37,796 nucleotides of DNA from a virus: IMG/VR virus record IMGVR_UViG_3300001596_000098, positions 1 through 37,796 of that record; one strand, given 5' to 3'. Position numbers and translations under genes: made by a program. This document shows, piece by piece, positions 1-37,796 of this stretch. The notes beneath the pieces were generated by a model. The model was given only the letters and a program-made list of their open reading frames with translations, had not been told where the DNA came from and searched no databases. Numbering within the stretch: the first letter of the stretch is position 1; each line of letters opens with the position of its first letter.

Positions 1-288
<288 letters not shown>

Positions 289-444
289 TCAGGCGGGCCA
301 GTTGAAAGTCTTTCAGGGCAGCAGAACCGTTTAAAGGTCCGCGCCGGAACAGCCTTTTAACTTTGACCTCAAACCCTGTCCAGCAGTTGCGCGCATCCGG
401 ACATGAGTTCCGAGATCAACAGGCTGATATTCAACGCGGCCCAA

Positions 445-480
445 AACGAAAAGAGCCTTCTCCCGAACGGGAAAAGGCTC
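445..480 (-). terminator. Intrinsic terminator of recA
   Basis: Arms GAGCCTT (453-459) and AAGGCTC (474-480) pair, and an inner CCCG/CGGG stem closes the loop. Read on the minus strand, the hairpin is followed by TTTTCGTTTT. It lies about 55 bases after the recA stop codon and before alaS, as expected for a rho-independent terminator of recA. Confidence 0.85.
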
Positions 481-535
481 CTTCAAAACCGGCCAGCCCG
501 ACAATCATTGACGGGCCGGAGGCGGCAAATCCGTC

Positions 536-1606
536 CTAGTCTTCCATGACCTCTTCAACACCATCCGGATCGATGATCGCTTCGGCGATCAGACCGGCAT
601 TCTGGCGAATGGCAAGTTCGATTTCACCGGAAATTTCCGGATTGTCCTTCAGGAACTGCTTTGCGTTCTCACGCCCCTGCCCGAGGCGCTGGCTGTTATA
701 GGAGAACCACGAGCCGGACTTCTCGACCACATTGCCCTTGACGCCAAGATCGATCAGTTCGCCCATCTTGGAAACGCCTTCGCCATAGACGATGTCGAAT
801 TCCACCTGACGGAAAGGAGGTGCGAGCTTGTTCTTGACCACCTTGACCCGGGTCTGGTTGCCAACCACCTCGTCGCGGTCCTTGATCGACCCGATGCGGC
901 GGATGTCGAGGCGGACGGAGGCATAGAACTTCAGCGCGTTGCCACCGGTCGTGGTCTCCGGAGAGCCGAACATCACACCGATCTTCATGCGGATCTGGTT
1001 GATGAAGATGACCATGGTGTTGGACTTGGAGATCGACGCGGTGAGCTTGCGCAGAGCCTGGCTCATCAGCCGGGCCTGCATGCCCGGCAGGCTGTCGCCC
1101 ATTTCGCCTTCAAGCTCGGCCTTGGGTGTTAGCGCGGCAACGGAGTCGATCACAAGCACGTCGATCGCGCCGGAGCGGACCAGCGTATCGGCGATCTCCA
1201 GCGCCTGTTCGCCGGCATCCGGCTGCGAAATCAGAAGATTGTCGATGTCAACGCCGAGCTTGCGGGCATAGAGCGGATCAAGCGCGTGCTCCGCATCGAC
1301 AAAGGCACAGATGCCGCCTTCCTTTTGCGCTTCGGCGACCGTGTGCAGCGCCAGGGTCGTTTTACCGGAGGATTCCGGCCCGTAGATCTCAACGATACGC
1401 CCGCGCGGCAGTCCGCCGATACCAAGTGCAATATCGAGACCGAGGGATCCGGTTGAGACCGACTGGATCTCAACGGCCTGTCCCTGCCCCATCCGCATGA
1501 TGGATCCCTTACCAAAGGACCGTTCGATCTGGCTGAGCGCTGCGTCCAGCGCTTTTGTCTTATCCATCTGGCTGCTTTCTACGAGACGAAGTGAATTTTG
1601 CGACAT
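536..1606 (-). CDS. recA: RecA recombinase
   Basis: A 356-residue protein of normal RecA length. RecA forms ATP-dependent filaments on single-stranded DNA, drives strand exchange, and stimulates LexA and phage-repressor self-cleavage in the SOS response. Visible motifs are Walker A GPESSGKT near residues 80-87, the Walker B strand [11 protein letters not shown], the loop segment [20 protein letters not shown] and [21 protein letters not shown]. The acidic C-terminus is typical. The start (ATG 1606) has GGAG upstream. A LexA-like site lies in the promoter region and an intrinsic terminator follows the gene. Nothing is truncated. The gene borders a block of accessory DNA on its upstream side. 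Confidence 0.99.
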
Positions 1607-1657
1607 GGCTCACGCTCCTTATTCCACGATGGACGCGTTGTTACAATGGAAGCGTTT

Positions 1658-1672
1658 GTACACTTTTTGTTC
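1658..1672. promoter_or_regulatory. Probable LexA (SOS) box in the recA promoter
   Basis: On the plus strand the site reads GTAC-N7-GTTC (GAAC-N7-GTAC on the recA strand), one base from the direct-repeat GTTC-N7-GTTC or GAAC-N7-GAAC operator described for alphaproteobacterial LexA. It lies about 52-66 bases upstream of the recA ATG, a fitting position for SOS repression. The assignment is by motif and position only. Confidence 0.6.
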
Positions 1673-1800
1673 TCAAAACGCAAGAGCGCAGAACAGTCTG
1701 GTATTTCAATAGAAATCACCGTTTGTTTCCAGTATGTTCCACTTGGCATGATGAGAGCATACCCTAGCGTCAGAAAACAAAGGAAACAGTTTGTGTGTAG

Positions 1801-1842
1801 CGCGCAACTTCATTTGGCCAAACGCGCAACTTCATTTGGCCA
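1801..1842. repeat. Tandem 22-bp repeat resembling an IS21-family end
   Basis: The 20-mer CGCGCAACTTCATTTGGCCA occurs at 1801-1820 and, unchanged, at 1823-1842 after a 2-base spacer. IS21-family elements carry several short direct repeats (transposase-binding sites) at their ends, often containing a GGCCAA-type core. No istA or istB gene is nearby, so if this is such an end it is a solitary remnant. The repeat is seen directly; the IS21 link is inference. Confidence 0.5.
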
Positions 1843-1919
1843 CCAGATTAAAGTGATTCGGTGCACAGGGTGAAGCTCACGTTTTTTTCCGGATGCCGCG
1901 CGACGAAAACCAATACCGA

Positions 1920-2471
1920 CTAAGCAGATTTCAGTTGCTTTGGTTTGTCGCCATAGTCGTCAGAAGACAGCGAAGCGGAATTTCGAACATCGGTGAACAG
2001 TTTCTGATTTCCAGCTCTTGCCACCAACAGTGCCTGTTTCTTGTTGAGTTCAAGCACAGCGAAGAACGTACGCACCACTGCCGACACACGATCCGCAAGC
2101 AACGCAACCGAAACTGCAGCGAGGCAAATAACAATTCGGCGAATCAAATCAACGTGTGGGACGTTCTTGGTGTATTCCAGGCCGACGCTGGCAAGAAGAA
2201 GCAGGATTGAAACCAAAATCAGTACGAACGCCGCGACTAACACCTTCAGGATGTTTTTGAGCTTCTCATGGAGCTCTTTGACAATTTTAGGAGTTCGCTC
2301 GTCACCCTTCATGGCCCCGACAACGAGGCTCATGCTCGGAAATATGCCAGCACCCATCAAAGCAATCCCAGGCACCAAAACCCGCGCGAGAGGTTCTACT
2401 GCTGCAAAGGGAATGTAAACCGCCACAATCGCGGTGATGAGAATGCTAGTGATCCGAATCATCTTCGCCAA
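1920..2471 (-). CDS. RexB-like membrane protein with four hydrophobic segments
   Basis: A 183-residue protein with hydrophobic segments near residues 5-25, 30-52, 74-97 and 111-135. A charged stretch (54-73) lies between segments 2 and 3, and a polar C-terminal tail follows. Lambda RexB has the same topology: four segments, a basic link before the third, and an F-x-x-L-type exit helix after the fourth. RexB is an inner-membrane ion channel that depolarises infected cells when activated by RexA. The start overlaps the end of the RexA-like gene by 26 bases, so the two are translated together in the order rexA-rexB. Kiwa KwaA also has four membrane segments but normally precedes its partner. Topology and order are seen; the function is inferred. 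Confidence 0.55.
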   Translation of the reverse strand: MAKMIRITSILITAIVAVYIPFAAVEPLARVLVPGIALMGAGIFPSMSLVVGAMKGDERTPKIVKELHEKLKNILKVLVAAFVLILVSILLLLASVGLEYTKNVPHVDLIRRIVICLAAVSVALLADRVSAVVRTFFAVLELNKKQALLVARAGNQKLFTDVRNSASLSSDDYGDKPKQLKSA

Positions 2472-3456
2472 TTAGGTTTATTCGCCCTTGGGCTGCCCAA
2501 GCATACAACGTCTCTGTGATTTTCACTATGGCGTCCTCTGCATCCAACCAGGACTCAATCTGATTAACCCTGACTGGCTCCGATAGCTTGAGCAGACCAT
2601 TCTTCATCTTTCCGCCCCGGCCATCGAGGGTCATTCGATCTTCCTCAAAATTCCTGAAGGCGTGATCCAGGGTGCTTGGGCTCAGGTTAACCCGCTTTCC
2701 TTTTTCTTTGATGAACACTCGGAAGTCACCCTCAAGTGTTCCACCTTCAGGCACATTTGATGCGAGGTCCTGTACGGCATCATCGGAAAACCCAAGGATT
2801 TTCAAAACGTCTAATACGGTTGCGCCTGCTCCTTTTGCCTTTTCTGCAAAGCGCGATATCGGACCTACATCCGTTTCACGCAGATTAGAAGTTGGATGGA
2901 TGGAAATCTGGTTCGCCGCAGGAACACTTTTTCCTTCATACTCTATCTTGACCTGCGCGTTCAGTTCGATGTGATCTTCACCTTCGATCACGTCACCAAT
3001 GTCCTTCAACAACCATGTCAGGTACCTTTCCAGCCACTTGCCAGTAACAACGTTTGAGGCAATCAAGCCAACATTGTCACCAATGACGACGAAATAGAGC
3101 ACTCCTTCAATGGGCTTGGACTTGCCGTCCGTTTGAAATTGCACAACTGGAAAGACCTTTTCGTCATTTTCGAGCTGTTCAACAATCGCTGGAACATCGA
3201 AGCCTTTTCGATACAAAACGAGCTGACCCGATAAGGCCGCATCGCTAGGTCGCAAACCTGATACTTGGTTCAAAAGTGTCATTTGTCCACTTTGCTCGAG
3301 GTCAGCAATCCGCGCACGTGCAACTTCGCCGACGATGTCTTCTCCACGTTTTGCCTCCATGGCCTTTCTAATGGCAGCCATCAACGTGGTGACCTTTTGG
3401 CCACATGATCTGCGGTTGAGGTATCTGAACTGAACATTCCTTGTGACGCGTGCCAT
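2446..3456 (-). CDS. RexA-like soluble sensor protein (putative abortive infection)
   Basis: A 336-residue protein without signal peptide or membrane segment. Compared by eye with lambda RexA (279 residues, from memory), blocks line up in order: an N-terminal strand-helix with YLNRRSCGQKVTTLMAAI; YFVVIGDNVGL at 121-131 against RexA FLFVEGDTIGF; VLDVLKILG at 214-222 against RexA DILKVLG; then an IK-basic strand at 249-255 and a Leu-rich strand before a helical C-terminus. RexA is a DNA-binding sensor that activates the RexB channel during phage infection. The downstream gene is RexB-like. The start is ATG 3456 with only a weak ribosome site. The gene is AT-richer than its surroundings, suggesting transfer. 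A KwaB (DUF4868)-type protein is an alternative. The family call is moderate; defence function is inferred. Confidence 0.5.
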   Translation of the reverse strand: MARVTRNVQFRYLNRRSCGQKVTTLMAAIRKAMEAKRGEDIVGEVARARIADLEQSGQMTLLNQVSGLRPSDAALSGQLVLYRKGFDVPAIVEQLENDEKVFPVVQFQTDGKSKPIEGVLYFVVIGDNVGLIASNVVTGKWLERYLTWLLKDIGDVIEGEDHIELNAQVKIEYEGKSVPAANQISIHPTSNLRETDVGPISRFAEKAKGAGATVLDVLKILGFSDDAVQDLASNVPEGGTLEGDFRVFIKEKGKRVNLSPSTLDHAFRNFEEDRMTLDGRGGKMKNGLLKLSEPVRVNQIESWLDAEDAIVKITETLYAWAAQGRINLIGEDDSDH

Positions 3457-3658
3457 GCCTAAACCCCGAATATTTTCTTTGGTTGCTTTTTTGCATTCCC
3501 ACTGATCCTTGGTGTCTCCGCAACCAATTCTGGGAGGAGCACTAGTGGGTCATGTGTGCAACCATTGAGCCACGCGTTAAGGTAGTGAGATTCAACCTTT
3601 CATTCAAACACTGAAATATTCGAAAGTGATAAGCGCGTGTGATATCCGGCGCTAGCGT

Positions 3659-4297
3659 GTGTCTTCTTCAAGCTGTCACTCATTGTTGACCACAACCCTT
3701 TCGCGTGCTTCCAATTGTGCAGTCAAGCGTGGGACGGGTGCCGTGGCAATACTGATTTATGAACCAAAGGAACTGCGTGAGAAGCGCGACAAACTCCGCA
3801 GACAGAACCTAGATAGAGACGCCTTCATGGCCGCCTACAAGGAGGAAAAATATACAAGCCCGGAGCCCGTGGACGGCCCTATCGAGTTGTTTAGCGTAAC
3901 CGACAAAGAAGGTGGAAATCACTTCTATCTTCAGATCAACCGACTCGCCGAAGGGGAACCTGGTGGCGCAGTTTCGATGTCGATCGACGAACTGATCGAT
4001 GCCTTCCGTGCGCATTTGGATTTTGAGCATTCCAGGGCAATCTCTGAAGCGACCCTCGATCGGTACAAAGACGGCTCAAATCCGTCAATTTTCTACATGG
4101 GCGGTTTTTACGATCCACTGAACACCATGGAAGATCACAGGGACTTCATCCTCGACTTGATCAGCAAGCTGAAAGGTTCCGTCGAAAGCTTAGAGAGCGA
4201 TCTGCCGCGCTATGAGGCATGGATCGACAATCAGAAAAAGAAAAGGAAGATCCGCAAGGATTGGCCACCCGCTCACCCGCCACGCTCACAGGATTAG
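3659..4297 (+). CDS. Conserved hypothetical protein A (paralogue of next gene)
   Basis: Function unknown. The longest frame opens at GTG 3659, but the first 28 residues look non-coding. A GTG at 3743 (giving about 184 residues), preceded by a G-rich stretch, is a plausible start. The protein is polar, with no membrane segment. The part from ELREKRDKLRRQ is helical. Its C-terminal half shares a pattern with the next gene: a Ser-[IV]-[DE]-E-[LF] helix start, an H/C-R-D helix, then Leu/Ile-Pro-aromatic-x-A-W-I followed by a charged stretch and a Pro-rich end. It heads a plus-strand cluster divergent from the RexAB-like pair. No terminal modules of known families were recognised. Confidence 0.65.
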   Translation: MSSSSCHSLLTTTLSRASNCAVKRGTGAVAILIYEPKELREKRDKLRRQNLDRDAFMAAYKEEKYTSPEPVDGPIELFSVTDKEGGNHFYLQINRLAEGEPGGAVSMSIDELIDAFRAHLDFEHSRAISEATLDRYKDGSNPSIFYMGGFYDPLNTMEDHRDFILDLISKLKGSVESLESDLPRYEAWIDNQKKKRKIRKDWPPAHPPRSQD

Positions 4298-4307
4298 GTG
4301 CACGACA

Positions 4308-4790
4308 ATGGCAGAAGTCTACATAATCGAAGACGGCAACGCGCTAGGTGAACACCGATCAATCAGGGGCAATCTGCGCGTCTTCCTTTTCAGCGTCGAT
4401 GATAGCTATGCGAACGCACAACTTTGCTTTCAACCCTTCCCGAACAACGAAAAGCGGGAAGCCGGCCTGATGGTAAGCGTCGAGGAGTTCAAGGAGCACA
4501 TCAAGTCGACCCACTCCTACGACAACGTGCTCACGGCATTGATTCGCTTGAACCGGGACGGCGAAAAGGTAACCGAGAAACTGGAGATGTTGCCGGGCGA
4601 AGCCGACATTCTTGGCAGGATGAAACACTGCCGCGACGATGCAATCGCATACGCAAAACTGTTTCGCGAACTTGCCGACCACCTTGACAAGGAAATTCCG
4701 TTTTTCAACGCGTGGATCAGCCAAGAAGAACAGGAACGCAAGGTCGAGTACCCCCACTACATGAAGCCGCCAGAAGATGATGACGAATGA
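4308..4790 (+). CDS. Conserved hypothetical protein B (paralogue of previous gene)
   Basis: Function unknown. The protein is 161 residues from ATG 4308, ten bases after the stop of the previous gene. A longer upstream frame overlaps that gene and is rejected. Alignable blocks with protein A include VSVEEFKEHIKS against SIDELIDAFRAHL, CRDDAIAYAKLFREL against HRDFILDLISKL, and EIPFFNAWI against DLPRYEAWI, with both proteins ending in a charged, proline-containing tail. The pair therefore looks like an old tandem duplication. The stop overlaps the next ATG (ATGA), which implies coupled translation. No catalytic motif or membrane segment is visible. Confidence 0.75.
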   Translation: MAEVYIIEDGNALGEHRSIRGNLRVFLFSVDDSYANAQLCFQPFPNNEKREAGLMVSVEEFKEHIKSTHSYDNVLTALIRLNRDGEKVTEKLEMLPGEADILGRMKHCRDDAIAYAKLFRELADHLDKEIPFFNAWISQEEQERKVEYPHYMKPPEDDDE

Positions 4791-5038
4791 CCTTCACGAC
4801 CTTTTTTACCGCGATGGGTGTCAAGAAAAACGCTGGCGGGTTTTTTGTCGCGGTAGATGCAGTGCAGTTGCTCTCGGCCGCTGATGCGATCGCCGCAGCG
4901 GAACGGCTAGCTGGCCGCCACATGGGTGCGGTTGCGTTCAGCCGACAAGGTGACCCGGACACGGGCGATTTCGAAGTCGCAATAGAACTCGCAAAGTTCG
5001 GCGCACTCCCAGAAGATCTGTCGAGCATCTTCGCTTAA
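4787..5038 (+). CDS. Small conserved hypothetical protein C
   Basis: An 83-residue protein whose ATG overlaps the stop of gene B by four bases, so it belongs to the same operon. The middle part, DAIAAAERLAGRHMGAVAFS followed by RQGDPDTGDFEVAIELAKFG, reads like a small alpha/beta protein. I recall similar G-D-P-D-x-G-x-F sequences in small uncharacterised alphaproteobacterial and phage proteins, but I cannot name a family. No membrane segment or signal is visible. Function unknown. Confidence 0.7.
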   Translation: MTFTTFFTAMGVKKNAGGFFVAVDAVQLLSAADAIAAAERLAGRHMGAVAFSRQGDPDTGDFEVAIELAKFGALPEDLSSIFA

Positions 5039-5185
5039 AGGCCCGTTTAAATGACCTTTGAAAGGCGTTCGGGGACGCTTGCGTCGCGAAAAGAGTAAGC
5101 CCTGCAGACCACCGCCGCGAAGATGCTTCAATTGACCACTAACAATGGCCAGCGTGGATGTTTAAGTCCCCACGGAGCACCCTTT

Positions 5186-5503
5186 ATGTCTCAGTTCGAA
5201 ATTATTGACACGCTTCGCAGCGAGACCGAAAACGCCGACGCAGCAAGCGCCAACGCCCTTGCACGCAATTCGCTCGTCCGAGTGAAAGAGTTTCTCTCCA
5301 CGTTTGACGCTAACGAAGCCTGCCAGCTGGCAGGTGACCACGTCACTGTCAGTTGCCAGCGTTTGGCGGTGCATCTCATTGCATCGACCGATCCCAATGA
5401 CGCAGAAAAATCGGTCATTGAGGACCTTCGAACTGCAGCTATCGAAGCAATCGACCGCATGCAAGTCGTATGTGAACACTATGGTCCATCCGGTCCGGTA
5501 TAG
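5186..5503 (+). CDS. Small helical hypothetical protein D
   Basis: A 105-residue protein starting at ATG 5186 with GGAG about ten bases upstream. A 147-base gap separates it from gene C, so it may have its own promoter. It is predicted to be almost entirely helical (long runs such as NALARNSLVRVKEFLSTF and IEDLRTAAIEAIDRMQVV) with no hydrophobic membrane segment. It is the last plus-strand gene before the prophage, and its 3' end faces the prophage genes. Function unknown. It could be chromosomal or part of the accessory block. Confidence 0.65.
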   Translation: MSQFEIIDTLRSETENADAASANALARNSLVRVKEFLSTFDANEACQLAGDHVTVSCQRLAVHLIASTDPNDAEKSVIEDLRTAAIEAIDRMQVVCEHYGPSGPV

Positions 5504-5593
5504 ACTCTCGGCATGTGACGAAGGGAAGTCCGTTTCCTCAGCTGATAGTGGCAGGAATCACAGGTGCAGAGCCTGATCACTGATTCTTAATTC

Positions 5594-5827
5594 CTATAGG
5601 GCAGATTTCTGTGGCGACCCCGCATAGTCGCAGAGGTGTTTTGCGATTGTTTGTTCCGAGGTCTTTCGCAAAACACCTCCAATTTTAGGTGATCTTGATC
5701 CCCAGTTTGGACACTCATCCGCGCGATCAACACAGGCTCCGCACACTTCTTTGCCTTCGATCAGATGCGATTCGTGAAAGTCGGTATCGACCTTTCGTTC
5801 GCAGCTGCTGCAGATCATGATGCTCAT
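5594..5827 (-). CDS. Com-like zinc-ribbon protein, 77 residues
   Basis: The start at ATG 5827 gives MSIMICSSCERKV; upstream in-frame codons belong to the preceding gene's territory. Four cysteines occur as CxxC at the N-terminus and CxxC about 25 residues later (CGAC), which suggests a small zinc ribbon. Mu carries the zinc-finger translational activator Com at the same end of its genome, although no mom-like gene is seen here. The last third spans the 14-bp inverted repeat, so the C-terminus may be encoded by chromosomal DNA beyond the phage end. Analogy to Com is inference from position and cysteines. Confidence 0.6.
   Translation of the reverse strand: MSIMICSSCERKVDTDFHESHLIEGKEVCGACVDRADECPNWGSRSPKIGGVLRKTSEQTIAKHLCDYAGSPQKSAL
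5633..5679. repeat. Perfect 14-bp inverted repeat at the prophage-chromosome junction
   Basis: GAGGTGTTTTGCGA at 5633-5646 is exactly repeated in inverse at 5666-5679 (TCGCAAAACACCTC) with a 19-base spacer. It could be a terminator between the converging plus-strand cluster and prophage (the plus strand has ATTTTA just after it), or transposase-binding sites at the phage end. It lies within the 3' part of the Com-like reading frame. Confidence 0.6.
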
Positions 5828-5840
5828 GGCTTGGCGGCTC

Positions 5841-6398
5841 CTAGGCTTCCCACGCCAGCGGCTCAACTCCGAGCGCGTCCGCCAAGGCAACAGCTCTGGC
5901 AAGCGCGGTGTTCAGGATGTCCTTGTACTTCATCGGATCTTCCTCGGCCTCCAATGCCATGTACGTTGCCCGGCGCAAGCCCGCGATTTTTCGAACCAGC
6001 TTCCGGTACCGCTTGCCCTTCGCCACGATCAACGCCGCAAGCTCGGCAAGCGTTTCGCCGGTCTCATCGGCTTCGTCCTGAAGGACCTCAAGCTGCTCGG
6101 CCGTCGCAGTGCCGTCCTGAAACGCAATCGCAGCAACTTCCTTGTCTGCCCAGGACAACTGCTCACCAGTCGACACCAGGCCGGTTACGTGATCCTCAAA
6201 GGCCTTCACGTATTCGAGGATCATCGCCTTGGCGCTCTCAAGCGAGTATTTCGGCCGGGCCGGTGGCCTTGAAAACGTGCCGTCTCCGTTGTCTGTATCG
6301 CCGGGGAACACGCTATCGTCCACGGCAGGCCATCCGGTCTTTGCGTCAAAGCTGATCATGACAACTTTGCCGTCAATGATTTCTGCGAATTTGGTCAT
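5841..6398 (-). CDS. Tail-fibre assembly-like protein
   Basis: A 185-residue protein starting MTKFAEIIDGKVVMISFD, with an N-terminal segment ending in DNGDGTFSRPP. This style of opening (a short host-facing or 'current state' segment followed by an N-G-D-G-T-F linker) is common in proteins encoded directly after phage tail fibres. The rest is helical and charged. The ATG overlaps the fibre stop (TGATG), so production is tied to that of the fibre. The likely role is chaperoning fibre folding or attachment. No fibre-repeat or enzymatic motif is seen. The family is not named with certainty. Confidence 0.6.
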   Translation of the reverse strand: MTKFAEIIDGKVVMISFDAKTGWPAVDDSVFPGDTDNGDGTFSRPPARPKYSLESAKAMILEYVKAFEDHVTGLVSTGEQLSWADKEVAAIAFQDGTATAEQLEVLQDEADETGETLAELAALIVAKGKRYRKLVRKIAGLRRATYMALEAEEDPMKYKDILNTALARAVALADALGVEPLAWEA

Positions 6399-8278
6399 CA
6401 GATCGCCTCCAACGTGATTTCCCCGAAAACTTCGACGCTGCCGAAGCTCGTCTGAATACCGAGACCATCACTGCTTTTTGTGATCTCGCACTCATACTCC
6501 ATTTGGTACGTCTTGCCTGGCTCAAGGAAGCACGTTCCGGAAACCATTCCGGAGCTTAAGGTCCCCGACCTGATGAACTGCGAAACACCGACACCAGCGT
6601 CGACACCATCGGTAACGTTACGAATAAACAGGTTGGTTCGGTGCGTGTTGTAGAAGAACGCCCTATAAACGGCCTTGCATTTGGTCGTGATCGTGAATTG
6701 GTTCGATGATATCGATGCAATCCCGTTTGGATCTTCAACCTCCGTATTGATCGGATACAGCTGCCTTGAACCGCTCGTTGCAGCGCCTCCGTTTGTGCCG
6801 CTTGGCTGTTGATGCTGAAGGATCGCAACAGACCCGATCTTGGTTTCGTTCGCGTTTGCCTTGGACAGCGCATCAGCCGTGTCCTGGATGACCTGCGTCG
6901 CCTGCAGCGGGGTTGGATCGTCAACACCGTTGGTGACCCTGACAAGGATGAAACCAACGATCGTTTTCGGGCGCGTTTCCGTCGAAACACGTGCGCCGGC
7001 TTCTGTAGCCGGACCATCGGTTGCGATCTGGAAGACTTCCGTTGAACTGGCATTGTTCCCTGTGATCCTGAAGCCGGTGTCCACGTTAGGAATGCCGGTG
7101 TCCTCGTCCGTCACCTCAGGCCTACTTCCTGAAGCATTGGAGGACATGTTCTGACCGTGAATATGGTCTTGCAACGCATCAAGCATAGTGACGCCCATTG
7201 CCCCGGCCGCGTCCGGGTTGAGCGCCTGAGACGGATCGCCAAAGCGGAAATAGTTGCCTTCAAATGGCGGAAACGGACACGTGGTTGCCCCGTCGCCATT
7301 GCCCCACCGGAACACCCGGCAGGTGGTTCCGTTCGCGGTCGCATTCGCAGACAAGGTTACTTGAGACGGACCGTCGACAGACAGGATGGTGGTCCCGACC
7401 GGGATCTGCGCACCCTCGACCTCCATGCCGGCCGCAAAGCCGTTATCCGAGCCGATGCCGGAAACAATGGCAGATCCGCTGTTGATGACGACAGTGCGCT
7501 CGGGCGCATAGTGATCGAACAACTCCGAATAGGTTGCACGGCTGAACACTTGGGTCGCCGACTTCACAACGATGTAGTCGGCACTCGGCGGCAGGTCGCT
7601 CATCCAGATCCCGGAGAAGCCAACCGGAACGCCGCCGCCGAGGTCTGCAACGTTCGCCTTTTCCGCGTCCAGCTCCTCAAGAGCGGTCTGGACGTTGTCA
7701 GCGGCAATGCCACCGGCCGGAGAAAACGCAATATTGACCGCGTCACTGGCCGCCGCAGCTGCGGCAGCGACAGCGATGTCTTTAGCATCACTCGCATCAG
7801 ATGCGGCTTGAACAGCAGCGGTCGCAGCGACCTGAGCGTCGGCAATATCAGCCGCTGTGGGGCCGGCAGTGGGATTGCCGTCGGCATCAAAGATGGGCAC
7901 CGTCCCTGCCCTGGTGGCTGCATCAGGAAACTCGGTGATCGACTCCCCGACCGGCACCCTTAGCGAGCGAGACAGATCGGTCTCAGGCAAAGGCCCGAGC
8001 TTTGTCCAAGCCCCGGAGCCGGCACTGCCAGATTTCTGGTAGACGCCATTGTTCTCGGTCGTATCGCCCCAGACCCGCCCCTCAGATCCAGCCGGCCAGT
8101 TCAGATCCGCCTGCAGTTCGACCAGCGTTGAATAGTCCGGCCCGCGTTGCGCGTCGATCTGCGCAGACAAGCTGGCGAAGGGAATGGCTCCAAGGGACTT
8201 CACACCGCCTGTTTCGGTGTGACCGATCAGTTCGTCGATCGCAGAGACTTCAGGTATCGTATCAGACCTAACGCCCAT
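6398..8278 (-). CDS. Tail fibre / receptor-binding protein
   Basis: A 626-residue protein with GGAG ahead of ATG 8278. The N-terminal 120 residues contain a Trp/Gly-rich segment (around GRVWGDTTENNGVYQKSG) as in tail-tip-attached fibres. An Ala-rich, probably coiled stalk follows near residues 140-190. The middle resembles a tail-collar region, with WGNGDGATTCPFPPFEGNYF followed by a DHIHG motif and ETRPKTIVGFILVRV, a combination typical of phage collar/fibre proteins. The distal 150 residues form a likely beta-rich receptor-binding head. It follows the J-like gene after 11 bases. Specific receptor unknown. Confidence 0.85.
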   Translation of the reverse strand: MGVRSDTIPEVSAIDELIGHTETGGVKSLGAIPFASLSAQIDAQRGPDYSTLVELQADLNWPAGSEGRVWGDTTENNGVYQKSGSAGSGAWTKLGPLPETDLSRSLRVPVGESITEFPDAATRAGTVPIFDADGNPTAGPTAADIADAQVAATAAVQAASDASDAKDIAVAAAAAAASDAVNIAFSPAGGIAADNVQTALEELDAEKANVADLGGGVPVGFSGIWMSDLPPSADYIVVKSATQVFSRATYSELFDHYAPERTVVINSGSAIVSGIGSDNGFAAGMEVEGAQIPVGTTILSVDGPSQVTLSANATANGTTCRVFRWGNGDGATTCPFPPFEGNYFRFGDPSQALNPDAAGAMGVTMLDALQDHIHGQNMSSNASGSRPEVTDEDTGIPNVDTGFRITGNNASSTEVFQIATDGPATEAGARVSTETRPKTIVGFILVRVTNGVDDPTPLQATQVIQDTADALSKANANETKIGSVAILQHQQPSGTNGGAATSGSRQLYPINTEVEDPNGIASISSNQFTITTKCKAVYRAFFYNTHRTNLFIRNVTDGVDAGVGVSQFIRSGTLSSGMVSGTCFLEPGKTYQMEYECEITKSSDGLGIQTSFGSVEVFGEITLEAI

Positions 8279-8289
8279 CAGGTTTTCTC

Positions 8290-11286
8290 CTATGTGACAG
8301 TCGCCGTGAACGGCCCGGCGATCGTGCCTGCCTGGTCATTCAGGTTTTGAGGTTCAAGGTAGTAGTCGTAAGTGCCGGCAGGCAGCAGACTGGTGTCCTG
8401 ACCGGTGGCATCGCCATCGACAACGACAAGGGTCGAGGACTTCGAAACCGGCTGCGTGAGAATGAGGTCTGTCGACCTATCCAGCGTGCCGCCAGTCGCC
8501 AAGCGGTAGATCGCCACCTTCGTGACGTTGTCGTCGTTCTGCGTAACGATCGTGATATCCGCATGGGCAACATCACCAGCAACGCCGCTGCCGGCACCAA
8601 GCGCCAACGGCAATCCTGCATCGTCTTCACCGATCGTGACGGTCGCGGTCGTATTGTAAGGACCGGCCGTGTTGTTCGGTGTGAGCGCACGGGCCCGAAG
8701 ATTGACGGTGTCGCCGCTGGTGTAACCGGCGATCGAGAGGCCGCCATCAGCGGACGGAATGTTTTCAACGGTCCAGTCGGTGGTTCCATTGAGGCGATGC
8801 TCCACGTCGAAAGATCCGACGATCGCGGAGCTGCCGACCCCTTGAGAAATCAGAACGTCAAGACCGTCAGCGGTCCCGGTGCCGGCTATGCCGGTTCTGA
8901 CCGTTGTGAAGACGGGTGCTGCCGGGACCAGGAGCGGATCGTTCAACTCGCTGCCAATGACGCCCGACCAGATCGGCGGCGCTTCCGCGTCGGTCAAAGT
9001 GTCGATCACCGGGGACGCGTCGATCATGACAACGTGGCTGGTGAAATCATCACCAGCTTCAACGCCCTTGACGATCAGGGGCAGGCTTTCCGACACCGAT
9101 CGGCCGAAATGAACAATGTCGCCCACCTCTGGCATCAACCCGCTGCCGTCCAGCGTGAGCGCATTTGTCGTCTCTTCCTTGGTGGCAACGCTGCGGACGG
9201 TCGAGGTGCCGATCGTATCGGCTTCGCTCAAACCGGAGCGGAAGCGGATGGCGTAGTTCTCGCCGGCTTCCATGGTCACGTCCTCATCGAGCACGATCAT
9301 CTTACCGGTGACTTTCTTCACGCGTGAAGCGATCTGCGTCTGATCGAGCGTGTCGAAGGATCCCATGACAAGGTCACCGCGTGTCGCAACGCGGGCCGCG
9401 CCGTCTTGCGTGGCGCTGTAGCGGTTCGGCCGGTGCAGCAGCTCATACTGACGCCGGCGTCCTTCAATCCAGATTTCGTCCGGATTGGTCTTGCCCGGCA
9501 GCTCGATCTCTTCCGTGACCTCGATCTCACCGGCAAAGCCCGGCCAAGGCACAATGCGTTCGGCAGGCTCGTAGTCGTTGGTCTCATCGAAGAACGGGAT
9601 CCGGAACGCGTCGGGTGGGTCGAAGTAAGTCCGCTGCCAATTGAAATTGTCCGAGTTGCGCGGACTGATGTGGTCAATCACCAGCTCCTGCGGCTTGTCG
9701 ACGACAACGCCCCATTGAACACCATCATGCTGCGGTGTGGCGCGGCCTGCCGCTGCGATCAGCTGCAGTGTCTCCAAGAGCGCCAGATCGCCGTCCTGGA
9801 CGAAGTTGAATTCAAGGCCTTTCAAAGCGCAGTAATCATGCCACTCGGCAAGCTGCGTCAGATTAATGGCGCTGTCAGCGACCGGATAGGCGTTGGCGTC
9901 AGACTGAAGCGCAAAGCGGAACAAGGAAGCCGGATTGGTGGTCTCCCGTTCAATCCAAGTTCCGGTACCGCTGTCCCAATCGAGGCAGACGCGTGAGCAA
10001 AGGGCGCTGAGATTGTCGAGCGAACCATTGAGCTGATAGGTCGCCTTGATCCGGACCGCAACGATCGCCAGCGGCTTGTCGAAGTTGAGCGGATATTCCG
10101 GCCGCGTCGTCTGGACGGCAACAAGCACGGAGCGGTCCTGAACGCGTGAGCTGGTCCGCTCATCCGTCATCCGGGTCACTTCGATCTCATAGCGGCCGCG
10201 CGCAGGAAACTCCCAGCTGTGCTGCCGGTAGAATGCCTCGCGCTTGCCGGCACTGACATTCAAGGTGGTCACTTCCGTCCAGTCGTCTCCGCTGTCCAAG
10301 GCCCGGTACCGGATCCGGATCGATACAGTCAGGGACTGCAGGTTGCCGTTGTTGTCGTAGTTGAAGAGACCACCCGGGAAGGACACGATCACCGAGGCAC
10401 CGGTACCGTTCGCAGCCGAATAGCGAACCACCGGCTCTTCGGTCGCAGCTCCCGATATGACGTTGCCGGCGTCGTCGCGTGGCTTTGGCCTGGTCAAATC
10501 CGTCCCGGCAAGATCTTCGACCACCTGTTTCGGATAGAGAGTGATCGGCTCATCGCTGGCAAGGCCGTCGCGCGTCTCGATCTCAACCTCGTCATACTCA
10601 TCGAGATTGGTGGTGCCGATCATGAATTCAGAGAGCTTGACCTGACCATAACTGACCACAAAGAGCGAGCGGATATACTGAATGTCGCCGACGATCTCGG
10701 TATAGGAGATCGCCGCAAATGGCGGCGCATAGCGATGCTTGCCGAAGACCACGGGAACCGGCTCATCCGGTGCAAGCCGGTTTTTCCAGCCCTGAATGGT
10801 GAAGGACTGCTTGACGTCGCTGTCACTGTTGCTGGTGGCCGGATCCGTCGAGGCGGGCGGCACCAGGGCGTTGATCAAAAGATTGCCGAGAGCCGTGACA
10901 CCAAGCGTCAACAAACCTTGTGCAACGCCGACTGAAACACCGAGGGCACCGGCAAGCGGGACAGCCCAAAATTGACCGATGGCGATCGCCGCGATCGCGA
11001 CGACAACCTGCAGGATGGAGCGAAGCGCGTTCTTGCCGGGAAGCACGCGGATGACGACACGGACGCCCGGCCGGGGCCGAACGAATTGCCAGTTCTCCCG
11101 CTCAATGACAACCGCGCCACGCTCATTGACCAGGGTCACCCGGAGCGGGAGTTCTCCATTGAGAGCGGCCGGCAACGTGGTGGCGACGATCTCGGCAACG
11201 GTCAGGCCCATCGGCAGTTCGAAATCAATCCGCGCGGATCCCGGATCGAACAGCGGCGCGGCGATGACAGGAAGGGTGTCAGACAT
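8290..11286 (-). CDS. J-like central tail-tip / host-specificity protein
   Basis: A protein of about 998 residues from ATG 11286; the start overlaps the NlpC/P60 gene by eight bases. Position after NlpC/P60 and before the fibre, plus size, fit the lambda gpJ-type baseplate hub and tip. After an N-terminal domain there is a hydrophobic stretch at about residues 110-165 (VVVAIAAIAIGQF and AQGLLTLGVTALGNLLINAL), a hallmark of these proteins. A long beta-rich body follows, including PVPVVFGKHRYAPP-type and EVDVE-like tip-attachment segments. The C-terminal third looks like fibronectin-type repeats. The protein sits at the tip and contacts the host surface. Confidence 0.85.
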   Translation of the reverse strand: MSDTLPVIAAPLFDPGSARIDFELPMGLTVAEIVATTLPAALNGELPLRVTLVNERGAVVIERENWQFVRPRPGVRVVIRVLPGKNALRSILQVVVAIAAIAIGQFWAVPLAGALGVSVGVAQGLLTLGVTALGNLLINALVPPASTDPATSNSDSDVKQSFTIQGWKNRLAPDEPVPVVFGKHRYAPPFAAISYTEIVGDIQYIRSLFVVSYGQVKLSEFMIGTTNLDEYDEVEIETRDGLASDEPITLYPKQVVEDLAGTDLTRPKPRDDAGNVISGAATEEPVVRYSAANGTGASVIVSFPGGLFNYDNNGNLQSLTVSIRIRYRALDSGDDWTEVTTLNVSAGKREAFYRQHSWEFPARGRYEIEVTRMTDERTSSRVQDRSVLVAVQTTRPEYPLNFDKPLAIVAVRIKATYQLNGSLDNLSALCSRVCLDWDSGTGTWIERETTNPASLFRFALQSDANAYPVADSAINLTQLAEWHDYCALKGLEFNFVQDGDLALLETLQLIAAAGRATPQHDGVQWGVVVDKPQELVIDHISPRNSDNFNWQRTYFDPPDAFRIPFFDETNDYEPAERIVPWPGFAGEIEVTEEIELPGKTNPDEIWIEGRRRQYELLHRPNRYSATQDGAARVATRGDLVMGSFDTLDQTQIASRVKKVTGKMIVLDEDVTMEAGENYAIRFRSGLSEADTIGTSTVRSVATKEETTNALTLDGSGLMPEVGDIVHFGRSVSESLPLIVKGVEAGDDFTSHVVMIDASPVIDTLTDAEAPPIWSGVIGSELNDPLLVPAAPVFTTVRTGIAGTGTADGLDVLISQGVGSSAIVGSFDVEHRLNGTTDWTVENIPSADGGLSIAGYTSGDTVNLRARALTPNNTAGPYNTTATVTIGEDDAGLPLALGAGSGVAGDVAHADITIVTQNDDNVTKVAIYRLATGGTLDRSTDLILTQPVSKSSTLVVVDGDATGQDTSLLPAGTYDYYLEPQNLNDQAGTIAGPFTATVT

Positions 11287-11698
11287 TGCAGCCCTCCAGC
11301 AGATGGTGGCGGAAATGCCCAATCAGGCGATGCTTCCAAGCCCCGTTTGAATAACGTTCAATCTTGCTTTGATCGTCTCCGGAGATGTGCAGCATGACGC
11401 CCGGAGAAACGACGATCCCGCAGTGGGCAGCGCTCTTGCCACGGCGAAACAGGGCAATGTCTAAGGGACGCGGCGGCGTGTCGGTCTTCACCCACGGACC
11501 GATCTCGACGCCCCACTGGAAAAGGTGGTCGATCTCATTGCGCTCTTCGCAGCTGACATAGTCGCCGGCATAAGAGGTGAGCGTAACGCCAAGCACTTCC
11601 TGATAGACCAGGACCGCAAGGCCATAGCAGTCGCAGCCCGATCGATCGCGCCCGAATTCCTTGAACGGAATGCCAATAAATGAATTGCTCCAGCTCAT
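11279..11698 (-). CDS. NlpC/P60-family tail-tip peptidase
   Basis: A 139-residue protein with the family pattern G-x-D-C-x-G-L at residues 21-27 (catalytic Cys24). The likely catalytic histidine is in SAAHCGIVVS (His92), and MLHI follows. NlpC/P60 enzymes cut peptide stems of peptidoglycan; in siphophages (lambda gpK) the domain is part of tail-tip assembly or local wall opening during DNA entry. ATG 11698 overlaps the previous stop (ATGA), and the next gene is the J-like tip protein, the classic K-J neighbourhood. Confidence 0.88.
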   Translation of the reverse strand: MSWSNSFIGIPFKEFGRDRSGCDCYGLAVLVYQEVLGVTLTSYAGDYVSCEERNEIDHLFQWGVEIGPWVKTDTPPRPLDIALFRRGKSAAHCGIVVSPGVMLHISGDDQSKIERYSNGAWKHRLIGHFRHHLLEGCNV

Positions 11699-12219
11699 CT
11701 GTGCAGCCCCGGAAAACGTTGTTTGGTCATGCGATCAGCCGGAAAGCTTTCTTCCTCGATCGGCTGGCGGCTGAAATAAAGGGTGATCTCCGAGGCATCG
11801 CCTTCGGCCCGGATCAGTTTGAGATCCCGGTATTCGGCCTCGACCTCATCTGGAGAGGACGCCAGCACGACCGCCATGTGCGCGGTCGCCTGCGTGGTCA
11901 CCGTCTGCAGCTCGTCCGCGATGCCCTTGGTGACGTTCTCAAGCACAATGCCCACTTCGGCCGGCGCGGCTTCAAGATCGCTTGGCAGGTCGGCTGACAT
12001 CAGCACGAACTGAAACGGCTCAGTGAGCGTGTTGGCCCCGTTGAAGATCGATCGCGTTCCATAGGTGAGAGGATCGTCCGTGAGCCGCTCCGTGTTGTCG
12101 GTCGAAAGGCGGATCGGTGCGCTGAGTTCCGCGTGCTCGATATGGAAGAGCGCAACCTCAACCTCTTCGGTAGAGTTTTCTTCGAGTGACAGGCGCTGAT
12201 TGAGGGACAGGCGTCTCAT
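11695..12219 (-). CDS. DUF1833-type tail protein
   Basis: A 174-residue protein from ATG 12219, which overlaps the upstream stop by four bases. A longer open frame reaching 12300 lies inside the previous gene and is discarded. The segment EVALFHIEHAELSAPIRLST followed by DNTERLT is the DUF1833 signature (an H-x-E-L-x-x-P-I-R motif near the N-terminus). This family occurs between the tape measure and NlpC/P60 genes in siphovirus and Mu-like tail modules, in the place of lambda gpL. A role in building the tail tip is inferred from position. Confidence 0.75.
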   Translation of the reverse strand: MRRLSLNQRLSLEENSTEEVEVALFHIEHAELSAPIRLSTDNTERLTDDPLTYGTRSIFNGANTLTEPFQFVLMSADLPSDLEAAPAEVGIVLENVTKGIADELQTVTTQATAHMAVVLASSPDEVEAEYRDLKLIRAEGDASEITLYFSRQPIEEESFPADRMTKQRFPGLHR

Positions 12220-12635
12220 GGCATCACCGCGATCGGAAACGTGATCTGGAAGCGGATCCCGCGAATGGTTTCGACCGGCATGGTCTCGCCGAACTGACAC
12301 AGCCAGTGCGCCGCGATCAGAAGCGGATCGCCATCAGGCGTCAGGAGCTGGTCGCCATTCGGGTCGAGAAGGTTCCAGCCATCGGTCACCGGATCCGGCA
12401 TCAGGAACGGCAGCGAGCCCATGGCGGTTTCGATCTCAAGGAAGTTGTCGAAGACGGCTTTCTCAGCCCGGCTGACATCGATCGACAGGGAGACGAAACG
12501 GGCAGCAGCTGAAAAGCGTCGGCGCGTTCCGGGTGGGCCGCTCTCGGCGCGCCGGCGCAAACGCGGATCCTGCACCTGAGCCTGATAGGGATTGCGCTGC
12601 GGCTTTGGCAGCTCGGTGGGCCAAATCGGTATCAT
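12216..12635 (-). CDS. Minor tail protein next to the tape measure (gpM-like position)
   Basis: A 139-residue protein starting at ATG 12635, overlapping the tape-measure stop by four bases. It opens with Trp-Pro and a basic linker (PGTRRRFSAAARFVSLSI). The part with a LPFLMPDPVTDGWNLL segment and a C-terminal IRFQITFPIAVMP strand suggests a beta-rich structural protein. It occupies the slot of lambda gpM between the tape measure and the tail-tip genes. It lacks any catalytic motif. The role as a distal tail adaptor is inferred from gene order. Confidence 0.7.
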   Translation of the reverse strand: MIPIWPTELPKPQRNPYQAQVQDPRLRRRAESGPPGTRRRFSAAARFVSLSIDVSRAEKAVFDNFLEIETAMGSLPFLMPDPVTDGWNLLDPNGDQLLTPDGDPLLIAAHWLCQFGETMPVETIRGIRFQITFPIAVMP

Positions 12636-15600
12636 CGTCTGACCCTCTGTTTTCTGAGATTGTAGTTTTCGCGAAGGGTTCGCTGGGTCGCGCCACCGGG
12701 CGTGTTGATCGCGTCAGAAACGGTTTCGGACATCACGAACCGGATCTTGCGCCCGCCCCGCTCATCGCGCTCCTCGCGGGTTTCGACCGTCGCGTTGGAA
12801 TAGTTGTGCACCGACACTTCGACCGGCGCGGCGCTCATGGCGTTGCCATTGGCTGCCGGCATCGAGACAGGTGACGCATAGGAGGTGACAAAGCCGCCAT
12901 CCTGATAGCCCTGCAGCGTGCCCTTGTGGAGCGCGTCGAGTGCCCGGACGCCGATCCGGCGCGTGGCCGGCGCGCTGAAGACATATTCATTGGCGTGGAC
13001 GAGGCCTTTGACATCGGTATCGGAGCCGTTGCCGGTTGCGCCACCACGCTGGAAACCGAAGATACTTCCGATCCCGCCCAGGATCGCCGAGAAGAAGCCA
13101 CCAAAGCCACCGCCGCCGCCACCGCCACCAACGCCGGCAACACCCTCACCTATCCCGCTCACCACGTTCTGCAGGCCGCTGGTGAAGGACCCGGCAAGGT
13201 TCTGGGTTTCGCCGACAAAGGCGGTTGCCGTGTCCGCAAGAGAGCCGGAGCCGTTGACCAGGGCGCTGGCGGCCTTGCCGATGCCACTATCAAACTGCGT
13301 CAGGCCCGATGTGGCGCTGGTGACGTTGTTGCCGAAGGTTCCAAGCGCCTCTTCGGCTGCCTGAAGCCGGCCGGTCCAGTTGTGCATGGCTTCCGGATTG
13401 CCCCACGAGAAACCGCGCGGGCGTTCGAAGCCGCCGAAAGCAGCCGTCGCCTCGCGCACATTGGAGCTGCGCAAGAGGTTCTGATACGACCGGTTTTCGC
13501 TGGTCATCAGTTCGTGCCAGGCAAAGTCCAGCTGCCCTTGCACGTTGCCGAGGTTCTTCCGGCCGCCAATGAAGTCGAACAGATTGAAGCGTCGGTCATT
13601 GTGCTGGAAAAGACCGAAGGCGTTGCCGCCATCCCCGATCGCAAACGGGTTAAAGGCGCTCTCGGCCGAGACGTTGCCCATGATGCCGGCAACCTGATGT
13701 GGCTGCAGACCCTTGCCGATGAAATAGTTCCAGATCTGACCGGCAACGGATCCGGTTGGTGCAGTGCCAGTGAGACGGCTGGTGGCCTGGTTCGCGAGCG
13801 CGCTGACCGCGTTGTCGTTGCCGGCCGCAAGACCAAGGGCGGATCCGCCAGTTCCGGGGATGTTGTTAAAAGCGGTTGCCGTGGACAATCCGCCGTTGAC
13901 CAGGACAGTGGCCGCCTGCACCTGCATGCTTGCGGTCGCCACCGGGCCGCCGCCAAGCAGGCTCTGGAAGAACCCGCCGATGCCACCCACATCCGAGATC
14001 GTCGGTAGGCCGGAACCGTAAAGCGCATTCTTGAGCGGGTTGGCCGCGCCGAGCGTGAGCAGCTGCTTTGTGATGTCCGATGCAATGGACTTTAAAGCGC
14101 CTTCAAAGTCACCTGAAGACAGCTTGTCGACCAAGGTGTCGATCGAGCGCTCGCCCGTCGCCTTGACGCTTTCCCATGCTTCCTGACTGGCTTCAAGCTC
14201 GGTATTCATATCCGCGATCGCGGCAGCGTTCTCTCGGATCCGATCGGCTTCGCGAGATTGCGCATCGATCCCGGCATTGCGGATTTCGACTTCAGCTTCC
14301 AGCGTTGCCAGTGCGCGCCGGCGCACGGCATCTGATTGACCGATCAGAGACGCTTCAAGCCGCAGCTTCGCAATCTGCTCTTCTTGCGTCCTCAGAAGCT
14401 CGCGCGCCTCGGATCCCCGATCGATGTCAACCGGCCGGGCACGCGGTACCGGAATGCGGCTGGCGTTCTCCTGGTCCGTTATCCGGTTCAGACGCTCACG
14501 AAAGGCACGCTCGACCAGGATCCGTTCGCGGGTGTCCTGAGCTGCCCCGATCGCGTCGAGATAATCGTCGCGCGCAAGGTCGCGCCGGCCACGTGTCCGA
14601 TCTCCGGTTTGGAGCTTCTCAAGCGCCCTCTGATACTCTTTGGTCTTCTGAATGACATCGTCGAAGCTCTTTCCGATCGCATCCAGTCCGGACGCCGTCT
14701 CCTTGAGCGCAATTTCCGCACTCTCACCTGCTTTGGTCAGCTCTGTTACGAATGACAGGGAGCTGCGCTGTTGGTTGCTGAGATCCGGCGACAATGCGAT
14801 TTCCGCCAATCGCTCACGCAGAATGGAGAACTCCGCGTCACCCTCCTCGGCTGAACGGATCAAATCCTTGATCGCGGCTTCTGCCTGCTTGAATGGCTCC
14901 GTCGCGGTACCGAGCGCTTGCAGCTGAACCTGACCAGGACCAAGCGCGTCGAGGAAGTCATTATACTCCCGTCGCAAGGCATCACGTTCGCGGCGTTCCT
15001 GGTTGACCCGGTCAAGCTCAAGCGCCGCGCTGGATGCCGCCGCATAGGATCGAGCACCATCCTCGGCTTCGGCGTAAGCGTCCTTGATCTGCCTGATCAG
15101 ATCGGTGTGATCATCCAGGATGTCTGCAAGGCTATCGACTTCACCTCGCATCGCCCGAAATGCGGCCTGCGCGGCATAGGCACCGGCTGCGAGACCGGCG
15201 AACAGTATCGTTGTCGGATTGATCATCGAGCCGATCGCACCGGCGATCGCGGGCAGGATCTGGCCAAGACCACGGCTGCCCATGATCTGGGAGACCTGAC
15301 TGCCCTGCTGGGCCATCACGATAAACGGCGATTGCCCGGATGCCAGACTGACGGCGATATCCTGCATCTGGAAAGACAGGTTCGTCGCTTCATGGGCTGC
15401 CAGCCGGTTGGCGTTCGCTGCCCGCAAGCCATATTGCTCGGTGAATTGAGCTGCCTGGTTGCCGGCACGGGCAGCGTTTGCCTGTGCTCTTGCCGCATCA
15501 TTTGAAGCGAGTGTGACCGCATCGATGTCACGGGCCGTGTCACGGGCCGCGTCCCCAATGCGACTGATTTCCTGCCGGGCGTCTTTCGCTCCGGACTTCA

Positions 15601-15652
15601 CACCGGCCGAGTTGAGCCGGGCCACCATTTCAATGTTGAGCGGCTGGGTCAT
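12632..15652 (-). CDS. Tape measure protein with an internal tail-lysozyme domain
   Basis: A 1006-residue protein, the tail length ruler, which fills the tail tube and is ejected at infection. N-terminal 160 residues are helical with a hydrophobic region (GQILPAIAGAIGSMINPTTI) typical of tape measures. A long coiled-coil body follows to about residue 530. Near residues 635-755 a phage tail lysozyme-like domain appears (QIWNYFIGKGLQPHQVAGIM, then NVSAESAFNPFAIGDGGNAF and GLFQHNDRR; probable catalytic Glu in SAESAFNP), which would open peptidoglycan during DNA entry. A Gly-rich stretch lies near 850 and a charged C-terminal tail ends the protein. ATG 15652 overlaps the chaperone stop (ATGA). 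Confidence 0.92.
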   Translation of the reverse strand: MTQPLNIEMVARLNSAGVKSGAKDARQEISRIGDAARDTARDIDAVTLASNDAARAQANAARAGNQAAQFTEQYGLRAANANRLAAHEATNLSFQMQDIAVSLASGQSPFIVMAQQGSQVSQIMGSRGLGQILPAIAGAIGSMINPTTILFAGLAAGAYAAQAAFRAMRGEVDSLADILDDHTDLIRQIKDAYAEAEDGARSYAAASSAALELDRVNQERRERDALRREYNDFLDALGPGQVQLQALGTATEPFKQAEAAIKDLIRSAEEGDAEFSILRERLAEIALSPDLSNQQRSSLSFVTELTKAGESAEIALKETASGLDAIGKSFDDVIQKTKEYQRALEKLQTGDRTRGRRDLARDDYLDAIGAAQDTRERILVERAFRERLNRITDQENASRIPVPRARPVDIDRGSEARELLRTQEEQIAKLRLEASLIGQSDAVRRRALATLEAEVEIRNAGIDAQSREADRIRENAAAIADMNTELEASQEAWESVKATGERSIDTLVDKLSSGDFEGALKSIASDITKQLLTLGAANPLKNALYGSGLPTISDVGGIGGFFQSLLGGGPVATASMQVQAATVLVNGGLSTATAFNNIPGTGGSALGLAAGNDNAVSALANQATSRLTGTAPTGSVAGQIWNYFIGKGLQPHQVAGIMGNVSAESAFNPFAIGDGGNAFGLFQHNDRRFNLFDFIGGRKNLGNVQGQLDFAWHELMTSENRSYQNLLRSSNVREATAAFGGFERPRGFSWGNPEAMHNWTGRLQAAEEALGTFGNNVTSATSGLTQFDSGIGKAASALVNGSGSLADTATAFVGETQNLAGSFTSGLQNVVSGIGEGVAGVGGGGGGGGFGGFFSAILGGIGSIFGFQRGGATGNGSDTDVKGLVHANEYVFSAPATRRIGVRALDALHKGTLQGYQDGGFVTSYASPVSMPAANGNAMSAAPVEVSVHNYSNATVETREERDERGGRKIRFVMSETVSDAINTPGGATQRTLRENYNLRKQRVRR

Positions 15653-16412
15653 GAGGGCCGCTCCAAGTTCAAGACTTCAAGGGCGGCGTGTTCCATGATG
15701 CGAAGTTCAGAAAGAAGGCGCTGCCAGCACCGCACGCTGCGGCCACGAAACGCAGCAGCCGCTGCTGCATAGTCGAGGCCCAACCACGTCAGGCCAGCCG
15801 GTGTGCCGACGACCCGCCATTGGGTTTCGAGCGTCACGAAGGATGTCACCGTCTTCCAGTTCACCCGCCACACCTCAAATGCCTTTTCTTCCGTCTCGAT
15901 CGCGGATGGGTCGACCCGCACGTTGAGCTGCTCAAAGTCCTTCGCCAGATCGGGATCGAGGCCGGCCGGCCGGGACGGATCGGAGTGGCCGCGACAGGCA
16001 TGTGCCCACGCCTGTGCGGCCTCTTTCAGTTTTTTGCCGTGGGGCCGTTGCCCTGTGCCTCGGCATTCATGGCCTGCCGATAGGCTTCATACATGCCCGC
16101 CCGGAACCAGTTCTGCTTGAGGCACAGCTCAAACACGTCCTCGGTGAAAGACTGATCACCGCCACCTTGCGCCTCAACGCCACGCCAGTTCTTGGTCACC
16201 TTGCGAAGAACGTCATGCTGATGGGCTTTCCGCTCTTCGTCGGTTTCCAGATTCCTGAAGGCGGCGTCCAGTTCGTTGGCCTGGTCCTCGTCCAAAGCCT
16301 CGAACTGGGCCTCAAACTTCTGCTCGATGATTACGCCGGCCTTTTCCGGATCCGGCATGCGGACAACAACGGGCCACCAGAAAAGGTAGGTGTCGGTAAT
16401 CTTGAATTTCAT
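15649..16412 (-). CDS. Tail assembly chaperone GT fusion, made by programmed -1 frameshift
   Basis: The G frame (16412 to 16029) ends GCA AAA AAC TGA. Slipping back one base on A-AAA-AAC (16035-16029) enters a frame that reads KKLKEAAQAWAHACRGH and continues open to the stop at 15649, giving about 254 residues. The downstream part contains a Trp-rich segment (FEVWRVNWKTVTSFV) followed by VVGTPAGLTWLGLD, as in DUF1799-type T domains. No good independent start exists for this part; a GTG at 15921 would drop 36 residues. In lambda the G and GT products coat the tape measure and recruit tube protein. The next gene is the tape measure, as expected. Confidence 0.8.
15987..16035 (-). promoter_or_regulatory. 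-1 frameshift signal: slippery A-AAA-AAC plus stem-loop
   Basis: The slippery heptamer occupies 16035-16029 in phase with the G frame. After a 7-base spacer, GGCCGCACAGGC (16021-16010) pairs with GCCTGT and GCGGCC (15999-15987, one bulged base at 15993) around a 10-base loop. Heptamer, spacing and a 12-bp GC-rich stem together match textbook stimulators of -1 frameshifting. Confidence 0.85.
16026..16412 (-). CDS. Tail assembly chaperone G (unshifted product)
   Basis: A 128-residue protein from ATG 16412, ending at TGA 16026. It begins MKFKITDTYLFWWPVVVRMP, then is charged and helical (AQFEALDEDQANELDAAFRN), the usual shape of siphophage G chaperones. Placed between tail tube and tape measure, it should bind the tape measure before tube polymerisation and not be part of the finished virion. 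The end of the gene carries the slippery heptamer and a strong hairpin that give the longer GT form. Confidence 0.85.
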   Translation of the reverse strand: MKFKITDTYLFWWPVVVRMPDPEKAGVIIEQKFEAQFEALDEDQANELDAAFRNLETDEERKAHQHDVLRKVTKNWRGVEAQGGGDQSFTEDVFELCLKQNWFRAGMYEAYRQAMNAEAQGNGPTAKN

Positions 16413-16433
16413 GGGAGAGCGGCTCCTTAATTG

Positions 16434-16631
16434 TCACAGTGATTGTTCGGCATTTTCGGGTTGCGGCTCGTGCGCCGCCTCCCACCCGTCAACAAAGCCA
16501 ACGATGTAGGGGCGATCCGAAGTGAGCCTCGCAATCTCTGCCCGCAGCCGCTTGTTTTCTTCGAGCAGCTTCGCGTTTTCACGCAGCTGCATCTTGAATG
16601 CGGCGTCGTTGAAATTGATGACACTCGGCAC
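16434..16631 (-). CDS. Small coiled-coil protein in the tail operon
   Basis: A 65-residue frame from GTG 16631, with AGGGGCG upstream. It lies between the tube and chaperone genes, with gaps of 9 and 21 bases. KMQLRENAKLLEENKRLRAE is a clear heptad-type coiled coil (Leu/Ile spaced by 3-4). A C-terminal piece VGFVDGWEAAHEPQ follows. A second start (ATG in the middle) is possible. I do not recognise a family. Position suggests a tail-assembly accessory. Confidence 0.6.
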   Translation of the reverse strand: MPSVINFNDAAFKMQLRENAKLLEENKRLRAEIARLTSDRPYIVGFVDGWEAAHEPQPENAEQSL

Positions 16632-16640
16632 GGTGCGCCC

Positions 16641-17570
16641 CTACTTGACCGTGATCAGCAGCTCGTCATCACCAGAGCTTGGCTTCAACATGAGCGGCAG
16701 CGAATAGTTTATGATGCTCTGCGTCTGACCTTGAGACGGACGGCCGATCTGAACAGCCGGCGCGTCCAACTGGACGATGTTGCCGGCAGCGGTGCCGTGA
16801 ACCAGTTGCATCGCAGCTGAGGTGTGAGCCGTCGCGATCTGGAACCAGTTCACAGAGGCCAAATTGTCCGCTTCGATGACTGCGGTCCCGGACGCGCTGC
16901 GTTCGGTAAGCTGCATGCGCTCCGATCCGATCAGATGGCGCGGCTCGACCTGTTGGCCAAGATCGATCGACACGCTTTCACTGATGCGCTGAGCCCCATG
17001 AAGCGAGAACGTCGTGTTGGCCAAGGACACCTCGACAGGCGTCTGAAACCCGGAGAGGTCGACGGCCGGAAGCGCCTGGTCGGTGATGGTTCCCAGAAGA
17101 CCCATCATCGTGAAGCGGAAACGCGGGATCCGCTTCGGGGCAAACTCAACACTGACATTGCCGCGAGCGCCAAGCGCCACGTGACGGACGCCATCGGCGT
17201 TGTAGTAGATGCTGACGCTCTCTTCGCCGTCCGACACCGGCCCATACTGAACGTCGACGCCAGCATTGACCGTTTCCGACATGGCACAAGCGCGAAGCAG
17301 AACACCATAGGGCGGAACGGTGCCGGCAGCGCCAGCGCCGGCCACCTCGACGGAGAATTCCATCTGCACATAGTTCCCGGTCAGGATCACACCCTGGTTG
17401 CCGAGGTAAGGCAGAAGCAATTCGCGGTTTTCCTCATCACCCGCGATCGGCGTGATGGTGGCATTGTTTGCCTGAATGGCATTCAAAGCGGCTGTCGGGA
17501 CACTGTCCGTGCCTTCGGTCACTTCGATCTTGGCAGTCAGTGCAAGCTTTCGTTCCCTGCGAATGGCCAT
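16641..17570 (-). CDS. Major tail tube protein (non-contractile tail)
   Basis: A 309-residue protein from ATG 17570 behind AGGAGA. The N-terminus (KLALTAKIEVTEGTDSVPTA) and the beta-rich body (GNYVQMEFSVEVAGAGAAGT, YNADGVRHVALGARGNVSVE, RIPRFRFTMMGLLG) match the siphophage tube proteins that begin with a request for start/insertion values and form stacked hexamer rings. The fold has repeated beta strands and an extra C-terminal domain (from SVNWFQIATAH). No sheath gene is present beside it, so the tail should be long and non-contractile. Confidence 0.85.
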   Translation of the reverse strand: MAIRRERKLALTAKIEVTEGTDSVPTAALNAIQANNATITPIAGDEENRELLLPYLGNQGVILTGNYVQMEFSVEVAGAGAAGTVPPYGVLLRACAMSETVNAGVDVQYGPVSDGEESVSIYYNADGVRHVALGARGNVSVEFAPKRIPRFRFTMMGLLGTITDQALPAVDLSGFQTPVEVSLANTTFSLHGAQRISESVSIDLGQQVEPRHLIGSERMQLTERSASGTAVIEADNLASVNWFQIATAHTSAAMQLVHGTAAGNIVQLDAPAVQIGRPSQGQTQSIINYSLPLMLKPSSGDDELLITVK

Positions 17571-17572
17571 GG

Positions 17573-17743
17573 TCAGGTCTCCTTACGGGATTTCGCGGAC
17601 GGCTTTGAGGACTTGGCCGGAGCTGGCTCTTTCGAAGCCGGCGCGTCGGCAGTGCCGGTGCCTTCGACGCGCTTGGGCTTGCCGGTGTCCTGGTCGACCT
17701 CGTAGCGCCCGCCAAGGCGCGGTTGATATGGTTTGTCGCTCAT
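17573..17743 (-). CDS. Small Lys/Pro-rich protein (DUF2635-like position)
   Basis: A 56-residue protein starting at ATG 17743, coupled to the previous gene by an ATGA overlap and ending 2 bases before the tube gene. MSDKPYQPRLGGRYEVD is followed by a Thr/Pro/Ala-Lys-rich disordered tail (PAPAKSSKPSAKSRKET). Mu-like phages encode a tiny protein of this kind between neck and tail genes. The family membership is tentative, and the function is unknown. Confidence 0.65.
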   Translation of the reverse strand: MSDKPYQPRLGGRYEVDQDTGKPKRVEGTGTADAPASKEPAPAKSSKPSAKSRKET

Positions 17744-18165
17744 GTGGAGTGCTCCAGATAGGACGGGACAGAAAAGCGATCTTCCCACCAGACGGTGCCA
17801 CCGCTGGCTTTCAGAAGTTCGCCGGAAACGTGGGTAATGGGCTCTCCTGCACTGGCAGGTTCAAACCCGATCAGCTTGGTCCGGACGAAGGCCTTCAGAT
17901 CTTCCAGCTCATCGCCGGCCGCCTCCCCGGTCAGTCCTGAGAAGTTGTCAACGACGATCAGAACGGCGACGTCCGTTTCGAGGCGCTGCAGCACGCCAGC
18001 CATGCGCGAGTTTTCGCCACTCGCATCTTCCGGCACCATCACGTAGGCGGCAGGTGATGCGAGGCGCTTCTTTTCGATCTGCGAGAACTCGATCGCGCCA
18101 GCCACGGTTTTAAAGACGGTTTGACCGTCATTTAAGTGGGTCCTGATTTCGGAGACGATGCTCAT
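17740..18165 (-). CDS. Tail terminator / neck protein, Mu gp37-like
   Basis: A 141-residue protein from ATG 18165, overlapping the previous stop by four bases. It contains the alternating helix-strand pattern of Mu gp37/tail-terminator proteins: an N-terminal helix (SEIRTHLNDGQTVFKTVAGA), a central AYVMVPEDASGENSRMAGVL segment, a VAVLIVVDNFSG strand, an EDLKAFVRTKLIGFEPA helix, and a C-terminal strand with WWEDRFSVP. Its place between gpG and the tube gene supports closing the tail at the head end. Confidence 0.75.
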   Translation of the reverse strand: MSIVSEIRTHLNDGQTVFKTVAGAIEFSQIEKKRLASPAAYVMVPEDASGENSRMAGVLQRLETDVAVLIVVDNFSGLTGEAAGDELEDLKAFVRTKLIGFEPASAGEPITHVSGELLKASGGTVWWEDRFSVPSYLEHST

Positions 18166-18758
18166 GGCCGGCCTCCTTCAAGAGCAGCCGAGTAGTGCTG
18201 GTCTGCGATCTCAAGAAGCTTGCGCCGATCGTCCTCGGAAAAGCCGAGATAGCGACGCGCCGGAATGACGATGGTGCGCTGGCCAAACGTGACCGCCTTC
18301 TCAGTGGCACGCTTATGCGATCGGCGAGCGAACCGGGTGCGGCCGGCAACCTTGCGGAACTTCACCTTCCGGGACTGCGGATATTGAGTTATGACGCCGC
18401 CTTCCTGGTGGATACGGGCGTAATCGAGATTGGTGCCGACCGCAGCTTCGGAGCTGCTGGCCTCTGCGGCGATCGATTTGAACAGCCGGTTGGTGTCTCT
18501 CAGCAGCTTTGGCGTGATCGGCGCGTTACCGCGTGTCTTGCGGTTCGCCCGTGCCTTTGCGGTTCTGGGAGAATGCGCCGGCCACTTGGATCCGTCCGGA
18601 GCGCTCTCGGTTTCAAACCGGCGCTGGACGGAAAAGAGCATCGCACCGGCCACTTCACGCATGAGCGCGGACGTGTCACCGCCGACCGCTTCCACACGGG
18701 CAAGCGCTGCATTGACCTCACTGTCTTCAACGGAGATGGTGTTGCGGATCCCGGTCAT
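18162..18758 (-). CDS. Virion morphogenesis protein, Mu gpG-like
   Basis: A 198-residue protein from ATG 18758, overlapping the upstream stop (TGATG). GSKWPAHSPRTAKARANRKT and the LLRDTNRLFKSIAAEASSSE block, then GTNLDYARIHQEGG and a Trp-free IPARRYLGFSEDDRRKL end, are the conserved elements of the phage virion morphogenesis family (gpG of Mu, gpS of P2). In Mu gpG is needed for tail completion and head-tail joining. In the present phage it lies after DUF1320 instead of next to gpF. Confidence 0.88.
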   Translation of the reverse strand: MTGIRNTISVEDSEVNAALARVEAVGGDTSALMREVAGAMLFSVQRRFETESAPDGSKWPAHSPRTAKARANRKTRGNAPITPKLLRDTNRLFKSIAAEASSSEAAVGTNLDYARIHQEGGVITQYPQSRKVKFRKVAGRTRFARRSHKRATEKAVTFGQRTIVIPARRYLGFSEDDRRKLLEIADQHYSAALEGGRP

Positions 18759-19189
18759 CAGTAGCCCTTCAGACTGTCGCGGGAAAAGACCTTGTCCGGA
18801 GCCGAAATCTGAACCTGACCGCTTGCCGGCTGATCGGAAGCAACGCCATCGGCTTCAAGCTGGACGATTCCGGAGGCAACGTCCTTCAACCAGGCAACTG
18901 CATCCTTGTAGTTCCGCGTGACCGCACTGTCCTTTTCGGCATATTCGCTATGAAGGTTGTAGCGGGCGATGTTCGCGACCACAGGGACAAGGACGTCCGG
19001 AACCGGATTGAGCGGTAGCGCATAGCGCTTGGCCATGTAGCTGTCCGCCAGCTTTTCAGCATCGCCGATCGCTGCGGCGACAACGGTCGCGTCGATCGTC
19101 GTTGCCGGCAGGTTGGTCCGGTCGGTGAGTTGGATCAGCTCTTTCTCACCGAAACGGTCGATCAGGTTCTGCTGAGTGACATAGGCCAC
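18758..19189 (-). CDS. DUF1320 head-tail connector protein, Mu gp36-like
   Basis: A 143-residue protein. The start is GTG at 19189, with GAGGA upstream; the first residues MAYVTQQNLIDRFGEKELIQ match the DUF1320 opening (Y-x-T-x-x-D-L-x-x-R-F-G). The following DAEKLADSYMAKRYALPLNP and the VANIARYNLHSEY helix are also family features. Members form the head-to-tail connection (gp36 of Mu). The adjacent gpG gene supports this. Confidence 0.87.
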   Translation of the reverse strand: MAYVTQQNLIDRFGEKELIQLTDRTNLPATTIDATVVAAAIGDAEKLADSYMAKRYALPLNPVPDVLVPVVANIARYNLHSEYAEKDSAVTRNYKDAVAWLKDVASGIVQLEADGVASDQPASGQVQISAPDKVFSRDSLKGY

Positions 19190-19430
19190 GGCTGGTCCTC
19201 GAAAGTTTACGGGCGGCGACCTGTGGTCCTTGTTTCAGGTTTCCCAAGGGCCGAAGCCGGGGAAACCGCTGGGGGCCTTGCGAGCCGTACCAGACCGCCC
19301 TCTCTGGGGTATTCTTTGCCACTGTTATCTGCCGGTACCCGAAAGAGCCTCTTGGTCCGGTCAGCGGGGCTTCGCGCGGGTTGTCATGCCGCTCATGACG
19401 TTCGCGCTCGCGGCGCTCCCCGTTAACGCG
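19190..19430. other. 241-base non-coding gap with a stem-loop
   Basis: No supported gene in either strand. An 8-bp inverted repeat (GGTTTCCC at 19238-19245, GGGAAACC at 19260-19267) could form a hairpin on either strand. Gaps this long are rare in this tightly packed operon, so an RNA-level control element or a decayed small gene is possible. Confidence 0.4.
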
Positions 19431-19772
19431 TCAGAGGTCGGCGACAACCAGATTGGGTTCCGCCTTCAGGATCTCGACCTGCTTGTCTGAGAACGCGGTG
19501 GACGGATAGTCGATGGGGGCCTGCGTGTGATGGACACCGCAGCGGCGGAAGCCACCTTTCGGCTTCGCGGAGACCCGCAGCACCATTTTCGGGTCGCCAG
19601 CTGCCGGCTTCTCGCTTGCCTTGGCTTCCGGCTTGTCGCCAGACTTGGGCTCGGCTGCCTTCGCTTTCGCTGCCTCCTTCGGCTTCGCGGGAGCCTTGGC
19701 GGCCGGCGCTGCCTTCGCCTCGGTTTTCTTCGATCCGTCGGTCTCTGGTGCAGTCTTTTTTTCGTCAGCCAT
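19431..19772 (-). CDS. FluMu gp35/HI1506-like head protein with a low-complexity N-terminus
   Basis: A 113-residue protein. Residues 1-65 are an Ala/Lys/Pro-rich stretch (KKTEAKAAPAAKAPAKPKEA), probably disordered. The C-terminal 45 residues, with GFRRCGVHHTQAPIDYPSTA and a closing SDKQVEILKAEPNLVVADL, match the small HI1506/FluMu domain (R-R-x-G-x-x-H and a D-x-x-L x-x-E-P-x-L-x-V end). The gene lies just after the major capsid gene, where Mu has gp35. Exact function is unknown; a minor head role is inferred. Confidence 0.7.
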   Translation of the reverse strand: MADEKKTAPETDGSKKTEAKAAPAAKAPAKPKEAAKAKAAEPKSGDKPEAKASEKPAAGDPKMVLRVSAKPKGGFRRCGVHHTQAPIDYPSTAFSDKQVEILKAEPNLVVADL

Positions 19773-19837
19773 GTGTCTTGGTCCTTGGGTTGAAGGGCTT
19801 GCCGATCGGCACTGGTGAATGTGCCGGTTGGAAAGCC

Positions 19838-19859
19838 CCGCCGCCCCGAAGGGCGACGG
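19838..19859 (-). terminator. UUCG-loop hairpin after the capsid gene
   Basis: On the minus strand CCGTCGCCC-TTCG-GGGCGGCGG forms a nine-pair stem (one G-U) with a UUCG tetraloop, followed only by GGGCTTTCC. It lies 34 bases after the capsid stop. It may partly terminate transcription or protect the 3' end of the capsid message. Confidence 0.6.
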
Positions 19860-19892
19860 AACATCTTTGACGCGGTTGGTTGCGTCTTCTCC

Positions 19893-20789
19893 TTATGCGA
19901 GCCAGGGCACGACCAGCACTTCAGCTGTGCCGGCCCACTTGTTGGTCTCACCGCCATTGACGAGCTTGGATTGGACAATCTCGTTTGCCGCGCCTTCCAG
20001 CGCAGGCGGCACCACAAGCAGACGTGGATTGATTGCCAGTGGCTTGCCGAAATCGGCCTTCATGCTGCCGAGACCGACGCGGGCGACTTCGTAGTTGGCT
20101 GCATTGAGGGTCTGCTTGGATCCCCACGCCATCTGCCAGAAACCGAAGCCGGATTGGGCCCGTCCGTCCAGACCATAAATGTGCTGCTTGCGCATGAAGA
20201 CGTTGGTGTCGTCATCCTTGTCCATGCGGACCAGCTTGTTCGGGTACTTGCGGTCCTGGAAGATGAGCGGCTTCAGCGGCCGGCTGACGTCAAGAAGGTA
20301 CCAGGGCGTTCCGGCCCCGCCGTCCGTGTTGGCGACAGACGTGACATTGCCGTCCGCGTCCAGCACCGGATGATCGGTGTCGAAGAAATACTGCCCGTCA
20401 TAACACTCGGTGGTGAAGCCCGCCGAAAGCAGCGGCCAAACCAGATCGTCCTTGAACGTCATGGCTGACATACCGAGTTCTCGGAACATCGGAGTGTACA
20501 TGCCGAGATTGTCGTCTTCGAAATCATCGCGATCGACTTCGACGGTCAATTCGAACGGCTTGTTCTTGAGCGTGTAGCCATGCTTGGCGAGCGAGTTGAT
20601 GACGCGATCGCCAACCCACTCCCGGAAGCGTGGGAACTTGCCGAGCCAGCCATATTCATTTTCACGGGTCGAAGACGGCACGGTGGTTGCGACACGATCG
20701 GCCATGCTGGTGGCGTCCGCCAGTCCGCCCTGGAACGAGGCGTTGAACCCGACATAAGCCGACTGGAGCGTTTGTGCATTGATATCCAT
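19893..20789 (-). CDS. Major capsid protein, Mu gpT family
   Basis: A 298-residue protein close to the Mu gpT length (about 305). MDINAQTLQSAYVGFNASFQ, YGWLGKFPRFREWVGDR, NKPFELTVEVDRDDFEDDN and YFFDTDHPVL are conserved gpT features. It forms the icosahedral shell after cleavage and expansion. The gene follows a decoration-like protein and is followed by a strong hairpin. The order protease/scaffold, small protein, gpT is the usual Mu-like head module. Confidence 0.93.
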   Translation of the reverse strand: MDINAQTLQSAYVGFNASFQGGLADATSMADRVATTVPSSTRENEYGWLGKFPRFREWVGDRVINSLAKHGYTLKNKPFELTVEVDRDDFEDDNLGMYTPMFRELGMSAMTFKDDLVWPLLSAGFTTECYDGQYFFDTDHPVLDADGNVTSVANTDGGAGTPWYLLDVSRPLKPLIFQDRKYPNKLVRMDKDDDTNVFMRKQHIYGLDGRAQSGFGFWQMAWGSKQTLNAANYEVARVGLGSMKADFGKPLAINPRLLVVPPALEGAANEIVQSKLVNGGETNKWAGTAEVLVVPWLA

Positions 20790-20818
20790 TTAAACGGATC
20801 TCCTGTTCTTGGATCGGC

Positions 20819-21229
20819 TTAGCTGAACTTGACCCAGACGCCGTGAGCGTCCACGTCGAACACCTTGCCGGCAACGGACCTGGTTGAAGTGCCATCGGTC
20901 TTGGCGACGGTCTGATCGTCGACGCCGTAGCAGTCGGAACCGATGTCATCGACGGTGATCTCGTCACCCGCCGCCGAATTGGCATAGCGGAAGACGCCGG
21001 TCCGGAAACGGCCGCTTTCGTCACCGTCTGCACCGGCCGAGTTGTCGACCCGGCCTTCGCAGCGACCGACGCTTATGAGCCCGGTCGCGGTGGCAAACGG
21101 AATGGCGTTGCCGGTGGCGTCGATCGCACACATCGCACCGGCATAAAGGGTGGTCGCCGCTTTGACCGGATGCTCGCGGACGTCGCCGCTCCGCTCCGGT
21201 GTGCGGCGATCGGTAGTAAGCGGGGCCAT
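20819..21229 (-). CDS. Capsid decoration-like protein
   Basis: A 136-residue protein whose ATG overlaps the protease stop (TAATG). It is rich in Gly, Asp, Val and Thr, with strands such as HPVKAATTLYAGAMCAIDAT, then ATATGLISVGRCEGRV and a Trp-containing end (DVDAHGVWVKFS), a beta-barrel style like DUF2190 and other head-decoration proteins found between scaffold/protease and capsid genes. It probably binds the mature shell. The family assignment is tentative; position is strong. Confidence 0.7.
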   Translation of the reverse strand: MAPLTTDRRTPERSGDVREHPVKAATTLYAGAMCAIDATGNAIPFATATGLISVGRCEGRVDNSAGADGDESGRFRTGVFRYANSAAGDEITVDDIGSDCYGVDDQTVAKTDGTSTRSVAGKVFDVDAHGVWVKFS

Positions 21230-21759
21230 TAGCCAAGCTCCTTTTTCGACGCAACCATGGCGTCACGGCTCAGGCCCATTTGGGACATGACCTGAAGATC
21301 CGTGTCGTCGAGATCGGCGTCAGTTTCGTTCTTCCTCTCATTGCCGAGCTGCGTGCTCGTCAATGCAGGTGCGGATGCCGTGAAGGCCTCGAACTTGGCG
21401 AGATCCTTTTTGGCAAGATCCATGCCCCAGTCCTTAAGCGCCGGGGCAAGCTTGCCGTCCTCGATCGCGGCGGTGACAAGGGTTTCCGCCTTGTCACCGT
21501 CAATTTTCGCGCTCAGCGCCTTCAGATCAGACTGAAGCGCGGTGACCTGTTCGATCGGCACATACTTCGACGGATCGGGCTTTGAAGCATCGACACCCGC
21601 CTTCACGGCCGCCGTGATCGTCTCAACGTCCGCGTCCTTGTCGAGGCCGGCCGCAAGCGCAATTGCAGACGTGCCTGACTGCAGCGCCTCGATAGCCGAC
21701 TTAGCGTCGTCTTCGGACGCCCCCTCGGCAAGGCCGAGGAGCTTCAGAATTTCATCCAT
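21229..21759 (-). CDS. Nested scaffold protein (internal start in the protease gene, Mu gpZ-like)
   Basis: ATG 21759 is in the protease frame and is preceded by AAAGGACCAACC, a good ribosome site. The product would be about 176 residues, starting MDEILKLLGLAEGASED and ending with the protease C-terminus. Mu encodes its scaffold in exactly this way, as an in-frame product from the 3' part of the protease gene. The site is seen; its use is inferred. Confidence 0.65.
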   Translation of the reverse strand: MDEILKLLGLAEGASEDDAKSAIEALQSGTSAIALAAGLDKDADVETITAAVKAGVDASKPDPSKYVPIEQVTALQSDLKALSAKIDGDKAETLVTAAIEDGKLAPALKDWGMDLAKKDLAKFEAFTASAPALTSTQLGNERKNETDADLDDTDLQVMSQMGLSRDAMVASKKELG

Positions 21760-22266
21760 GGTTGGTCCTTTGGTGAGTGCGCTCTCTGCGCGGGCGGCAA
21801 TGGCTTCAAGGTCCATTGCTGGCATGTTGACCAGGGCGACGTTGAGGATCTGCGAGACCTTGCCCGACTTCTTGTCTGCGATGAATGTCGGTGAGAGGTA
21901 GCGGTATTCGCCCGCCTCAATGGCCGCCTTGGCAGCTTCGGTCCACTCGACACGGCCATAAATGCCATCCGGGCGAACGTCGAATTCCTTGATCCAGCCG
22001 GCCGCCTTTGCAGTGCCGCCGACACCTTCGACAGCACCGAACACGGACTGATGATCGTAGTCGACCATCATCTCGGTTTCGCCAAGGCGAGCGATCGATG
22101 CCTCGACGATCGCACGCATGCTCTCTTTGTCGCCGACAACGACCGGGCCGCGACCGTCGCGGGTCTTGAATGTCCCGGATGGAAGCAGCTTGATCCACGG
22201 GCCGTCTTGGGAGGCGGACACAGGATCAACGGCAGCGATGAAAAGGGCAGCGGCAACATTGGTCAT
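21229..22266 (-). CDS. Head maturation protease, Mu gpI-like, with C-terminal scaffold
   Basis: A 345-residue protein from ATG 22266. The N-terminal 160 residues match the phage protease family of Mu gpI: a LLPSGTFKTRDGRGP opening, MMVDYDHQSVFG, KAAGWIKEFDVRPDGIYGRV and YRYLSPTF, then LNVALVNMPAMD. It cleaves scaffold and capsid precursors during head maturation. Residues 169-345 are helical, charged and Ala-rich, the scaffold part. That part also has its own internal start. The promoter-proximal gap upstream holds an 18-bp palindrome. Confidence 0.9.
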   Translation of the reverse strand: MTNVAAALFIAAVDPVSASQDGPWIKLLPSGTFKTRDGRGPVVVGDKESMRAIVEASIARLGETEMMVDYDHQSVFGAVEGVGGTAKAAGWIKEFDVRPDGIYGRVEWTEAAKAAIEAGEYRYLSPTFIADKKSGKVSQILNVALVNMPAMDLEAIAARAESALTKGPTMDEILKLLGLAEGASEDDAKSAIEALQSGTSAIALAAGLDKDADVETITAAVKAGVDASKPDPSKYVPIEQVTALQSDLKALSAKIDGDKAETLVTAAIEDGKLAPALKDWGMDLAKKDLAKFEAFTASAPALTSTQLGNERKNETDADLDDTDLQVMSQMGLSRDAMVASKKELG

Positions 22267-22302
22267 AGGCCACAGAGTGCCCAGTCACCAGAAACGGAAA
22301 CA

Positions 22303-22320
22303 CCCACGCATGTGCGTGGG
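22303..22320. promoter_or_regulatory. 18-bp palindrome ahead of the protease gene (copy 2)
   Basis: CCCACGCATGTGCGTGGG is fully self-complementary except in the two central bases. It ends 36 bases before the protease ATG. A near-identical palindrome lies at 29446-29463 in front of the lysis gene. No T-run follows, so a protein-binding site is more likely than a terminator. Confidence 0.55.
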
Positions 22321-22416
22321 CGCTTCAATGTGGGATGGAGGCAGCTAAGGGTTGCGAAACCGCCTTCCAAACGCGATCATGTCAGATTGCATCCGGACGT
22401 GCAATTCAGGATCGAA

Positions 22417-22436
22417 TTTAAACAGGGTTTAAACAG
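22417..22436. repeat. TTTAAACAG repeated with an 11-bp period
   Basis: TTTAAACAG occurs at 22417-22425 and 22428-22436. One-turn spacing fits a protein-binding site on one DNA face. It lies in the gap between the gpF and protease genes, about 150 bases upstream of the protease start. No gene is present in this 245-base gap. Confidence 0.45.
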
Positions 22437-22511
22437 CACAGACGCGTTTTCAGGGTCTGGCCGCTGTGACGATGCCCTGAAAGCGCTCCTGCGGCTCCTG
22501 AGGCGCTCATT

Positions 22512-23297
22512 TCAATTGTTTGGAAATTCGGGCGGAACACGCTGGAGAAGCTTTTCCATAGTTGCCTGGTGACCGGCCTGACCGGGATTGTAATCCCAGC
22601 CCGGATCGATCCCGTCCGGGATCTGCCTGACTTCGCCCGTTCGCTTGTTCGTCCACTCGCGAAACGAGATAGGCGGCGCTTCGAATTTCAGATCCTCGCC
22701 TTCCCTTACAAGCTGGTCGATATCGCTTTGACTGAGGCTCTGGACCGTGCAACGGCAGTTCCAACCGTTGGGCGGCGCATAGAGTGACCAAAACGGATCA
22801 TCGATCGGCAAGACGATGTTGTGGAGCCGCTGATGTTCCGGCCTCGTCAAACCATCCTGCACGGCGACATAGCGAAGAAACGGCCGACTGCCCCGCAAGC
22901 TTTCGACCATGGACCAGTGGCCGGCCGCATAAGAAACGCTCATGTTGGCATCGAAGATCGTGCGCAGCCGGCGCAGTGAACCGAGGCGGACTTTCACCGG
23001 CTCGCCAGTCGCCGGGTCCTCTTCAATAGATTCGCCCCACCAGCCCTTGCGAACCAGTTCCGGTTTGATCCGCCGCGCAAACGTCGCGAAGCTTTCCCCG
23101 TTCTCAAGGGCCTTTAAAAGCGCATTCCAGATCTCGCTCAAGATGTCATGCCCCGTTGACCGTGCGACCGTGAACATGGCCGCGTGGTCCTCAGCATAAA
23201 CATCCTGCCAAGCAAAGGTAGGCTGGAGCGTAAAGCCGCGTGCCCGAAGGGCTGCGATTGCAGCACGCGGTGGCAAGGGTGAATAGTCAGCCGGCAT
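22512..23297 (-). CDS. Phage head morphogenesis protein, Mu gpF-like
   Basis: A 261-residue protein starting 2 bases after the portal stop. The conserved core is RTIFDANMSVSYAAGHW, then RYVAVQDGLTRPEHQRLHNI and DPFWSLYAPPNGWNCRC, typical of Mu gpF/SPP1 gp7-type minor head proteins that join a few copies to the portal and prohead. The WNCRC end is a hallmark. The next gene in phage order, after a 245-base gap, is the protease. Length is normal for compact versions of the family. Confidence 0.9.
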   Translation of the reverse strand: MPADYSPLPPRAAIAALRARGFTLQPTFAWQDVYAEDHAAMFTVARSTGHDILSEIWNALLKALENGESFATFARRIKPELVRKGWWGESIEEDPATGEPVKVRLGSLRRLRTIFDANMSVSYAAGHWSMVESLRGSRPFLRYVAVQDGLTRPEHQRLHNIVLPIDDPFWSLYAPPNGWNCRCTVQSLSQSDIDQLVREGEDLKFEAPPISFREWTNKRTGEVRQIPDGIDPGWDYNPGQAGHQATMEKLLQRVPPEFPNN

Positions 23298-23299
23298 GA

Positions 23300-24892
23300 T
23301 CAGTCCGTCTCCTCACCGACTTCCCCAGAGATCCGGGCGGCAAAGCTTGCCTGTGCAAGCTTGTCAGCGAGCGGGCCGACCCCCATGGTCTCCAGTCGCC
23401 GCTGGAAGATCGCACGGGCTTCCTCGATCGAGGTCGCCTCGGCAAGTTCTTCCTCAAGTCCGCCAACGATCGGTTCGACAAGCGGCATCCAGCCTTCGTC
23501 GACGAGGATCCCGTCGATCGCACGCTCGAAGGCATCGGGTGGCCGCTGTGCCGGCGCAGAGCGGAAAGCCATCGCCCTGCCCGGTTTGGGACTGTCGCCC
23601 CCACCCTCGGTTTCCTCAGGCTCCGGATCTTCTTCCTTTTGGTTCGCGGCAGACGGCGGCACCAACAATTCCTCGTCGTCATCGGGATCCGGCACACCGA
23701 TCTTGTCACGCATGGTCGACATGCCGACCTTCAGTCCGAGTGGGACAAGCTTGGCAACGTTGTCGACCAGTAGCTTGACGTCCACTTCGTCCGGACGGCC
23801 GATCTTGATCAGCGGATACTTGGCGCGCGGGCCGTGGTTGAGGCTCACCAGAGGTTTGACCAGGTCGCGGTTCAAGGTGGCGCTGATCTGCCTGCTGTCC
23901 GCCTGCTCGATGTCCTCGCGCACGCCGTCATGCACCTTAGAGGTCGCATAACCGCCAGCCGTCGCATCGGTGGTCTGGGTCTGCCCCAACACAAGTTTGG
24001 ACGTTTGCTGATCAAACCAGTTCGCCCGCTTTTCATAAAGCTCGTGGTTGCCGCTCAACTTGGCTTCGATGAACTCAATCACCATGCCTTCGGGCACGAT
24101 CGCGGCGAAGTCGGTCCCGATGCCGGCAACAGCACGCATCAGGTTGGCCTTGTCGTCGTCCGTTGCCCCTGGTCCATACTTACCGAGCCTCAGGGGTTGG
24201 CCATAGGTCTCGCAGAAGATCGCCCAGTCCTTGATGGTGAAGGACTTGAAGAGGAAAGCCCATGCCGCACCGCGTGCCAAACCGCCACGGATAGGCAGTC
24301 CCGACTTCGCCTTTCCGAAGTGCGTTATCCAGCCGTAAGGCTTGAGCGGCTCGTCACCGGTCGGGCCCCGCAGCAATAGCTTTTCGGGATCATCGTCATC
24401 GAACCGGAACCATCGCGGATCCCGCCACTTGAACGCCTTCGGACGCCACTGACTTTCCGAGGTGTCCCACAGGATCTCGGTTGCCGAAAACCCTTTTCCG
24501 ATCGCATCCAGAATGTCGACAAGCTCATCACGGAAGACATCCCGCTCGACGATCTCCCGAACGAGATCCGCGTCTCGAACGTCTTCGGCCTTGTCGCTCG
24601 CTGCTTCGACGACAATCTCCAGATTGGCAACCTGCCGCTTTCTGGTCCCGAGCACACCGGCATAGTGTTCGTTGCGCTCTTCCATGTCCTCGGCAAGCGC
24701 AAGGTACGGCTCAGGATCCCCGTCAATGCTGTCCCTCAGGATCCGGGCAAGGCGCGGCGGTGTCAGGCCACTGGCAGGATGCAGAGCACTAGAGCGGTGG
24801 ATTGCCTGGACGGCTGCGCCAGCCTGCTCAGACTTCAGGTTCCGGGATGAGACCGGACGGCCATACTGGTCAACAAGTTGGGTGCGTGCCAT
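23300..24892 (-). CDS. Portal protein, DUF935 / Mu gp29 family
   Basis: A 530-residue protein from ATG 24892, overlapping the terminase stop (TGATG). DUF935 features are LARILRDSIDGDPEPYLALA, EDMEERNEHYAGVLGTRKRQ, ILWDTSESQWRPKAFKWRDP and WAFLFKSFTIKDWAIFCETY. The portal forms the twelve-subunit ring at one capsid vertex through which DNA is packed and leaves. The C-terminus is acidic and Pro-rich (about residues 400-440), then helical. It sits between large terminase and gpF, as in Mu. Confidence 0.93.
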   Translation of the reverse strand: MARTQLVDQYGRPVSSRNLKSEQAGAAVQAIHRSSALHPASGLTPPRLARILRDSIDGDPEPYLALAEDMEERNEHYAGVLGTRKRQVANLEIVVEAASDKAEDVRDADLVREIVERDVFRDELVDILDAIGKGFSATEILWDTSESQWRPKAFKWRDPRWFRFDDDDPEKLLLRGPTGDEPLKPYGWITHFGKAKSGLPIRGGLARGAAWAFLFKSFTIKDWAIFCETYGQPLRLGKYGPGATDDDKANLMRAVAGIGTDFAAIVPEGMVIEFIEAKLSGNHELYEKRANWFDQQTSKLVLGQTQTTDATAGGYATSKVHDGVREDIEQADSRQISATLNRDLVKPLVSLNHGPRAKYPLIKIGRPDEVDVKLLVDNVAKLVPLGLKVGMSTMRDKIGVPDPDDDEELLVPPSAANQKEEDPEPEETEGGGDSPKPGRAMAFRSAPAQRPPDAFERAIDGILVDEGWMPLVEPIVGGLEEELAEATSIEEARAIFQRRLETMGVGPLADKLAQASFAARISGEVGEETD

Positions 24893-26550
24893 CAGAAGAT
24901 CCCTTTCGAGCGGCGCATGGTGCCCATGCGATAGGGGCTGTCGTCATGGCCAAAGTCGGTCGTTTCGTCGAAGCGGCCGGCAGGTGCCGGGACAGGTGTG
25001 TAGTCGAATTCCCGCCACTGCATTCGACTTGCGAAGTGAGCAAGCGCCAGCGCGATCGCATAGTCGCCGTGCCGCTTCTTGCCCTTCTCGCCTTCGCGCA
25101 CCGGTGGAACACGCGGAATGCCTCTGATCAGCTTTACAGAGCGAAGGTCGTTGACATGTTCCCGGTCGACCAGGAGCGAAATCTTGTCGTCTTCAAAGGC
25201 CGCTTTTAGGGGCGGCATTTCGGTCCGGTACCAGCTTTCGGAGAAATGGATCGGCATGATCAGGCCGGCACCTTCCGGATCCTCACGCAGCCCAAAGATC
25301 CGGCCCATGTCTTCTGCGACGGTCCAGCCCATGCCCGTGGCGTCAAACGCGGCACCAACCAGGCGCGATCGAACCGCGTCCAATATCATCCTGGTGATGA
25401 TCTTCTGCTCTTTGCCTGGAACGTTGCGAAGTTCAAAGGACAAGCATTCACGACGGGTCAGGTTCATTTCGATTGCCAGTAGACTTCCAACCGTCAAGTC
25501 TGCAACGCGGCCGAAATCGAAGCCGAACGAATACAGCACATCGTCGGGCAGCTTTTTGAGCGCGGCCGCAAGCTTGCCCATAAACGGTGCGATCAGCATC
25601 GCCTGCTGCAGGTGACTAAGGTGCAGATAGTTGGCCGGCAGCTCCAGACGGAGAACTTCGGCGTCTTCCTTCATGCGCGCTTCGATCAGCGGTTCCGGCA
25701 ACCAGGCACCTGTGCCCTGCGAGGGAATACAGAAAAGCTCTTCGTCGGCACCGTCTCCATAGAAGTCGATGATCTTCTGCCGCCACTCGGCTTCGCCTTC
25801 CGGGGTCCACTCCTTGTCCTGGACGAGACAGATCCGCTCATAGAGCCCGTCCTTCAGGGCGTGATCGAGATCAACATGCATATGCGCATAGGGCGATCGC
25901 TCGGAAAGAATGTCCTGGATCTGAACGTTGAACTCGTTCTCCGTCCCGTCATGGGTCGAGCACACGACAACCTGACCACCCCACATAAGGAAGGCCATGG
26001 CGGCCTTAAGCAACTCTTTGAGGTTCTCGACAAAGGCGGCCTCATCAATGATGACGAGGCCCTGCTTGCCGCGCAGCGATCGCGGCGCGGATGATAGAGC
26101 CAGGATCTCAAAGCCGGATGCGAACCGGATCCGGAAGGCCTGAATGTGGCGGGTCTCGTCCGGGTTGCCCGGATCCGTGTCCTCGAACAGAAATTCGTCC
26201 TGTGAGATCGCTGCCATCGCAAAAGCGCGGGCCCACATGGCACAGGCATCAATGAACTCGCGGGTCATCTCTTGGCTATAGGAGATGTACATGGCGTCAC
26301 AGCCGCCGGCCTTCTTGCTCCTTGCTGCCTTGAGCGCTGCATAGGAGGCAAGGCCCCATGTCATACCGATCCGGCGCGACTTCTCGATAAAGAGAACCTC
26401 AATCCCCGTGGTATCGAGCAGGCCCACGGCCTTCGACTGGTAGCCAAGCAAGACGTTCGGAAGTCCAACCTGGTCGGCAATGTCATCAATCGCTGTGACG
26501 GTCTCGCTGCGGAGCTTTTGCCATTCTTCCTTGGAGATTGGCGCATTCAT
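24892..26550 (-). CDS. Terminase large subunit, Mu gp28-like
   Basis: A 552-residue packaging motor. The ATPase part shows an adenine-site region GYQSKAVGLLD, a Walker A-like IEKSRRIGMTWG (near 55-66), Walker B LVIIDEAA (165-172) and the coupling motif VCSTHDG (196-202). The nuclease part begins near FGFDFGRVADLTVGSLLAIE, with acidic residues suited to metal binding, and AFDATGMGW follows. It pumps phage DNA into proheads; Mu-type enzymes cut host DNA flanking the integrated copies. ATG 26550 overlaps the small terminase stop (ATGA). Confidence 0.95.
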   Translation of the reverse strand: MNAPISKEEWQKLRSETVTAIDDIADQVGLPNVLLGYQSKAVGLLDTTGIEVLFIEKSRRIGMTWGLASYAALKAARSKKAGGCDAMYISYSQEMTREFIDACAMWARAFAMAAISQDEFLFEDTDPGNPDETRHIQAFRIRFASGFEILALSSAPRSLRGKQGLVIIDEAAFVENLKELLKAAMAFLMWGGQVVVCSTHDGTENEFNVQIQDILSERSPYAHMHVDLDHALKDGLYERICLVQDKEWTPEGEAEWRQKIIDFYGDGADEELFCIPSQGTGAWLPEPLIEARMKEDAEVLRLELPANYLHLSHLQQAMLIAPFMGKLAAALKKLPDDVLYSFGFDFGRVADLTVGSLLAIEMNLTRRECLSFELRNVPGKEQKIITRMILDAVRSRLVGAAFDATGMGWTVAEDMGRIFGLREDPEGAGLIMPIHFSESWYRTEMPPLKAAFEDDKISLLVDREHVNDLRSVKLIRGIPRVPPVREGEKGKKRHGDYAIALALAHFASRMQWREFDYTPVPAPAGRFDETTDFGHDDSPYRMGTMRRSKGIF

Positions 26551-27137
26551 GAGGTAACGCCCAAGATCTGCGATTTGATGGCTTCAGCGGTTTCGGCCGT
26601 GAGCCCCTTGACCTTGGCGATCTTGTCGACCGCCTCATTGGTCTTGGCTGCAAACTCCCTCTCGACCTTCTGCCGGCGCTGCGTCGAAACCCCTTGTGCC
26701 TGACAGGCAGCACGCAGCGCGTTGGCCAAGTTCATCGCCCCTTTCGGATCGAGCCCGCTTTCGCCGGCATCGGTCAGCAGCTCGAACGTCAGCGTCTTGA
26801 TCGCCTCGGCCGCAATCAACGTCAGATCGTCAGAGGCTTCAGCATCGAAGTTCGCGGCGATCGACGCGGCGATCGATCTGGTGTCTTCCAGACGCCGCGT
26901 CAGATGTGCCTGCTTGATCGAATAGCGGTTGAAGGCGGACATGGACGGGATCGAAAACTCAAGCTCACCACGGAAGTCCTTCTGCACCTGCTCAAGCTTC
27001 AGATAGAATTCCTCGTAGATTTCCTTCTGCGTCCGATCCCGGCCGCGCAGCTCATTGGCGGCCCAGACGATGGTGCTGTCGCATTCGGGTGGAAGCTGTT
27101 CGATGGCGGAAAGGCGTCCGCGTCCTTGTCTGGCCAT
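26547..27137 (-). CDS. DUF3486 protein, probable small terminase subunit (Mu gp27-like)
   Basis: A 196-residue protein opening MARQGRGRLSAIEQLPPECD, the standard DUF3486 start (R-G-R-x-S-x-I-x-x-L-P). The rest is helical with FSIPSMSAFNRYSIKQAH, also family-typical. It should recognise phage DNA and load the large subunit. It is preceded by the winged-helix gene with a single-base gap and followed by the large terminase with an overlap. Confidence 0.9.
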   Translation of the reverse strand: MARQGRGRLSAIEQLPPECDSTIVWAANELRGRDRTQKEIYEEFYLKLEQVQKDFRGELEFSIPSMSAFNRYSIKQAHLTRRLEDTRSIAASIAANFDAEASDDLTLIAAEAIKTLTFELLTDAGESGLDPKGAMNLANALRAACQAQGVSTQRRQKVEREFAAKTNEAVDKIAKVKGLTAETAEAIKSQILGVTS

Positions 27138-27138
27138 A

Positions 27139-27435
27139 TCAGCCCCCGAGTGAGGGTTTCAGGACGCCTTCAAGAAAGGCTCGGCGCTCGACATGATCGA
27201 GGCCCGGCCGCAGCAGCTCGGCAACGTAGACGGATCCGGGTTCTGTCAGTCTGACCGCACCAAGATCCTCAAGCTTTTTGAGCTGCGTGCGCAGATAGTC
27301 GCGGGACTTTGAATGCCCGAAGCTCTCAAGTATCTTCTCGATCAGCGTTTCATTCAGACGGTGGTCATCCTCGGTTGCAAGCGCCTTGAGGATTGTCAGG
27401 CGAAAGTCAGCCGTCGCGTGTTCCGAATAGCTCAC
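27139..27435 (-). CDS. Winged-helix phage protein (VpaChn25_0724-like)
   Basis: A 98-residue protein starting at GTG 27435, directly abutting the TAG of the previous gene. A winged-helix shape is apparent: DFRLTILKALATEDDHRLNE, SRDYLRTQLKKLEDLGAVRL (recognition helix) and a wing up to SVYVAELLRPG. The same family sits between DUF2730 and DUF3486 genes in many Mu-like phages. It may regulate late genes or aid packaging; the biological role is not established here. Confidence 0.8.
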   Translation of the reverse strand: MSYSEHATADFRLTILKALATEDDHRLNETLIEKILESFGHSKSRDYLRTQLKKLEDLGAVRLTEPGSVYVAELLRPGLDHVERRAFLEGVLKPSLGG

Positions 27436-27759
27436 CTATTTGCCCTCCTTCATGAGATAGTCCTCGACCCGGCGAACGGTTCGGGAGACACCGGACAAGC
27501 CCTCAATCAGGCTGTTCACCGTGCCTTTCAGTTCGGCCATGGACACCTTGAGTTCTACGACGTCGTCTTTGGCGGGCATGTGGTTCAGCTCGCTTTCGGC
27601 TGCCTGGACGCGCCGGTCCAGCTCAATCAGCTTCGTGCTGACGGCTTTCAGTTCTTCCGAATTGCTCTTGGAGCCGGCCGTCAGAAATGAATAGGCAATG
27701 CCGCCGATCGAAAAGAGCAGCGCAATCAGACCGGCCCAGTTCTTTGCATCTTCCAACAT
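27436..27759 (-). CDS. DUF2730 membrane-anchored coiled-coil protein
   Basis: A 107-residue protein: one N-terminal membrane segment (AGLIALLFSIGGIAYSFLTA), then a long coiled coil. This pattern and the position match DUF2730, found in Mu-like phages between lysis and packaging genes (Mu gp25 region). Such single-segment, periplasm-or-cytoplasm-coiled proteins have been suggested as spanin-like or holin helpers, without firm proof. The next gene starts right after its stop. Confidence 0.8.
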   Translation of the reverse strand: MLEDAKNWAGLIALLFSIGGIAYSFLTAGSKSNSEELKAVSTKLIELDRRVQAAESELNHMPAKDDVVELKVSMAELKGTVNSLIEGLSGVSRTVRRVEDYLMKEGK

Positions 27760-27766
27760 GCTGGCG

Positions 27767-28174
27767 CTACCTCAGCATCTTGATCGCGCCGACAACGGTG
27801 CCGGTATAGAAGAGCCAGCGGATCATCTGACCGCCCCAGTCTTCTAGGATAGGGACCGTGGCGACACCCCAGCCGAACAGAAAGACGCTGTCCATGATGA
27901 CCGCCGCCCACCAAAAGCCGAGCGGGAATACGAACAGCCCTGCAAAGATCCAATACGGGAGATACTGGAACTTCGACTTTTGCAGATCGGCCATGATCCG
28001 GGTTTCTTCGACAGCAGAACGAATGACCTCGATCGTGGTCTCAGACTTGATCCGTTCGCGATCATTCTGAAGCGCAGCTTTGCGCTCCATATAACCCAGT
28101 GCCTTGTCGACCAGGCCGGAGCTGGCGAACTTGAGAATGAAGGACAGCAGGAAGGTCAACCGATGTGCCTCCAT
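27767..28174 (-). CDS. Small membrane protein of the lysis cassette (holin candidate)
   Basis: A 135-residue protein, starting inside the end of the muramidase gene (19-base overlap). An amphipathic or weakly hydrophobic N-terminus (FLLSFILKFASSGLV) is followed by a charged helix and two clear membrane segments (YWIFAGLFVFPLGFWWAAVI and IRWLFYTGTVVGAIKML). Position next to the endolysin suggests a holin. In the absence of family recognition, a different envelope role is possible. Confidence 0.6.
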   Translation of the reverse strand: MEAHRLTFLLSFILKFASSGLVDKALGYMERKAALQNDRERIKSETTIEVIRSAVEETRIMADLQKSKFQYLPYWIFAGLFVFPLGFWWAAVIMDSVFLFGWGVATVPILEDWGGQMIRWLFYTGTVVGAIKMLR

Positions 28175-29358
28175 TCCTTCGCGTCGTGGAGCCGGCGCTG
28201 CTTGATCTTGTGCGCAAGGAAGACAACCGCGCCCCCGATCGCAAGGATCGCTAGAAATTTGTTGTCACCAATCAGAGCGAACACCGGGTCGATCGACGCG
28301 GAAACCTGCTGGATGATCGCGGTGACATCCTGCAGGGTTTTCACGTTGCTGGTCAGATGCGAAATGCCGAGCATCTCGCCGATCGCGCCGATCGCCATGC
28401 CAACGACACCTAGATTCGTCAGCCGGTCTGCCTGCTTGACCGTCTGGGATCCGGACTTGCGCAGATCCTTGACGGTCATGTTCTCGCGCGTTCCACCTGG
28501 TTGCGCGTTTATCGGAACCGCGGTTTCGAGCGCTTCGCTGGTAATGGGCCCGACGACACCATCGGCGGCAAGGCCATTGTCCACCTGAAACGCGATGAGC
28601 TGACGGCGCGTGGCGGGCCCGAAATCACTGTCCGGTTTGACATGATAGCCAAGCGCGACAAGACGCTCCTGCAGCGCTTTCACCCGGTAGCCCTCAGAGC
28701 CGAGGCGAAGGAAGCCAGTCTGCTCTGTCGAAACAGCGGAGCGGCCGGTGATCCGCTTATAGGCTGCTTGCATCATCCCGGCGTAGCGGGAGACCTGACC
28801 AGGGCCGTTGTATCGTCTGGCGATCGCCCGGAAGTCCTTGGTTCGGATCGCTTGCAGCAGACCGACCTTTTCCAGATAGGTCAGGAAGGCCTCTGCCTGG
28901 TTCGCTTCGTTCTCGGCAAACGCAAGAACGAATTCCTGAACGCTCGGATAGCCGCACAGCTCCGCATTGAAGCCCATGATCTGAGGGCCACCATAGGAAG
29001 CTGAGCGAAGCCCGGCCGTCTCGTGGAGATCAGCCATTGCCTCAAGCCGATCCCAACGGGCGTCGGATCCTGAGCCACCAAGACCGTTGTAGTTCGCCCG
29101 GCTCCACTTTTTGACGGCAAGTCCCAGCCGTTGGGCCTTGGCGCGAAGGATCTGCGGCAGCTCCCGCCAGAAGACGTGTTTTTCAGTGAGGATGATCAGC
29201 CGGCCTTTGTCGTCGTATGGGCGGCCTGCGCTCTCAACTTCGATGATCGCCTGCAGGACGGCTTCCTCGGCCTGCATGCGGACTGCAGCGAGTTTGATAA
29301 CAGCGCCGTCGCTTTGCGTGCCGCCACCTTGCCGGAGTTTGGAAACTATGTCGTTCAT
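28156..29358 (-). CDS. Endolysin: N-acetylmuramidase + peptidoglycan-binding domain + C-terminal membrane segment
   Basis: A 400-residue protein from ATG 29358 (an upstream extension overlaps the Mor-like gene and is rejected). Residues about 30-205 are a DUF3380 muramidase, with the VESAGRPYDDKGRLIILTE pattern (probable catalytic Glu42), SYGGPQIMGFN, and RRYNGPGQVSRYAGMM. Residues 215-280 are a peptidoglycan-binding domain (LGSEGYRVKALQERL, DFGPATRRQLIAFQ). After a helical linker a hydrophobic stretch (about 368-384, FLAILAIGGAVVFLAHK) and a basic tail end the protein. It cuts wall glycan for lysis. The membrane tail implies membrane-held enzyme. Confidence 0.9.
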   Translation of the reverse strand: MNDIVSKLRQGGGTQSDGAVIKLAAVRMQAEEAVLQAIIEVESAGRPYDDKGRLIILTEKHVFWRELPQILRAKAQRLGLAVKKWSRANYNGLGGSGSDARWDRLEAMADLHETAGLRSASYGGPQIMGFNAELCGYPSVQEFVLAFAENEANQAEAFLTYLEKVGLLQAIRTKDFRAIARRYNGPGQVSRYAGMMQAAYKRITGRSAVSTEQTGFLRLGSEGYRVKALQERLVALGYHVKPDSDFGPATRRQLIAFQVDNGLAADGVVGPITSEALETAVPINAQPGGTRENMTVKDLRKSGSQTVKQADRLTNLGVVGMAIGAIGEMLGISHLTSNVKTLQDVTAIIQQVSASIDPVFALIGDNKFLAILAIGGAVVFLAHKIKQRRLHDAKEWRHIG

Positions 29359-29445
29359 GATCCTGCGCTTGCATTGGAGTGGAGAGAGGCAGCGCGTGTC
29401 GCTGCGAATGCAAGCAAGGATGGCGAATTTCGGGATTTCGTTCCG

Positions 29446-29463
29446 CCCACGCAGGTGCGTGGG
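29446..29463. promoter_or_regulatory. 18-bp palindrome ahead of the lysis operon (copy 1)
   Basis: CCCACGCAGGTGCGTGGG lies 4 bases after the Mor-like stop codon and 87 bases ahead of the muramidase ATG. It differs from the copy at 22303-22320 by one central base. No T-run follows. It is a candidate operator for activation of late transcription. Confidence 0.6.
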
Positions 29464-29467
29464 CCGA

Positions 29468-29821
29468 TCAGGTGTCGAAAAGGGAGAGTTGGTTCTTGTC
29501 CGGAGCCTTGGCGAGCCACCGGCGAACAGTGGTCTGATCCGCATGGAGCGTGCGGGCGATGTCCGCCTTGCTATGTCCACGCTCCAGCAACACAGAAGCT
29601 ATCCACTGTTTGGGGATCGGCACACGGACGTGCCCCGGTCCGACATATTCAGAGAGCATTACCGCTTTTTCGCGGCCCGTCAAACCCACCATCATCGCGT
29701 TGCGTGGTGACTTTGAGAAATAGACTTCAGAGCCGCCAAACTGCAAAAAGAACTCGATGGCAAGATCCTCACCAAGAACCTCGACATAAGTTTCAATATG
29801 GGCCGGAACGTCGCGGGTCAT
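29468..29821 (-). CDS. Mor-like transcription activator
   Basis: A 117-residue protein from ATG 29821, overlapping the gemA stop (ATGA). The N-terminal half resembles the Mor/C dimerisation part: an LGEDLAIEFFLQFGGSEVYF segment near residues 16-35 with the conserved F-G-G. Residues 81-103 form a helix-turn-helix (RGHSKADIARTLHADQTTVR). Mor turns on middle genes in Mu, C turns on late genes. As the only such gene here and the last before the lysis operon, it likely does the late-gene job. Confidence 0.82.
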   Translation of the reverse strand: MTRDVPAHIETYVEVLGEDLAIEFFLQFGGSEVYFSKSPRNAMMVGLTGREKAVMLSEYVGPGHVRVPIPKQWIASVLLERGHSKADIARTLHADQTTVRRWLAKAPDKNQLSLFDT

Positions 29822-30435
29822 TTCCGTCCCGACCGATACAGCTCACCGAGCGTGTTCATGGCAAAGATCCAGTCGTTGCTCGAGAATTTGTACATGTCCT
29901 CATGCTCGACCCGCCCGAGCAGCCAACCGGTCAACGTACTGCCCGGAGCGCGGTCTTGTTTCACAAGTTCAGACCAGATGTGAATGCAGACCTGAAACCG
30001 GAAGTCATTCATCAAGGGCGCTTGGCCATGTTGAGTGAACAGCTCGTAGTTCTGTGTCCTGCGCCGGATCCAGAGTTTCAATCCGTCGATCGCTTTGGTC
30101 GCGTCCGCACCCTCGCGAAGGAACCGATGATGATCAAGGCCAGTCTGGCGCTTTAGAAAGCTGATCATCGCCTTGTCGGACTTGTCGTGGATGACGTCGA
30201 GATTGTAGCCGGCAATCCAGAGCGCCTGCAGTTTCCTGGCAAACGGACCGGTGACCTTGCTTACATCCTTAACGGAAGGCAGCGCTTCCAACGCGGAAAT
30301 CACCTTCAGATGCTCGGCATCGGACATGCCTTTCGAAGAGCGTTTGCCGGTCTCGCGTTCGAGCAGATCGCGATAGCTGGCATCGTCAAGCGCTGCACCC
30401 CGTTTCAGCACTTGGATCTTTGCAATGGCTTTCAT
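29818..30435 (-). CDS. gemA: GemA regulatory protein (DUF1018)
   Basis: A 205-residue protein with the GemA pattern: a basic start (IAKIQVLKRGAALDDASYRD), KRSSKGMSDAEHLKV, ARKLQALWIAGYNLDVIHDK and FLKRQTGLDHHRFL. GemA in Mu modifies host gene expression and DNA supercoiling. The member here is longer than Mu GemA by an additional C-terminal part of about 75 residues that includes a WSELVKQDRAPGS segment. Its ATG follows the coiled-coil gene by 3 bases, and its stop overlaps the Mor-like gene. Confidence 0.92.
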   Translation of the reverse strand: MKAIAKIQVLKRGAALDDASYRDLLERETGKRSSKGMSDAEHLKVISALEALPSVKDVSKVTGPFARKLQALWIAGYNLDVIHDKSDKAMISFLKRQTGLDHHRFLREGADATKAIDGLKLWIRRRTQNYELFTQHGQAPLMNDFRFQVCIHIWSELVKQDRAPGSTLTGWLLGRVEHEDMYKFSSNDWIFAMNTLGELYRSGRK

Positions 30436-30438
30436 AAC

Positions 30439-30720
30439 TCAGTCCTTGTAAGGCAGCCGGCGCTGGTGAAATCCACCGGCCGCACCGGCATCGCCCAGAG
30501 GTTCAATCTGGCGATGCGCTTGGGGTACGGGCTCGCGCCGGGCCGCGAGTTCAAGTTTCATGAGATCGTTGGTTGCGTGCCGAAGGTCTTCCAAAAGATC
30601 CGTCTTCCGGTGCAGGCGGTACCGGTGCCGGTCTACCTCGCGCAACAGAGCATCACGGCGATCGCGCAAGGTCTTAATCTCGCTCAACTCATACACAGAC
30701 GTGTTGGTGAGCCCGGACAT
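30439..30720 (-). CDS. Small coiled-coil phage protein
   Basis: A 93-residue protein, start at ATG 30720 one base after the DUF3164 stop; upstream in-frame ATGs lie inside that gene. It is mostly a coiled coil (YELSEIKTLRDRRDALLREV, HRKTDLLEDLRHATNDLMKL) with a Pro/Gly-rich end. No family recognised. Unknown function in the middle operon. Confidence 0.7.
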   Translation of the reverse strand: MSGLTNTSVYELSEIKTLRDRRDALLREVDRHRYRLHRKTDLLEDLRHATNDLMKLELAARREPVPQAHRQIEPLGDAGAAGGFHQRRLPYKD

Positions 30721-30721
30721 G

Positions 30722-31390
30722 TCACGCCGCCTTCGCGATATCGATTGTGATGGCTGTCCAATCGGCGTCCGGACTATCGCGCTTGTAGAAACGCAGATAG
30801 CTTTTGGAGCCGGTGACGCGCATGGCATCCTTCAAGGCGGTCATCGCCCGCTGCCAGCGCTCGTCTTCGATCTCCAGCCGCATTAGCATGAAGATCTCTG
30901 ATTTGTTGATTTGCCCTTCCTTGTCGGTGTTGAACGCACGGGTGACGATGGACCTGATTTCCGGTCGGCTGTCGGCTGCCCATTCGTTCAAACACTCGTC
31001 AATCAGGCTTTTGGCAATCTGGATCTCGGGGCCGAAGTCGATGAAATCACTGACCTGCACCTGCACTTTCAGGCAGCCGTCGACGGTCTGAAACGTCGTA
31101 TTGCCCTTCTTGCCACCCTTGCTGGCGTCATATTCCTGCGCAAGAAGCGTGGTCAAGCTGAGCAGGTCCGCAAAGGTATGCTTGCGGAACCTGCCGATTT
31201 GAGCCGATAGGTCCTCCGCAAAGCCAACCACCTTGCGCACGGTCTCGTCTTCCAGCTTGTGCTGAGGCTTGACGTTCTCCAGCGGGACAAGGTTGCCCTT
31301 CGCGTCGCGCATGTAAGGATGGCCGTTTACTGTTTCGACGCCGGCATTGGATGCCTCGATATTGGCCGTTTCAGTTGCCGCATTTTCCAT
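30722..31390 (-). CDS. DUF3164 protein
   Basis: A 222-residue protein with DUF3164 features: a YMRDAKGNLVPLENVKPQHK opening (NGHPYM-D-x-x-G), LLAQEYDASKGGKKGNTTFQ, DGCLKVQVQVSDFIDFGPEI and a closing RFYKRDSPDADW. This family is a constant member of Mu-like middle genes (Mu gp12/13 region). It binds no known substrate, and its role in phage DNA handling is not settled. A 45-base gap separates it from the previous gene. Confidence 0.9.
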   Translation of the reverse strand: MENAATETANIEASNAGVETVNGHPYMRDAKGNLVPLENVKPQHKLEDETVRKVVGFAEDLSAQIGRFRKHTFADLLSLTTLLAQEYDASKGGKKGNTTFQTVDGCLKVQVQVSDFIDFGPEIQIAKSLIDECLNEWAADSRPEIRSIVTRAFNTDKEGQINKSEIFMLMRLEIEDERWQRAMTALKDAMRVTGSKSYLRFYKRDSPDADWTAITIDIAKAA

Positions 31391-31435
31391 GTGTTCAAAT
31401 CCTCTTCAAGTCACGTTAAACGCAGTTACAAAAGC

Positions 31436-31693
31436 TCAGGCAGCGCCATCGTCTCCCGGCTCGCAGACCGGAATTGGACGCTTCGGAAACAACTCAATTT
31501 TCGGATCGTTGATGTCGATGAGGCGCGTATTGGGACGGACCGCACTCGCCTCCATCTGTCTGGCAAGGCCGATCGCATCGTCCAGGACGAACCCAACAAG
31601 CCGGACATAGGTCGGGGTCAGATACAAACTCCCGTCCGGGCTCTGCCGCTTCTCCAGTTCACTGGAAAGCATCTTGAGATCGCTACTGAGCAT
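31436..31693 (-). CDS. Small hypothetical phage protein
   Basis: An 85-residue protein behind a strong AGGAGG ribosome site; the ATG at 31693 overlaps the preceding stop by eleven bases. It starts with a helical Met/Leu/Ser-rich segment, has a hydrophobic helix (YVRLVGFVLDDAIGLARQM), and ends acidic. No domain is recognised. It belongs to the middle operon by its position. Confidence 0.7.
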   Translation of the reverse strand: MLSSDLKMLSSELEKRQSPDGSLYLTPTYVRLVGFVLDDAIGLARQMEASAVRPNTRLIDINDPKIELFPKRPIPVCEPGDDGAA

Positions 31694-32069
31694 TGCCGCC
31701 TCCTTTCAGCCGGGAGTGCGGACAGCGGTTGCGGCAAGCACGATAGACCTGCGTCCGCAGTGCGTTGGTGACGGCACGGGGCTTCGCCTGCCAGTCAAGA
31801 CAGGCATCACGGCCAATCTCACCAAGAATGGGGCACTTGACGGTTTCACCCATCAGAGCGCCGCGCACCTTGTCTTCGATCTTCGACAGATCCGCTCCGT
31901 ACTTGTTGGAGATCGTCTGACTTACCGTTGCCGGTGAACAGCCAATGCGCCGGGCACTGGCATTGAGGCCCTCGGCTTCTGCCAAATCAGCCAGTTCGGC
32001 AACCCAATCGGGCACCTCCCCGTTCCAGCCCATGGTGGCCTTCTGCTGCATGGAGACATGAGCATTCAT
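31683..32069 (-). CDS. HTH transcription regulator with a Cys cluster
   Basis: A 128-residue protein from ATG 32069 (ATGA overlap with the previous stop). A helix-turn-helix is visible (LNASARRIGCSPATVSQTIS, then NKYG). The C-terminal part has a C-x8-C pair and, about 20 residues on, a C-x3-C pair followed by PHS, which could hold a metal. It probably controls phage early or middle genes by DNA binding. Similar HTH-Cys proteins occur after the ATPase/transposase genes in RcapMu-like phages. Target sites are unknown. Confidence 0.75.
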   Translation of the reverse strand: MNAHVSMQQKATMGWNGEVPDWVAELADLAEAEGLNASARRIGCSPATVSQTISNKYGADLSKIEDKVRGALMGETVKCPILGEIGRDACLDWQAKPRAVTNALRTQVYRACRNRCPHSRLKGGGNAQ

Positions 32070-32692
32070 GCCGCGCACTCCTCTGCGACCGGCCTGCCCA
32101 TGATCTCCTTGCGATTGCTGTCATAGACCATCTTTGACCTGAGGATCTTGGGAGCCCTCGGCCCGGTATCCATGGAAGGTTTCAACCGCCAAATCGCCTG
32201 TGTCGCACCGCGACCCTTGCGGAGCACCTGCAAATAGCCGGCACCGCTCAGGTGATGGACATAGCCTTCGACGGTCTCCCGCTTCATCACGATCTCATCG
32301 GTCGACGACGCAATCGTCAGCTCGCTGATATCGAAGCTCTGAAGAGAACGCATCGCGACCCAGATTTGATCTTGGACGCGCCCCTGCTTTCCGGGCGTGC
32401 CGTCGCGATTGAGACACGGCGTCGGCGCTGGTCGCTTCAGAAGGCGATAGACACGGGTGCGTTTGCGTCCAGGCTCGTCACCAGAGACCACTTCGGCGAT
32501 CCCAGCCCGAACCAGCCGCCGCACGAACTCGGCAGCTCGATCGACACTTGCGTCGTCACATCGCATGGCGAGCTGCTGCATTGTAAACTTGGCTTTATTT
32601 TTGCCGAGATCCCGGATGACGCTCCAGTAGTGGTCGTTGCCGCGAAAAATGGGCGTGCCCGCCGTCACTCTCAGTTCAAGCTGGATGGACAT
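32066..32692 (-). CDS. Winged-helix-like phage protein
   Basis: A 208-residue protein, coupled to the ATPase gene by a TAATG overlap. Two helix-turn-helix-like sections are visible: one near residues 36-72 (FTMQQLAMRCDDASVDRAAE, then FVRRLVRAGIAEVV) and one near 110-160 (TDEIVMKRETVEGYVHHLSG). Each ends in a wing-like basic strand (RTRVYRLLKRP, GATQAIWRLKP). It may regulate transposition or transcription. The family is not recognised. Confidence 0.7.
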   Translation of the reverse strand: MSIQLELRVTAGTPIFRGNDHYWSVIRDLGKNKAKFTMQQLAMRCDDASVDRAAEFVRRLVRAGIAEVVSGDEPGRKRTRVYRLLKRPAPTPCLNRDGTPGKQGRVQDQIWVAMRSLQSFDISELTIASSTDEIVMKRETVEGYVHHLSGAGYLQVLRKGRGATQAIWRLKPSMDTGPRAPKILRSKMVYDSNRKEIMGRPVAEECAA

Positions 32693-33450
32693 TAAGCGGC
32701 CCTCCTCGCAACGCGGCGGGGCGGCTCACCGGTATAGAACCAGTTCTTCGGAAACGAGGTTCCGTCGAACGTGTCTTCGCGGTTGTTGCGCGCGTGCTCT
32801 TTGATCTTGTTGAGGTTGACCACGATGCGCCGGGCGCGGCCTTCAGTGTAATCGATCAGCTGCTCGATCAGATCGGCCTTCAGGGTCAGTTCGGGACAGA
32901 ACAACGCGGCGAGTTCGTCGGCGTCTTCGGAATCGCATGGATCCGCAAACTCCCACTCAAGCACCCGGTTGTGGACCCGCTCAACCTTTTGGATTTTGGC
33001 TGGCAACTTCTCTTCGCCGATCATCAGCACCGGGACCTGACTGTGCTCTTGGATCTCGCGCACCAGCTCCAGCATGCCCTTGTCGGCAAGCTTGTCGGCT
33101 TCGTCAATGATCAGCGGTCGGTTGAAGTCGTCACCAAGCGCCATGATGGCTTCGGTGGTTAGGTCCGCGACCGACAGTTTCCCGTGCTTGACCTCGGCTT
33201 CCGCAAGCAGGCTTTCCAGAAACTTCTTCCGCGTCCAGCTGTCCCCGACTTCAAGGCGCAACGCCCGTGTTTTATTGGTCGAATAGATGGACGCGTAGGT
33301 TTTCCCGTAGCCAGACGGGCCGCTGAAAACGCCCATCCCCGGCAGATGCGGAGCGCGGTTGATTAGCGTCTCCATCAGCACCATAAACCGGGAAACGTTT
33401 TTGAGAGCGGCGAGCCCGCCCGGATTGACAGATGGGTGTCTGTCCGTCAT
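32692..33450 (-). CDS. MuB-like AAA ATPase (target-choosing transposition activator)
   Basis: A 252-residue protein with ATG 33450 behind GGAGAAGAAC; a longer version from ATG 33519, which overlaps the transposase stop (TAATG), is possible. Walker A GPSGYGKT is at residues 44-51 and Walker B LIIDEAD at 113-119; an arginine in the sensor region (EGRARR) follows near 210. MuB filaments on DNA deliver target sites to the transposase. Location immediately after the transposase gene confirms the assignment. The sequence matches the AAA (TniB-like) proteins of RcapMu-type phages more than Mu B. Confidence 0.92.
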   Translation of the reverse strand: MTDRHPSVNPGGLAALKNVSRFMVLMETLINRAPHLPGMGVFSGPSGYGKTYASIYSTNKTRALRLEVGDSWTRKKFLESLLAEAEVKHGKLSVADLTTEAIMALGDDFNRPLIIDEADKLADKGMLELVREIQEHSQVPVLMIGEEKLPAKIQKVERVHNRVLEWEFADPCDSEDADELAALFCPELTLKADLIEQLIDYTEGRARRIVVNLNKIKEHARNNREDTFDGTSFPKNWFYTGEPPRRVARRAA

Positions 33451-33518
33451 GTTCTTCTCCGTTCGTTGCATTTTTCCGGCTCTGAAGGTTGCCGCCTTCA
33501 GGGCCATTTTCTTGCCCA

Positions 33519-35675
33519 TTAGGACGCGGGCGGTACGCGGTTTCGGCGCTCTTCCTTGTCTTCCCAAATCAGTTTGTGAGCGCGATATTCGGGACCGGCC
33601 TGATAGCCGGTGAGCCAGATGGCATCGTCATCGGAAAGCGGCGTTCCATCGGAAATCCGCTGTTCGATTTGCAGGGCACGCTGAAAACGGCTTTCAGGCG
33701 TTTCCATGGTTGGAAGCTTCTGGACATTCGCGGCTGGCTTCGGAGCCTCGGCCTTCAGGCGTTCGTGCATCGCCGCTTCACGATCGCTGAGCGCACGCGG
33801 TGCACGTTTCTTGCGGACTTCACCGGCAGAGAGCGTCTTAGTGGTCTGATGCTCTTGGCGCTTCTGCGGGAAGCTCAGAACATCGGCGTTGCCCTGGTAG
33901 GCGGCGCGTTGTGCTTCCATGACTGTGCGCGGTGTGATCTTGCGTTTTGCCTTCCGGATCTCGACAAGGTTCGCCTCTTCGACCGACTTCTGCATGGCGC
34001 GGACCTTGGCGATCGTCTCGGCTGGATCGAGCCCGGCAAGATCCGGACAGACGGCTTCGCCAAGATAGGTTTCACCATCCGGCTCAAACAGCCAGAGGCG
34101 TCCGAGGTCGGACGGATCGTGGCGGCAAAACACCTGCGTGTCAGGCATGACGGCACAAATCGGCAGGTAGTGTTCCCCGTCGACCTTGACGCCCTGTTTG
34201 GTGACCTTTCTGAAACCGTCCTTGCCCGCAACAGGTGCCAACAACACGTCCAGGGATCCCAGGTCATTGATCGCCCTCACCTCACCTCTCCACGCGTTGG
34301 CGACTTCAAAAGGTGTCTTCCGCTTCAAACCTTCATGCGGCGTGTGCGCATATTGCTCGCGGCACCAACGGTCCGCCTCGGCCTGCAGCTCGACCGTCGT
34401 CAGATCGACCTGAAACCGTTTGGCATCATCCGTCCCGAGACGGCTAGCGAAACTCTTTCGCGCTTCGATCACCTTCCGGTCTGCAACCGAGTGCCCGATG
34501 AAGCCGGGCAACGTTGCGGCGCAATTGCGCTGGAAGGTCCCAATGACCCGTTCCACGGTCCCCTTCTGCTGCGGACTGTAGGGCGCTGAGAACTCCTGTT
34601 CGATCCCGAGACTATCCAGCAATTGGACGGTGGCACGGGCTGCGAAGTCGGAGCCGTTATCGGTCTTGATCAGCTCCGGGACGCCCCATTCCAGTAGGCA
34701 CTTGCGGATCAGCATGCCGACTGCAGCAGCGCGCGGTGTGTCAGTGATCAGCAGCACGATCCGGCGCGAATAAAGGTCGATCGCCATATAGAGGTTCTTG
34801 CGCCCGTCCGTGGTCATGACATCGACCGGTGAGGCATCGACTTCCCACTTCTCATTGAGCCGGGAGACGCGATTGGCACCTGTCGCAGAGAACCGGATAT
34901 GAGACCGGTAGGCATCCGGGTCGGTGATCTTCAGAAGCTCGTTCTTGTGCGCTTCCTTCCAGCCTTTAAGGGCGTTTTGAAAGGTCCTTATAGGCGGGAC
35001 CGGTACCTGTTTGCCGCCTGCGGCGACCGATGGTCCAAACCGGTGAATGACGGCATTGCGGATATGCTCTGCAGAGGTGAACTGGTTCTCGGCGTAAAGG
35101 GCGAGGCAATAGACCTTCACTTCGCCGCCTTCGGCCCGGTCCAGGACGCCTGTCCCTTTCCGGGCCTTGGACGGGTCCGCCGCAAGCAGGTTGATGTTTT
35201 CTTTTGCCTGAGCCCGCCAGCGCACAAGGGTGCGGGCAGAAAGCCGCTTGACGTTCTCTAGCACCCATTCAGGCACCGGCACCTTGCTGTCATCAAAGAG
35301 CTGCGCAAACAGGTGATCCGATGCGGTGGCGCCCATGCCGCAAGTCTTGCGGAAGCGCTCGGCTACTTTCAGCACGACCAGCTTGGCATCGCGCACGCTG
35401 CATTCGCGCCGGGTCAGCTCATTGCTGGTTTCAGTCCGGTAGTCTTCGCGCTCGACCTGCACGAACGAACCCGCATATTGAAGCCTCTGCGGCAGCGGAA
35501 GCAGATCGATATGGTATTCGGCGCCCCCGCCCCCTTCCCGGCCCGCCCGTTTGCGGCAAAACTGGCTCACCGCCCAATCCTCGCGCTCGGCAAGTTTTTG
35601 AACACCGCGCTTTGATGATGGAAAGCCATCCAGGGCAAGATCGGCGATCTCCTGAGCGGTCAGCCAGAGCTTCAT
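33519..35675 (-). CDS. MuA-like DDE transposase
   Basis: A 718-residue transposase. N-terminal winged helix typical of Mu (WLTAQEIADLALDGFPSSKR) at residues 1-60. The catalytic core carries D280 (WEVDASPVD), D339 (LIKTDNGSDF) and E375 (KGTVERVIGT), a D-D-35-E spacing shorter than MuA. A C-terminal domain follows that would bind the ATPase (beta-barrel near residues 470-550). It performs strand transfer in integration and replicative transposition. The start overlaps the upstream HTH gene (ATGA). It looks intact. Confidence 0.95.
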   Translation of the reverse strand: MKLWLTAQEIADLALDGFPSSKRGVQKLAEREDWAVSQFCRKRAGREGGGGAEYHIDLLPLPQRLQYAGSFVQVEREDYRTETSNELTRRECSVRDAKLVVLKVAERFRKTCGMGATASDHLFAQLFDDSKVPVPEWVLENVKRLSARTLVRWRAQAKENINLLAADPSKARKGTGVLDRAEGGEVKVYCLALYAENQFTSAEHIRNAVIHRFGPSVAAGGKQVPVPPIRTFQNALKGWKEAHKNELLKITDPDAYRSHIRFSATGANRVSRLNEKWEVDASPVDVMTTDGRKNLYMAIDLYSRRIVLLITDTPRAAAVGMLIRKCLLEWGVPELIKTDNGSDFAARATVQLLDSLGIEQEFSAPYSPQQKGTVERVIGTFQRNCAATLPGFIGHSVADRKVIEARKSFASRLGTDDAKRFQVDLTTVELQAEADRWCREQYAHTPHEGLKRKTPFEVANAWRGEVRAINDLGSLDVLLAPVAGKDGFRKVTKQGVKVDGEHYLPICAVMPDTQVFCRHDPSDLGRLWLFEPDGETYLGEAVCPDLAGLDPAETIAKVRAMQKSVEEANLVEIRKAKRKITPRTVMEAQRAAYQGNADVLSFPQKRQEHQTTKTLSAGEVRKKRAPRALSDREAAMHERLKAEAPKPAANVQKLPTMETPESRFQRALQIEQRISDGTPLSDDDAIWLTGYQAGPEYRAHKLIWEDKEERRNRVPPAS

Positions 35676-36133
35676 TTTGACCCCCGGAGCTGCATTTGAA
35701 GGGTTTTCTTGCGGGTCGCCACCATGCGCTCGTGATCCTCGATCAGAGCCAATTCGATGACGTTCTCGTAGCGCTTCGGGATCACCGCGAGCTCAAACTC
35801 ATCGGCCACAAAGCCGAGCAGTTCTGTCTTGCCGGTCGCATGGACAAGCGCGATGAAACGCTCGACCGTGATGTTGTTGCCGGCCTTCGCTTCGCTGGCA
35901 TAACCTTCGAGCGCGGCAACCGTGATTTTGGTATCGAGCTGCTCGCTCATTAGCCCGGCAATCGTGGTTCGGTCTTTGCCGCACTCTTTCATCGCCTTGG
36001 CGATCGCACGGCTGATCCGCGATCCAAGCCGGTTGCCCGAGATTTCGCCCGGCTCGAAGCCAACCGAAACGCGCGGTGGCTTCCAGTCGCGGAACATGTC
36101 GGCGGTATAGGGATCGCGGGGTGTCCTACTCAT
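35672..36133 (-). CDS. Early phage HTH-like protein
   Basis: A 153-residue protein; its ATG at 36133 overlaps the ParB-like stop by eight bases. A central helical domain (ISRAIAKAMKECGKDRTTIA, then LMSEQLDTKITVAALEGYA) resembles a small HTH/XRE-like fold; NITVERFIALVHATGKTELLG follows, as in regulators that read metabolic or DNA states. It is found just ahead of the transposase in related phages. A role in regulating transposition is inferred only from this position. Confidence 0.7.
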   Translation of the reverse strand: MSRTPRDPYTADMFRDWKPPRVSVGFEPGEISGNRLGSRISRAIAKAMKECGKDRTTIAGLMSEQLDTKITVAALEGYASEAKAGNNITVERFIALVHATGKTELLGFVADEFELAVIPKRYENVIELALIEDHERMVATRKKTLQMQLRGSK

Positions 36134-36965
36134 CGAGCCAGCCCTCTTGTTTGACGAGCGCGACGATCTCTTTCTTGTGCTGACGGAAGACGTTCTTCCG
36201 GATCGCCGGCGTCAACCTGGGCAGATACTCGCTAACGGTTTTGAACCGTTTTTCACTGTCGCTGAGCTTCTTCCGGCCATTGATGACGAACACCGCGTCG
36301 GCGATCGAGCCGGCAGAAGGGTTTTCCGCGAGCACCTGATCCAGGACGTCTGCCTGCATCTGCGGTTCTAGACAGGAGAGCGCCTTCAGATCGGACTGTT
36401 TTTCGGCGAGTGCGGTGCCTTTCAGGCGCTCGCGTGTCTCTCGCGTGAGGCCCTCGAAAATCTGCACCGCCAATTCTACGGAGCGGCGTGAAAGGCCTGT
36501 TGCATCGCTTGCGTTTTGGCAAAACGCAAAGATTGCGACTTGCCTCTTTTGGCCGCCAATATGCTGGTTCCCACGCTTGCCGCCATGCTTGGCTTCAGGG
36601 TGCAGTGCTTCATAGATCCGCTTCATTTCGAACAGCGCTTCGCACCGTTCCAGCGGGTTGAAATCCTTGCGGCCAAGGTTTTCAAGGATCTCGTGAAGCC
36701 GCAGATCATCTACAGCGCCTACCCCTTGTGGCTCGAGCAGACGGGCCTCGATCATTTTCCACTTGGCGATCTTGGCCGCCGACAGGCGATGCGCCCCGGC
36801 AACCAGGGTAAACCTCTTGTCCGATGCGACAACGTCGATCGGGGTTTTTTGTCCGGTCTCGATAAACATACCGGCGAGACATTCGGCCCAGTCCTGATCC
36901 ACATCCCGCAGGCGATCCGCAGGGACATCAATCAGCGACAGTTTGATGGACTGATACGCGCTCAT
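36126..36965 (-). CDS. ParB/Srx-domain protein
   Basis: A 279-residue protein from ATG 36965 with GAGG upstream. Residues 1-100 form a ParB/sulfiredoxin-type domain: IDVPADRLRDVDQDW, TPIDVVASDKRFTLVAGAHR (the box with GAHRL at 57-61) and EILENLGRKDFNPLERCEAL. The second half has a KorB-like helix-turn-helix (SDATGLSRRSVELAVQIF) and a basic C-terminus. ParB proteins bind DNA and CTP, and some are nucleases or regulators. In this phage group it precedes the transposase genes. The start is just behind an intrinsic terminator, so expression is likely regulated by read-through. Confidence 0.9.
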   Translation of the reverse strand: MSAYQSIKLSLIDVPADRLRDVDQDWAECLAGMFIETGQKTPIDVVASDKRFTLVAGAHRLSAAKIAKWKMIEARLLEPQGVGAVDDLRLHEILENLGRKDFNPLERCEALFEMKRIYEALHPEAKHGGKRGNQHIGGQKRQVAIFAFCQNASDATGLSRRSVELAVQIFEGLTRETRERLKGTALAEKQSDLKALSCLEPQMQADVLDQVLAENPSAGSIADAVFVINGRKKLSDSEKRFKTVSEYLPRLTPAIRKNVFRQHKKEIVALVKQEGWLDE

Positions 36966-36986
36966 GAAGCCTCTAATGCTTGTTTC

Positions 36987-37030
36987 AAAAAAGACCGGGC
37001 GGCGCTTGGTACGACCCAATGGCCGCCCGG
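36987..37030 (-). terminator. Intrinsic terminator / attenuator ahead of parB
   Basis: On the minus strand CCGGGCGGC (37030-37022) pairs with GCCGCCCGG (37003-36995) around an 18-base loop, then TCTTTTTTG follows. It ends only 21 bases before the parB ATG, so it separates the Ner cassette from the transposition genes, or serves as an attenuator. Confidence 0.8.
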
Positions 37031-37150
37031 CAAGTTAGTGGGGAGAACGCCTAAGAAGGCGTCGGCTTAAAAACGGCAGCGCCGCGTCTCACCACTGTCG
37101 CAGGTGACGCGTAGCCCCCAGATCGGTTGGACCTGAGGGAAACAGAAGGC

Positions 37151-37258
37151 CTAGAAATGCCGGGGTGGCTGTGTCGATCTGGGCTTTGTGGCCCAGAAGA
37201 GCAACGCAGCGATCAGCGAGGAGATAGCATACGCAGCAAGAGCAAGAATGATGCTCAT
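37151..37258 (-). CDS. 35-residue single-pass membrane protein
   Basis: The ATG at 37258 overlaps the upstream stop as ATGA, and TAG is at 37151-37153. The product MSIILALAAYAISSLIAALL continues into FWATKPRS, that is, one membrane segment of about 22 residues followed by a short basic, Pro-rich cytoplasmic tail. The overlap argues for coupled translation with the preceding gene. It is too short for standard gene callers. Function unknown; small early phage membrane proteins often alter host entry or division. Confidence 0.6.
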   Translation of the reverse strand: MSIILALAAYAISSLIAALLFWATKPRSTQPPRHF

Positions 37259-37560
37259 GCACGTTTCCTTTTCGGTTTGTCGTAATGGTGTTGAAACCCG
37301 ATTTTCCAAGGCGCACCGCCGATCCCGTACCGGTTCAGCCGGTCCCGATAGACGATGGCAGTGCTACTGCTGGAAAAGCGGTGAGCGTCACCCGGAAACA
37401 GCGACGTTCCGGCGACAAGGACGTAGTCACCGCTGGTGACGTCGACCTGATGCTCTCGGCCCGTGTAGAAATAACGGACACCGGACTTGGAAACCTTGGT
37501 GAGAACCTGATCCGAAACGCGCGTCGGGGCGGACGGTGATGTCTGACCGGTGCGTGCCAT
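37255..37560 (-). CDS. Early phage hypothetical protein
   Basis: A 101-residue protein with ATG 37560 overlapping the Ner-like stop by one base (TAATG). After a Ser/Thr/Pro-rich start it is beta-like (LTKVSKSGVRYFYTGREHQV, DYVLVAGTSLFPGDAHRFSS), ending basic (HHYDKPKRKRA). No domain recognised. As the gene after ner, it could be an early host-takeover protein. Confidence 0.7.
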   Translation of the reverse strand: MARTGQTSPSAPTRVSDQVLTKVSKSGVRYFYTGREHQVDVTSGDYVLVAGTSLFPGDAHRFSSSSTAIVYRDRLNRYGIGGAPWKIGFQHHYDKPKRKRA

Positions 37561-37796
37561 TACGCCGCTTCCCTGTCCGGAGTCGCCTCGCCTTTCTGGC
37601 TAGCGCCATAGTCGTCATGTTTGCTAGAAAGGATTCGGGCGGTCCGTTTCGGATACCGGTCAGGCCAGAGATCGTCGGGTTTCATTTCAAGGAAATCCGC
37701 AATTGCGCTCTCGGCCTTGCGGTTGGTTCTTGTCCATACTTGGGAAAAGGTTTTGAGCTGAATGCCCGCACCTTTTGCCAACTCGCCGAAAGTCAT
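37560..37796 (-). CDS. Ner-like DNA-binding regulator, partial
   Basis: The visible 78 residues include ELAKGAGIQLKTFSQVW, then KAESAIADFLEMKPDDLWPD and RYPKR, which match the Ner/SfsB family (a x-A-I-A-x-x-L-G-V-x-P-x-x-I-W-P-x-R-Y core). Ner represses early phage promoters after infection. The family normally has another 15-20 residues before this part, so the apparent Met at the window edge is probably internal and the gene continues past 37796. The C-terminus (residues 50-78) is longer than Mu Ner. Confidence 0.85.
   Translation of the reverse strand: MTFGELAKGAGIQLKTFSQVWTRTNRKAESAIADFLEMKPDDLWPDRYPKRTARILSSKHDDYGASQKGEATPDREAA

Follow-up and report, generated by a model that had tools for sequence, protein, structure and literature searches.

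RexAB was the first abortive-infection system to be associated with phage defense. In lambda, the globular domain of RexA is split by a dimerization domain, and the structural kin published for this protein are Chl4/CENP-N, Iml3, and RdgC (PMC11077077). Only five described RexAB systems were counted in 2026 (PMC12894663). RexABpp, encoded by PP_5643-PP_5644 in prophage P1 of Pseudomonas putida, was shown to give protection and to damage membranes; its soluble component RexApp (37.5 kDa when His-tagged) aligned to the lambda RexA structure 8TWQ with a DALI Z of 8.8, while RexBpp is a four-transmembrane (four-TM) protein of at least 181 amino acids for which HHpred gave no homolog (PMC12894663).

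The window analyzed here, the whole 37,796-nucleotide stretch of IMG/VR virus record IMGVR_UViG_3300001596_000098, carries a pair of overlapping genes that is RexAB-type in the broad sense and lies outside the lambda RexA and RexB sequence families. The pair probably serves in prophage exclusion (abortive infection) as a divergent cassette of the RexAB type, and a Mu-like phage of the marine bacterium Roseibium carries it at its right end as accessory cargo. An earlier note on this DNA had called RexAB relatives outside lambdoid and actinophage settings poorly described, which is outdated, as RexABpp of P. putida has a similar plan and near-equal sizes (PMC12894663, 2026). RexABpp (January 2026) removes part of the novelty of the locus; the added point is phrog_3482, the family matched by the soluble protein, as an apparent Rex lineage.

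1920-2471, minus strand: RexB-like gene, four-TM membrane protein of 183 aa with four hydrophobic segments, presumed effector
2446-3456, minus strand: RexA-like gene, soluble protein of 336 aa, predicted RexA-fold sensor or DNA clamp, phrog_3482
1796-1842, no strand: right terminus of the Mu-like phage, host homology ending at 1795, terminus shared with the related prophages L149 and L153
32692-33567, minus strand: MuB-like transposition gene, phrog_296, E 2e-47
33519-35675, minus strand: MuA-like transposition gene, phrog_310, E 2e-101

Gene pair and carrier phage

The two overlapping minus-strand open reading frames (ORFs) were recovered with the coordinates and sizes (336 and 183 aa) that had been given for them, and both genes are taken to be real because relatives retain both ORFs in the same order. 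The reported 26-base overlap presumes that the second gene starts at the TTG at 2471; with the in-frame ATG at 2462 as start, it shrinks to 17 bases. The pair is AT-richer than its flanks, as had been claimed: its G+C content is 49.5%, compared with 59.5% in the phage beginning at 5000 and 57.0% in the host flank; beyond 5000, the lowest 1537-bp window has at least 54.6% G+C, that is, none is as AT-rich as the pair. A sigma-70-like promoter was sought upstream of the pair and not found, which is weak evidence given that the host is an alphaproteobacterium.

The pair sits inside a Mu-like prophage, in the right-end cargo zone just within the terminus, and the sequence is phage from 1796 on. Positions 1-1795, including the Roseibium host gene recA at 536-1606, share 98% identity with Roseibium sp. 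MMSF_3544, after which the sequences part, and alignments with the two related prophages L149 and L153 both stop exactly at 1796. Host identity up to 1795 together with a conserved phage terminus at 1796 places the pair within the phage, and its earlier placement between recA and a Mu-like prophage was thus not borne out, as the phage itself reaches 1796 beside recA. The terminus reads TGTAGCG... and contains two tandem 20-bp repeats (1801-1820 and 1823-1842) at 22-bp spacing; the termini of the window phage, L149, and L153 all read ...GAAGTTGCGCGCTACA, with tandem repeats spaced by about 22 bp that are probably transposase-binding sites. The phage insertion lies approximately 190 bp upstream of recA (window 1606-1796), so that the recA promoter region stays on the recA side, where a LexA-box-like GTAC-N7-GTTC was read by eye at about 1659-1673.

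The MuA-like and MuB-like genes identify the carrier as a Mu-like phage, which also codes for a portal, a head protease, and a lambda-J-like tail protein. Its early region includes a gene for a ParB-like partition protein (36126-37019, minus strand; phrog_3264, E 4e-52), and the record stops at 37796 within this region, the left phage end being outside the window. The pair adjoins no repressor and stands at the phage end opposite the early region. In L149, the terminus comes no more than about 210 bp after the homolog of the 4308-4790 gene and rexAB is missing, and this absence from a related prophage marks the pair as accessory cargo.

Cargo at this end varies between related Roseibium Mu-like prophages, and the right end looks like an accessory-gene hotspot. 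The L149 right-end cargo (4889-9961) comprises a 1246-aa fiber-like protein and a methylase-like protein, and that of L153 (3358-8643) comprises two ORFs with N-terminal hydrophobic segments, adjoining the terminus. The adjacent plus-strand ORFs 3749-4297 and 4308-4790 of the window are distant paralogs (24% identity, E 2e-6) for which a PADLOC search gave no match; the 4308-4790 gene and the 4787-5038 ORF are retained in L149 beside its terminus.

Sequence evidence for the soluble protein

The soluble protein matched phrog_3482, a family with no assigned function, at E 3.1e-19, its residues 108-323 aligning to positions 117-340 of the 344-position profile, a match over most of the protein. 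Searches of Pfam, NCBIfam, and PADLOC gave nothing credible, and no housekeeping family was matched; a clear match of that kind was what the earlier note had named as counting against its reading. Weak one-off Pfam and PADLOC matches to the Card1 endonuclease and Csx1 were rejected as chance, with bit scores far under the cut-off and not common to the relatives. A search of PDB sequences with a 13-sequence profile of the protein also returned nothing.

Similarity to lambda RexA was not significant at this level. The lambda RexA families PF15969 and phrog_12654 gave no match for the soluble protein, and Pfam gave none for 26 relatives either; the Pfam and PHROGs RexA models do recognize lambda RexA itself. 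The motif blocks that had first suggested RexA are present (GDNVG at 126-130 and VLDVLKILG at 214-222), and the best hhalign register pairs the same VLDVLKILG helix, but they do not rise above chance: the hhalign score against lambda RexA was 12.3, whereas the top ten of 60 column shuffles scored 17.6-21.2. HMM-HMM comparison with lambda RexA was not significant in any of several settings, and the check that had been proposed against RexA and RexB gave significant similarity to neither by hhalign.

Predicted structure of the soluble protein

An AlphaFold2 model was built without templates from 27 window and viral-contig sequences, loci from genome searches being left out. With a pTM of 0.64 and a mean pLDDT of 62 overall, it shows a largely confident split globular domain (the N-terminal half plus 290-325), while the insert at 170-290, the central domain, is poorly defined and of low confidence. 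A single-sequence model had a pLDDT of 32 and was discarded as meaningless. Searched with Foldseek against 350,542 PDB chains, the model matched lambda RexA (8TWQ) first, with E 1.3e-4 and a probability of 1.00, this being the only PDB match with E < 0.001. VIA-align superposed it on 8TWQ with a Z of 11.9 over 161 residues at 3.0 A, followed by Chl4/CENP-N (Z 6.8), Iml3 (5.4), and RdgC (4.6). The 8TWQ structure was released in April 2024, later than the AlphaFold2 training cut-off, and since no templates were used either, this structure was not the source of the model. The structural link is clear, and the soluble protein is predicted to have the split-domain fold of lambda RexA; a prediction lacking a RexA-type fold was the other result that the earlier note had named as refuting it. 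The structure prediction thus bears out the RexAB-like reading, which is supported by fold and synteny and not by the motif blocks on which it had partly been built.

The absence of sequence similarity to RexA and RexB would also suit an unrelated DNA-processing pair or some other two-gene defense system; Kiwa (KwaA/KwaB), for example, likewise combines a soluble protein that binds DNA with a membrane protein of four TM segments. Such an origin is scarcely probable, however, given that RexA is the top fold match and that its own structural kin follow. The Kiwa gene order is kwaA (membrane) followed by kwaB (soluble), whereas the soluble gene comes first here. PADLOC reported no Kiwa for the pair or 26 relatives and matched no family consistently among the 27 relatives; Kiwa was also missing from the listed fold matches, absence from such lists not being proof. 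Kiwa is accordingly disfavored by gene order and fold.

The membrane partner

As had been described, the sequence of the second protein contains four hydrophobic segments (7-25, 36-54, 77-95, and 107-125), and its basic N-terminus, middle loop, and tail favor a topology with both termini inside. At 10 loci, the closer RexA-like relatives have a homolog of this 183-aa protein as their partner, but none was detectable among gammaproteobacterial partners. Neither lambda RexB family (PF15968 or phrog_14878) gave a profile match, and hhalign with lambda RexB was not significant. Because partners lack detectable homology across the family, the soluble protein appears from these comparisons to be the conserved element, the membrane partners either evolving very fast or being exchanged.

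That lack of homology means that a pore role for the partner cannot simply be assumed, and the roles could be reversed, with the soluble RexA-like protein as a toxic antiviral effector sequestered by the membrane protein until infection. A reversal of this kind has been described for mycobacteriophage Butters gp30/gp31 (PMC12894663). We consider it highly unlikely for the window pair: in lambda, CarolAnn, Sbash, and RexABpp the membrane protein is the effector, and the four-TM plan resembles that of RexBpp, in which membrane-gene mutations relieve toxicity (PMC12894663). The RexBpp mutant residues W25, F35, L55, T103, S145, G153, and Y181 were fitted by no ORF in the loci fetched at that point, and later searches failed to reach RexBpp as well.

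Relatives, pairing, and synteny

The only route to relatives was phrog_3482 together with alignments made from its members. Neither window protein gave a match by direct tblastn in phages, nor did the soluble protein in plasmids; scans of viral and genome contigs with that protein or with close alignments gave none either. By the phrog_3482 route, 150 viral contigs were found to code for relatives of the soluble protein (80 of the 150 were fetched). Among sampled genomes, the family was detected in 3 of 385 from the host's class and in 9 of 398 from its phylum, Pseudomonadota. In a sample of 398 drawn alike, the Pfam model of lambda-type RexA had no match, although it recognizes lambda RexA strongly; this figure comes without a positive genome as control.

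The next ORF encodes a membrane protein in 66 of 69 non-redundant loci, starting between -79 and +27 nt from the stop of the soluble gene. These partners have two to four hydrophobic segments, usually four, and are almost always 160-207 aa long. In lambdoid phages, namely Escherichia phage Perceval and Acinetobacter phages, the pair follows CI with at most one small ORF between, the same place after cI that is the slot of lambda's own rexA and rexB. The Perceval pair (PERCE_43/42) and the Ab1656-2 pair both stand just behind cI.

L044, 3492-5042: unannotated rexAB-position pair directly or nearly after CI (Perceval and Acinetobacter phage set)
L046, 2956-4513: as above
L042, 4001-5508: as above

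One Acinetobacter phage record labels its RexA-like protein "DefenseFinder protein," and one partner among these pairs is labeled "holin-x." Taken together, these relatives make phrog_3482 look like a Rex lineage that is widespread and unannotated. Functional data were found for no phrog_3482 member, which counts against the RexAB reading.

This synteny also bears on whether exclusion is the main role at all. The RexA-like clamp might mainly tune its own phage's repressor switch or transposition decision, restrained by the membrane protein, with exclusion incidental; in lambda, the CI-Cro switch is biased by RexA, with RexB as antagonist (PMC11077077), and many relatives lie directly after cI. 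For the window pair we consider a lysogeny/lysis switch unlikely overall. The pair stands at the phage end opposite the early region and is accessory, missing from the related L149. In a simple screen, 38 of 101 loci (duplicates counted) had a CI homolog no more than 1.2 kb upstream, and other relatives occur in lysis regions or at loci where the screen detected no CI.

Proposed mechanism and significance

We therefore favor a prophage exclusion cassette, for which the predicted fold, the consistent multi-TM pairing, the location, and the lambda-like synteny of relatives form the directly computed basis. Its anti-phage function is inferred by analogy. By the example of lambda RexA and RexABpp, a dimer of the RexA-like protein would clamp DNA and answer a phage-infection signal, probably replication or recombination intermediates. 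Once activated, it would trigger the four-TM partner, which may permeabilize or depolarize the inner membrane; growth would stop, infection by a second phage would be aborted, and the incoming phage would not be produced. The gene overlap would hold the sensor:effector ratio fixed. Sensing is the least certain of these steps, since DNA binding by lambda RexA did not correlate with exclusion (PMC11077077). By residue count, the soluble protein is net acidic (42 K+R vs 50 D+E), which does not favor DNA binding.

A broader and rather doubtful proposal is that DNA clamps with the RexA fold make up a large sensor family of Pseudomonadota phages, for the most part unannotated, that is coupled to interchangeable, mutually non-homologous membrane effectors, with lambda RexAB as a minor branch. 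The window pair would then be a branch moved to the cargo end of a transposable phage, possibly sensing transposition-type replication intermediates.

The apparent Rex lineage to which the cassette belongs is not recognized by standard databases. If the function is confirmed, many pairs labeled "hypothetical protein" would become testable RexAB systems, those of E. coli phages included, and the question of the Rex trigger would gain many natural variants for comparison.

Comparison with known systems

Lambda RexA/RexB (PF15969/PF15968; 8TWQ) shares with the window pair the RexA fold (here predicted), the gene order, the close coupling of the genes, and a partner with four hydrophobic segments. 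The window pair is larger (336 and 183 vs 279 and 144 aa), has neither a profile match nor significant HMM-HMM similarity to the lambda proteins, and does not adjoin cI; its genes overlap, whereas those of lambda are separated by a 15-bp gap. RdgC and Iml3-Chl4/CENP-N, the next structural matches, share the RexA-type DNA-clamp scaffold but have no membrane partner and serve in chromosomal recombination or at the kinetochore. The actinophage Rex systems (Sbash gp30/gp31, CarolAnn gp44/gp43, and Butters gp30/gp31) are by description similar in combining a RexA-like protein with a membrane protein for prophage exclusion, but unlike the window pair they occur in actinobacterial hosts.

RexABpp resembles the window pair in being prophage-borne and in its plan: a soluble protein of about 330 aa with the RexA fold, then a four-TM protein longer than 180 aa. 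For both, the tie to lambda RexA came from structure while homology to RexB was undetectable. They differ in host class and in setting: RexABpp belongs to a cryptic prophage, where a CI-like repressor precedes it, whereas the window pair occupies the cargo end of a Mu-like phage.
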